Shown here in pieces: positions 1 to 64,000 of a stretch of 64,000 bases of DNA. The notes beneath the pieces are model-generated. The model did no database searches, was not told the DNA's origin, and was given only the letters and a program-made list of their open reading frames with translations. Each line of letters begins with the position of its first letter. Within the stretch, counting starts at the first letter, position 1. Origin of the DNA: Gossypium raimondii (lineage: Eukaryota; Streptophyta; Magnoliopsida; Malvales; Malvaceae); NCBI RefSeq assembly GCF_025698545.1, contig NC_068571.1:52113733-52177732 (forward strand). Reading direction: 5' to 3'. A program made the translations under genes and the position numbers.

Positions 1-447
1 CACCCAAAAATAACACAAGTACCATGTTAAAAAAAAGTGCCTTGGCACATTCAATAATTTAGTAAACACCCATTTATGAACATAAAGCATGCAATCTAAA
101 AGAAAATGAAGAAAGATTAAAAATTGCTTAAGTTATATTGTTGGTTATTTTAGTTTATTTATTTTTTGAATTAGAATTAAAATTTTAAAATTCGAAAATA
201 TAGAGACTTAAATATGATCAAAATGGAGAGTTAACGACTAAATCCATATCTTAATTGAATCCGCAACTTACGCAAATTACAAAAATTGAAAAATAAAATT
301 TAACCAAAAATCAATTAAATTACACGCTACACGAACATCAAAAGTAGGGGAAAAAACGAATTTTTCAGCATTATTGATTAATATTTATGATAAAGCAAAA
401 GAAAAAATTGAACCTACTCCAACATCAAATGCAGGAAGAAAACTCAC
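1..447. other. AT-rich flank, no gene seen
   Basis: Very AT-rich sequence downstream of the acyl-CoA-binding protein gene, whose 3'UTR and polyadenylation region must lie in the right part of this stretch. I see no coding exon, RNA gene or recognisable repeat boundary. Confidence 0.5.
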
Positions 448-1802
448 TCATTTAGCAGATTGTCCCAGAAATTCCTTCACCTTTGCAATATATTCAGTCA
501 TTGCTTGTTCTTTGGTCTTCCCTATGTTTTTTAAATTAAGATACAAAGCACATCATTCTTTTCAGGTTAATTGCATAAGACACACTTAAACTAAAGTATT
601 ATTCCAATTAGATCCTATCATCAGTCTAGCAGATAACATTGATTTTAAAAATGCTTATTAAATCCATATGTTTTTTAAAACGTAACCATGTCAGATCCGG
701 GGATGCATTTAACAAAAAACTAGGAGCGGGGGCAGGAAATTCTTTATATATATATCCCTTTTTAACTTTAAGAAGATAGTATAATGGTAAAATTGTACTT
801 TGACCCTCCAAACAATTTTTTGGTTTCGCACTTTGACTAAAACAATTTCTGGCTAGATTGATAGGGAAAAGAAAACCCTTGATTGGCACAATACGTTAGT
901 TTAAGGATCCAATGTTTTGAAGTATATTACTAATTTAAAATTTATTTCATAATTTGAGATGTCTAGTGCAATTAATCCTTTAATTTTTTTATTTTTTTTC
1001 ATTTTTATACCTTCAACAGCTTTCCAAGCATCCCATTTAGCTCTGTCTGTGGGGCTTAACATTCCAGGACGATCTGCAAGATGTATAATCATATATTATC
1101 TATTAAATATAACTATTACATTAAATTATTAAACTCAGTTAAAAATGATAAAATTTATATTTGTATATATAAATATATTTATACTTAGATAATTGAAGTA
1201 TATTTGAATATATAATAAAAATTTTTAAATTATCGATAAATCTAAAATGGTACAATAAAATACAACAAAGCCAGTAAAAAAGGTCGACTGTATGAAAAGG
1301 CAAACAGAAGAATAATAAAATTATACTTTAACCCTTTAAAAATTTATAATTCTCACCAAAAAAAATACCTTCTCCTACCAATAGAGGTATCAATAGCAAA
1401 ACAAAAAATGATAAACTTATCGATATTGCACCAATAAGAAAATTATTTGGTCCACTCCAGTAGAGCTTAAGTAAAATAAAACACCACCATATGCTCTATT
1501 CTATTTCATTCATTTAACCCTACTTGTGGAAAACGGAATGATCCATAACTGTGATTTGCGTACCCGTATTAACATTTCCAACCATTGCTTGTTTATATAA
1601 GCCGTATAATATCAGCTTATCTGCATCTTTTGTTGATGGAGGCAAGGTTTTGGCCTTGTTAGCATACTCTTGGAAATCCTCCTATGCACACAACATAAAC
1701 GTTTACAAAAAGAAGAATAAAAATTTTTTAATCTTAAAAATGATATTATTAAAACGAGAAATTACGGATTTTAAAAACATAAAAACATACCACTAAACCC
1801 AT
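448..1802 (-). CDS. ACBP6-like: Acyl-CoA-binding protein, small cytosolic (10-kDa) type
   Basis: Binds long-chain acyl-CoA esters in the cytosol and carries them between lipid pathways. I assembled four exons on the minus strand: 1802-1791 (12 nt, MGLV), 1681-1564, 1073-1011 and 521-448, all with GT-AG borders and compatible phases, giving 267 nt or 88 aa plus stop. The product starts MGLVEDFQEYANKAK and contains the ACBP hallmarks LILYGLYKQA (ligand tyrosine/lysine region), RPGMLSPTDRAKWDAWKAVEG, and the last helix AMTEYIAKVKEFL. Length matches the single-domain family (about 90 aa); there is no signal peptide, ankyrin or kelch extension, so it resembles Arabidopsis ACBP6. No stop or frame break is visible, so it looks intact. 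The four exons are too short to stand out as long open frames. The 12-nt first coding exon is supported by a clean donor and by the usual MGL start of the family. Confidence 0.9.
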
Positions 1803-3046
1803 GTTTTGGTTTTTGAGTTTTGTATGTAACGATAGCTGATTGTTGTGAATCAAACATGAAAGCTTAGCTGATATAAATGGCGAAAATAATTTTTGTAGAA
1901 ATGTTCGTATGACAGATTGGTCATTTGTGTTTCTATGTAGATGAACATGAATTTTAAAAGTAAATGTTTTTTAAAAAAAGTGGTCCTACCATTCGGATTT
2001 TTCCACGTGGAACCTGAATTCATGGACCATTTGTGGATGTGACTGAGTCTTGTTTGAATTGTTAGTAGAAACTAGTTACTGTTATTGTGAACAATAAATT
2101 GTCGTGGTCCTAAACAAAGGGACTCCTATCTTAATTCTTGTCTACTGAATTATCAACCTACCTTAATTATTAGGGTTAAAAATAATAATTTCTCGTATGG
2201 GTTAACTTTTAAATTGATTCTTTTAAATTACGAGATTAAAATATCATTTCAATCAAGTCGTTTCATTAGTGTATTGTTAATTTTGGTATTAAATCTCTTT
2301 GGATTTGATATAAATTCTTTTTAAACACCGTTATAACCATATTTTCTGAATCCACCTCACGAGCCCATGCATCGTGAGTCAACATTTGTCACTAATGAGG
2401 ACGACCTTGCAAGCTGGGACACCTACGAGTCCAAGACCTAGATCATCGAGATCACTTACTTGATATGGATGAGACGTTTGTCACTCACATATATTCATTT
2501 TCTTGGATATGGCAGCCCATACCAAAGACATGCCAGGACAACCTACAATGACAAGACACCAATAGACCAGCTAATTCCTATGGAGTCCAAGACCAATATG
2601 TGGGCGACACGTTACTCCTTGAGAACTACCAGAGAGAACTCAATAACTTAAAGGCACCTGGAAAAGAGGAAAAGCCTTCTAGATTCTAATCTCTCTCCTC
2701 CTCTCGTCTCCTCTCAAATTCTCTCTCGAATAACCATGCTCCAACCATCCTAATCCTCTTATGGCTTTTCGATCCCCAAGATGAATCATTCCAAACTACC
2801 ACAACCTCATCATTATATCAACAAACACAAATTAATTAATTTAAACACATCAAATTCAAGTTGATATTTAGAATCAAGTAGCGACTAAGTTGATCGAAGG
2901 ATCTAATTAGTATGATAATGATGCTTTAAGAACTCAATTAGAACATTTTTAAAGTTTGGGACTAATTTAGAATGACATTTGGTACAATCAACAAAAACTA
3001 AAATTTTTAAGATTGCCTAAAGAACAAGATGGCATTAAAAAAAGAG
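1803..3046. other. Upstream region of the acyl-CoA-binding gene and intergenic DNA
   Basis: The 5'UTR and promoter of the minus-strand acyl-CoA-binding protein gene must lie at the left. An ACGTGG motif sits near 2004-2009. From about 2350 to 2760 the sequence is clearly less AT-rich and ends in a CT-rich tract. It has no convincing coding frame and I could not place it in a repeat family; an LTR fragment is possible. Confidence 0.4.
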
Positions 3047-3593
3047 TAAACTACATTCAATGTCACTACACTATTAGTAAGTTTATGTTTGGTCACTCAA
3101 CTTTAAAAAGTTTCGTAATGGTCACTGAATTGTTTGAAAGTTTTCATTTAAGTTATTGAACCATTCAAAAGTTTTTATTTAAATCATTGGGCTATTAAGG
3201 TTTTTTTAAAGTTCGATTAACAAGCTTCAAGCAACGATTTGACAATCAGTAATGTGGATCAGCACCCATCAACGAGTAAAAGAACATACCTTAGATCCAA
3301 GTCGATCTAATGATCAATTCCAGAGATCAAAGAAGAAGTTATTTAAATTTTGATTCGCAAATTTATAACGTTCAAAGTTGTTTCATGAAAAAAAATTAAA
3401 TTGTAGAAGAGAATCATAATACGAGCTTTCAATTGGTGCAAATATAGAAAGTCATACAACAATAATTTTAATAGTCCAGCGACATAAATGAAAAATTTCG
3501 AATAATTCAATTATTTTATAATTTTTTAAAAATTAAATAATCAAAATATAAAGTTACTAATAATTTAATGTACTTAATTGTAATTTACTAAAA
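3047..3593. mobile_element. MITE with long terminal inverted repeats (copy 1)
   Basis: The left arm reads as AGTAAGTTTATGTTTGGTCA followed by an ACTCAACTTTAAAAAG-type segment. The right arm is its reverse complement in decayed form, ending near ATAAAGTTACTAATAATTT. The arms extend for roughly 100 bases. Related copies are at 4203-4690 and 47404-47870. Non-coding. Exact ends are uncertain by tens of bases. Confidence 0.6.
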
Positions 3594-4080
3594 AAATTAC
3601 AAGGTCTTATCGACAGATTGATAATCTAAATGGATTTAATTAAAATTCAATGAGAGGAAGTGGGAATTCCTAAATTTTCATTTGATGAAATAGACCCAAC
3701 ACAAAGAGCATTGGTGGGTGGGGGCAAAGTGAAAGCAAAGTGGACAAAATCTAATCCAAATACTGTCTGATGGAGGGACCGACCGTAATTGGTAATAAAT
3801 GTGGCGTCACATTTTTTGTGGTCGATGCTAATGAAGCTGCCCCCATATGGGGTGGCTCATCGTGGTGGACAGATTCCCCCACGTGGGAACCCATGTTGCT
3901 GCATTCATATGCTCCGTCCTTTTTGTACTACTATAAAATTATTATTCAATTAATGGATGACTTAAAACTAAATTACTTTTTTAAACAAAAGTCTTTGAAT
4001 TATTATTTTTTATTTTTGTTAAATCTTTACACCTTCTTTTACATTTAAATGGGTTTTTTTTATATAAGATATTATTTTTG
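3594..4080. other. Intergenic, no gene
   Basis: Positions 3660-3920 are less AT-rich and hold an ACGTGGG motif (about 3880). The 92-aa open frame starting at 3770 has no recognisable domain and low-complexity C-terminal content, so I do not call a gene. Confidence 0.4.
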
Positions 4081-4200
4081 TGGATTAAGTTTTAATTCAA
4101 TTGACATCGGTATTATTGTTAGTGTAGGAGGACGTAAGTTCGAGTGTGTTAAAACCTGTTATCTTCCTATTTTAGAGGAAGTAGTTCTAGGCATCAGTTT
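4081..4200 (+). repeat. tRNA-related SINE-like repeat (copy 1)
   Basis: The segment contains a tRNA-gene-like internal layout: an AATTCAATTGACATCGG stretch (box A-like) followed about 35 bases later by AAGTTCGAGTGTG (box B-like, compare GGTTCGANNCC), then a TTATCTTCCTATTTTAGAGG tail. The same arrangement recurs at 48875-49010 (plus) and 7122-7250 (minus), which supports a dispersed family. No cloverleaf can be folded with confidence, so it is not a tRNA gene. Confidence 0.5.
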
Positions 4201-4202
4201 TT

Positions 4203-4690
4203 AAATTATTAATAAGTTTACATTTTGGTTACTCAACTTCAGAATGTTATAAAATGATCACTGAACTATTTGAAAATTTTTATTCAAGTCACTAGGTTGT
4301 TAAAATCGTTGTTGTATGATATTTTCCATTCACATTGCTTGCATCAATCGAAAATTTTTCTTCCCCTTCTATTTTATAGTTCAATTTTTTTTCAAGAAAT
4401 AACTTTGAACGTTACAAATCTACGAACCAAAGTCCAAATAGTTTTCTTCTCAGATCTTTGACACTGACCATCAAATCAAGTTGGATCTAAGGTATCTTGT
4501 TTAACTCGTTGATAGGTACCGGTCCACTATACCGATCGTTAAACCATTGCTTGAAGCTTGCTAGCCACCCTTTTTCTTTCAAAAAAACTTAACAACCTTA
4601 TGACTTAAATAAAAACTTTTAAATAGCCCGGTGACTATTTTGTAACTTTTAAAATTTAAGTGACTAAAACATACATTGACTAATAATTTT
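4203..4690. mobile_element. MITE with long terminal inverted repeats (copy 2)
   Basis: Starts near ATTAATAAGTTTACATTTTG with ACTGAACTATTTGAAAATTT inside the left arm. It ends with AAAATTTAAGTGACTAAAAC and ACTAATAATTTTT, the reverse complement of the left arm. Same family as 3047-3593 and 47404-47870. The centre carries TCGTTGATAGGTACCGGTCC, a motif shared in decayed form by the other copies. Confidence 0.65.
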
Positions 4691-5400
4691 TATTTGTCAA
4701 ATTCTACTTCAAACATGATAAATCACAAAAACTAATTGAGTATATTTTTAATAAGAAAACTAGTCTCCCAGTCTGCAAAGTGTAAATGGGGATTCAACCT
4801 TTTGATCTTTTCTTCATGTTTTGTCTTTTCAAGCATCTAAGAAAGAAAATGTTTTGATAGAGTACAAAGAAATAATAAAATTACGATAAAATTTTACTTT
4901 GGTCCCTAAATATGAAAAAATCAATTTAATTTATTTAAAAATAGTAAAATTATAAATTAATACATGATAAATTTATATTTTGATCTCTAAAAATTTTATA
5001 ATTCAATTTTGGTCGTTCTTAAAAAATTGATTTCGCCATTGTTTATACCCTTCGTCTCTTTTTATTTCAAAATAAAGGAAAGGTTTTTTCTATAATTTTT
5101 CAATTCAATTAGTGTTTCATTAATATGTGAAGACTAAATTATATTTATCAAAATGAAAGATAAAAGCAATTTACATGCGCAATCACTAAATTATCCAAAA
5201 AAATTGCATATTAAAAAGTATTTGTCAAATTTATTAAATATTAGCTCTTTAAATGAATAAAAAATAATTCAATCATATAAAATAATATAAATGCGGTCAT
5301 TATTGATAACCGTCCAAATCATTGAGGTTCTAAATAGTAATTAAACCAACTTTTGGATAAGAGAGATTTTAGTAATATAAAATTACAATTCGGGAAAGTA
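4691..5400. other. AT-rich intergenic DNA
   Basis: No coding frame or RNA gene. Fragments such as AAATTTTACTTTGGTCCCTA resemble pieces of dispersed non-coding repeats in this window. Confidence 0.4.
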
Positions 5401-7030
5401 ATACAATGTGACATAGTTTAGAAGTTACCATTTGTCACACTAATAAGTTACCACGTGTACATATTATTCAAAGTTGAAAATTGATTTGTATTTTAATTTT
5501 GCATTTAAATGCTTAAAATTAGCTTAATCTAGCATTGAATTTCCGTTTGAATCAGAACATGGATATACATATACATATACATATATGTCAGTATTCCCTA
5601 TGATTATGCTTTGTAGTAGAAATATTACTAAGTATTACATTAATTAAATAAATACTCCAAAAATTAATATTTATATTTTCTCAACAATTTTATTATAGGT
5701 TCTGATCATATTTATTATTTTTATATCAATGTCTAAAATTATCAAAAATCCCTCCCTGACAAGATCTGCTCATGGGTCGGGCCACCCGGTCTAGACCGAT
5801 AGTCTACCCAATAAGTGAGAGGGTTTGGGCAAAAATATAAGCCCGAAAAATGGGTTTGGACAAAAAAAATAAGGCCCGTTTAAAAAACGGGTCGAGCCTC
5901 GGGTAAGTCATTTTTGGCCTGGCCCGAATTCACAAAAGGACAAAAAAATTCTGTTATTTTCTTGTTATTTTCTCCCTAACTTGTTATCATTTCACTATTA
6001 TGTTACTACCATTTTGTTGTTATTGTATAACACTTGTTTTATTGTTAATTTTGTTATTATTTTAGAGGCGTTTGTTTGTTAAGTTGCATGTATCTTACTG
6101 TTTTTTACATATAAATGTTTTTAAAAATTTATTTTCAATTTGTTGGGAAATATTTATTTTAATATTTTTAGTATTTTTGATGTGTTATATATATTTAAAA
6201 TTATATGAAAAATTAATACAATGTGACATAGTTTAGAAGTTACCATTTGTCACACTAATAAGTTACCACGTGTACATATTATTCAAAGTTGAAAATTGAT
6301 TTGTATTTTAATTTTGCATTTAAATGCTTAAAATTAGCTTAATCTAGCATTGAATTTCCGTTTGAATCAGAACATGGATATACATATACATATACATATA
6401 TGTCAGTATTCCCTATGATTATGCTTTGTAGTAGAAATATTACTAAGTATTACATTAATTAAATAAATACTCCAAAAATTAATATTTATATTTTCTCAAC
6501 AATTTTATTATAGGTTCTGATCATATTTATTATTTTTATATCAATGTTTAAAATTATCAAAAATCCCTCCCTGACAAGATCTGCTCATGGGTCGGGCCAC
6601 CCGGTCTAGACCGATAGTCTACCCAATAAGTGAGAGGGTTTGGGCAAAAATATAAGCCCGAAAAATGGGTTTGGACAAAAAAATAAGGCCCGTTTAAAAA
6701 CGGGTCGAGCCTCGAGTAAGTCATTTTGGCCTGCCCGAATTCACAAAAGGACAAAAAATTCTGTTATTTTCTTGTTATTTTCTCCTAACTTGTTATCATT
6801 TCACTATTATGTTACTACCATTTTGTTGTTATTGTATAACACTTGTTTTATTATTAATTTTGTTATTATTTTAGAGGCGTTTGTTTGTTAAGTTGCATGT
6901 ATCTTACTGTTTTTTACATATAAATGTTTTTAAAAATTTATTTTCAATTTGTTGGGAAATATTTATTTTAATATTTTTAGTATTTTTGATGTGTTATATA
7001 TATTTAAAAATTATATGAAAAATTAATACA
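5401..7030. repeat. Direct tandem duplication, about 815 bp x 2
   Basis: Positions 5401-6215 and 6216-7030 are almost identical over their whole length: the motif ACAATGTGACATAGTTTAG begins near 5403 and again near 6218. The junction lies in a short shared AATACA. The few differences are mostly homopolymer length changes and single substitutions, so the copies are young or kept similar. Each unit contains about 360 bp of flank plus the left part of the hAT-like MITE described separately, so the duplication happened after that element inserted. Confidence 0.9.
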
Positions 7031-7122
7031 GTCAAGCCAAGCTTGGGCAAAAATTTTAGGCCCATTTTTCAGACACGGGCCTGGCAAACATGCCTAAATT
7101 TTTTATTAGGCCTAGCCCATGA
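5766..7122. mobile_element. hAT-like MITE, left part duplicated
   Basis: Degenerate left end at CTGCTCATGGGTCGGGCC, body with repeated GGCCCG/CGGGCC words, right end at GCCCATGAGCACCTCTA (about 7106-7122). This is the family seen at 34495-38307, 38474-39110 and 24080-25667. Because of the 815-bp tandem duplication the left end occurs twice (about 5768 and 6582) while the right end occurs once. Open frames at 6557-6891 fall in the element body and are not genes. Confidence 0.7.
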
Positions 7123-7250
7123 GCACCTCTATCCCCAACCTACAAATAAGAAGATAATGCACTTAAGCGCACTCGAATCTACGTCCTTTTGTATCAGCAA
7201 CAATATCCATATCAATTAAACTAACACTCAATCAGCTTAATTGGGGTAAT
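7122..7250 (-). repeat. tRNA-related SINE-like repeat (copy 2, minus strand)
   Basis: Read on the minus strand it gives TTAGTTTAATTGATATGG followed by GTAGATTCGAGTGCGC and a TTATCTTCTTATTTGTAGG tail, matching the copies at 4081-4200 and 48875-49010. It directly abuts the right end of the MITE. Confidence 0.5.
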
Positions 7251-7792
7251 ACTTTCTCCACAAGTTGCTAAAAAAAAAATTTTAAACACCCCCACTGATT
7301 ATGTTTGTTGTTTATACGTGCCATGTTTAACAATTGTTGACTTTTGAGTAAATATTTTTTAATAATAATATTTATAAAATTTTGTAACATTTTTAAATAA
7401 TTTAATATACTATATTTTAATTAACACATAAATAACCCATACGTGGCACGAAGAAAATAATAATTAAATATATATTTTATTAATAATAGGATTGGCCCAA
7501 AAAAGCTTTGCATAATAAATTTATTATGTTAATAAAGATTATTAGTGGGAATCTTACTTTCTATAGTCGCATAATTATATTGGGATTCAAAATGTTAACT
7601 CAAGCCAAATATGATATTATTAATGGTAAACTATAAAATTAATCACTCAATTATGTTTTTAGTTTTATTTTAGTTATTTATTTTTTTTAATTTAGTCACT
7701 CAACTTTTCAGAATTAAATATTTTAGTCACTCTCCTATTAATTACCGTTAGATGAGTGATGGAAAGCTGGCGTAGGCTTATTTTTATTGGCC
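7251..7792. other. AT-rich intergenic DNA
   Basis: No gene or element boundary seen. Short stretches such as TTTAGTCACTCAACTTTTCA resemble arms of the local MITE families. Confidence 0.35.
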
Positions 7793-8410
7793 TAATAACA
7801 AATTTAGCCCTCAACGTTTATAAAATTTGTCATTTTAATTCAATTCTAAAACAATTCAATAAATTTAGTCCTCAACGTTTACAAAAATTGTCCATTTATT
7901 TCTACTTCTAAACTTTTCAAAAAAATTAAAATTAAAATTGGCCCCTTTTTTAAAGCTAAATTTTGCCCTCAAGCTTTTGAAAAGAGTCAAATTTGACTAT
8001 CAACCATTTGAAAAATAGTCGAAATGATTTTTTAATGAGAATACTAATTAAAATGTTAAATTTTTAAACACAACAATTCATGTGTACTCCATGCTTTTTT
8101 TAAAAATTTTTATGAACTTTTTATATTTTTAATTTAAAATTTGATTATTTTTGTTTTTTTTATCTTTATAATTTTTGAATTATTTGTTGACGTGACACAT
8201 AAGACAAATGATGTTATATTAGAATAATATGCACATGGACTTCTATACGAGTTGTCACGCTAACAACGCTAAAAACTAACGTTTTAATCATCATTTTCAT
8301 TAAAAAAAATTGACTATTTTTTTAAAGGTCAATGGTCAAATTTATCTCAAAAAAAGAATAAGTGTCAAATTGATAGAAAATGTAAACGTTGAGGGTTAAA
8401 TTTATCATTA
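7793..8410. mobile_element. MITE, AAATTTAGCCCTCAACG-type inverted ends
   Basis: Begins AATAACAAATTTAGCCCTC and ends with the reverse complement in decayed form (AACGTTGAGGGTTAAATTTA, then TCATTA). A second internal ATTTAGTCCTCAACGTTTAC follows the left end. The short relative at 48235-48410 has the same ends. Non-coding. Confidence 0.65.
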
Positions 8411-8520
8411 TGCATTTTAAAACTATTACAAAACATTTTTTTTGAATTTTTTTCTTGTTTTAAAAATATACAAATATCTAATCTTCAAGTAGTGAAAATA
8501 ATGCAATTAAATTTTTTTTT

Positions 8521-8634
8521 TCAACTTGGACATGTCATCAATGCTTTTCAAACTCCGGTAGTCCAAGTACATCAATTTTTTCAACTTGGACATGTCATCA
8601 ATGTTTTTCAAACTCCGATAGTCCAAGTACATCT
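8521..8634. repeat. 60-bp tandem repeat, two copies
   Basis: Positions 8521-8580 and 8581-8634 repeat with an exact 60-base period (both start TCAACTTGGACATGTCATCA); they differ at only a few bases. Non-coding. Confidence 0.9.
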
Positions 8635-9341
8635 ATCAAACAAACAAAGTCCCAAAAAACTTAACCCATAAATTAAAAATACGAGTTGAACTGAACCAAG
8701 GGAGATAACTTTATCTATTCCATGCCCCTAGAGATGCCACACACTAACAACTTCACCTTTATCTAATACCTATAAATCTATTTCATGTTCATTTCTTTAC
8801 GAACAATTTGATATATTTTTCTTTTTTTTCTTTATAATTTATTTGTACTTTTTAGATTTTTAAATATTTTTATCCAAATTTTTTAATATTTTTTGAATAT
8901 TTTAGAATTAGAACTAAAATAAAAATTTTATAGACGTCGAGGGCTTAATTTGTTAATTTTCTTTTAGCTAATTATCTTTCTAAAGGAGGAAAAAAAGAAA
9001 AGTTGAAAATGAAACGTTCCTTCACAAACTTGAAAATCAGATGGTGGGACCCTTAATCATAGATGACAAATTTCCCATCATTTTTTAAACGCCACGTGGA
9101 AATAATCAATATCAGACCCGGATAGCTATTTTTCCAAATAGAAAGGGTAGATTTTTTTATAGAAGGATTAATTTTAAATTGCTTTTAAATTGATTTTATA
9201 TAAAAAAATCTTATGATAATATTTGTTATTTTTCTAAAAATTAATATTTAAATGTTTTTATAATTGAGTTGGTATATCGTTAATTCGTGACATCAATTCA
9301 AACTCAGGTTTTTATAATAGTAGAGATATTTAAAAGCCTCA
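8635..9341. other. AT-rich intergenic DNA
   Basis: No gene seen. A CCACGTGG palindromic G-box-like core occurs near 9092-9098 without an associated gene. Confidence 0.35.
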
Positions 9342-9601
9342 CCAGTGGCGGAGCTAGAAAAATTTTAGGAGGCGGAATTAAATTGTATATTTTTACGATG
9401 GTAAAAATATAATTTTACCATTTTAATAATCAATATCTTTATAATTTTTACATGATTAAACCAATTTTTTATTATTTTCGTGAGGCCAAAATGTAATTTT
9501 ATTATTACTAATTTAAAATTTTATAAACTATAAATGGCCTAAATAAAAAAATTTCCATTTTAGGGGAGCTCAGGCCCCTACCTGCCCCTGGCTCTACCAC
9601 T
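9342..9601. mobile_element. hAT-type MITE with perfect 8-bp target duplication
   Basis: About 260 bp with imperfect terminal inverted repeats: left AGTGGCGGAGCTAG, right CTGGCTCTACCACT (reverse complement AGTGGTAGAGCCAG). The 8-bp sequence AAGCCTCA lies immediately on both sides (9334-9341 and 9602-9609). Eight-base duplications and ends of this kind are typical of the hAT superfamily. Non-coding, so non-autonomous. Older relatives lie at 13580-13835 and 41515-41770. Confidence 0.9.
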
Positions 9602-9609
9602 AAGCCTCA

Positions 9610-10740
9610 TAGATACCGAATCAAATTGGTCTATTCATCCTTACACTATTATAAAGAATCAAATAAGGCTAAATTTTAACCAAGTTATTAGTTGTTGTTT
9701 AAGAGAGTTAATACTTTTAAAGCTTATATGGTTCTTCAAATGAAATATATATTTCATGTCATTTTAAACATTAAATGTTAATATTTGGCCTTATTTGATT
9801 ATTTCTAATAGTACGTACATACACTAAATTGATCCATTTCTTATAATAAAGGGATATGAAAGGTAATTTGTAAATAATTTATTTATTTTTGTGATATATA
9901 TGAATTTATATATAATACTTATTATTATATATGATATAAGGATAAAGAACAAAATTTGTTTAAGGATGGAATTGAGATTAGTGTCAACTAAAAATTTTAT
10001 TTCGATTCATTTATTATTTTATTTATGATTCACGTGTAATTTAAACCCATAACAATTATATATTTTGGATATTTAAATTCACTTTATATTTTTGCTAATG
10101 ATGGATTTAAAATTTTACTTTTACTTTTTAAAGCTTTTATTTAAAAAATAACTTCAAATTAAATATTTAGTGAATAATGTATTGTTAATAATTTGAAAAA
10201 CCAAGTGCTAAAAAATATATTTTAATATTTTAATATTGAATTTTATAACTATAGAATTTATATTAAAGATTTGTTCGGTAAATTAGTAAAAATTAAGTAT
10301 TGAATGTAATTTTATTGTTTGGTCAAAATAAATCTTAATTTTGAAAATTATTTATTTATTAAATTTAATCTTTATTTTGTACTATTTTGAATAGTTTTGG
10401 ATAAAAGTTGAACATATAATCATTTTTCTTGAAAAGAGATAATTTATTTCAAATATACATATTTAAAATTGTTAACATTTTTAATAATGAGTTTATTATT
10501 CATTGAAAATTTTATATAAAATAAAAATTAAAATTTATTAAACACGTTATAATATTTAAATTTAATTAATGGAATAAAATGTAAATGTTGGATCTGAAAA
10601 AATAAATTTTATTTTTATTTTATATAATTTTTAATTAAACTAGATAGTATAATCAGTTCAATCACGGATACAATTCTAAAAATATTGGTTAATAATATTA
10701 AAAAATAAATCATTATTAAATAATTTAATCAAATATTTAG
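9610..10740. other. AT-rich DNA upstream of the ELF4-like gene
   Basis: Extremely AT-rich, no coding frame or repeat boundary recognised. The distal promoter of the ELF4-like gene would lie at the right end. Confidence 0.4.
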
Positions 10741-10789
10741 ACACACAAAGAGAGGGGGGTTTGAGCGTGACTGTCAAAATCTACATGTT

Positions 10790-10819
10790 GTCTCTCTCTC
10801 TCTCTTTCTCTCTCTCTAT
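10790..10819 (+). repeat. CT microsatellite in the ELF4-like leader
   Basis: A run of TC dinucleotides with a small interruption. Its position just upstream of the inferred 5'UTR suggests a CT-rich leader or core-promoter tract, common in plant genes. Confidence 0.8.
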
Positions 10820-10967
10820 CTAAAAACTCTCTCAAAATTCAGAAAGCTATTTCTTTTTTCTTTGGTGGGTGCCTGAGATTTTAACCGGCAATATTTTTCC
10901 ACTATTCCTCGGGAATCCCTCGTCTTCTTCTTCCTCACAATCAGTATCTCCTCCTTCGCAGGATATA

Positions 10968-11645
10968 ATGGTCCAGGTTTTCAAGGTAGTTATATAAAAA
11001 TTAATTATAAAATAATAATTTATATTTCTATCTTTAAGAAACCATCTCTTTCCCTATCTTTGTTTCCTTTTCTTTTGTACTTAAATGAATGTGCTTTTAA
11101 TTTTTTTTTTCCTGGGAAGTTCTGAAGAGTTCATCTTCTTTGAATTTAAAGCAAGAAAATTTGTTTTCTTTTTCTGTGTTTGATTTAATTTGATAGAAGC
11201 TATGTACATTTTTGTTGTTTTTTTATTGACATTTTTATTTATGTTATGTAAAGATTAATAATGGTGGCCTCTTTATTTGACAATTTTTGTTTTTATTTTT
11301 GGGGATTTTTCATTGAAACACTGTGCTTTAGGTTAGGTTTTTTTCTGAGTACATTAAAGAAGGTTACCTTTTATGGAAATGGGATCTGCTTTTGTCTCAT
11401 CTCATCATAAATACTAATAATAACAACAACAATAATAGTAAAAATAATAAAATACACAATAATTTTAAGTACTCATAGTTACTAATAACATTATAACAAT
11501 AGAAAAACACAGAAGGATTAAATCCCAATTTTTACTTAGTGGAGGGACTAAAAGTGGAATTAACCCTTTATTAAACAAAAACTAGTGGCTTTTTTACATT
11601 TTAACTTTTTTTTTTTTTTGGGTTCAGGACTGGTTTTTGATCTGA
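10968..11645 (+). promoter_or_regulatory. Possible split uORF in the leader of the ELF4-like gene
   Basis: An ATG at 10968 opens a short frame that meets a good donor at 10985/10986 (CAAG|GTAGT). A matching acceptor after a poly-T tract lies at 11627/11628 (TTCAG|GACTG). Joining 10968-10985 to 11628-11645 gives an 11-codon peptide, MVQVFKDWFLI, ending 41 bases before the main start. The intron is inferred from splice signals only. If unspliced, the uORF would end within the intron at another stop. Confidence 0.4.
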
Positions 11646-11686
11646 TAGAACTCTGAGTCTAAAAAGTGAAAATAATAATAATAATA

Positions 11687-12025
11687 ATGGAGGATGAGAC
11701 ATATTCAGGGCTAGGGAATGGTGGTGAAATAGATACCAAAGTGGTGCAGACATTTCAGAAGAACTTTGTGCAGGTCCAGAATATATTGGACCAGAACAGG
11801 TTGCTGATCAATGAGATAAACCAGAACCATGAGACCAAGATCCCTGACAACTTGACCAGAAATGTTGGTCTAATTAGGGAGCTCAACAACAACATAAGGA
11901 GGGTGGTTGATTTATATGCTGATCTTTCAACTTCTTACAACAAATCCATGGATGCTTCTTCCTCTGATGGGGATTCTAATGGTGCCATGAAATCAGGTGG
12001 TAACAAAAGAAATAGGCCTGCTTGA
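11687..12025 (+). CDS. ELF4-L: EARLY FLOWERING 4-like protein (DUF1313)
   Basis: Small plant nuclear protein of the ELF4 family; ELF4 itself joins ELF3 and LUX in the evening complex of the circadian clock. Single coding exon, 112 aa. I start at the ATG at 11687 (MEDETYSGLGNG) because that matches the family N-terminus; the in-frame upstream extension is an ATA repeat. The conserved core runs from about residue 14 to 85: DTKVVQTFQKNFVQVQNILD, QNRLLINEINQNHE, then NVGLIRELNNNIRRVVDLYA, predicted helical. The C-terminus is serine- and glycine-rich with a basic end (GGNKRNRPA). It is closer to the ELF4-like L2-L4 proteins, from memory of Arabidopsis, than to ELF4 itself. A 5'UTR intron is likely (10986-11627). 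No defect seen. Confidence 0.93.
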   Translation: MEDETYSGLGNGGEIDTKVVQTFQKNFVQVQNILDQNRLLINEINQNHETKIPDNLTRNVGLIRELNNNIRRVVDLYADLSTSYNKSMDASSSDGDSNGAMKSGGNKRNRPA

Positions 12026-13579
12026 GTTTTAAAAATCATGGATAAATGATGGGTTTTGGTTGTTATCGTTGTTATTAATCTCCTCGGGTTAGTTCGAGTT
12101 CGTGATTGTCTGTCGCAACAATATTTTCTCCCACCTACTACACCCTTGTTATCATTGTTGTTATTAGTAGTAGTAATTCTTTTGCATGGTGAGAAATGAA
12201 GAAAGTTTCTCAGAAATGGTTAGATTATGTAATTGGTTAAAATATGTTTGAACTCGTTTTAATTTTTATACTTGAAATTTAGTCTCTTTATTTTTTATAA
12301 TTTTAAAATTTTGGTTCAATTGTTAACTCCATTGAAGTTTTGGTTAAACTCTTCTATTAAATTCATTGGTGCGATGTTTTAATAAAATAAATTCACTCGG
12401 TAGTCATGTAACAAAAAATCATATTTTATGAATCTAAATTTAACAAATACTCGACTTTTTATTTTATTTTTATTAGATCCTATGTTTTGACGTCTCTTGA
12501 TTTTTTTTTTCCAACTCAAAAGTCGAACAACAATGTATGCAATAAGGGAAAGTAGCTTTAAATAATCTGTTTGGATCCCAATCACACATCACCATATGAA
12601 CATAATTTCAAATGAGAGATGATGAGCTTTTGACTATTATATATTTTTTCTTTAAAAAAAAGAATTTTGTTGTTGTTGTATTTATTTATATAATTAAAAT
12701 TTTCCTTATTTTTATGTTAATGATTCGTTAAATTATGGATTAAATTTTAAATTAGTTTCTAAATTAAGTGTTTAAATTATTATATTGTTTTAATAAAACC
12801 CTTTCGTTAACTTTTTCATTAGTAATATGTGTCCCCGTATAAATTTATGATTATATCTATTTCTTTTAACACAATACGTAGATCCATTCTTCAATCAATC
12901 ATTTTATCTAATATTATTCTTTTGTCTCTTATTATCTTATCTATAATTTAAGCCCATGTTTATAGATGTTCTTTTCACTTATTTCGTCTAATCAACAATA
13001 TCATTAGAATTAATTATTATAAGAATTAAATCGAATAATTAATTTAATAAAATTTACAATTATATTAATATTTACCATCAAATTTAATTATAACAAGTAG
13101 GAATTATGTGATGGGGTCAAGATAAAATTAAAAACTTTGGGAGATCAAAGTTATTTTTTTTATTAAAATGGTTTAAACTGAATTTCTTAATAAGAGGAGA
13201 AAAATTAAATATTTTATACTTAAGAAAAATTAAATTGAACTATCTACTTCGAGGCACTAAAAGTGCAATTATACCATTCAGTTAGGGTGCTATTACCCTT
13301 ACTTATCTCAGCTATGCTCCTAATTAAAACACTTAACTGAATAATTAACTTAGATTAATTTATCTATGATCTACAAAATTCCAAAATTTTAACTTTATTA
13401 TTTCAATCAATATTTAGTTCACAAGTAATGACTTTTTTTCACCCATGCTAATGATAATCAAACTTTTACATATTTAAACTTACCCTAAATTGTTAAACAA
13501 ACTTGTGTATTAATTGCTTTCCATGGACTTCCAAAAATAATAATAATAAATTTGCTTTCTCTATAAACTGTTTAATAAT
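12026..13579. other. 3' region of the ELF4-like gene and AT-rich DNA
   Basis: The 3'UTR probably covers about 12026-12260. The remainder is AT-rich with no gene; the 68-aa minus-strand frame around 12379-12585 has no domain. Confidence 0.45.
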
Positions 13580-13835
13580 AATAATAGAGCCCTAGGCTAA
13601 ATCAATTTCTTTTAGGGTCGAAATTAAATTGTAATTTTACGATAATAAAAATACAATTTTATTGTTTTAGTAGTCTATATCTTTAAAATTTTTAAAGGAT
13701 TGAATCAGATTTTTATTATTTTTAGCGGGCCCAAAGTACAATTTTATCTTTACTAAAACCTAAATAAAAAAGAAATTCATTTTAGAATGATCAGAATCCG
13801 TGACAGCGCCCCCAGCAAAACCTGCCCCATTCTTA
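13580..13835. mobile_element. Decayed relative of the 9342-9601 MITE
   Basis: Shares the order of internal words with the intact copy (GAAATTAAATTGTAATTTTA, TCTATATCTTTAAAATTTTT, GGGCCCAAAGTACAATTTTA) but the ends are eroded and no target duplication is visible. Confidence 0.5.
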
Positions 13836-14984
13836 ATTTAATGGTGCACAATGTTGACCTCAAAATTCATTTTGTAAATTTTAATCATAGTATAAATCTA
13901 ATGAAATAGAAATAATTTAGTTTTATTAATATATGAGAGTTAAATGTAAATGTACTAAACAATACTTTTTTCTTACATTCTGATTTTAATTAGTTTGTTT
14001 TGTATACAAAGGTACATGTATGATTATGATTTATGATTTATGACTGTGAAATAATATATATTATCAAGACATCTATCTCAAAAGAAAGAAAGAACCTATC
14101 CAAATGGTTAATTAAGTTTTAGTTTGATTGGCATGAGTATTATTGCTAATCTTGAAGTGCATTATCTTTTGTGGGAGTAGACTTTAGATAAAATATTTCT
14201 TTATTTTGGATGGATTTGGATTAGTCTAAATTTAAATGCAATTTAGTATGATTCTCATGCTTTTGTCTGGATTGATTATCTATTTGTGTTTAAATTATGG
14301 AGTAAAAATTCAAAGTTAAAATATACTCTAATCATACTTTTTTAATACATTTAGGCTCTCCTTTTTTATTTAGAAATTGCGGTTCAATTATTGTCATTAT
14401 TAAAATTCATCTATTAATTTCATTGGTGTGACATTTTAAAATTAAAAAATTCACTTGATAGTCGGCTAATAATAAAATAATATTGAAATTTTTGTTCTTT
14501 AAAAATATCGATTCGAACTCGTTATGATAAAATATTTTTTATATGTAAAGGTTAATTTAATAATTTATTTATTTAGTTATGTATGTAAAGATTAATTTAA
14601 TTCAAAAAGTAAAAGGTATATTCTAAACTTGTCATGTCTCTCAAACCTTAACCTAGATAAAAATAAGGTGAATGTGATTTTAAATGCCAAATCTAAGTTT
14701 TCAAATCTTATCCTTAAAATAAACAAGTAGATTCATGAATTGGGTTAGTTTAGCAAACATGATAGTTGGACCACATTAAAGGACCATCCAATCAAAAATA
14801 ATCCTCATTTTCCTTAAAAGGGACTACATTTATGTACTAATTACATTTCAATTATAATATTCTTTTTATTAGAAAATGATGGACATTGATTAATTAATAA
14901 AATTTTATGGTAACATGCTCATTTAGTCTTCCAAAAGAGGCATAAAAATGGGTTTTGGTCCTATTTTAGAAAAGTTCATTGGAC
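13836..14984. other. AT-rich intergenic DNA
   Basis: No gene, RNA or clear element recognised. Confidence 0.4.
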
Positions 14985-15140
14985 AATTGAATAGGAAGTT
15001 AGTCCTAAGAATTTAGGACTTAAGAGAAGTCAATGTAGCGGCACATATATTGGCGGGGATGATGAGAGTTCTCCCTTATGGCCTTAAAGCTTTTCAGGAG
15101 ATTCCGGCTGTAGTAGTTGAGTAAATTCGGATGAATGATT
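14985..15140 (+). mobile_element. Non-LTR retrotransposon (LINE) RNase H fragment, C-terminal end
   Basis: Plus-strand frame from about 15027 reads EVNVAAHILAGMMRVLPYGL and then AFQEIPAVVVE before a stop. This resembles the last part of the RNase H domain of plant LINEs (pattern R.x.N.x.AH.LA ... P). It is a short remnant. The evidence is a pattern match only. Confidence 0.45.
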
Positions 15141-16813
15141 AGCTCGTGTGTAGTGACACTGAAATAAATTTGTAATTAATTTCCGTTTTTCTCTAAAAAA
15201 TAAGATTTTCTTTATTTTTTTTTCTAAATAAACCTTTTGTTAGGTCACTTGAAGAAAAAGCAGTTGTCTTTTTTTAACATTTCAAATGGAAATTGTTTAT
15301 TCAATAAGATAATATATTTATCTAATAATAATTAAATAATTTTGTAATTAGTGCTAATAAGTAACTTTGATGGGACAAAATCTTAATCAAAATGGATATA
15401 AGTGACACTTTCTGTGCCTAGCACTAAAGAAAGGCTTTGTTTATTTTTTCCCTTTTTGTTGTGTGTTTGAAAAGGATAGGATTAGAGTCATCTTGTTCCT
15501 TTGAAAAAAAAAAAAAGTCAACTCCCTTTTGATAATAATAAAAGAGTTTGATTTGTATAGTCTTACATTTCTAATGCAAGATTTTGGAATGTGATTGTGA
15601 CATTTAAATTTCATACTTCTTCTTTTTTAATAATAATTTTGTATTCTCAATAACATTAAAAGCTAAGAATCGAATGGGGCATTATACGATTTACGAAGAG
15701 ATACTTCAGTTGGTGAAGACACGACTTTGCAAGAGTTCAACGAAGAAGCATCAGTATCGTGCACATAAAAGCTACATATTTATTGATTGGTGGTTTGAAT
15801 CCTAGGCGCACATTATCCATGACTATTACTGTGTACAAAACTAATGCTTCTTCCCCCTCTTTCTTGAAGTATACAACAACTCTCTCAGAGGATGAGGACA
15901 AAACCTCGACACGAGGATAATATCTTCAATTATTGAGGCTAGTGTCGGTTGCTTGGCGGACGATATTTTGAAGACTTCTCTTGTAGGAGTCAATCTCCCT
16001 CAACAATAAAAGACTAGCCCTAGTGGTGGTTGCAAGGTAAAGGCCCATATGCATTGGTTGGTGGTTTCTCCAAAATTATTATTGTGCACACTTCAAATAC
16101 TTCTCCAAGGTGCTAACCCGGCCCCCCTTAACAAGTAGTATCTATTAATATTGTTAAAATTGTTGGTGTCAAGTGTTTTTTTTTTTTTTAAATTCATTTG
16201 ATAGCCATATGATAAAAAAGGACATTGTAGTGAATTTGAGTTTAATAGAGAATTTTAAGGAAAATAATAATTTTTAAAATTCATGTCAACATTTTAATTA
16301 AAATTAAATATTTAAATTAATGATAATATAAACATTGATATACCAAATTATGTAAAAAAAGTAAAGTATAACGATTAAATGTTAAATTTAAGCGCATGAT
16401 AAGGACCAAAATTAAAATTTGAGCTTTTCAATATAATCTAAAAGATAGTATAAGGACCAAAATTAAAATTTGATAATTTTATATAATCTAAAATTAAAAT
16501 TAAAATTAACCATAGATTAATAATATATATATAAAAAAAGCCATGACTACAGATTATAGATTTTGAATTTTTTTCTTTACGTTTTCGTTCATTTTACCTT
16601 TGATTTTTAAATATATATATATTATCAATTTCTTAATTATTATTATTTTATTTTGATACTTAAAGCAATTAATTTGGGATTCGAAAATTTAACTATTCAA
16701 CCATTTATTCGGTGCTAACTACGTTACCCTTTTAATAGAAATTGAATCATTTTGTTGCCGAATTTATAATACAGTCGAACTTGTTCAAAGGTTGGGTAGC
16801 TCACTCAATCTTC
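15141..16813. other. Intergenic DNA with an unidentified less AT-rich block
   Basis: About 15660-16140 is less AT-rich than its surroundings and holds two related words (ATTGATTGGTGGTTTGAATC and CATTGGTTGGTGGTTTCTCC). No coding frame is kept and I do not recognise the family. The rest is AT-rich with two short repeats of AAGGACCAAAATTAAAATTT near 16401-16470. Confidence 0.35.
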
Positions 16814-16977
16814 TATTTCCATCCAATTCATATCCGACTTAATTACTATTTATTAGTTAGCACTTTTATTTAAATTTAATTATTAAAATAAAAATATTTC
16901 CATCCAATTTGTATCCGGCTTAATTACTATTTATTAGTTAACATTTTTATTTAAAGTTAATTATTAAAATAAAAATA
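16814..16977. repeat. 81-bp tandem repeat, two copies
   Basis: 16814-16894 and 16895-16977 both start TATTTCCATCCAATT and continue through AATTACTATTTATTAGTTA with few differences. It lies in the distal promoter of the RPS3 gene. Confidence 0.85.
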
Positions 16978-17078
16978 TGTTAACAAAATAAAAAATTAAT
17001 TACTAATTAAGCCATTTTAATTACTAATTAAGCCCACACTTAGTATAAAAAGTGGTGGATCCAAAGAGTGTAATTGGG

Positions 17079-17195
17079 CCTTAAAAACTGAATTTGGGTC
17101 GGATCTTATGAACAAACCATTTTAAACCCTCAAAACAAATCCATAACAATCAAACCCTAACCCTAAAAAAAGCCCATTTAGTATAAAAACCCTAA
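17079..17195 (+). promoter_or_regulatory. Telo-box and TGGGCC elements of the RPS3 promoter
   Basis: A doubled telo-box AAACCCTAACCCTAA lies at 17152-17166, a further AAAACCCTAAT at about 17186-17195, and a TGGGCC (site II-like) word near 17077-17082. These motifs together are the known promoter signature of plant ribosomal-protein genes and fit the gene starting at 17324. A start of transcription shortly after 17195 is inference. Confidence 0.75.
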
Positions 17196-17323
17196 TCAGC
17201 AACCCACTATATCTTACTCCATCTTAGTCACTTTCGATCCTCTCATCTTTAGGGTTTGCGGAGCGTCAGCCGTTTCACACATCTCACTTCTCTGCAATTT
17301 CACTCCCTTAGAGAGAAAAAACC

Positions 17324-19500
<2,177 letters not shown>

Positions 19501-19904
19501 AGCCAATGATAACTGTTATGATAGTCATCTATTTGATAATTGGAGCATGTTAAGTGTCTTAGATTTTGTAGTTTTTAAGTTTGGCACCTAAAATGAACTT
19601 ATGCTGGATGCTTTTTTCTGAATTTTCCTTTTGTGTTTCTCAAATTTTGTTATACTTAAAACTTATTACTTGATAATTTTATTCAAGGATTTTTATTCCT
19701 TTTAAGATTTTTGACTTCCATTTGGCTTCTGCATGTGATTATATGGTTCGTATGTGTTCATATATTATACATGTATATGTAAGTGTAACCATGGAGTAGC
19801 TATTAAAGGTTTTTTTTGCGATGATATGAGTATAAATGTTGTTATAAATCTTTTCTTAGGTCAAAGTATTTAGTATTTGTCATTATGTTCTAGTTTTGTT
19901 GATG
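19501..19904. other. RPS3 3'UTR and downstream DNA
   Basis: The 3'UTR likely runs to about 19700. No other gene or element seen. Confidence 0.5.
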
Positions 19905-20700
19905 TTTTTATTTTTTTATCAACTGAAACGTCATTCAACATAAAAGCCGGTACAAAGGAGGTGGGCCGAAGTCCAAACAAGAACATAACAAAATTTAAGG
20001 TTTAGCCCTCAAAGTCACCCAGAAACCTTAGGGACCTAAACAACCATGGGTGGCGTTAGCGCACTTGGAATGGGTGGGAGGACCAAGGTTGGGTGAAATG
20101 GACAGTGCAGTCAGCCAGAGAAACAACATCTCTAGAAGAGGCCAGCAATTGAAAGCCCACAAATACTCGCCGGAGTTGTTGCGGCACTAGGGAAATCATC
20201 AAACGGCGGAGGAGCAAAGGCTGAGTCATACCCTCAATGGACCAACCATAATGGCCACCAGGCAAGGCCTGATGCGATTACACCAATCACCATCAAACAT
20301 CACCACCGACGAATCTCCGACATTAACGTCGAGGTTCCAACACAATGAGCAAGAGCTTCGATAACGAGGGGGACGAACAAAGAAGAGGCAAAAAAAACCA
20401 TAACCAAATGGTAGAACAAAGTCGGCCCGATCGAGAAAAGAAGGGAGAATACCCCTTGGGAAAACGCGACACCGCCTCGCACTGGACGGAGGGGCGACTT
20501 GAGTTATTTAGCCAAAAGAAAAGGCAATGGGAAATGAAAGGTCTTCAAAAGAGAAGGGAGATGAACAGAGGATCAGGGAGAAAGGTCGAAGGAATGGCCG
20601 GCCCAAAGGCCACCACTGGCGACTGAAACCAATGAACAAAGGCTCCTCAAATGAAAGAGAAAGCTTTGGGAAAAAAAGTTGGAAAAGCCTGTTGATAATT
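19905..20700 (-). mobile_element. Probable decayed non-LTR retroelement, 3' part on the minus strand
   Basis: A GC-richer island in AT-rich DNA. On the minus strand its end reads TTTCAGTTGATAAAAAAATA, an A-rich tail typical of the 3' end of a LINE or SINE, preceded by a stretch with GGCCCACCTCC. Several overlapping open frames (for example 20345-20626 plus) are low-complexity charged translations without domains. A similar word order (GGGCCGAA, AGTCCAAAC, AGAAACCTTA) recurs at 23807-23870. The class is a guess from the tail; no reverse transcriptase motif is visible. Confidence 0.35.
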
Positions 20701-21522
20701 ATCATTGTACTGATTTTTTTTTTTTAAATTTACCACTCTACTTTAACCTATAATGAATTTTGTCACTTCACTTTTATTTAATTGAATTTTTAAACTAAAT
20801 TTGATTTTTTTATGAAATTCTACTATTCAATTTTAATTTAAATATGCTATAATTGTATTTTTTTTTTGTAAGTTTGAAATTTAGTCTTATTTTTTATATT
20901 AAAAAATTTCAGATTTAGTTATTAATACCGTCAAAATTCTCCTGTATTTTAAAATTAAAAAAAATCTACTATTATTCTCCTATTATGTGTTAATGCCCAA
21001 CCTGGAAGGTCATGATGTTCCATGCTCCATGGGGGTTTAGTTTTTTAACTGCCGCAATCCTTGAAACTAATTCCTCAGGGACTAAATGCTGAAATTTACC
21101 AATCTACATTGCTTGTAACCATGCAACGTAGCTTTCCATGCATGTTCTCTAAAGGTTCAGTGGCTTACCAACGGCCCACATTCTGACACCCATTGGTGTC
21201 ACCAGAAGTCAACGGATCCGTTGCCAATTTAGATATATCTGTGACATTCCTTTTATATATATAGTTGTATAGTTTATATAAATTAATGAAATAATATACT
21301 AATTATTTTACCCTAAAAAACAAGTACTTATTTTTATTTAAAATCCTAGTTTGAGTTGAATAACGAAAACCCTAATTCTACTATTATTCGAACTAGAAGC
21401 TACTGTCCCTGCAAGAAACAAAATCTTCCAATTACTATATATATAAACACCCTAATTGAGAATCTTCACTGTGATTAACTGCATATTTCTTTGTTTCCTT
21501 CTTTCTTTTTCCCAATAGATTG
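20701..21522. other. Upstream region of the F-box gene
   Basis: AT-rich, with a less AT-rich part at about 20990-21240. A possible TATA region (CTATATATATAAACACC) lies at about 21437-21453, some 70-85 bases before the F-box start codon. No gene. Confidence 0.45.
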
Positions 21523-22683
21523 ATGGCGTCTTATGATTTTAGCAACGATGTTTTATTTGAAATTTTCTCAAGGGCTGATTTGAAAACAATGAAAAAGTGT
21601 AGGGTTCTTTCGAAAGAATGCAAGGATCTCACTTACGAATCTACCTTTATGCGGCTACATTCTCAAAGGATATCAACAATGGTGGGATATTTACTTCAAT
21701 GTTCAAAAAACTTTGGATACGGTTGGAGACATCGATTGAGTTCCAACTTTGTGTCAATAGCCAATTCAGGGCTCGAGCCAAAACTAACTCCGAAATTTCT
21801 TAGTTTTTCACCCGAACCTGTTCAGATTGTAGCGACGGTCAATGAAGGTTTGGTTTTATGTAGCACGAGACTACATGGAGAAAACCGGTTTTATATTTGT
21901 AAACCAAGTACTCAACAGTGGGAATTCATTCCGGCTCCAAATCCTCGATTTTATAGGTCAAAGATAAGCATGTTGGTGCTCGGATCGAACCCTTTACGGT
22001 TCAAAATCGTCGGACTCTCCGACAGCATAGATGATAAACACTCTGAATCAGACTCCGAATCGGACCTCGATTCGGAGTATTCCGACAAAGAAGTTAATCA
22101 CCGTGTAGTTTCCGATGAAAACTTATGGCACTGCGAGATATTCGATTCCAAGAGTTGGGAATGGAAACAATCAGAGGATTTAAAGTTGACATACCGCGAC
22201 TTTTTCCGGAAAAGGCAAGGCGTTTCTGCGTGCGGCGGCCTCCATTGGCTTATTTTCAACAGAGAACAAGACAAGGACATTGTATTATCTTTGGACGGTA
22301 ACAAAGAGGAATGGACAATGGCTTCGTTGCCGAACTCACTTCGTCGAAAAGAATATTGGGATCAGATAGCACTTGTGTCGTGCGAAGGGAACCTCGGGTT
22401 GGTCAACATTGATTTTAAAACTAAGATGGTGGATGTTTGGGTTTTAAACTACGAACACATATGGATTAGAAAACACACCATGAATTTGATCAAAGAGCGT
22501 TATCTTACTCGTTTTCATTCGTTTTACGGTGCTGACACACTGGTTATGAAGGATATGTGGAGTGTGTATTTTTATAATTCCAAGACTCAAAAATTCGATC
22601 GGGTTACAGCTGATAATCAAGATATAGATGCCGCATATTTTATTCAAACGGATTTTGAGTCCGTTCAGCTGAAGCCCGAGTAA
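21523..22683 (+). CDS. F-box protein with F-box-associated domain
   Basis: Substrate-receptor type protein expected to join SKP1 and CUL1 in an SCF ubiquitin ligase. Intronless, 386 aa, start ATG at 21523 (MASYDFSNDVLFEIFSRADL). The F-box spans about residues 4-45: NDVLFEIFSRADLKTMKKCR and VLSKECKDLTYESTFMRLH. A C-terminal region of F-box-associated type with repeated Trp/beta motifs follows (FYICKPSTQQWEFIPAPNPR; WHCEIFDSKSWEWKQSEDL; VLSLDGNKEEWTMASLPNSL; VDVWVLNYEHIWIRKHTMNL). An acidic Ser/Asp/Glu tract (DKHSESDSESDLDSEYSDKE, residues 171-190) interrupts the domain between two predicted strands and may be a phosphorylated loop. Plant F-box families are large and fast-evolving, so the substrate cannot be inferred. 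No defect seen. Confidence 0.88.
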   Translation: MASYDFSNDVLFEIFSRADLKTMKKCRVLSKECKDLTYESTFMRLHSQRISTMVGYLLQCSKNFGYGWRHRLSSNFVSIANSGLEPKLTPKFLSFSPEPVQIVATVNEGLVLCSTRLHGENRFYICKPSTQQWEFIPAPNPRFYRSKISMLVLGSNPLRFKIVGLSDSIDDKHSESDSESDLDSEYSDKEVNHRVVSDENLWHCEIFDSKSWEWKQSEDLKLTYRDFFRKRQGVSACGGLHWLIFNREQDKDIVLSLDGNKEEWTMASLPNSLRRKEYWDQIALVSCEGNLGLVNIDFKTKMVDVWVLNYEHIWIRKHTMNLIKERYLTRFHSFYGADTLVMKDMWSVYFYNSKTQKFDRVTADNQDIDAAYFIQTDFESVQLKPE

Positions 22684-23162
22684 CATATAAATATATATTG
22701 ATTTATAAATGTTTTAGTTCTAAAAGTTTAATTTAGATATAAAAATATGTTTTATATTTTATTAATTTCTAAATAGTTAAACGAGTCTATGAGTGAAGCT
22801 GTCTCAAAAACAAGCCTAGACTTGGAAATTTACTGTGGTGTTGTGTCAAATTTATATTACGTCTCTGTGTTCGTGTCTGTATTGTATGTATCTGTGATTC
22901 ATATGTATCAAAGTTAAGATTATGTTCATTTTTCTGTACGCAGCATCTGAAAAATCGAATTCAATGCAGTTATCGAATAAAAAATGTTAACGATACATAA
23001 CTTTTTAGTGTATATGTTGAATAATTATGTGAAGAAAACAAGAAAATTTGAGAAATTGCAGGGACTTAAAAAAGCCAAATTTATAACTGGAAACATAAAA
23101 AAATAGATGAATAAACTAAGGAGGTAAGTAAATATCACAGCATGTAAACAATTTAAATGGCC
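22684..23162. other. Tail-to-tail gap between the F-box gene and psbX
   Basis: Contains the 3'UTRs of the two converging genes. Nothing else seen. Confidence 0.5.
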
Positions 23163-23552
23163 TCAGCTTCGCTTAACAGGGTCAAAGTTAGAGACACCAA
23201 TGACAGCTCCAATAATGGCGACAAGCACAACACCGCCAGCAGCAATGCTAAGCAAGAAGTTCTTGAGAGAAGGGGTAACCCCATCAGCTGCTTGAGCTAT
23301 TTCAGGGACCATCATTGATGTTGTCATTGCAGCTGCTGTCAACATAGTCACTGCCTTCTCCTTGTTTGAAGAAGAAGAAGAAGAAGAAGCCTTGATTTCA
23401 AGTTTTGTTGCATTGGGTCTTGTAGTTGGGGTGGCAGCCATTGATGAATGCTTGAGTGGAGGTGGGTTGAGGAAAGGGTTGGGGATGGAGACTTTGGTCT
23501 GGGTGGTGGGTGATAGTGGCAGTGCCATTGAAACAGCTGAAGTGGAAGCCAT
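23163..23552 (-). CDS. psbX: Photosystem II reaction centre subunit X, nuclear-encoded precursor
   Basis: Small single-helix subunit of photosystem II near cytochrome b559, in the thylakoid membrane. Intronless, 129 aa. Residues 1 to about 58 are a Ser/Thr/Pro-rich chloroplast transit peptide ([18 protein letters not shown] start). A second targeting segment follows ([20 protein letters not shown]), ending in the lumen-type cleavage motif AQA. The mature protein of about 41 aa begins [19 protein letters not shown], has one membrane helix ([20 protein letters not shown]) and ends in the family signature [11 protein letters not shown]. Length matches plant precursors. A run of nine serines (SSSSSSSSN region) encoded by a GAA-type repeat on the plus strand lies in the transit peptide and is probably length-variable. 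Confidence 0.96.
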
Positions 23553-23644
23553 TGGTGCTGTTTGTGGAACAAAGATGAGGGGGATTTGTTGCAGATGTTG
23601 GGGGTTTTGAGAGATTGGTGAGGAATATTTGAGAGGTGGGAATT

Positions 23645-23710
23645 TGGGTTACGTGGTGGATTTTGAAGTTGGGATTTGGAGGATAAGGCTATCTTATTGG
23701 TCCAATCCTA
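23645..23710 (-). promoter_or_regulatory. Light-type promoter motifs upstream of psbX
   Basis: Within about 160 bases upstream of the psbX start are a CCACGTAA word (minus strand; G-box-like core, 23650-23657), a GATAAG I-box (23682-23687, read on the plus strand) and CCAAT words near 23695-23708. This combination is known from light-regulated photosynthesis genes; function here is inferred. Confidence 0.4.
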
Positions 23711-23794
23711 CATCAAAGTTTGAAATTTGGTTGGGAATTTTAGATAGAAAATATAATTTTTCCCAATAAATAAAAATTCATTAATAATAAAGTT

Positions 23795-24070
23795 AGATAC
23801 TGTTAAATGGGCCGAACAAGAAAGCCCAAGAATGAGTCCAAACCCAACCCCCCCGCCCAAAAAGAAACCTTAAGGCTGTTCTTTTGTCACCTCCAAGCAA
23901 GGAGGGATAACACTTGGACCCTGCGAGAGCATTGCACCTGGGTATGCATGCGCCATGCCATCGTGAAGCCCGCTGAGGTACCACTATCACTATCTCGGAA
24001 TCCAACAGAGGAGGAGCCAAAGCTGAAACAACATCAGAAACTCAGCAGATAGCCACCATGCATAAGGAAG
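23795..24070. mobile_element. Unidentified GC-richer repeat fragment
   Basis: Runs of Cs and words shared with 19940-20035 (GGGCCGAA, AAGAAACCTTA). Overlapping short frames carry no domain. Possibly another retroelement fragment. Confidence 0.3.
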
Positions 24071-24079
24071 TGTGATAGC

Positions 24080-25667
24080 ACAAATTTCATCGGAGGGTTT
24101 GGACAAAAGTACGGGATTCAAAAAATAGGCTTGAGTAAAATTTAGGGTTTATTTTCTATATTGGTTGGCTTTGGGCAAGATTATTTTTATTAGGCTTGAC
24201 CCAAATATATTATGTTATAAAAATTAATTATATTAAGTATATATATTAAATAACAAGTACATACATTTATATTAAATTAATAACCCAATAACAATTAAAC
24301 CCATTATCTAAATCTTAAAAAAAACATATCCAACTAAATAACCCAACCCAAAATATAAATTTATTTTTTTGGTAAAATAAAACAACATTAACCGAAACTA
24401 ATGAATGGGCTCATTTGCCCTTGTAAATCTAAAATAATCTGCTTGAACTAAGTCCCGCGCGGAAATGGGTGGGACCTCAAAAACTTGGATCTCAGTGAAT
24501 CTTGTTGCCAGAACTTTTGCCATATGAGCAGGGACAATATTGTGAGTTTTTGGAACATGGCAAAAGCAAACCTTCCACCCTTGACACACCATTTGATGAA
24601 TCTCGCGTAGTTTCATTATCTGACTATCAGTTGCACCTCCCTTTGCAATCGTCTCTATCAAAAGATCATTATCACTTTCAACTTCTAACTGACGAAGCCC
24701 CTCCAAAATAGCTCTCGCTTCAATCTTAAAAATTACTTCCTTACCTAACAACCTTGAGAATACTTAGAGCCAATTAGCATCAGCATCTCTAAACACTCCC
24801 CCAATCCCGACATAAGATCCATTTGGCCAAATTGCCCCATCTGTGTTAAGTTTAATCCAACCTTTAAACGGCTCTGGCCAATGTACAACAGTAACCATAG
24901 GACTATATTGAAACACAGGATAAGATATCCTTGCATAATTCCTTGCCCAACTAATGCCCTTATCAATTATTTCCTGAGAGCTACTGTGGCAATTTGAAAA
25001 CACAAACGTATTCTGGTTCTTCCATAACAATCAACATATTATAGGAAAAAAGCTACACCAATCAACAACTCGACTACCACAATCCCCAACATTCTCTAAA
25101 TTCCATAACATCCAATCATTCATAGGCATAGCAAAAAAAAATTACCCATGCATGAGTTGGCACAACTGATCGCCAAACAAACTTAAGAAAAAAGCAATCA
25201 CAAACGGCATGGATCTTCGATTCATAGACATTGCCACAGCTCGAGCATTGGCTTTCATTCGACATATGCCTCGTTGTACGCTCCACATTAGTTAAAAGTC
25301 TATTCTTCCACTTGATCTACATGAAAACTCTAACATTTGATTCACAATAAAACATTTACTATATTTATGATAATGTTTTTTTTAATATAATTACTTTTTA
25401 ACACATTTTTAATGTGTTTGAAAACTTTTATTTAAACATTTCTAGTGTATTTAGTGTTTTATATATTTTTTTAAAAATCATTTTCAAACAAAAAAAACTA
25501 ATATAAAAAATCTAACATGCGCGAGTTGAGTCGAGCCCGAGTTTACTTTTCTTAAATTGGACCAGACTTTGACAAAAAGTAAGTTCATTTTTCGGGTAGG
25601 ATTAGTCCCGAACTTGAAAAATTGATCTTGACACCTTGTATGGACCCCTCCCATGAACACCTCTAGA
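24080..25667. mobile_element. hAT-like MITE split by a LINE insertion
   Basis: Left part (about 24080-24360) shows CGGAGGGTTTGGACAAAAGT and GGCTTGAGTAAAATTTAGGG, matching the body of the 34495 element. The right part (about 25331-25667) ends CCCATGAACACCTCTAG, the family's right terminus. The middle is a LINE fragment on the minus strand, so the MITE is older than the LINE copy. The left terminus is eroded. Confidence 0.55.
24362..25330 (-). mobile_element. LINE (non-LTR) remnant with zinc-binding end and RNase H domain
   Basis: Minus-strand frame 25030-24398 encodes the C-terminus of a plant LINE ORF2. First comes the end of the zf-RVT region (LLWKNQNTFVFSN), then the RNase H domain with WPEPFKGWIKLNTDGA and GIGGVFRDADANWL, then VIFKIEARAILEGL, RQLEVESDNDLLIETI and the end CFCHVPKTHNIVPAHMAKVL. 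The frame has one in-frame stop (codon at 24766-24764, within NWL-stop-VFSRLLGKE), and the segment ILEGLRQLEVE lacks several residues expected between the two halves. It is therefore dead. The 3' end points left, toward the T-rich stretch at about 24362. The 5' part of the element is missing, as usual for 5'-truncated LINE copies. Confidence 0.85.
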
Positions 25668-26479
25668 AATAACCATATATTTAATTAATAAATATTAAAT
25701 GATTCATACTAGTTCGTGAGTTAACCGATCTAGCCCTTTAATCAAACTTGTATCCAACCTATTCCTAATTTAATCTATCTGATCTGGTTCAAGCAACATT
25801 AGAAAATTGATGGAATAGAATCGAAAAAAGTTAGATTTGATTTATCGATTTTGCCATATAATAAGCATTATGGGCTGGTTAAGCCCATTTTTTTACGATA
25901 GGGCTTTTTTATGCATTCTAGATTTAATTTTAAATTTTCTATAATAGGCTTATTTTTATTATTATGTCTTCCAATTTTAATTTTAGGCTTATTAACTTGA
26001 GTGATGGCCCATTTATGTTTTATTTGGATCTTGGGCTATAATTGGGCTTGTTGGCCCATCCTTTTTCTTTATTATATTTTTTGAACGGAACCTCTTTTTT
26101 ATTATTAAATATTTACTTGTAAACATATTTATGTTATATTACCAAAGAGAAGGAAGACAACAAAAATAATATTTAAAGAAATACAAAATTGAAGTTCAAG
26201 GATTAGTAGTATATTTAGATTTTGGATCAAATAAAATTGGATTCTAAAATTTTCATTCGTAATTTGATTTGAAATTTTTGGTCGGATTGAATCATTTCAA
26301 GTTATTTGTTATTGTCATTTAAGGTTCAAGTGATTTTGGGTTCAAATTACTTCAAGTTCAAGTCATTTTATATTCGGATTAGATAAATTTAATTATTTAT
26401 TGAAAAAATTAAGTTCTAATTTGGATTAATAGCGAGAGGATAAAAGTGACCTGTTTAAAATTTAAATAAGGGAACAAAA
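25668..26479. other. AT-rich intergenic DNA
   Basis: Includes short low-complexity TTCAAGT-rich stretches (26280-26390). No gene. Confidence 0.4.
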
Positions 26480-26870
26480 GGGCAATGACGCCACAAAAGA
26501 CCGAGCCTAGACAAAGCTTGACACGACCAGAATAAAACAGAAGGAGAAAATGAACGAAATAGGAGGGTAAACCAATCTCGAAGCACATTAAACTTCAAGG
26601 CTAAAAGGATTATCGCCTAAAAGAATTATCACGTGAGAGGTAAAATGCTTTTAAGGATACTTTTTAGACGCATCCAACATTTCGTCATATCCTACCTTTA
26701 TTCATTCTCTCTGAACAAAAGCACTAGCTTTAGTATTGGAGTGCTATCTCCGACGCCCACACAGCTCATCTATCTTTCCTTTTTGCAGGCTCTCTCAATT
26801 TCACGGCTCAACTACTGGCCTAAATCCTGCCCGACCCAAGTTGACATTAAGGCAAGTACGTACATATATA
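26480..26870 (+). mobile_element. Probable LTR fragment (Ty3/gypsy type) upstream of the ATL gene
   Basis: Less AT-rich block with words resembling the downstream part of plant gypsy LTRs (CTAGCTTTAGTATTGGAGTG, TCTTTCCTTTTTGCAGGCTC, ACGGCTCAACTACTGGCCTA). Both ends are undefined and there is no internal coding region, so it reads as an old solo or partial LTR. It ends about 320 bp upstream of the ATL start codon. Identification rests on remembered LTR patterns. Confidence 0.4.
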
Positions 26871-27192
26871 CATATATAAAGGAAGAGAGGAAGAAAATAG
26901 GAGAAATTTCTTATCAACAAAATCCAAACATTTTCACAGCTAATTCTTTTAATTCACTGTCTAATGATTGTACGTTTGTTTTGTCTTCATTCTTTTTTGG
27001 CCAATGAAGATTTAATACAAATACATTTTTTTCTTCACCACTACATAACAACCACGGCTTTTAGATTAACTACCAATTATATTTCGTTTGTATTATACAC
27101 AATTTGCCCATTTGCGCTTCTCTCTTTCTCTCTTATAAACTTCATTGCTTGTGTAAAAATCCTTACTCATCTGTAAAACCCCTTTTTTCAAC

Positions 27193-27735
27193 ATGGGAGA
27201 CTTAAACACTGAAGGCCCTTCTTCTTCTTCTCTTCCCCTTTCTTCAAGGTCTAATTTGCCTATGCTTTACTATGGTCTCGTTGTAGTCGGAACAGCTGCC
27301 GTTGTATTGGCTGTATACAACCTTATCGTCATCCGGTGGTGTACACAGCGCCCTGATTATTCTAGGCAAAGACAAACCCGACTTGCCGAAATGGCTGCTG
27401 GGCGGAGTTACGAGAGCCAGAGTAGGATCATATTGTCGTCGAGCTTCAAGTACAAGAAGGGAAGCATCGACACGGGGTCTGAAGAAGCCGGAGAACATGA
27501 ATGCGCAGTTTGTTTATCGGTTTTCGAAGATGGAGATGAAGTGAGGCAACTTCCAAGGTGCAAGCATTCTTTCCATGCTCCTTGTATAGATATGTGGCTC
27601 TATTCTCATTTCGATTGTCCACTATGCCGTACCTTAGTGGATCCCGAGCCTTCTCTGATTCGTCGGAGACAAACAGAGGAAGCTCCACCGCAGAATCCCA
27701 GAGAAGATATTCTAGGCGTCCCAGATTTAGTTTGA
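27193..27735 (+). CDS. ATL: ATL-family RING-H2 E3 ubiquitin ligase
   Basis: Membrane-anchored ubiquitin ligase of the plant ATL group, often linked to defence and stress responses. Intronless, 180 aa, as is usual for ATLs. Start ATG at 27193 (MGDLNTEGPSSSSLPL). One membrane helix at about residues 24-47 (MLYYGLVVVGTAAVVLAVYN). A basic linker follows. The RING-H2 finger at residues 104-145 has ligands C-x2-C-x15-C-x-H-x2-H-x2-C-x10-C-x2-C (ECAVCL, LPRCKHSFHAPCIDMW, DCPLCR), with the ATL-typical proline before the third cysteine and the Trp downstream of the sixth ligand. The acidic tail ends EDILGVPDLV. The short variable regions do not let me name the Arabidopsis orthologue. Complete. Confidence 0.93.
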   Translation: MGDLNTEGPSSSSLPLSSRSNLPMLYYGLVVVGTAAVVLAVYNLIVIRWCTQRPDYSRQRQTRLAEMAAGRSYESQSRIILSSSFKYKKGSIDTGSEEAGEHECAVCLSVFEDGDEVRQLPRCKHSFHAPCIDMWLYSHFDCPLCRTLVDPEPSLIRRRQTEEAPPQNPREDILGVPDLV

Positions 27736-28579
27736 TGATTTTTGGGGGGAGGGGTCACGTTGTTGATTGATTAGAGGTAAGGTAGGGAGAGTCTGAAAAA
27801 ATATATATGTGGTGGGCCTCATACGAGAAGCGTGACCATGTTAACAAATGACTAAAAATTGACAAAGCCAGCTGCCCATGTGGATACAGTGCAGCTCATT
27901 TTTGAGCGTTCAAATGGGGCCAGGGTATTTTGTTATTTAGCATATACCTTACTCGGGTTCAGATGTGAGTGTGATCTATATAGTTATTTTTTTTCTTTTT
28001 TTTTTTTTCACATATGTGAAGATCCTTGACGCTCATATCCCGATATCCAAGTGTGAAATATAAAGTATTCCAAGAAAAATAAAGAGTCTGAGTAACCACC
28101 ACCAAACCAGCTATCTCCGGTTTTGCGCCTGCTATGGTGGGTGCTATAATGTGACTACAAACACTGCAATGCATGTTAGGCATGAGCAAAGCTCGGAGTG
28201 CAGTTTAAGTCAAAAACCGAACCAAAACGAGGTAAATAGTACAAGACAAGCTGACAAGCACAAGAATCCAGCAAAACAGATTCATCGATGATGTTCCAAA
28301 CACAAACACATAAACTCGACGATATATACAGCAAGGTATCAAACAGAAATGAGGCAATGGTATGTGTCCAAATAGAATGAATTCATAACCTATTTACCAC
28401 CAAAGCATGTAGAAATTTACAAAAGAAGTAAATTTATTATAGTTACTGTGTATTTCCATACCTTGACACTCGATAAACTCTGGCACAAGTTTTCCCAAAT
28501 GTTACAATCCAAATGTATTTTCGCCTTCCACAACGGAGGGAATTTTTATATTGTATACAAGAGTAATTAAGCATACTTA
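27736..28579. other. Converging 3' regions of ATL and VPS2.1
   Basis: Contains the 3'UTRs of the two genes. A T-rich tract lies at about 27984-28007. No other gene. Confidence 0.5.
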
Positions 28580-30069
28580 CTACATCCTTCTCAAATTGTC
28601 TAGCCTTGCTTGTAAGTCACTATCTATCCCACCGTCGTCATTCCCGGTTGCTTCTGCCTGTGCAACCTTACCCTTTGCAGCTGGTGCAGAAACAGCAGCT
28701 GATGGTGCATTGACAAGCTGCGAGTTAGATCGAATAAGCAGAGTTAGTATTAGGGCAAGAAATGCGAGCTATTAATGTTATGTACAAGAAATGGTGAAAA
28801 TAGCACCTCTTGATTGATATCGATTCCGATTTCATCGAGAACTTGGCTCACAAGTTCTTCTGTTTCTTCCTCTTCTTCATCACCTTCCAGAGCATCATCA
28901 ATAGCGTCACCCATTACCTCACTAACCATCTCCATCTTCTCGTTCTGCATCTCGAATTCTTGCATAATTTTCTGCAACGACGGCAAGTTCATCTGCCTGT
29001 TCATCCGGCCCATTGCCTTTGTCACGCCTTTCATTGCTTCTCCCATTGCTTGTGTTGATTTCAATGTCTGGAAGTTGTATAGAAAATTAGTCGAGCTGTA
29101 AGGGTTGAGCAGAACATATTTCAAAATTTTCTATAATTGCCCTCTCAAGAGTTGTACTTACCAACTTTCATCTACTTACCACGCACAACAAGAGACCATA
29201 ATTTTTAATGTGAACAATTAACACTTCAAGTAATTGACACAGAGATAAATGTATAGATAAAAAAACATACTTGAATTCGAAGAGATACGCCTTGGAGCTG
29301 TGATTTCAGCTTATAGAACTTTTCAATTTGATGTCGAGTTCGGATAAGGTCTTTCGCCATCACCTTTACAGCTCCCTGAAAAAAGTTTCCATCAATCAGA
29401 ACATTTTGAGGTTGTAGGCTACATAGGCGTAAAGCTGATTCATGTTTTGCAAAGATCATGTATAATAGGTTCTAAAAGTAAACCTAGCTCCCGAATACGA
29501 GAGAGGACAGTACAATCTTGAAGCCGAATGAGAAAATAAATGACCACATCAACCCACTAATGTAAAACAAAATAGACATACACACAATCAAGCAGCCAAA
29601 GTGAAAAAAAAAATCAAAGAATGCAAACTCTTGACACATATACTCGATGCATTTTGTTTACAGATCGGGAAGAAGAACATGGGACATCAACTTTTCATAC
29701 AAATTGTAAAATGATCTGATAAAACATGCCGTAATACATAAGACAGTCATCTAGTGCAGAAATACATCAGATTTACACAAAATCAATGAAAAAGCAAGCT
29801 CGCATATGCCAAAAAGCAGAAATTTCTTTTCCCATGATTGCCTTAAAAGAAATTTGTCGAGCAGATAAGCACTTGACTCCAATACATGCTACTTCTAAGA
29901 CGAATATAATAAGACATGCATCATAAAAAAGTCAGCAAAAATGAAAAAAAGGAAAAATATTGATGTAGGAAAAAAATAATTTACCATCTGCCCTTGCTTT
30001 GCAGTTTTCTTTATCTCTGCAATCAGTTTCTTCTCTTGGTTCTGAAGACCTTGCCTCTCCCTCTCTATC

Positions 30070-30101
<32 letters not shown>

Positions 30102-32003
30102 CTCCCGCAGAAGCTCTGAAACCAAAAAAAAACATCAATATTTTCAGATATTACACAAACTCTCAATACGAAATCAATGACATCATTTTATATACACCGT
30201 CCAAATTCACAGCCTAACTACCTCCAAAACCCGGAAACAACAGGAACCATCAACACCATTTAACCCACACCATAAAATGCGTGACTTACCGATTCTTTTC
30301 GTTTGCATCTTTCATGAAAAAACAACATGGATTCAAACATTTCCCATTCAATAATTTGTAAAAGCCTATTGAAATTTGAAACAAATATGAACAAACAACC
30401 ACACAAGTGATCAATCTCATTATCTAAAAACGAATAAACAAATAGCATAGAAAAATTGCATTTCTTATCATAATTCACAAACATTTCTAAAATTAATATA
30501 TGTTTAGCATTCCGTATCAAAATTCTGAATTATAATAATAATAAAAAAAGTCAATTTCCACAAATCATCGCCAGAAAAATACACTCAACTGCTACTTTAA
30601 TCATTAATATCATCCAATTACTAAGACCCTTATCTGGGATCGCTTCAATAATTTGAAACTAATATGAACAAACAACCATTTAACCATTCAATAATTTGCA
30701 ATACACCATAAAAATGCATGACCCGCCCATTTTTTCAGCTTGCATCTTTCACAAAATTCAAGAATTCATAAAACCCTATCAAAATCTGAAACAAATATGA
30801 ACAAACAACCATGCAAACAATCGATCTTATAATCTAAAACTAAACCAAATAAAAACAAATAGCAACCCTCCCCCAACAAAAAAAATGCATTTATTACCAT
30901 AATTCAGAAACATTTCTAAAACAAACACAAACTTTGTCATTCCACATCAAAATTCTGAATTACAGCAAAAAGCAATCAATTGATTCCCACATATAAACTC
31001 CACCTGCTATTTTGATCAGGTATATTATCCAATTACTAAAATCCTTATCTGGGATAACTCCACAAAATCCAAACCGCAACTACCAAAGCGAAAATCATAG
31101 ACCCTTTTTTCGACATTAATGAAAATCCGAAACTAATATGAAACAAACAACCATTCAATAATTTGCAATACACCATAAAATGCATGACCCACCTATTCTT
31201 TCAGCTTGCATATTTCATAAAATTCAATAAATTGTAAACCCTATTGAAAATCGAAACAGATAAGAACAAACGAACAAACACAAATTTTAGCATTCCACAT
31301 CAAATTTATGAATTACAACAAAAAGCAATCAATTGATTTCCACAAATAAATTCCACCTGCTATTTTGATCACGTATATTATCCAATTACTAAAATCCTTA
31401 TCTGGGATCAATTCACAAAATCCAAACCGCAACAACCGAACCGAAAATCATAGACATGAATGAAAATTCGAAACTAATACAAAACAAACAATCATTTAAC
31501 CATTCAATAATTTGTAATACACCAAAAAAACGCATGACCCACCTATTCTTTTCAGCTAGCATCATTCATAAAATTCAATAATTTGTAAAACCCTATCGAA
31601 ATACGAAACAAATATGAACGAGCAATCATGCAAACGACCGATCTTATAATCCAAAACTAAACCAAATAAAAAAACAAATAGCACCCAAACCATAATTCAC
31701 ATCATTCCTGAAATGAACACAATTTACCATTCCACATCAAAACTCTGAATTATAACAAAAAGCGGTCAATCGATTTCCACGAATATACGCAATCTGCTAT
31801 TTTTTATCACGTATATCATCCAATTACTAAAATCTTTTTTTTTCTGAGATCAATTTAAAAACCCAAAAACGAAACGATCAAACCCAAAATCGCAAAACCT
31901 TTTTCGAAATTAATAAATAATTTAATAATTTAATCCCAAAAAAAACGAAAAAAGAAAACCAGGTACCTGCGGGAGTTTTTCTCTTCCCAAAGAGGAAACT
32001 CAT
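28580..32003 (-). CDS. VPS2.1: Vacuolar protein sorting 2 homolog 1 (CHMP2/VPS2.1), ESCRT-III subunit
   Basis: ESCRT-III core subunit acting with VPS24 on endosomes to form intraluminal vesicles of multivesicular bodies; recycled by SKD1/VPS4. Five exons on the minus strand: 32003-31967, 30115-29985, 29375-29271, 29067-28807 and 28717-28580. Phases agree; 672 nt, 223 aa. The product begins MSFLFGKRKTPAELLRENKR, with the basic first helix typical of ESCRT-III, continues GAVKVMAKDLIRTRHQIEKF and TQAMGEAMKGVTKAMGRMNR, then the acidic region DDALEGDEEEEETEELV. It ends in the MIT-interacting motif DSDLQARLDNLRRM. It aligns almost end to end with my memory of Arabidopsis VPS2.1 (225 aa). The first intron is long (31966-30116) and carries tandem repeats. 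Complete. Confidence 0.96.
30255..31850. repeat. Four diverged tandem units in VPS2.1 intron 1
   Basis: The anchor ACACCATAAAATGCATGACC (or a close variant) followed by a TCAGCTTGCATCTTTCAT-type segment occurs near 30266, 30703, 31170 and 31519. Each is preceded by AACAAACAACCATT/TTCAATAATTTGCAAT and followed by AACCCTATCAAAATCTGAAA, then TTCCACATCAAAATTCTGAA and TCCAATTACTAAAATCCTTA. Unit spacing is about 437, 467 and 349 bases. The intron thus grew by tandem duplication of itself. Confidence 0.85.
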
Positions 32004-32378
32004 GTTTGATCGATACTACGAAAACCGTACCAAAAATGAATCGATGGAGGCTTCAAGGATCCGATCTGATGTTTAAGAAACGAGGGTTTTTAATGGTTGG
32101 ATTTAAGGAAGAGATTGCTTAATACAGGTGATTTTATGGCTCTGCTTCGAAGCCAATACCGACTTTTATTTTAGTTTTTTCTTTTGCTTTTAGTCTTTTA
32201 CGCGGTATCGTTATAGTGGCTAGGGAATGGGAATTTATAATTATTAAATTTTTATTTAAATTCAAACGTGGCTTTATATGAATTAGGTGGTCAACAACTC
32301 AAGGATGAAATTAGAATTTTTTTAAGGTAAGTAATTAAATTATAAATTTTTTAGATATTAAAATATAATTTTATTATA
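32004..32378. other. VPS2.1 5'UTR/promoter region
   Basis: Less AT-rich up to about 32230, consistent with a leader and proximal promoter on the minus strand, then AT-rich. No further gene. Confidence 0.45.
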
Positions 32379-33430
32379 ATGTTCGAGTTTTTTTTGGAAG
32401 TTATTTCAATGTCATAGTGTCACGGGCCGCAGTTCAAAGCCCGTGACCATGGCACAAGATGCGCCCCATGGAGGTCTATCGATAAAATGGGGAACATTTA
32501 GCCCACGAGAGCTGGCCCGATTCAGAGAAATATTGGAGAAGCCTATCAGATTGAAGCCTAGTTGGCCCAATGATGAAGATATGGCAACTTAGGCTAATAT
32601 GGTAACTAATCTTAGAAGATAGAGGGAATCATATCTTGTAAAGATTAGATTAGATTTGATATGTCATATCTTGTAAATCCCTAAAATTAAGGGATATGGT
32701 TAATCTCGTCCGTCGATGTAAATATATCTTGACCGTCGGTTTTGGGGGAGCTCAACTATAAATAGAGAGCCTCCCCTCATTTGTACTCATTCCATTGTAT
32801 TCTGAATTCTTAAGAGTAATAGAGTTCTGAGAGCATTTACTCAAACACCTTGTGTGCATTCTTTTCTGCGGCTTTCTGTTGTTCTTTGGCTTAGCTTCTT
32901 TTGGCATAAATCGCTTCCGCTCTTCAATTGGTGCCTTGGAGGAGTTCTTAAGGAATCCTCATTTGAGTTAAGGCTGACTTAGGCGAGTTTGGAGCAAACG
33001 GATCGCCTAAGGCCGCACGGTTTGCGAGACGAAAGGTCTAGCCCCGTGACAATAGTATCTGATACACGAGTATTGGCTCGGGGCTTCTTTTCTACATCTT
33101 TTTACCTTGAAAAAGTAGGGGCATCTTATTTCCTTGAATTTCATTATCTTTCGGCTAACCTAGCCTACTCTCTCCCTGAAGACCAATAAGGGTAGTACAA
33201 GAATATTCACTTGTTGCCCATTGACTATGCAATTCGATCTGATATTAGACTTTAACTCACCCTTCGTGGATGAACCTTGCAGAGAAACATTAGGTTTTCG
33301 AGGAATTAAATTTTCATCAATGTTTGCATTACTCAAGTTGACATTCTCACTTTCGCTTTGTCTACTCCCGCTCACACGTGTGCTTCCTCCTAAGGCGGAA
33401 CGTTCCCCATCATTTTTAAAAGGGACTAAA
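32379..33430 (-). other. Organelle-derived 23S rRNA gene fragment in nuclear DNA (probable NUPT)
   Basis: On the minus strand, 33425-33052 and then 32417-32379 read as a continuous but decayed piece of bacterial-type large-subunit rRNA. Recognisable words are GGGGAACGTTCCGCCTTAGG, GGAAGCACACGTGTGAGCG, AAAGCGAAAGTGAGAATGTC, TCTCTGCAAGGTTCATCCAC, CAACAAGTGAATATTCTTGT, GGCTAGGTTAGCCGAAAGAT and GCCCCGAGCCAATACTCG. After the LTR interruption it continues GAAATAAC and AAACTCGAAC. Nearly all differences from the chloroplast 23S that I remember are C-to-T or G-to-A, the expected decay of methylated nuclear insertions. About 410 bp of rRNA remain. Chloroplast origin fits better than mitochondrial, but that choice rests on memory. 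Not a functional rRNA gene. Confidence 0.85.
32418..33051 (+). mobile_element. Solo LTR, 634 bp, inserted in the 23S fragment
   Basis: Starts TGTCACGGG and ends CCCGTGACA, so it has TG...CA ends inside a 9-bp inverted repeat. A TATA box (CTATAAATAGAG) lies near 32756-32767, as expected for an LTR promoter on the plus strand. ATAG flanks both sides (32414-32417 and 33052-33055), giving a 4-bp visible target duplication. The interrupted rRNA sequence resumes exactly across it. There is no internal coding region, so this is a solo LTR left by recombination; probably a gypsy-type element. Fossil only. Confidence 0.85.
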
Positions 33431-34494
33431 TAAGTTTTTTAAGGTGCTAAAGTGAAATTTTATCATATATAAATTTACAATTTAATAATTGATAAGGCAA
33501 CAGAATTGTGATTGTTCATTTTTTAGAGGGGCAGGCAACCCCTAATGGTCAGATTTTGTTTATACGATGTTCGATAATCACATTGAATAATAACTATATT
33601 CAAAGTTAAGAATGTTAAACTCTTAAATAAGATAATAAAAACAACGGTGGGTCAAATATATTCAATTTTTGTAAAATTTAAATTTATAAATCTATAAATC
33701 TATTTTAAAAATTATTTAAACCCTAATCTAAATTAATTAATTTTTCTTCGAATATCCAAATTCGTTAAATATGATAATATTTTTTCACAATATTTTCTAA
33801 AATAAAATTTTTAGTGCTTGATTATAACAACCAACAGAATGGGGAATATTTCCCCCTAAGCATTTCGATGTTGTAAAATTGTTGGAAAGCGAGTGAAGGA
33901 GTTCTTCATCTGCACCAATGCCTGTAGGATTGAGATGCTATCTTAGTAATTCAAATTCAAGATTTATCGATAAAGAAAACCCAGAACCACAGACAACCAA
34001 AGAGAAAATTAAGGAAAACCCAATTAAGAATTAAACTGAAAAAGCCAATTCATGGATTAAAATCCAGATTTTTTTTTTTCTAAATTTTCAACAACAGAAC
34101 AATACCCTTCAAAAAGGGTACACAAAAGAACCAAAGATTAACTCAAAGGAAATATAGAAAAAATGGTTGTTTAAAAGGAGGCTTCAAGTTCTTTAGCAAA
34201 GAGCTTTACTTGTTGTTCTATTAAGCTTAAAACACCATATTTTTTAAACAAGAAAACCAAAGATGAAACTTACACAAGGAAAGAACAAGGATTTCAGGGA
34301 GGTAGAAGGCAAAGAGAGAAGGAGCAACCGCCGGTAGCTGAAAAAGGTGGCGGCTTCAACATGGGTTTGAGATGGCCCTCAACAGGGAGTGGCAAGATGG
34401 CTGACATGCTGTTCGGGTTTCTCGTTTTTGGATTAATTATAGAAAGGTAACTAGCTTTACTAAAAAATAATATAAAATGCTTGGTGTCCATTAT
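33431..34494. other. Unassigned region, partly gene-like on the minus strand
   Basis: 33480-33830 is AT-rich. From about 34490 down to 33850 the minus strand is less AT-rich. It has a leader-like CT-rich stretch (34390-34260), a possible intron, and a short frame after an acceptor-like TCCTACAG (about 33927) that reads GIGADEELLHSLSNNFTTSK. I do not recognise the protein. It could be a displaced 5' gene fragment or part of a transposon. No complete gene can be built. Confidence 0.3.
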
Positions 34495-34880
34495 TAGAGG
34501 TGCTCATGGGCTGGGCGGCCCGGCCGAAATATGGGAGGGTTTGGGTAAAAATATAGGCCCGAAATATGGGCTTGGGTAAAAAAATGAGGCCCATTTAGAA
34601 AACGGGCCGTGCCTCGGGCACAACTTTTTTAGCCCGGCCCTGCCCGATATAATAAATATATTTATTTTTTAAAATTTTTTTATTTTAAAATTTTTTTAAA
34701 ATACTTTTTTTATTATTTTTAATTTTAAAATATTTTTAAAATACTTTTTTAATTTTAAAAATAAAATTTTGGTATTTATTAAAAAAATAGGCCGGGCCGG
34801 GCTTACGATTTTCCCCGAGCCGGGCCTGAGCAAAATTTTAGGCCCATATTTCGGGCCGGACCAATTTTTTATGGGCCCGG

Positions 34881-37800
34881 TGTAACACCCCTTACCCGAG
34901 ACCGTTTCCGAAATCGAGTACGAGGCATTACTTAGCTTATCTTACTAATTCAGGGCATAAAAAATTCGTTTTAAAAATTAATTTCACTGTTTACAGTAAT
35001 CTGTCCAATCGCGCAGCAGTTACTAAATTGATTATAACTCGAGCTACGGAACTCCAAATTTAATTTCGTAAATTTTTCCTGAAACTAGACTCATATATCT
35101 TTCTACCATAAAATTTTCAGAATTCTTGGTTTGACCAATTAGTACAGTTTATTAGTTAAATTCTCCCCTGTTTCTTCACTTGACTGTCCTGACCCCTTTG
35201 TACTAAAAATAAATTTTCTCATTATAGGATTTTCATATGATATTACCACTTATTTCTACAGAAAATATACTCAATAAGGATTCTACACATATAAACTACA
35301 ACTCATAAATATTTTTATACCATTTTAGTGATTTTCTAAACTCGGAACAGGGGACTCCAGAAATAGATCTGACCATTTCTCACTAAAATTCACATATCTT
35401 AAAATAGAAATTTCTTTTTGCTAAACCGTTATTTTTCTATAAAAATAGACTCAATAATCTTTCATTTCATATATCATTCACCCTCTAATTCATTTTATAC
35501 TATCCTAGGTGATTTTTCAAAGTTACGTCACTGTTGCTGCCTGAATTCTGTTTCTTTGCAAAATTTACTCTTTCTTGATTTTCATACTTAACCATTTTAA
35601 AAGCCAAACATTATCACATACTCACACCTCTTTCTTTAGCAATATCATAGATACAACATTCAAAATGACTAACCCTTATACATCACTTAGGTATATACAT
35701 TACCTAGGTACATGCCACATTATCAATAGAAAGGTACATCACTAAAATGTCTCTGAGGTCGGGATTACTTCGGATGCTGGATCGAACACTGGTTTTCTAC
35801 AATCCTGCGCACGGAAACAACCGTACGCTGAGTATGGGTATACTCAGTGGTATTACCATAATTCAAATTAATAATATTAATTGATAATTTATATACATTT
35901 AATTTATGTCTACAATTATTCATTAATTATCTCATACTTTAACTCAACTTGATCATTAATAACAATAAGCAATATTTCAATTCTTGTATTTAATTGTATT
36001 CATACCTTATTTCACTATCTCAATTCTATTGGATTTTTCGACATCTCATTCTAATAATTCATTCCAATTCATACAAATTTAATCAATTTATCAACTCATT
36101 CATTATCATTTCTATTTATAACCAATATGTACTGTAAATCTTTTAACACTCAATTTATTCATTAAATCCATAACTAAATTTCAATAACTTGTATTCAGTT
36201 AAATTCACATATTATTTCACTCTTTCAAATTATTTTATTTTCACTTCTCACTTCTTAACAATAGCTATTTCAATTCATATTCAAGATCATTCAATAAAAA
36301 TTTATATTATCAAAATTATTCATTTACCCCTATTAACTTGACTCAGATCTTGGCGGATACACGGATCCAACCAAAACACACCAATACGGCACATTATGCC
36401 TAAAACGGTACATATAAACTTTATAAGACTTACCTTAACACATTAATGATTCACTTTTGTCCACAGCTTATAATCTTAGCCCAAAGTAGACTTTACAGAA
36501 CACCCCGGATATACGGAACAAATACAGAGAGCACAAATGTGCTAAACAGAGAGCACTGCCGTGCTAAATATCAGAGAGCACCAACGTGATAATAATCAGA
36601 GAGCACCAACGTGCTAATAATCAGAGAGCAACAACGTGCTAATATCAGAGAGCACCAATGTGCTAATATCAGAGAGCGCGCTAAAGTTCCTTAATAAGTT
36701 CCTTAATGGCATGCCACTAATATCCTGGTAGTTCTAAATTCCATCTACTTGGGCATTAAATCAATCTCATTTATTTAAATACTTTACAAAATTATTTCAA
36801 AAGGATTTATCATTTCTCCGTCATTACAATTTACTACTTATTCCACCATTCACATATATCACACTTATTCACAATTTAATTCACTTTTATTCCATTCATA
36901 TATATATTTTAATTCATTTTCCAATCAATTCATGTACAATTCAATATCAATATTCATCTATTTTTTTTAATACTAAACATATTATTCAAAATTCAATAAT
37001 TACTATTAATAAATTCAATACCAATACGTATTTATCATTCAATTCAGTCGTGATGCTTACCTCAATTTGCTTATCATGTATATTAATTTAAATTTTAACA
37101 ATTAATAATTAAATTCGAATTATGGTAATACTAACCGGAATTTCTCTCGAGTCACTTCTTGTCCACTTTCTCCTTTCCTTTCTCGGACAATGACTCGTGC
37201 ATGACATTAGCTACGTAATTAAACAATTAAAAATCATTAATACACAATTTCATTAAAACATTTCCCGTATACCTAAACTTTACCCAAATTCTAATTTAAT
37301 CCCTTATCAATACTAATTTTATTTTTCCATTCTAACTCTATATTCTCTCTTAATTCTTACTATAAACTCAGTTTAATTCTTCAATTTCCCCATAAATCCC
37401 TAATTTCGGGATTCTTTCAATTTAATCCCTATCAATTCAAAACTTATATTTTATTTTACAAATCAATCTTTTACTAACTTCTAACTTAAAATTCAATCAT
37501 TTTAACCTCTAGTTCATCAATTAATTCAACATAACTCATGTCTAACAATCTACTAACTTTCAAAATATCAACATAAATCAAGTAGTATTTATCTCTAGGA
37601 TTCCAAAACTCAAAATTATAAGAAAAGACTTAATTTGACTTACCAATTGAGCTTGGAACCTTAAAACCTTAAATTTCTCTTTTTCCTTTTCTTTCTTTCT
37701 TTCTTTCTTTCCTTCCTTCTCTGCCCGTTTTGCTCTCTGTTTCTTTCTCTGTTTCGTCTCTTCTATTCTGTTTCTTTTCTTTCTTTTCTATTCTTTCTTT

Positions 37801-38281
37801 TGTTTTATGTATATATATATAATATAATATAATATATTAATAATAATATAATATAAAAACATAATCATTACTATAATATAATAATATTTTTTAACATAAA
37901 ATCTCAGATTTCTATGCTTATGCCGCCTCAACTTTGGAAAAAGGCATAATTGCCTATTTGGTCCTTTTAACTTTTCTTTAATCTATAATTAAACTTTTAT
38001 CCCTATTGCAATTTAATCCTTTTTCATAATTAACTATCGAAACGTTAAAATTTCTTAACGAAACTTTAATATTATCCTATTGACACTCTGTAAATATTTA
38101 TAAAAATATTTACGGCTCAGTTTATGATATCGAGGTCTCGATACCTCGTTTTTGACCCAATTTACCTAATAATTTCTTTTAAATCACAAAATTCACTGAT
38201 TCAAAAACATTTCTAACTTTTTCATCGAATTTAGTGATCTCAAATCATTGTTCTAACACTACTGAAAATTGGGCTGTTACA
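34881..38281. mobile_element. Solo LTR, 3.4 kb, nested in the MITE
   Basis: Begins TGTAACACCCCTTACCCGAG and ends GGGCTGTTACA, TG...CA termini with TGTAACA inverted ends. CCCGG lies directly on both sides (34876-34880 and 38282-38286), a perfect 5-bp target duplication. No gag or pol frame occurs inside, and the terminal sequence does not recur internally, so this is a solo LTR and not a full element. It resembles a cotton LTR family whose 5' end reads TGTAACAGCCC, which would place it on the minus strand; that is from memory. It contains a minisatellite (36525-36685) and T/C- and AT-microsatellites (about 37690-37860). Looks old to middle-aged. Confidence 0.85.
36525..36685. repeat. Minisatellite of about 24-25 bp units within the solo LTR
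   Basis: Six to seven units of CAGAGAGCACCAACGTGCTA plus a short AATAT spacer. Each unit contains a small palindrome (AGCAC ... GTGCT). Variants alter the loop (AAATGT, TGCC, CAACG). Not a CRISPR: no unique spacers and eukaryotic context. Confidence 0.85.
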
Positions 38282-38315
38282 CCCGGCCCGGCCCATGAGC
38301 ACCTCTAGTGTCCAT

Positions 38316-38473
38316 CACTCAATAAATTCATGTGTCATATTAGTAATCCGTAAGTAATTAACGAAAATTTTAATAATAGTGATTAATTTAAATAATTATT
38401 TTAATTAAAGAGTCCAAAATTGACCAAAAAACATTTAAAGTGACCAAAATAAAATTTTAAAGTGACATCAGAT
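38316..38473. other. Short spacer between two MITEs
   Basis: AT-rich, no feature seen. Confidence 0.3.
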
Positions 38474-39110
38474 TAGAGATACTCATGGTCAGGGTGGGCC
38501 GGGTTTAGGCCAGACTCATATAATGTATCTATATTAATTTTTTAAGTTTGAGCTCGATCCAAAAAACGGGCTTACTTTTTTTCAAGCCCAACCTAATTTA
38601 AGAAAGGTAAATCAAGGACCAACTCGATCCTCCCATATTTAATTTGTTTAGATTAAATTTTTAACACATTAAAAATTATTTATATAAAACACTACCACAA
38701 ATATAATAAATGTTTTTATATTAAAAACACAAACAAATAAAAATAAATATTTATTGTATTAAATATAAATTTTAAAATTTATATTTTAGGTTGAGTTTAT
38801 TTAGTTGAGTAAATTTTTTTAGGATTTGAGTAATAAATTTAATTGTTATTGGATTAGTGATTTAATCTAAATATAAATGTATATAATTCTTAATTAACAT
38901 ATATAATTAATATAATATATTTTATAGCATTATATTCGGGTTGAGTCAGATTCGGGACAAAAAATCTTACCCAAGGCCCGATTCATATAAAAAATGGATA
39001 TTAAATTTTATCCAAACTCATTTTTTAGAAATTATATTTCATCCAAACTCTCTCATTTTTCGAACGGACTTTTAAACTTACACAAATGATTCAATACATG
39101 AGCAAGTCTA
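38474..39110. mobile_element. Second hAT-like MITE of the same family
   Basis: Left end TAGAGATACTCATGGTCAGG, right end CATGAGCAAGTCTA (diverged inverted repeat). Flanks CATCAGAT (38466-38473) and CATCACAT (39111-39118) match at seven of eight bases, an old 8-bp target duplication. Body shares TTTAGGCC/GGGCCGGG words with 34495-34880. Non-coding. Confidence 0.7.
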
Positions 39111-39118
39111 CATCACAT

Positions 39119-40212
39119 GTAGTTTACTTTTTTTTTTTACATGTTTAGATATTGCGTGGTTCATAAGACCCAATTGAAGAAATTTGACGGGCTTAGTTGA
39201 AGGCCTGTGAAAAAAAATAACAATGGACTTGTACATGCCGAATAAATCATGTTGGCCAGATTCCAATATGTTCGAATAAAATATTAGAATAAAATATTTA
39301 AAATTTGAGAGGATTTAAAATAAAATATTAAGTTTAAAAATAATTTTAAGCAAAAGAAAAGAATCCTCAAATATTAATATTATAACATAAAAATTAAAAA
39401 AAATTATGTTATCTATATATAAATTTAATTAAAAATAAGATTTTACTTTTTTTTTCCATTTTTTTAAAATTCATGTAAATTTTTAAAAAACACAGGTGGA
39501 TGATGACGTTCCAGCTTCTGATTGGACTAAAATTCTTTTGGACCAAGGGCGTTAAGGTCTGATGTTAAATGGGTAAGGGAAGAAAAAGTTTAGGGATCTA
39601 TTTGAGAATATATGTATAGCTTAAGGGGTAATTTTTTAAATAAGTTTTTTTAGTAATCCAATTATGAAAAGTTACAAAATGGTCACTTAACAATTCAATA
39701 CTATCTTTCTTGGTCCTAGTGTGCTAACTATGACAGCTTTTAAAATTGACATGATAATAACTTTAACTATTAACATTTATACATTATATCAATCAAATTT
39801 ACGTGAACGAGTAAAAAAAGCAAAAAAAATTATACAATGTGAGAGTTAGATATTTTAGAATCAAAACTAAATTGATACATGCTATTATGTCTATTTTAAA
39901 AATTATGACGGCTAATCAACTGATGAAAAAAGTAAATATCTAAATAATTATTTTGTATTTTTATAATTAAATTATAAAAAATTACTAATTAAATGAATAT
40001 CAATATAATTTATTTTTAATAAAAATCCCGTAAAATAATTGAAACCCAACATATTCTATATATTTACATATGTTAGCATGACGTTATCACCATTACGTCA
40101 TGAGTAACAGGTGGTGACATAAAGGATGCTTTAATGAATATAGACACATTGGTGGATAAAAAGAAAAGGAGAGTTCTGTTTTTGTCTTATTGTGGATTTG
40201 TCAAATTATTTA
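39119..40212. other. AT-rich intergenic DNA
   Basis: No gene. Words such as GAAAAGTTACAAAATGGTCA at about 39665 are shared with the MITE at 40926-41160, suggesting a decayed relative. Confidence 0.4.
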
Positions 40213-40735
40213 GGTTAAATTTTGCTAGTACTCTCTGTACTTTGTAAAAGTCATGAATTTAGTCTCTTACTTTAATTTGATCAATTTTAATCCCTGTAAT
40301 TTTTGAATCAGTCAGTTTAGTCCTTATACTTTTGTATTTTGAAATTTTAGTCCTAACCCAAATAGTAGTAGTTAAATTTAATTAGTTTTAGATTTAATTT
40401 ATATTCTCCAATTGAATCATTCTAAGTCCTTATACTTTTCAAAAATTTAAATTTTAGTCTTGATGTAGATGATAATCATTTATCTATTAAATGAATTTTT
40501 AGGAAGTAATATGTGGAAACAATAAGTTGACATAGCATTACACATATGATAATATATTTATCACATCAAAATTTAGAAATAGAAAAACTTAACTTGGTGA
40601 ATTTAACTGTTATTAATTAGTAAGTATTGAAATTTTAAAATTTGAAAAGTACAAGGACTAAAAATGACCAAACTAAAGTAAATGGATTAAATTCATAATT
40701 ATTGCAAAGATTCGAGAACTAAGTTAAATTTAACC
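40213..40735. mobile_element. MITE with long inverted ends
   Basis: Starts GGTTAAATTTTGCTAGTACT and ends AACTAAGTTAAATTTAACC. The arms, containing TGAATTTAGTCTCTTACTTT and its decayed reverse complement, extend for over 100 bases. Non-coding. Confidence 0.6.
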
Positions 40736-40925
40736 ACTTGTTTAGCACTGTCAGATGAGTGTCAAAACTCATCACATCTTTCCCAACGACTACTTTCTTT
40801 TTTTCTCGGGAAAATGACAATTTAACCTTTTCTTTGTTTTTTCCCTTTTATTTCTCGTCTCACTTACTATATTACCCTTTATTCTTATATTTTCAATAAA
40901 AAACGAAGGTTACATTATATATGGG

Positions 40926-41160
40926 GCAAATTACATTAGTAGCCACTCGATTATGAAAAGTTACAAAATAGTCATATAGCTATTTAATTTTGTCTTTTTT
41001 GATCACCAACTAGCTAACGTAAAAATGAAAATACCCAAAAATCTAATATAGTTGGGTGATCAAAAATAGAAAATTTGAATAGCTAAGTGATTATTCTATA
41101 ATTTTTCATAATTGAGTGACAAAAAAACTTTAGTTAAATGACTACTAATATAATTTACCA
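40926..41160. mobile_element. Short MITE with inverted ends
   Basis: Starts near CAAATTACATTAGTAGCCAC and ends GACTACTAATATAATTTACC; the arms also share ATTATGAAAAGTTACAAAAT with its complement AATTTTTCATAATTGAGTG. Confidence 0.6.
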
Positions 41161-41514
41161 TTATATTTTAAGGATGAGAGAGAAAAGGGTTTTACATGCT
41201 CAAAATTGGACACTATTCAAAAACTTGAACCTCCCATGGAGGAATAAAAAATTATTCTAGTGAAGTTTAAATTGAATTATAAATTTTAAGAAGGTTAAAG
41301 TACAATTTTATTAATTACTCTTTGAAAATTTTTCAAAGGATTAAATTGAAATATTATCTTCTTGAAGGGGTAAAAGTGTATTTTTACTATTATATTAAAT
41401 TATAACTTCAGAATTTCTAAAAGAACCCAAATAAAATTTTATCATTAAACCTCTTTGTCCTTTTTTTTCTTCATTATAGGATATTTAAATAATTAAATTA
41501 TAACATTGACTTTA

Positions 41515-41770
41515 GGAGCAAAGTCGAAAATTTTTGTTAGGGTCTGAATTAAATTATATATTTTATGATAGTAAAAATATAATTTCATCATTTTAAGAGT
41601 CTATATCTTTATAATTTGAAAGGATTAAATCAAATTTTATCTTTTTAGGAGTTAAAATGTGATTTTACCATTACTAATTTAAAATTTATAAATTAGAAAA
41701 GCACTTGAATAAAAAAAATTTCATTTTAAGGGGTTGGAGCCTTGCCAGCCCCCTTAGATCCGCCCTTGAT
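41515..41770. mobile_element. Decayed relative of the 9342-9601 hAT MITE
   Basis: Same internal word order as the intact copy (GTCTGAATTAAATTATATAT, GAGTCTATATCTTTATAATT, GGGGTTGGAGCCTTGCCAGC) with eroded ends. Confidence 0.55.
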
Positions 41771-42639
41771 GGACTTCAATATTATCTACATAAAAAAGGG
41801 TAAAATTTGGAAAAAAATCTAATTTAATTATTTAAGGGTGAGATCTAAGTAGATACTAAATTATAAGTGTTTGTTTTGTTTAAGGTTTATTCAATTTGAA
41901 AAGAAAAATCTAATGTTTGATTTATTTTATATTAAAATTTGAGTTTGGATTAAAATTTTCAATATCACATAAAAAAACTTGTGGATTAATTAAATAAAAT
42001 TTGAGTAGTTGGGTAGCTTGAGTTTAATTTGATCTATTTTTCTATAAAATATCTCGTTTACATAGCTAAACATAACTATCAATCAATAATAGGGACAATT
42101 TGGAAAATAAAACCATTAGTTTGGGGTAATTAGGCAAATTTCCAAAATCTAGAAGGAAAAGAAAAGAAAATTATTAACTTGAAAAATAAAATATAAGCAA
42201 AGGTAGAGAAAGGGATTTTAATGGTGGTGGGTGGAACAAGAAATAAATCAAATTTGTAGTTGAATAAGTCAAATAATCATTTGTCATTTTAATATGTTAA
42301 TTAAAATTTGTATAGTTGAGGTTGGATGTTTATTTTTATTATATTTTTGGTTGAATTATGATTGTGATAGTTTTGCTACGTTAAATTTTATGATTTAGTC
42401 CTTATATTTTAAATTGAGTTAATTTAATACTTTTAGTTTGATAACATAAATTATTAGTTAATTATTATTGTTTAAGTGTTGGTGTCTCCAAAACATTAGA
42501 AAGTAGGAGGATTAAATTTCAATAACTTCAATAGTAGTGTCTCCAAAACCCTAATTTGACCCATGCTTTCCAAAAGAATCCATTAAATTTTGGCATGACT
42601 CTGAAAATGTTTGAACAAGAAAGAAAAGAAAAGAAAGAG
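41771..42639. other. Intergenic DNA and distal NF-YA promoter
   Basis: AT-rich, no gene recognised. Confidence 0.4.
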
Positions 42640-44315
42640 AGAGAAATAGTATAAATTTAAAGAGAAAAAGAGAAACGAGTAGTTGAAGACTTGAAGTTGA
42701 AGAGTTTTTGAAGAGAAGGGGACATGCCCAATTTATTCCCTACATAACAATCCTTTGCTTCCTTCTTCTTCTTCATGTTGGTGTCTCATCAGATCCATAC
42801 CTCTTTCTTTCTTTTTCTATTTCACCAATCTTTAGCTGTTAACCCTTTTGTCTTATTCCTCTCGTTTCATCTCTTTTCTTTTACTCCTTTATTCATACAT
42901 ACATACATACATATATAGGAAGTAGGGTTTTATTTATTTTCTAGGATTCATGATACGTTGAAGTTCTTTTATTTGGTAAAGTGGCTGCTGCTACTGTTAT
43001 TAATGATGTTCTTGGTATTTTATTTATTTTATTTATTTTGTTTGCTGTTTTAGCATTTTGGGTGCTCTTTTTTTTTTTTCTTTCTTTAACTTCATATCTA
43101 AGATTTTTAGTTGTTGCTTGGGGAGTGGTTAAATTATCTTCAAAGGGGTTTTATCTTGTCCGTACAACAATTATTGTCCGTACATAATAGCTTATATATA
43201 TATATATATATTCTTCTTCACCGGCTTCTTTAATCTTGGAATATTGAATTTCCAAACACTATTTTTCTGCTTTGTGATCCAAATTTTCTTTTTTTGTGTG
43301 TTGTTGATTGGTTAGTTTCACATCCCAAGCTCTCAAATCTGTTTTCCTTGTGTTATATGTGTGTGTATATATATGGTAAGGGTTAGGGGTTGTTAAGGGA
43401 TTGGACATGGAATTAAGTGTCTGTTGAGGGGATTTACGATTCTTTCGAAAGAAATCTATGAAGTGTTGGTCGTCCATAGCCGATGGACTCTTCAACAAGT
43501 TGTTGTTATCCCTAGCGAGGTTTTGTCTTCAGACTCTATCAAAAGCCTGAGCATGAGCATAACCTTATCCTCGATTGTTTGATAAGTCGAACTATGCGCA
43601 TTTCGCATGGTTGGACTCGGACCCGTACTAACTAAACATTTGATAATAACACAAATCCATTGCTATTGTTGCTTTCTTTTGTTATATATGTTGATTCATG
43701 TTGTATGAGTGCATGTCACTAGGAATCCCCTTAATTGTATGCATCTTATGATATGTTGCTTTACTCTTCATTGTGAATTTTGTGGTTTCTTTGACAACGA
43801 GTTTGTGAATCTGGGTTTTGAATATCATTCTTCATGGAATTCGGATGAACGCCTTTTATCTTCGATCGTGTGTGTTAGGAGCCCGAAATAAACCCCGATT
43901 CCATGTTCCCTAGTTGTTTGAACACTTTAAATTTACATCTTTTATTGCATTGTCCGGTGTTTTACCGAACTCTTTCTCGTATCTCTATAAAATCCATCCC
44001 CAACATGGATATCTCTGGTAAAGGTGAAGATTTACTTTAACTTGGTCACCAAGAAATCTTATTTCTCAAGGTTTCTTACTTACTTAATATGATCTCTGAC
44101 CGATAGAATTATATGAGTGATGACGCCTTGTTTGGTTTTATGGTTGCATACATTGTTGCTTACTTGCATACTTAAATCGGACCTAGACATCCATAGCTCA
44201 TTAGATTGTTCTTCTTTTTCTCATTTTAGTGGTTAATCTTGGAGAAAAAGAATACATTTATTTATAAGGATCTTTCGGAATTTGCATCGGAACTGAAGAG
44301 GATTGCTGAATTTGG
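42640..44315 (+). promoter_or_regulatory. NF-YA leader with a long intron and upstream ORFs
   Basis: A CT/AGA-rich leader runs from about 42640 to a donor at 42975/42976 (TTTG|GTAAAG). The likely acceptor is 44229/44230 (TTTTAG|TGG), leaving about 86 leader bases before the start codon at 44316. The first leader exon holds two upstream ORFs: 42724-42747 (MPNLFPT) and 42775-42918 (47 codons, Phe/Leu/His-rich). The 5' boundary and intron are inferred from composition and splice signals. In legume NF-YA genes, alternative splicing of the leader intron exposing a uORF peptide is established (MtHAP2-1), so this layout is plausible for regulation. Confidence 0.5.
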
Positions 44316-46357
44316 ATGGCTAGTCGGGTTCGAATCTTGCCGAAGGAAAATTTACTTATTAGTTGCCCACCGTGGTGGAATTCAAACGAACAGCAATTTG
44401 TTGAGATTGTACCACAGAATGTGAGCTTGAAGAAAGCAGAAAATCACTCTCAACTATATCATAATGCAAAGCGTTTCGATCTTCAACTACTAGACCACGA
44501 ACCAACATTAGCTGAAGCAGGTGTCACGGGAGTGAATAATTCGCAATGCAATTCATCGGAATCTGGTATTTGATGCTTCTGAAACTGCTATTTATCGGAA
44601 ATTTTTGGTTTGGCATTGTTTGCTTTCTCATTTTCACCAACGTTGTTACTGAGTAGGTATATTCAATGGCTAACGTTTTCACCAATCGTTTGCCTACCAT
44701 CACAGATGAAAGAAAAAACCCACTATAAACTTAGAAATTAACCTAGTTCTTATGCTTCCTAGGGTTTAAATACAGGAAGTACCCGATGTTTTACCGATCT
44801 CTTTCTCACATTCATACAAAAAACCCGTCTCTGGTACAAAGATCTCATAGGAATACATCTCTTGTAATTTTAAAAGTTTAAGTTCTACCGTATATTTATA
44901 AAATCTAGTACTTGACCATCAAGAAATCCTAAACTTAAGCACCAAGTAATCTTCAATCGATAGAATTATACCAGAATCCAACCTGGTACTTTGCTTTAGT
45001 TCTCGAACAAGCTGGAAAGGTGTCGTAATTGTTTTCTTTTGCATCAGGTCAGGTTGAAAGTTGCAGGAAAGACATCGAAGGTCAAACGAAGCCGGTTTAC
45101 CTGCTTAACAATCCAAACACATTGTTAAGCCCTTCTCACCCAAACTATAACCGTTCAATGGTATGTTTGGTAGTCTTTATTAACTTCATTTTAATTGGTT
45201 TTGTGTTAAATTTAGTATTTTCTTGATCCCATTTCAGGCTTGTGCTCAATATCCTTATACTGATGCTTACTTTACCGGGCTATTTACTCCGTACGGGCAA
45301 CAGACTATTGTAAGATCTCTCGATCCGTGAATTATCATAGCTCGGAATTGTTATGCAAATATAATCTACCTTGTGACTGTTTTTCTTATGTTTCGAACCC
45401 GTGATTTAAACTTTGATCATATTCTGGCCCAGATGACCGGAACTGCACCGACTCGAATTCCGTTGCCTCTTGATCTTGCAGAAGATGAGCCCATTTACGT
45501 CAATCCAAAACAATATCATGGGATTCTCAGGAGGAGGCGACATCGTGCAAAGCTCGAGACGCGAAACAAGCTCGTTAAATCTCGAAAGGTATACGGATTT
45601 CATATTTGCTTTTTTATGATCTCCCATTGCAATGGTTGTAACCTAAGGCTGTTAGATATTAATCTAAATTCTATTTGGTAAGACATTTAGTATGTTTTTT
45701 TTTTTAAATGATTCTATTAGTTGGAGGTTACTTGACAAGGGGTAGATCAACAGGGGCCAGACAAGTGGTCAAATTGCAATTTTAGTCCTTGAGAAATTTA
45801 TAAGGAATGTTTGTAGTATAATCGATGCAAAAGTTACAAGTTGTCATGTTTTCGGGTTGTGTTTTTTTCATATTAATACTGCGTGTATAAATCATAGTTA
45901 AAATATGCCATAGGTCTCTATACTCTTCTTAAATTTAAAATTTAGTCCATGTACTTTTATTTTTAGGACTTTAGTCTCTCAATTTTTCTGATTTCAAAAT
46001 TTAGGTCCAACTCTTAACATCGTTAAGATTATTTTGTTAATGCAGCCATACCTTCACGAATCTCGCCATCTTCATGCAATGAATCGAATTCGGGGATCCG
46101 GCGGACGTTTTCTTAGCAAAAAGAAACCCCAACGGTCCGATCCAACCTCCATTTACATCTCGGATATCGGTTGCTTAGACCAAAAGGATAATAATAGATC
46201 GGAACTTGAGAGCCGTTGCTCGCATACGGCAGAATACGGTGGTTCATGTACGAGCTGCTCTCACATTTCAAGTATCACCAACAATGGTGGTGACATATCT
46301 CGCCGTGCGGTCAGTTCGTGCAATGGAATACAAAACTGTGCTTCGCTTGTCCGGTGA
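44316..46357 (+). CDS. NF-YA: Nuclear transcription factor Y subunit A (CCAAT-binding, HAP2 type)
   Basis: DNA-sequence-reading subunit of the NF-Y trimer, which binds CCAAT boxes with NF-YB and NF-YC in the nucleus. Five coding exons: 44316-44565, 45048-45160, 45238-45309, 45433-45588 and 46046-46357, with consistent phases; 903 nt, 300 aa. The start at 44316 is the first ATG after the leader acceptor. N-terminal marker [12 protein letters not shown] is typical of plant NF-YA proteins, as is [18 protein letters not shown]. The conserved core spans about residues 164-222: the A1 helix binding NF-YB/YC ([20 protein letters not shown]), the linker, and A2 ([20 protein letters not shown], then RFLSKKK) contacting CCAAT. 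MNRIRG replaces the more usual RRPRG, a mild variation. The C-terminus is Ser/Cys-rich. The 3'UTR has a miR169 site. Confidence 0.95.
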
Positions 46358-46376
46358 GAAAACGGGCGACAAGAAG

Positions 46377-46397
46377 TCGGCAACTCATCCTTGGCTT
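46377..46397 (+). promoter_or_regulatory. miR169 target site in the NF-YA 3'UTR
   Basis: Twenty bases after the stop codon lies a 21-nt site that matches the reverse complement of miR169a at 19 of 21 positions (core CATCCTTGGCT intact). The two differences are opposite miRNA positions 1 and 14, so positions 2-13, including the 10/11 cleavage point, pair fully. Regulation of NF-YA mRNAs by miR169 through 3'UTR sites is established in many plants. Confidence 0.92.
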
Positions 46398-46477
46398 ATA
46401 TATATATATATATATATCAATTATAGTCTTTGGTTTTCATGCATAGTGTAAAATGATTGTGGCAGATTGTACATTAC

Positions 46478-47290
46478 AGTTGTTATAAACTTTTGAGATT
46501 TTATTGTTTGGCTCTATGACGACTTTTTAGTTCGGTTTTTCACCGTCAGTGTATTAAATAATAAATATTTAATTTTTAGTATATTTTGATTTATTTTCAA
46601 TTTAGGGTCTGTTTGATTGCCAGTAAAATATTTTCCGTAAAATAATTTCGGGAAAATGTTTTACTTTTCTGTAAAATGATTTACTGGAAAATATTTTTGG
46701 TGTTTGATTGAATCGAGTAAAATATTTTCTACTGTTTTATGATTTCTTGAAATATTTTTGAAAAATTATTTTACATATATTGATATATATTAATAAATTT
46801 TATATTTTAAATTATTTTACATATATTGCAATGATTTATTTATAATAATACTCAACTATTAAGCCACATATTAATCGTTATAAATTGAAAAAAATTAATA
46901 TAAAATAAATTATTTGTAATTGTGTTAAAAAAACAAGTATTGAATAATTAAAAAAATAAGTTACTAGAAAATCGATAAATAGAAGCAATTTTCTACCGGA
47001 AATGAAGGAAAGAATGAAGAAGGCGATAGAAAGGAGAGAACGGAAAATGTCTTACGGAAATTGAAAGGGTAAGACATTTTCCCTAAAATGTAACCCATTT
47101 TCCCTTGTTTTGGAGTTCATTTTCCAAATGGAAAATGTTTTCCGCCAATCAAACGCTGGAAAAGTTGTTATAAACTTTTGAGATTTTATTGTTTGGCTCT
47201 ATGACAACTTTTTTGTTCGGTTTTTCACCGTCAGTGTATTAAATAATAAATATTTAATTTTTAGTATATTTTGATTTATTTTCAATTTAG
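46478..47290. repeat. 128-bp direct repeats flanking a MITE
   Basis: 46478-46605 and 47163-47290 are near-identical (both begin AGTTGTTATAAACTTTTGAG and end TTTATTTTCAATTTAG), exactly 685 bases apart, with only a few differences. The first copy is in or just after the NF-YA 3'UTR. The intervening DNA is one MITE. This is far longer than a transposon target duplication, so it reflects a duplication or recombination event around the insertion. Confidence 0.9.
46606..47160. mobile_element. MITE between the 128-bp repeats
   Basis: Left end GGTCTGTTTGATTGCCAGTA; right end CGCCAATCAAACGCTGGAAA, an imperfect inverted repeat sharing GTTTGATTG. The arms are rich in GGAAAAT/ATTTTCC words. Non-coding; superfamily not assigned. 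Confidence 0.7.
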
Positions 47291-47403
47291 TTTTAGAGTT
47301 TTGATGTTTTCAATGTTATTATTTTTTTTTATTTTTAATATTAAGCGCTTTATGGGTTGTAGGAGGACAATGAAGTTGAAGAGGCACCATATCCGAACTG
47401 TTC

Positions 47404-47870
47404 TATTTTAATATTTTGGGTATACTTAATTTCAAAAGTTAATAAAATTATTATTGAGCTATTTGAAAGTTTTTATTTAAGTTACTAGGCTGTTAAAATC
47501 GTCTTTATATAACCTTCTCTATTCGCATTATTTGCACCAATCAAAAGTTCCATTTTCCCCTTCTCTTTTACAACTTAATTTTTTTTTCATGAAACTGCTT
47601 TGAACATTAGGAATGTTTTCGACATTGGTCGTTAGATAACTTAGAGTTAAGGTATATTTTACTCATCAATGGGTATTGATCTACTGTATCAATCGTTTAA
47701 TCATTGTTTGGAGCTCGTAAGATGGACTTTTAAAAAAAAAACTTAATAACTCAGTGACTTAAATAAAAACTTTCAAATAATTCAACGATTATTTTATAAC
47801 TTTTTAAAATTTGAATAACTAAAACGTAAACTTATTAATAATTAATTATCTTAAATGTAATTTACCTTAA
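47404..47870. mobile_element. MITE with long terminal inverted repeats (copy 3)
   Basis: Shows TTGAGCTATTTGAAAGTTTT and TTAAGTTACTAGGCTGTTAA in the left arm and AATAAAAACTTTCAAATAAT ... AAACGTAAACTTATTAATAA in the right arm. Same family as 3047-3593 and 4203-4690, including the central TCATCAATGGGTATTGATCT word. Confidence 0.6.
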
Positions 47871-48234
47871 TAATTTTATTGATCCAATATTTATTTTTGT
47901 AGGAAAACTCGAAAAGGATTAAACGAACCAAAAGGATGGAATTTGGAGTACACAACAAGATGTTGGGTGACATAAACATATAGTGTCTAGCAACATAAAG
48001 CCTTGATATGGTGTTGTTATATTACTTTTTGTACGAAGGAGAGATGTTATTTTCGATGCTTGAATCTTAAAAGTAAAAAGATAATTTCAATTTCTCTTAA
48101 TTTTGAAATTAAGCATATTAACTTTTTTCCTAAAGAATTGAATGTAATTTAATTTGTCTATTTTGAAAGTGAGTAAATAAAGATAATTAATTATCTGTTA
48201 ATATCTTTCATCGTTGTATATAATTTTAATTAGT
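47871..48234. other. AT-rich intergenic DNA
   Basis: No feature recognised. Confidence 0.3.
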
Positions 48235-48410
48235 ATAATAACAAATTTAGCCTTCAATGTTTATATATTTTGTCATTTTAGCTTTAATTTAAAAGATTAA
48301 CAAATTCGCCTCAACGTTTACATATTTACACAAATGTTACAAGATAAATTTGTTAAATTATGATCAAATTGACGAAATATGTAAACTTTGAAGGCTAAAT
48401 TTGTTATTAT
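48235..48410. mobile_element. Short palindromic MITE
   Basis: Left ATAATAACAAATTTAGCCTT, right GGCTAAATTTGTTATTAT, a nearly perfect inverted repeat whose arms continue inward (TTTTGTCATTT against AATTGACGAAAT). TA dinucleotides flank both ends, as in Tc1/mariner-like insertions, but the ends are AT-rich so this is not decisive. It shares ends with 7793-8410. Confidence 0.7.
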
Positions 48411-48874
48411 ATCAATCAAAATAATGTATAATTGATAGAAAACATTAATGACGCGATTAATTATCTTAGTTACTCACTTTTAAAATTAATAAAATTAAAT
48501 TACTTTAATTTTTTTTAAATGTACCAGCTTGCTCATTTCAAAATTAAAAGAGACGGGAAAGATTTTTTTAATCAATCCTAAATCTTAAAATATCAACACA
48601 AAACTTCAATTGCCTGTTCTTCTAAGTTGTTGGCTCTATTATTATATTTGTTAGCTTAGTGGTAAACTTACGTGGATTTGCAATTAATTGACACGTTTCA
48701 AAATTTGACATTTGTGTTTGTAAACTTTTTCTCTCAACCTTTGCATATATAGATATATATGACACAACATGATATAGGTAAAAAAATGTATTTATAAAAG
48801 TTTTATATTAAAAATAAGTGAGGCTTTAGTTTAAATTTAAGTGTCCCAATTTCAATTTAATTATAGTAATAATT

Positions 48875-49010
48875 TATGGCCGACAAAGTATTAGTTTAAT
48901 TGGTATCGACATTATTGCTAGTGTAGAAGGAAGTGAGTTCAAACATACTTAAGAGCCTTTATCCTCTTTTTAAAGGAATAATATGATATTATGGGTAATT
49001 CTAAGCATTA
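48875..49010 (+). repeat. tRNA-related SINE-like repeat (copy 3)
   Basis: AGTTTAATTGGTATCGACAT, then GAAGTGAGTTCAAACATAC and CTTTATCCTCTTTTTAAAGG, the same order as in 4081-4200 and 7122-7250. Confidence 0.5.
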
Positions 49011-50320
49011 TATCAGTATATATATTAATAATTTATTAAAAATATAGAAAGATAAAAACACCCTTGTATTAATATTTATTAATTTATAAATATAAAAATA
49101 TTTTAATAATTTTTAAATTGAATCGGTACTTAAATCATAACACTAATCTAATCAAACACATAATATTAATATTTACCTGTGTATCAAAGAGAGTCATATT
49201 ATTTTCTGGTTCTCCATATTGAAAACTTTGCTTCTTATTAATTAAAAAAATTATGTGGTGATATTTCAAACTTAAAATCCGAATAAAATTACTAATCTTA
49301 CAAATATTTTTACCATCACATTTATGGTTGTAAATAAAACAAATTTGAACAAGTCTTTGTTCATGTTTATTTATTTAAAATCACATGTTTGTATTTATTT
49401 GTCTAAATTAAAATAATTTATTTATAAACATTAAATTAACATGTTCATAAACATATAATTGAACATGTTCACAAACAATTAAAAATACTATAACAAACAA
49501 ATTGTGAATAAACATATTTATTATTTAAAATTTTTCTATAACAAACAAATAAATAAAATAATAACATAAATAAGTTTATTCATAAATATAATTAAACTCA
49601 ATATGCTTTGTTCATGTTGAATTCATTTAATCAATAAACCTAAAACTTTTATGTTGGTTTATTTAATTTGATAAACAAATAGAAATTAATTTATTCATAA
49701 ATTATTTATCCAACTTCTATTCATTTACAATTCTAACAATTCCAGTGATTTCCTATTTTCTCTAGTAAAAAATTGAATTTCGTTAAAGAAAACACTATAA
49801 ATATATATAAAAAATATATAAATTTAACAAATACTTGTAAGCTAAAAGTGCAGTCATTGAATTAGAAGCTTTTAACTCAATTGGATTTACACCATTATCT
49901 CAAAACAACAAATAATGACCTAAAAAAATGCAACTATTGTAAGCTAATTACACTCAAAAAAATCACTCCAAAAAATAAATAAAAAGCCAAACAAACCCCA
50001 ATAAAAAACCCAAAGGAGCCCCTTGCCCCCAAAAGAAAATTGAAAAGAAATGGAAAAAGGAGGAAAATACCCTTTTTGGGTACAAGACCAAATCTAATTC
50101 TATATTTGCACATTATCACAAAAATGGTGATAATGGCTTTTAAGAAACATATACCCCATGTTTATGGAACATGGGGAAAAAGAATCATATTGTAAACCCC
50201 TCAAAGACGTAAAAGATCATGAAAACAAAAATAAAGAGTATAGACATGACGTAGGTATATGCACAAATTAGTACAGTGATCTTGATGTGTCGATAATATG
50301 TGAGATTGTGATCGTCATTA
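49011..50320. other. AT-rich DNA and 3' flank of the myosin gene
   Basis: 49330-49720 is a low-complexity stretch of AAACAAAT/TTTGTTCATG words. 50110-50320 probably holds the myosin 3'UTR. No gene: the 61-aa minus-strand frame at 49934-50119 is a hydrophobic low-complexity translation without a domain. Confidence 0.45.
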
Positions 50321-53300
50321 TCATTCTGAACGTGGGAGTAAGAAACCGAACCCGGAATTTTCGCGGATCAGTGCCGGAGGATCGACATCGGCTATGTCTA
50401 TTTGTTGTAGGGACTTAGAGATGTCATCGACCGTAAACGGGATGCTGCATTGACATATCGATTGTACATGTATAAATCATAAAAGGTCGTATGGGGTTTA
50501 AATACTCATCTATGTGAAGCTAAATGGAGGAACAAACTTACCTTGAGTCATCGTCTAATAGGAACGAACTACTAACGGCATTGTTGGTGTCCTCAGTCAT
50601 CATAACTCTCATATTTGCAATGACCTGTATAACGAAAGAGTTCTTCGATAAATATTCCGCATGTCTTGAAAGTGGGGGAATTCGAATATTCGACAAGGGC
50701 CAGTACTGTTAGCGTTATGTATTTGGTAACTTTGAACTTACATCTGATGACACACTATGTGTTCCATATTTGTCATCCCAGTACATTGTGCTGATTCGGT
50801 ATAGTTGTTGTATGCTTAGTACCTGAAGAAATGGTGACACGAAAAAGAAAGTTGAAGATTTAATGAAGGAAAATGTTAAAGAGGTTTGATATCTGAAAGG
50901 GAAAGGTATGTACCGGGCAAAGCTCTTTAGTTATTTCGTTCAAGGTCTTTTTCGGTTTCTGATGAATAACCTGAGTCACAGAGAAACGGTCCGGCAGTGA
51001 GTCGTATGAGATCATTTATTAGAAATGGTTATTGGAACAAGAAATGCTATAAAGATTAATCTAACCAGGAATCCTATAGCCTGTCTTATGTGTTTCAGTT
51101 CATCCCATGCCAAACCTGCATACTGTTTACAGGAGGAATTTGAGAAAATGAACAAGCAAAAGAAAAAAAAATGAAAGGGTGTAACAGTCACTAAAGATCG
51201 CCGAGAGTTTACTTCCTCGGTTGCCTCGTTGCACCATTGTTCTAATTCAGCTAAACCAGCTTTCACATACTCTCCATTACTGAATGAGCAACATTCACGT
51301 CGCAAAAGAAGACTGCACAAATGTTTACGAACAATGCCACACGGTTAACAAAGGAATTAATCATAAACTTTAACTTTCTCGTATTAACACATTCATGAAC
51401 AGACATGCGGAGAGAGATACCTGTTGAATAGCTGAACGTTAATGAATGAGAATATCTGAGTGAACACTTTACGAGCTAAGAAGGGAGGTACCTGCAGAAC
51501 CAGAAAAGTGAGACTCGAATAAAAATCAGTAAAAGAGTGATTATGATTTTCTTTTCAAGCAAAGTTTCAAATCTTACATGGTTTGCTTTCATTATATTCA
51601 AATAACGGTTCAAGCTTTTAACAATACTTTGCCAATGAGCAATTAAAGCTTTCTGAACAACAGCATTTGCATGCGAACGTCCCTTCACCATACTTGCCCG
51701 TGATGTCCTAGGAGCCTGCATTTTATTGAAAATAAGTAAATTGTATGTGATGCCTGTATATTTACTAATTATTTTCAGTAGTCACCATAAATAAGCAATT
51801 ACTAAAAGTATTAGCAGTAAGTTACCAAGCTTCGTAACCCACACGACCACACATCCCCAACTCGTAAAAGATTTCTCATAGTCTTGTTTTAAAAACCGAA
51901 AAAGGAACAAAAAAAGTAGAAATAACCTGAATACACAATCCGATCAGTGGAGAGATCTCTTTCTTTAGATTGTCTCTTATCATTCCATATATCTTCTCAA
52001 GGAAGGCAGTAAGTTGTTGCTTAAACAATAATGCAGGGTACTTGGCCTCAACTTGCCGTAAGTCATCTAGCCGACTAAGTCCACGACCATTAAGAAATGA
52101 AAGACCGGCACTTTGGGGAGATGAACGTAGTCCCTAGAAAGAAGGAAAATAAAAAATAATTAAATATATGGAAAGGGTGAGATGAAATTTTCAGCAAAGA
52201 TAAAACCATTGCTTCTTACTTGGGACATCCTCCCAAAGAGTGAAGCTGATGATGCTCTTCGCCTTTGTGGTGTCCAACTTGCAGCTCCACTTGCTTTAAG
52301 CGTGCGTTGGAGCAGCATCAATAATGTCGATGAGTTGGATAACCAATATGCTAAGACATCATTATTGTCCTGGACCTTCAGTATGGTAAACATGGCTTAC
52401 ATTAGTAATAGTCTTTTCACCCCAAAAAAAGTTAGAAGACAAGACACTGACAACTTGCGGTTGTTCTCAATGCAATAGCTTTCTAGAGCTGATGGTTTTT
52501 TTCGGCTAATGATGCTGAAAACTTTAAAAGTGGAACTGTAGCTTACCTCTATGGAAGAAGCTATTGTTTGAATGATGCGGTCAAAAACTGTAGTTTTTTC
52601 CACTTCAAATGACCTCCAGTGAAGAAGACATTTGTATATGACACAAGCAGCAATTGGTTTGCACCCAGAGAATCCCAAATTTTGTGATATGCACTTGATT
52701 AGTATGTCCTGGTTCTCCTACAACACAAAAGGAAGATTATAAGCAATAAATCAAGAATGGTACATCCATATGAATACGAATCTACCACCACACAAAATTA
52801 TCAGCTAAGATATGAGAATTGAGTTTAATATTAGTGTCATGCGTTCCAACGGCCACTAACCTGCTGCTTTTCGTTGAGGCATTTCTGAGGTTTTTCCTCA
52901 GATTCAGGCTCACGTACATTTGATATGGCAAGAGTCATGTCCTGAGAAGATATGGAGCAGTAAGCAATATAATATATAAATAACAGAACATGTTATATTT
53001 TCAGTTTCTATAGTCACTAATGAAATTCCCTACCGATAAAACCTTTGTTTCTCCATTTGTAACATTTCCATTCTCGGGTGTCCTCTGCAAATTAATTAAC
53101 AAATACTCAGGATATATGTCTCTAAGCTTGTACTTACAAAATGAGGATGTGAAATGAACTAATAATATCTAATTTATACCGGAACAATCATTGTTCTTTG
53201 TCTTGTAGTCAAAGATTTTCCTGTCGGTGATATTGCCAGTGACTGCTGACGCAGTACTTGAATCTCAGATTGCGAATTGGAAAGCTTCTCTTCCAACCTG

Positions 53301-56300
53301 AAGCATAGAATTAATCAACTTTTAATAGATTGAATGAAGGTATTAAATCAAAAGGTTCTCAATTAGACATGGGAAAAAGAGACATGAAGAAAAATGGGGA
53401 CAGGGAGAAGGTGTTTAGAAAAAGCACTGCATTAAGTAAAATGTGTGGCAGATATTGAAGTGTCATTACAAACTAACACCAGACAGGATAGGAAAAGGGA
53501 GAATTAATATTGTCACTTATCAGCTTTGAGATGATTTGGTCCCTTTCTCTTTTAATTTTTTTTTCAACATTTGGATGCAAAGTAGTACTAGTTTGTTTTC
53601 AAAGTTTCTTTTCAACACGGACCTCTGCACAGATTCCTGAAGTTGATCCACTCTTCGCTCTGAATCTTCAAGTTTCTTCACCAGCTCTGCATTTCTGGCC
53701 TCAGCATCCGTACAAGCATTACGAGCCTCCTCTGTGGCTTTTCTTTCTGATTGCAATGAAGCCTGCAGAGACAAATGAAATTTCATCCCTGCTGTTATAT
53801 CTAAGTTTCTAAAGACTCCAAGATGATGACAATAATAATAATAATAGAAAGCCAAGATTTAAGTTAACTGCTCAGCAATATCTTGCAAGTTGAATTCGGT
53901 CCACATTACGCATCAAATATTATACACAATGGAAATGCATATAAGTAAATAATTATTGATTTGTTGACACCCTTAATGTTTATCCTGCAACTTCATAGAT
54001 TCATTAACATTAATTGCTTCATTTATTCATATCTTGATTGTCAATAATAATATCAGCACACGGAGCAACAGCCAGGATCATTATATACTTTAAACAGTAA
54101 ATAAAATTATTTTGCATCTATTCAAATTAAATTACTCATAGAATATCGTAGGATGGAACTAGACTGTGTAAAACTGATCATAACCATGCAGGTCAGAATT
54201 CTTACCTTCAAACTCTCTACCTCAGCAGTTAAGGAATTGACCTTTTCAGTGTCCTGAACTATAACAGGAGTCTCCTTAATGATTGGAGGAGCTTCCTCAA
54301 TAGCTTTCCGAGCTGCTTCTTGCTCTTTCTTGACTCTAGCATTTGCTTCTTCCACTTGTAATTGCATTGCTTGCAAAGATTCCTGTAACTTGGCAATTTC
54401 TTGTGCCTTCTCCTCTTCTAAATCAGTCTGATATAAATTTAGAAAGTAAAAGTTTTACTGGTTAAAACAGATGATGACTACGCTTTACAAAGACTGCAAC
54501 AATTGTAATTTATGGCATAAATTACCCTTAAACGTTTCTCCAACTGCAAACGCCATGTAAGTTCTTCCACGCGCTTTTCCAGTTTGTCTTTTGCTTCTTT
54601 TAGAGCCCCTGTTTCTCGGGCAGCCTAAACAAATTTAGAGTAATGGTTATAATGCGACTATAAAATGCAAACTGCATAAACAAAGTTGTCCTTAAAGAAT
54701 ATGATCAAACCATCTTAAGCTTTCTGAGCTCTCTCCTCGCAACCCTTCTCCTCCAACCACATTGAGTAGTAATTGCAGCTTTCTGGAGACTCCTATAATA
54801 AGAGTATGCAGCATGGCAACGCAAAGTAGCCTGAATGTTGAAAAACGGTATTAAGTCAACATTCAATTTTATGAATTGAGTTTGATACCTTTACTTCTTC
54901 AGCAATGATGTGTGCAACCTTCATCCCAAAATCATGATAATTTTATAAAGACTAAGAGAACATGTACAAGTAGTTCTAGTAGGACCTGAATGATGATTGC
55001 AGCCTTAGTTTGCTTTCTGAATCTGAATTCATTTCGAGCAGCCATTGCCCTTAAGCCAGTCTGCAATGTGATTGTAGACGACCTTACTGTTAAATAGGAT
55101 TCCCTGGCAGTGTGCCGCCTAAAGTTCTTTTGGATCTTCAAAGCACCTGCTTCCCTTCTCAACTGCTCATACAATTTGCAGGCTGATATGCCTATTGGCA
55201 GTGAAAAAGAAAGGAAAAAGGTCATAAATAAGATGAACATTTTACTGTGCTCTAGGCCAAAAAGAAAAGCATCCGATAGCCATGATTGCATTTCAAAAAA
55301 TACTTCCATACTTTTACTTCTGAAGATCATTAGCTTCATACATTTTTTAAAATCTTTTAATGACAATAAAAAGATACCTCGCCAATGAGATTGCAACATG
55401 ATGGCAGCTTTACGTAGTGCAATGAACTCCTTCCGTGCAATATATGTCCGAATTTGCCTTTGAATGGTTCTGGCTGCATGTCCAAGCACTTCTGCTCTTC
55501 TAGCATCTAACTCAGCCATCTGACCAGCTCTAAGGAAAACTTTGGTCTTACCTATCTGCCATGCAAGTTGTGTTAAACAAAGAGTAGTAAACAAATTACA
55601 AACCCACTGATAAATGAACACTGATTGTTGTGTGTATGAATGATCACACAAAATCTTTAATCATGGAGCATAAAAAATGTTCAAGAAATGAGGTGACCCT
55701 TCAGCTATTCTCCATTTTAGCTTAGATTTCAGCAGACCTTGTCCTTGTGAATGGAACTAGGACAGGAAAGTAAAATTACATTTCTGTGATAGACAAGATC
55801 TTCCCTAAATGCCATGAGTATAATTAAAAGCTTTAAGGATGTATTTCAGTTACCTGATAACCTTTCAACCCCATCTTATCCAGGATCATTTGACAGGCAA
55901 CCTTGTCATCATTACTACACATACAAAACACACAAAAGAAATGGTAAAATCATATTCAACGGTAGGGAAAAATTAAACTAGGTGCCACAAAAGACATATT
56001 ACACAAATAGCAACAGTATACTATGAAAGGGGCCACTACTTAGTGCAGTGGGCCAACTTTTGGCTAAAAAAGTTCAAAAGCGCATGTTCAAGTTCTGTAT
56101 CAACCACTTCAAGAGAAAGGATCTTATACAGAGCATCTATAACATAACCTAACATTAGTAAGATACTATGAAGCATTTATTATTAATTTATATCTTATCA
56201 AGGTAAGCATCCACTTAAGGAATACCTCTATTCTGTCCCTAAACTTATTACAGATTTACAATTTCAAAATAATAGGATTTACAACTCACTTTCCCTCCAA

Positions 56301-59300
56301 AATTTCTGGAGCAAGAACACCAAAACGGTTAAGAAACTCAGAAAATGTTCTTCTTGTTGGATATCCTGCACAGCTGATCCTAATTGCCTCAAGGACACCC
56401 TATAAGAAATAAAACGACTGATAAATTCAACTGCCATGGCCATCAAAAGGATCAATTTTGATTGTTTGGAGAAAATTATACTCACACCACATCGTAGTTG
56501 CTGAATTATATTGGCATTCTCAAAAATTGCAGGCTTGAGTACATTGTTTGGCTTCACACATCTGATATAGTGAGGTTCTGTTGAGTTCAATGTGTCCATT
56601 AAAGATTGAAGTTGAAGCTGCAATTTTCAAATTTCACTCATCATATAAGAAATTATATAAAATTCGAAGTTAAGAAGCAAATGAATCAGAGGAACCACCC
56701 ACTATATCACTGTCTCTAGAAATTATTTAAGACCATCAGCTTATATCCAAATTTGGTGCAGATCATTCTGATTCTTATAAGAATGACCAGATTTATGTTT
56801 TTTATAAGCTTTGTAATGTGTATGAGCTTCCTTAGTTTTTATAAGGACTTAATGCGTGAAGGCTACTTGATACAGAATCGAGGTTGGTTTGGTCTGACTA
56901 GGAACAAGTACACTACTATGATGCCCAAAACATTAGTTATAGGGTCATGTTTTGAATTAGAGATCAAAGAGGTTTTTAACCCCTTTATTTAAGTAGGTTT
57001 GAAGCATTTTGAAAGCTTCACTTTTCCAATGAACATTAGTCTGCATTTTGTAACATATGGGAACTGATGAACCTATGTTACCCGAACTCTTCATTTTCTC
57101 CAAAGTACTCATGTTTAACACTTGTATCCAACACATATTTGAACATGGGTATGAGCTTATAGCTCTCAAAATATCTGCGAAGTTTTAAAAATTTTGAGTA
57201 TATTTGTTCCTGGCGTCCATATCTAACACTCATCTCAAGTCCGGGTAACATAGGAATCAACCAATTGATTTCATACTTGAAAAAAAAAGAAGTTAAATAA
57301 CACTGATGAAAACTGTAGGCACCTAATTTTGTCCAGGCTTACGACTTTGAGTTAATTGGACCCTAGGATCGTTGGATGAGAGCTAAAGTTGATTTTTATT
57401 TTAAGGTTAACTAAAATTAACTTTAAAATTAAAATCAAACTTAGATTTTGAGACGAAGACTGAATCGAACTGATTTTACAAGTTTTGGACTTCAATTGAA
57501 TTTTACAAGTAAATTGGGATTGGATTTAAATTAATTTTAAATTTATCTTGAGATTATTTTTTAAGTTTAATTTCAATTTAATAAAATTTTTAGAAAATTC
57601 CGCATGATGGGTGGATATTAGGATATCTATATATAGTTTTCGAAGAAAAATATTTTTAAATAAAATTATTCTTGAAATAAAAATATTTTGGGTTTGGTTT
57701 TAAATAAATATTTTATTAAAACCCATTTTATTTAAATTGATCCAAATTGGGTCAAGCCCAAGCTTAAGGTTAAAATCGGGTCAAGTCCAAGTCTGAATTC
57801 AATTCAAATTGGGTCAAGTCAGAAGCCCAAGTCCAATCGGTTCAAGGGAGAGTCAAGGGAGTTAAAGTGGTATTTATTACCATTTAACACCATTTATTGT
57901 ATTATTTATTTAGTATTTATTTTTTTTTTTTCGAAATATTAATAAAAACAAAATAAAAGGGAAAAAGTGAAATATTGGAAGAAACTTTCCGATCAAGATG
58001 TTTTGTTTTTGCTTGAAATTTAATTTAGTTTTTATTTATTTTAATTATTTATTTGGTTTTCAAAAACAAATTCATTTTTTTATTTTGATTATTTATTTGT
58101 TTATTTAAGTATTTAAGTTCGTTTGCTTGCTTGCTTTTTTTTAGTCTTTATTTTTGCTTTACAATTTTAGTTCATTATTAGTAATTTAATATTTTTTTCT
58201 TTATTTAGATTCAGATATTTTAATATTTTATGGAGTCATTTGGTGTATAGATTAATTATGATTAAAATATGAAACCCCTAATAAAACGTCAAGATTAAGG
58301 TGATACTATTTTCGGACAAGCGTTGTAAAAGTATTAACCTTTCCTTATGCATAATCGTACTCCTAAACCTAAACCTGGTAAAGTAGACCGAATTTGTTCT
58401 TTTAGAATTTCCCTTAGGTTTTCCCTAGGTTAATTCTAAAATGAATAGATTCATAGATGGCTAACCACACCTAATCTAGAATTAGTTAGTGGCAACTTCC
58501 TATTTTGATTTCTGTGTCTAGCATGTCGGAATCACATTCGACATGTTAGAATCACATCTGACATGTTATGACAAGAACCACAGTTAATTTGATAAACAAA
58601 GTTGATAAATGGATCTGTAATACCTTAAAGCGTGATCCAATGGACGAAAATTTAGATGATTTTGAAGACTCCTCGGCCGGAGGAGGAAACAAACTAGCCA
58701 CAAAGGAGCATGTTGAGGCGGTCAAAAGATCCTGATGTTCAGCCACGACATAATCTTTGTTCTTGTCAAGGAACAAATCAGCCAGATAAGTAACCTGGAT
58801 AGAAGACAACATAACATACATTTGAGCTATTCTCATAGTCAAAGAAATTTTGTAGATATACTAAAGCAAAACATGTTACCTCCCCAGCATAGTGAGAAAT
58901 AGTAAAACTAGTACGAGATAGCTTCGGTTTGATAAAACGCTTGTTGTTTTTGAATGTCTGGAACAACTTCTGAGCAAATGTTTCATGTGTGGACTTAGGA
59001 AACATACTGTATAAAGCAGTCAAGTAAACATGAAATCAACCAAAAGCAAAAATATGGTAAAAAAGTGACTGACAATGCATGTATCTTCTTCATTAAATAT
59101 GTATACACGTGCACATAAGCAGTAGTGAATTGAAACATATCAAATAGAGCAAAATAGTAGCTGCATACCAAGCTTCATCGAGAAGTGCAATGATTCCTCC
59201 AGGTTTCTGCAGAAAGATAGAGCAAGTAATCGTAATTAGGCAACAAGATGCATGAGAAGCCAGTGACGGATGCTAAAACTTCAAAAAACAAAACTGTCAT

Positions 59301-62300
59301 GTTCTTGGGAAGATTATCTCATATGAATTAACAAGAAACAAGCAAGCAACAATCTTGAACCTTTTCTATCAAATCCAACACATCCTGGTTATCAACAAAT
59401 TCTATGTAGCTCCAATTGATTTCTTCTTTTGTGTATTCCTCCTGTTCCATTTTAAACACATGCTGGAAAGACAAAGTAACCATATTTTCAGAATAAACAT
59501 GGCCAAGGTAGCATCTGAAGGGGAAAAGAACTAATAGAATTTACCCAACCTGATTGAAATGTTGCTGTAGTTTTTCATTAGTAAAATTGATGCAGAACTG
59601 CTCAAAACTTTAGATACAAGAAAATAGAAAAAACCTTGTTAGCTACAATAGTAATATTCCATTTAATAGTATTTAAAGGCAAATGTCTGACCTGTTAAAC
59701 TTAAAGCTCTCGAACCCATAAATATCAAGGACTCCAATCAGTTGCTTTGAGTTTGGATCTTGTCCAATTGAAGAATTGATCTTATCAACAAGCCTGATAG
59801 AAATAAAGAAAACATTCAGAAGTTCATGCACTATGGTTGGATACAAAGCAGTGATGAAGTTTCATTACCAATCGAACAAGCGAGAATATATGGTTTTGGC
59901 TAATGCATCCCTACTACCAACAGCAGCAACAGGATCCAGAGGTCTTTTAATAATTTCTTCAGGGGTAACCATTACACGCTTTACCAGCGCATCTTCCAAG
60001 CTCTTGACATCACACCTGTTATAAATATAGTTTATAAGACAAGTGGATTAAAGAAACAATATATGCAAGGTAAGAAATTAAGAAATGGCTCATACTTGAG
60101 TAGCTCAGCTGTCATATTAAGATGGAACCTAGATTTCTCATCCTTGATAACAGAAGAGTCAACCTCAGATCCCTTAGCAAAGTCAACATTCCCAAGATGT
60201 AAAATGGCAGCCACAACACCAAAAATTGCCTCCTGAAAGGATCATTCATTGTGAAAATATGAATACAACAAGAAGTACACTATTTCTTGAAACTAGCAGA
60301 AGAAAAGACTGACCTGCTCTTCCTCGCTAATTCCAACTACATCCATGGCCCTTATAGTTGCAATGTACTCCTGAGCATCGTCTACCCCATCCAATGCATA
60401 GCAGTCTGATTGATTAAGGTAATGGAAAGATTTAGGGTCACCCAACTTAAACTTTTCTTTAACCTGAAAATTGTCAAGGAACATTATCAGTGATTGCACA
60501 TTATTAGCATCAAAGCCAAGACTAAATGCGCATGAAAATTTATGCCCAAAACAGAAATATTTCATGATAAAAGCAAGGTCTTAGTACCTCTGGCGGTGCA
60601 GCACAAAGAAGGTAAAAGCAGTGGTAATTTCTTTCAGGATTTGAAATTTGGCAAACTCGAGACCGTTCCAGCAAATATGTACGAACAGCTGCCCCAGATA
60701 TCCTCCCACTCTTGTCAAATTGGAGCTCAACAAATTTACCAAAACGACTGCATAGCACCAAGAGAAAGGGAAACTCAGATAAAACACATAAAACTAATTC
60801 AAAGAAAAGATAAATCAAATAATTAATTGGAAATGATAGTTTTTGTAATAAATTAATCCAGCCAGCACCAAATACCATTGGCTGAAACATGAACTGGCCT
60901 TTGATATTACAAATAAGGAGCAGAATAAGCTATCGTGTTTGAAGAAGGTTATGATTTTAACATCCCAAAGCAAACATACACTCACCTTGAGTTGTTGTTC
61001 CTAACAGTTTTTGCATTTCCAAAAGCTTCAAGAACAGGATTTGACTGCAAAAATTAAACATCCAGAAGTACCAAGTCAGGAAAATGTTCCCATCATTGGA
61101 GGCCCTGAGGGTGTTAGGTTTAAGATTCATCTTACTTCTAGAACTTGTTGTTCAACCGTTCGCCCTTCGACTCCAGATCGACCACCAAGGTATGCAAGGT
61201 AACGCATAAGCATCTTTGTAGTCTCAGTCTTACCAGCACCACTTTCTCCACTAACCAGAATTGAGTTGCTTTTCCCCTCGTTCATCATTGCCCTGTTTAC
61301 ATGATTAATCAGAGACAACATTTACTGTAAATTCTGATGTCCAGTAGAGCAGAGGGTATTTACCTGTATGCAACGTCCGCAACCGCAAAAACATGAGGAT
61401 TCAGCTCTCCAAATGCAGCCCCTTTATATTGTTCCATCATGTGAGTGTCATACAGGTGTGGTAACCTTTGGAATGGATTTATAGCAATCAAGATATTGCC
61501 AGTGTATGTCTGAGGAAAGTGGAAAATAAGAGCACATCAGCATGCAAGACTAGATGACTTCAAAGATATATCTTTTTTTTTTCTCTAAATCCACTTCAGC
61601 ATGTGAACAGAGAGAGAACAAAAGTATCTTACATAGATTTCATTAAGTTCATATCTCATAGCCAAGTTATGCAGAACTCCAGGTTCATGCAAATATGAGA
61701 GCTTTGTCATGTCATCAACACCTCCGGGAGGTGCTTCAGTATCTTTTGGAAAAACTTTTGAGATATTTGCCACAGCCTGCAATCAGTTTCATTAGTAAGA
61801 CAATTAAGAGTAGAACCTATACCCCCATCCCCAGAAAAAAACTAAGGATAAATAAAAATAGCAGAAAATATAGTATATTTAAACATCAAAGTTCCACTTT
61901 GACATGACTAAATGAACTTTGGTTGCACACTGAACTATACACTGACATCTTGTATTGACCAACTGCTAAGCTATGTATGAACAGCTTGATGCGGCCCTGT
62001 CCGCCTATATAACTCATAAGTAGCTCAACCAACAGAAAGCAAAAATAAACTCACAGTTTTTCCATTTGTTGTCTGGACATGGACTTCTTCACCACTGATT
62101 TTAAAAACTTCTCCATCAATCCATGCAACTGTAGGATCTTCGACCCATACATGAGAACCTACAATAATGTTAACAGGAGCAGCCTGCACATATATGGAAG
62201 TATTAGCCATACAAAAAAGGAAACAAAGTTTACAAACACAGTCATGACTGTCTGAAATAAGTATGCACAAAAGAATAGTTCAATCAAAGAAAGACAATAA

Positions 62301-63412
62301 TAAATTAATCTCTCGTCTCCAATCAATGAAAGTTTCCCAAAACAAGCAACATGGAAAACTAAAGGACAATCTAGTTCATAAAGAAAGCATATCAGTTTAA
62401 GATGAACAAGAATTAAACTAAGTGTTTGTCTAGGTGAAAATTAGAAGTATGACAAGTGGTTGAAATTTTTTTTTTTTAAATCAATGCCATTAACTCAATA
62501 ACAAAGAATGACAAATGAGCTTAAAATCAATATCATAACAATGACATGAAACTCCATCAAGGATTACAGCTCGAGATTCTTTCAAAAGAACATGAATTCG
62601 TCATGAACCAATTCTGCAGTCTGTCATATATGTTCCGCATCATCCAAAAGAAATAATAAATTAGGCAGACAATAGCATTTCATCAAACTCACCGGCATAG
62701 TAACATTGCCTTACCATGACATCCTCAACCTCCATTTCAACTGCCAACATAAATCTAATTATGGTACTAATAACTACCACCAACTTTTTACCATTCAAAA
62801 CCCCAAAGACTAAAAGTCATTCATTGCCCTATGATACTGACTTGGCATTAAAACAAAACAACTAACCTTCTTTCTAGCTCAACTTAATTTCTCTACCATC
62901 TTATCAATACTTTCAACATCTAACAAGAGCTAATTATTTTTTTAGTAACATCTCAATCATGTTATTCCAAAAACAAATATAATATGATTTACATTTTACT
63001 TGTAAATTGATCCTATACTCTAACTCGATTCGTTCACATCAAATCAGCTTCACCGATCAAACATCTACACTGCATTTCGTTTTTTTTTCTTTTGAATCAA
63101 GTAAACGTATATATTTAAATTTTCCTATTGTAGAAACTTATATATTCGAATCTTTTAATCCACAATTCAGATGACATTCATCATTTTCAAAAAAAATGCC
63201 ATGGCATGGATTTATACAACAAAGTATTTTCTTATCTAATATCAAGATTTCTAAATCTACAAAAAAAAATATACATAATAAAACAAAAATGAAACTAATA
63301 AGTAACTGAAAAGGAAAAGAAAAAGTAAAGTAGAAATCAAATTAACAAGCTGGCAAGTTCAACCGATTCAACTCAGCCAAAAAGAAAAACACTAAAAGCA
63401 TTCGAGTACCAT
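50321..63412 (-). CDS. XI-1/XI-K-like: Class XI myosin heavy chain, 39 coding exons
   Basis: Actin motor driving organelle movement and cytoplasmic streaming. Exons (minus): 63412-63410, 62183-62055, 61776-61633, 61509-61364, 61292-61136, 61044-60986, 60747-60588, 60463-60314, 60232-60096, 60015-59869, 59793-59692, 59607-59550, 59462-59361, 59206-59169, 59006-58880, 58794-58624, 56617-56486, 56399-56290, 55914-55854, 55555-55378, 55191-54986, 54830-54711, 54624-54526, 54427-54206, 53762-53623, 53297-53180, 53084-53034, 52941-52861, 52717-52547, 52375-52220, 52133-51927, 51715-51578, 51491-51421, 51312-51213, 51122-51066, 50970-50914, 50822-50742, 50624-50542, 50444-50321. Every phase closes: 4593 nt, 1530 aa, the family length. 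SH3-like start [18 protein letters not shown]-loop GESGAGKT (156-163); switch I NNNSSRFG (209-216); switch II DIYGFE (434-439); six IQ motifs to about 880; coiled coil about 880-1060; DIL cargo-binding tail; end [16 protein letters not shown]. That ending favours XI-1 (MYA1) over XI-2. Complete. Exon 1 is the bare ATG. Confidence 0.95.
57060..57260. repeat. Dispersed repeat fragment in myosin intron 16
   Basis: Contains AACACTTGTATCCAACACAT and CTCAAGTCCGGGTAACATAG, a word pair I remember as a common plant repeat (minus strand CTATGTTACCCGGACTTGAG). No coding content. Confidence 0.4.
57315..58520 (+). mobile_element. Probable LTR remnant in myosin intron 16
   Basis: Begins TGTAGGCACCTAATTTTGTC and ends near TAGTTAGTGGCAACTTCCTA, both resembling terminal parts of a plant gypsy-type LTR. 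About 1.2 kb without coding frames. It explains most of the unusual length of this 2.0-kb intron; neighbouring introns are mostly 80-500 bp. No target duplication found, so the boundaries are tentative. Confidence 0.4.
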
Positions 63413-64000
63413 GACGATTATACACAGCGATCTTCGTTCTATCCACTCATCCGATACACACGACCGAGTCGACGAAAAGCAAACTCAACGAGTCAGATCG
63501 GACCAAAAAATAAACAATGAACTGATATATAGCTCAAACAAACGAAGAAAAACTTCAACCAAACACACAGGAAAATGGCGGTTGAATTCACAAGCAAAAA
63601 CGATAAACAACAATAAGCAAAGCTTTATATATTTTTTTTCTCACGATTTTTGCTCTTCTTTTTCTTTTTCTTTTTTATGAAATGAAAATGCAAAGAATCG
63701 AAGCAAATGGAAATGGCGAAGGTGACTTATATACAAAGCAAAAAGTTCAAAAGTTTTTTTTTTTTTTACAATCTCTTTTATTTATTTAATAAAAAAATTG
63801 GGTTAGCATTGTGTATGCTGGGGTCCGAAAGCGTGGGGTGGCAAAGATGATGGGTCTAGTTGGACAATTCGTGGTCGCCACAAATACTGGGATTTTTGGG
63901 ACTTTGAGACCGACATTAGTATTGTTTTCTTAGACTAAAATTTACCCTTTTTTATTGTTTTTTGGGTCGGTGTTTTAAGGCTTATACTTAGTTGGTATTT
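63413..64000 (-). promoter_or_regulatory. Myosin 5'UTR and promoter region
   Basis: On the minus strand the leader reads AG- and GAAAAA-rich from about 63740 down to the start codon, with a long A tract (T tract 63756-63768 on the plus strand) upstream. The transcription start cannot be placed. The 89-aa plus-strand frame at 63411-63680 is an antisense translation and not a gene. Confidence 0.45.

What the first reader, a model, noticed from the sequence alone, without database searches (positions are those of the whole stretch)
32379..33430. Nuclear organelle-type 23S rRNA fragment interrupted by a solo LTR, readable base by base
The rRNA reads on the minus strand from 33425 to 33052, is broken by a 634-bp LTR, and resumes at 32417. 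CTAT (minus strand) is duplicated at the break. Differences from chloroplast 23S are almost all C-to-T or G-to-A, suggesting long methylation-driven decay. The order of events is clear: organelle DNA transfer, LTR element insertion, then recombination to a solo LTR.
Basis: partly seen in the sequence, partly recalled or inferred. Interest (0 to 1): 0.7.

Follow-up and report, generated by a model that had tools for sequence, protein, structure and literature searches.

The report
Decayed plastid rRNA split by LTR
A scrap of chloroplast-type ribosomal RNA gene that moved into a plant chromosome long ago, decayed, and was later split by a jumping element that left one end behind: an ordinary genome fossil, though the jumping element's family shows a strong taste for CTAG sites.

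Summary
Confirmed, and ordinary. The minus strand at 33418-33052 plus 32417-32381 is a piece of bacterial/plastid-type 23S rRNA (Rfam E 2.5e-8, below the curated cut-off; 27 further places in the same genome, best E 3.6e-77). A 634-bp LTR (32418-33051) with a perfect 4-bp target-site duplication cuts it. Sister copies align across the joined empty site. Of 75 substitutions over 400 positions from the sister-copy consensus, 58 are C>T/G>A, 3 the reverse, 14 transversions; losses are higher at CpG/CHG (32/88) than CHH (26/131; P 0.008). Both TSD copies carry a decayed base, so some decay preceded the insertion. The LTR is younger (6 private changes in 634 against 29 others). It is the least conserved of the 28 copies compared. 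Solo LTRs are routine in this family: 11 of 30 fetched loci. Beyond routine: the family's 4-bp TSD is CTAG in 13 of 22 insertions and CTAG follows 183 of 516 non-PBS 3' ends genome-wide, against 0.17% of positions in the window. No plastid genome and no relative's genome was available, so direct plastid alignment, dates and orthology remain untested.

The parts
33052..33418 (-). 5' part of a nuclear plastid-type 23S rRNA fragment (NUPT)
   Evidence: Rfam RF02541 E 2.5e-8; 27 further places in own genome; alignment
32381..32417 (-). 3' part of the same 23S fragment, resuming after the LTR (11-base gap inside)
   Evidence: alignment of the joined empty site to sister copies
32418..33051 (+). solo LTR, 634 bp, TG...CA ends; orientation from sister elements with PBS after the 5' LTR
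   Evidence: no second LTR and no internal-region match in the window
32414..32417 (.). target-site duplication, left copy (ATAG; CTAT on minus)
33052..33055 (.). target-site duplication, right copy (ATAG; CTAT on minus)

Best explanation
A nuclear plastid DNA insertion (NUPT) carrying part of the 23S rRNA gene landed in this chromosome, lost its function at once, and decayed mainly by C>T/G>A change as expected of methylated cytosines. After part of that decay a short, non-autonomous, gag-protease LTR retrotransposon inserted into it, duplicating 4 bp (ATAG), and recombination between its two LTRs left a solo LTR. Shown: rRNA homology, continuity across the LTR, TSD, LTR boundaries, substitution bias and its context. 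Inferred: plastid rather than mitochondrial carrier, methylation as the cause, LTR-LTR recombination. No function is proposed; it is a neutral fossil.
For: Rfam RF02541 E 2.5e-8; 28 further matches in own genome, of which L002 scores 678.5 bits to RF02541. In the pairwise comparison of L001-L008 the copies end at different places, as independent insertions would. The majority consensus of sister copies is 72-73% identical to cyanobacterial 23S over its full length and about 66% to enterobacterial ones among the 25 of 492 records listed. 58 C>T/G>A against 3 reverse and 14 transversions; CpG+CHG 32/88 against CHH 26/131, Fisher P 0.008. Sister copies show the same bias: CpG 256/1292, CHG 139/791, CHH 202/3181. 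TSD perfect; target base C in 12 of 15 sister copies with a letter there, T in both window TSD copies. LTR has 6 private changes in 634 against 29 others. 10 further solo LTRs of the family among 30 fetched loci.
Against: No plastid genome was found in the collections searched, so the ancestor is a consensus of decayed copies. The best full-length match of that consensus is a 2.9-kb record labelled E. coli plasmid (74.5%), and 10 of 492 records fall in an 80-90% identity band without being among the best-covered rows. The context pattern of this copy is less CpG-weighted than in the others (log odds CpG:CHH 0.57 against 1.29, z -1.93). 3 of 15 sister copies carry T at the target base, so a T could have been present for another reason.
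Confidence: 0.93

Rival explanations
1. The plastid 23S piece came by way of the mitochondrial genome (plastid DNA in mtDNA, then to the nucleus) or by copying of an older nuclear NUPT, rather than straight from the plastid.
For: Cannot be told apart from the sequence here; the window copy is the least conserved of 28, as an earlier-decayed template would also give.
Against: L002-L008 end at different places and no flank outside the rRNA was seen to be shared with the window copy (L001 matches there beyond the rRNA are short and lie elsewhere).
Confidence: 0.15
2. The rRNA is mitochondrial 26S (NUMT).
For: Both are bacterial-type large-subunit rRNAs.
Against: Consensus closest to cyanobacteria among identified full-length rows; the window fragment itself hits two Leptolyngbya, one Scytonema and one record labelled E. 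coli, and nothing else, in the plasmid collection.
Confidence: 0.03
3. The solo LTR is an assembly collapse of a full-length element.
For: The family is repetitive (2281 first-look candidates), and repeats can collapse.
Against: Solo LTRs with matching TSDs are frequent in the same assembly, beside full-length copies that are resolved.
Confidence: 0.04

Closest known systems
NUPTs (nuclear plastid DNA insertions) of Gossypium and other plants
   Same: Decayed plastid-type DNA in a nuclear chromosome, strong C/G to T/A transition bias. PMC6376042 (passages seen) reports that bias in 17 plants; PMC6852956 (passages seen) reports 2072 kb of NUPTs in G. raimondii and their general decay there.
   Different: Nothing in kind; this copy is the least conserved of the 28 copies compared and has been split by an LTR.
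Solo LTRs of plant LTR retrotransposons
   Same: TG...CA ends, TSD, no internal region.
   Different: 4-bp TSD. PMC6911290 (passages seen) gives 5 bp in 87.2% and 4 bp in 11.6% of plant insertions.
TR-GAG-type non-autonomous LTR elements (name recalled; search listing only)
   Same: Full-length relative L061: 3573 bp, 2305-bp interior, one 676-aa gag ORF, PBS and PPT, no room for a polymerase.
   Different: The ORF also carries an aspartic protease domain; strong CTAG target preference.

Membership tests
NUPT | homology to plastid DNA | tested here: inconclusive
   No plastid record found; sister-copy consensus 72-73% to cyanobacterial 23S over its full length; near-identity to land-plant plastid 23S is recalled only.
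NUPT | lies in a nuclear chromosome | tested here: met
   Window is G000:C7:52113733-52177732 of a 53.5-Mb contig, beside intron-bearing protein genes.
NUPT | C>T/G>A biased decay | tested here: met
   58 of 75 substitutions, 3 reverse transitions.
Solo LTR | LTR ends and TSD, no second LTR or interior | tested here: met
TR-GAG-type element | LTRs, PBS, PPT, gag, no polymerase | tested here: met
   Tested on full-length relative L061, not on the solo LTR itself; of 7 ORFs listed only the 676-aa one was searched against Pfam.
Orthologous NUPT shared with other cottons | same insertion at the orthologous site | not testable with these tools
   The genome has no relatives here.

The most novel reading that the evidence does not exclude
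The LTR family that hit this fragment is moved by an integrase that recognises a short palindrome centred on CTAG (roughly GTN-CTAG-NAC), a far stronger sequence preference than the weak one reported for plant LTR retrotransposons in general; the insertion here used a one-base variant (ATAG) made available by decay of the rRNA sequence.
Probability: 0.5. Interest if true: 0.4.

Novelty: new member of a known kind. Interest (0 to 1): 0.18.

Why it matters
As a fossil it gives a clean relative order of events and one more case of methylation-type decay of plastid DNA. The CTAG preference of the LTR family, if it holds in a full census, would be a tractable case for how a plant retrotransposon integrase reads sequence.

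Tried and rejected
A 38-base plastid 23S pattern, recalled and checked against the copy consensus, found nothing in viral contigs, genome contigs or the own genome, so no plastid reference was obtained and a consensus of nuclear copies was used instead. The idea that the window copy decays with an unusual context (relatively few CpG losses) was tested and not upheld at a convincing level: z -1.93, and two other copies (L006, L040) have similar ratios. The idea that L071 or L072 is a full-length autonomous partner of the LTR family was not borne out: their listed ORFs of 120 aa or more look like gag and related pieces (by eye; not searched against Pfam). A phage search with the fragment found nothing. 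Rfam on five sister loci at once failed inside the tool.

Published reports of a CTAG target preference: one search listed 11 papers holding 'LTR retrotransposon', 'target site duplication' and 'CTAG'; I read the one passage in PMC6913007, which concerns Helitron ends, and saw only the listing of the others. One search (CTAG, TSD, retrotransposon, Gossypium) found 0 papers. So I cannot say it is unreported, only that these searches of this library did not show it.

Full report
What was checked. The finding claims a nuclear organelle-type 23S rRNA fragment on the minus strand, broken by a 634-bp solo LTR with CTAT duplicated. Rfam with an E-value threshold gives RF02541 (bacterial LSU rRNA) on the minus strand of 32300-33500, 33.9 bits, E 2.5e-8. 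The score is under the curated cut-off of 50 bits and the gathering scan of the whole window lists nothing, as expected of a short decayed piece.

The same genome. The window lies at G000:C7:52113733-52177732 of a 750.8-Mb assembly of 281 contigs. Matches fall on contigs numbered 1 to 13, which fits a cotton of the G. raimondii kind (my inference; PMC6852956, passages seen, lists 761.57 Mb for that species). The fragment has 28 further matches there (73-83% identity; best E 3.6e-77); two of them are pieces of one place, so 27 places. One of them, L002, matches RF02541 with 678.5 bits over the stretch scanned. Among L001-L008 the copies end at different positions, so they are not one amplified repeat unit.

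Continuity and edges. Joining the two flanks in a script gave an empty site. In local alignment 7 of the 28 loci extend 14 bases past the junction. The gapped alignment continues over an 11-base gap to CTCGAAC; it spans 33418-33052 and 32417-32381. Beyond these points no rRNA similarity is evident by eye.

Decay. Against a majority consensus of the other copies, 400 aligned positions hold 75 substitutions: 58 C>T/G>A, 3 T>C/A>G, 14 transversions; 21 further consensus positions are gaps. G+C fell from 0.55 to 0.39. C>T/G>A losses are 17/56 at CpG, 15/32 at CHG and 26/131 at CHH; CpG plus CHG against CHH gives P 0.008. In the other 27 copies the figures are 256/1292, 139/791 and 202/3181. With each copy scored against a consensus that leaves it out, the window copy is the least conserved of 28 (81.2%; next L052 85.4%). 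The copies were found through their similarity to the window piece, so they are not a random sample of 23S insertions. PMC6376042 (passages seen) reports the same bias in NUPTs of 17 plants.

Source. No plastid record was found. The sister-copy consensus matches cyanobacterial 23S at 72-73% over its full length and enterobacterial records at about 66% (25 of 492 records listed). The top row is a 2.9-kb record labelled E. coli plasmid at 74.5%, whose true source I did not pursue, and 10 of the 492 records fall in an 80-90% band that the listed rows do not show. A plastid origin is therefore well supported but indirect.

The LTR. Its boundaries are 32418-33051. Of 40 scored matches in the genome (2281 first-look candidates), 36 cover all 634 positions. 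Ten full-length elements were fetched; in L061 the element is 3573 bp with a 2305-bp interior and a 676-aa ORF with gag and aspartic protease domains. LTR pairs differ by K80 0.006-0.049 (10 elements), the window LTR by at least 0.019 from the 20 LTRs of these elements, and it has 6 changes not shared with 29 other LTRs. No second LTR and no interior match lie in the window. Of the 30 loci fetched, 11 including the window are solo LTRs with outer flanks on both sides; 10 of the 11 have an exact 4-bp TSD.

Order of events. In the sister copies the target reads CTAC followed by G: the last base is C in 12 of 15 copies with a letter there and T in 3. Both TSD copies in the window read CTAT. The simplest reading is that this C>T change happened before the LTR inserted. 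Together with the much lower divergence of the LTR this gives: transfer, decay, LTR insertion, loss of the interior.

Target preference. Of 22 insertions with both outer flanks, 20 have an exact 4-bp TSD, none a 5-bp one, and 13 are CTAG (counted from its rows; L029 has CTAA/CTAG, L067 none; L072 is a composite stretch with CTTC). The insertions are the nearest relatives of the window LTR, not a random draw. Genome-wide, GCCCCGTGACA occurs 686 times (16 for the pattern read backwards), is followed by CTAG 183 times (0 backwards) and by a PBS-like NNTGGTATC 170 times, so 183 of the remaining 516. TGTCACGGGC occurs 926 times (106 backwards) and is preceded by CTAG 208 times (0 backwards). CTAG makes up 107 of 63,997 positions in the window. 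In 20 sites typed into a script (L067 and L072 left out), +2 is A in 15, +3 is C in 12, -3 is G in 9 and -2 is T in 8, so the palindrome outside CTAG is partial. PMC6911290 (passages seen) describes a weak palindrome preference in plant LTR elements, 4-bp TSDs in 11.6%, and GC-rich centres for them, unlike CTAG; it also cites Tos17 as a case with a palindromic consensus. PMC5738225 (passages seen) found no clear preference for two barley families and cites palindromes in Sireviruses.

Setting. The insert lies upstream of a minus-strand gene with two Snf7-domain exons at 28750-29130 and 29895-30134; a first exon near 32000 is my reading by eye. No effect on that gene was tested.

Verdict. The observation and its interpretation hold; in kind it is an ordinary NUPT and an ordinary solo LTR.

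Noticed in passing
32418-33051 and relatives L011, L016, L023, L028, L032, L033, L035, L061-L063, L066, L068, L070: The LTR family has 4-bp TSDs that are CTAG in 13 of 22 insertions; CTAG also follows 183 of 516 non-PBS 3' ends in the genome.
   Followed up: partly
28750-30134 (-): Snf7-domain (ESCRT-III-like) gene; the decayed rRNA and solo LTR lie upstream of it.
   Followed up: partly
23163-23648 (-): PsbX-domain ORF (nuclear-encoded photosystem II protein).
   Followed up: no
27157-27735 (+) and 45331-45681 (+): RING-finger ORF and an NF-YA-domain exon.
   Followed up: no
L044, L005: Two 23S copies show many one-base losses in short runs of the same base, unlike the others; cause not pursued.
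   Followed up: no
NZ_AP027616.1 (2911 bases): Record labelled E. coli plasmid that matches 23S rRNA of cyanobacterial kind better than enterobacterial 23S does; possibly mislabelled.
   Followed up: no
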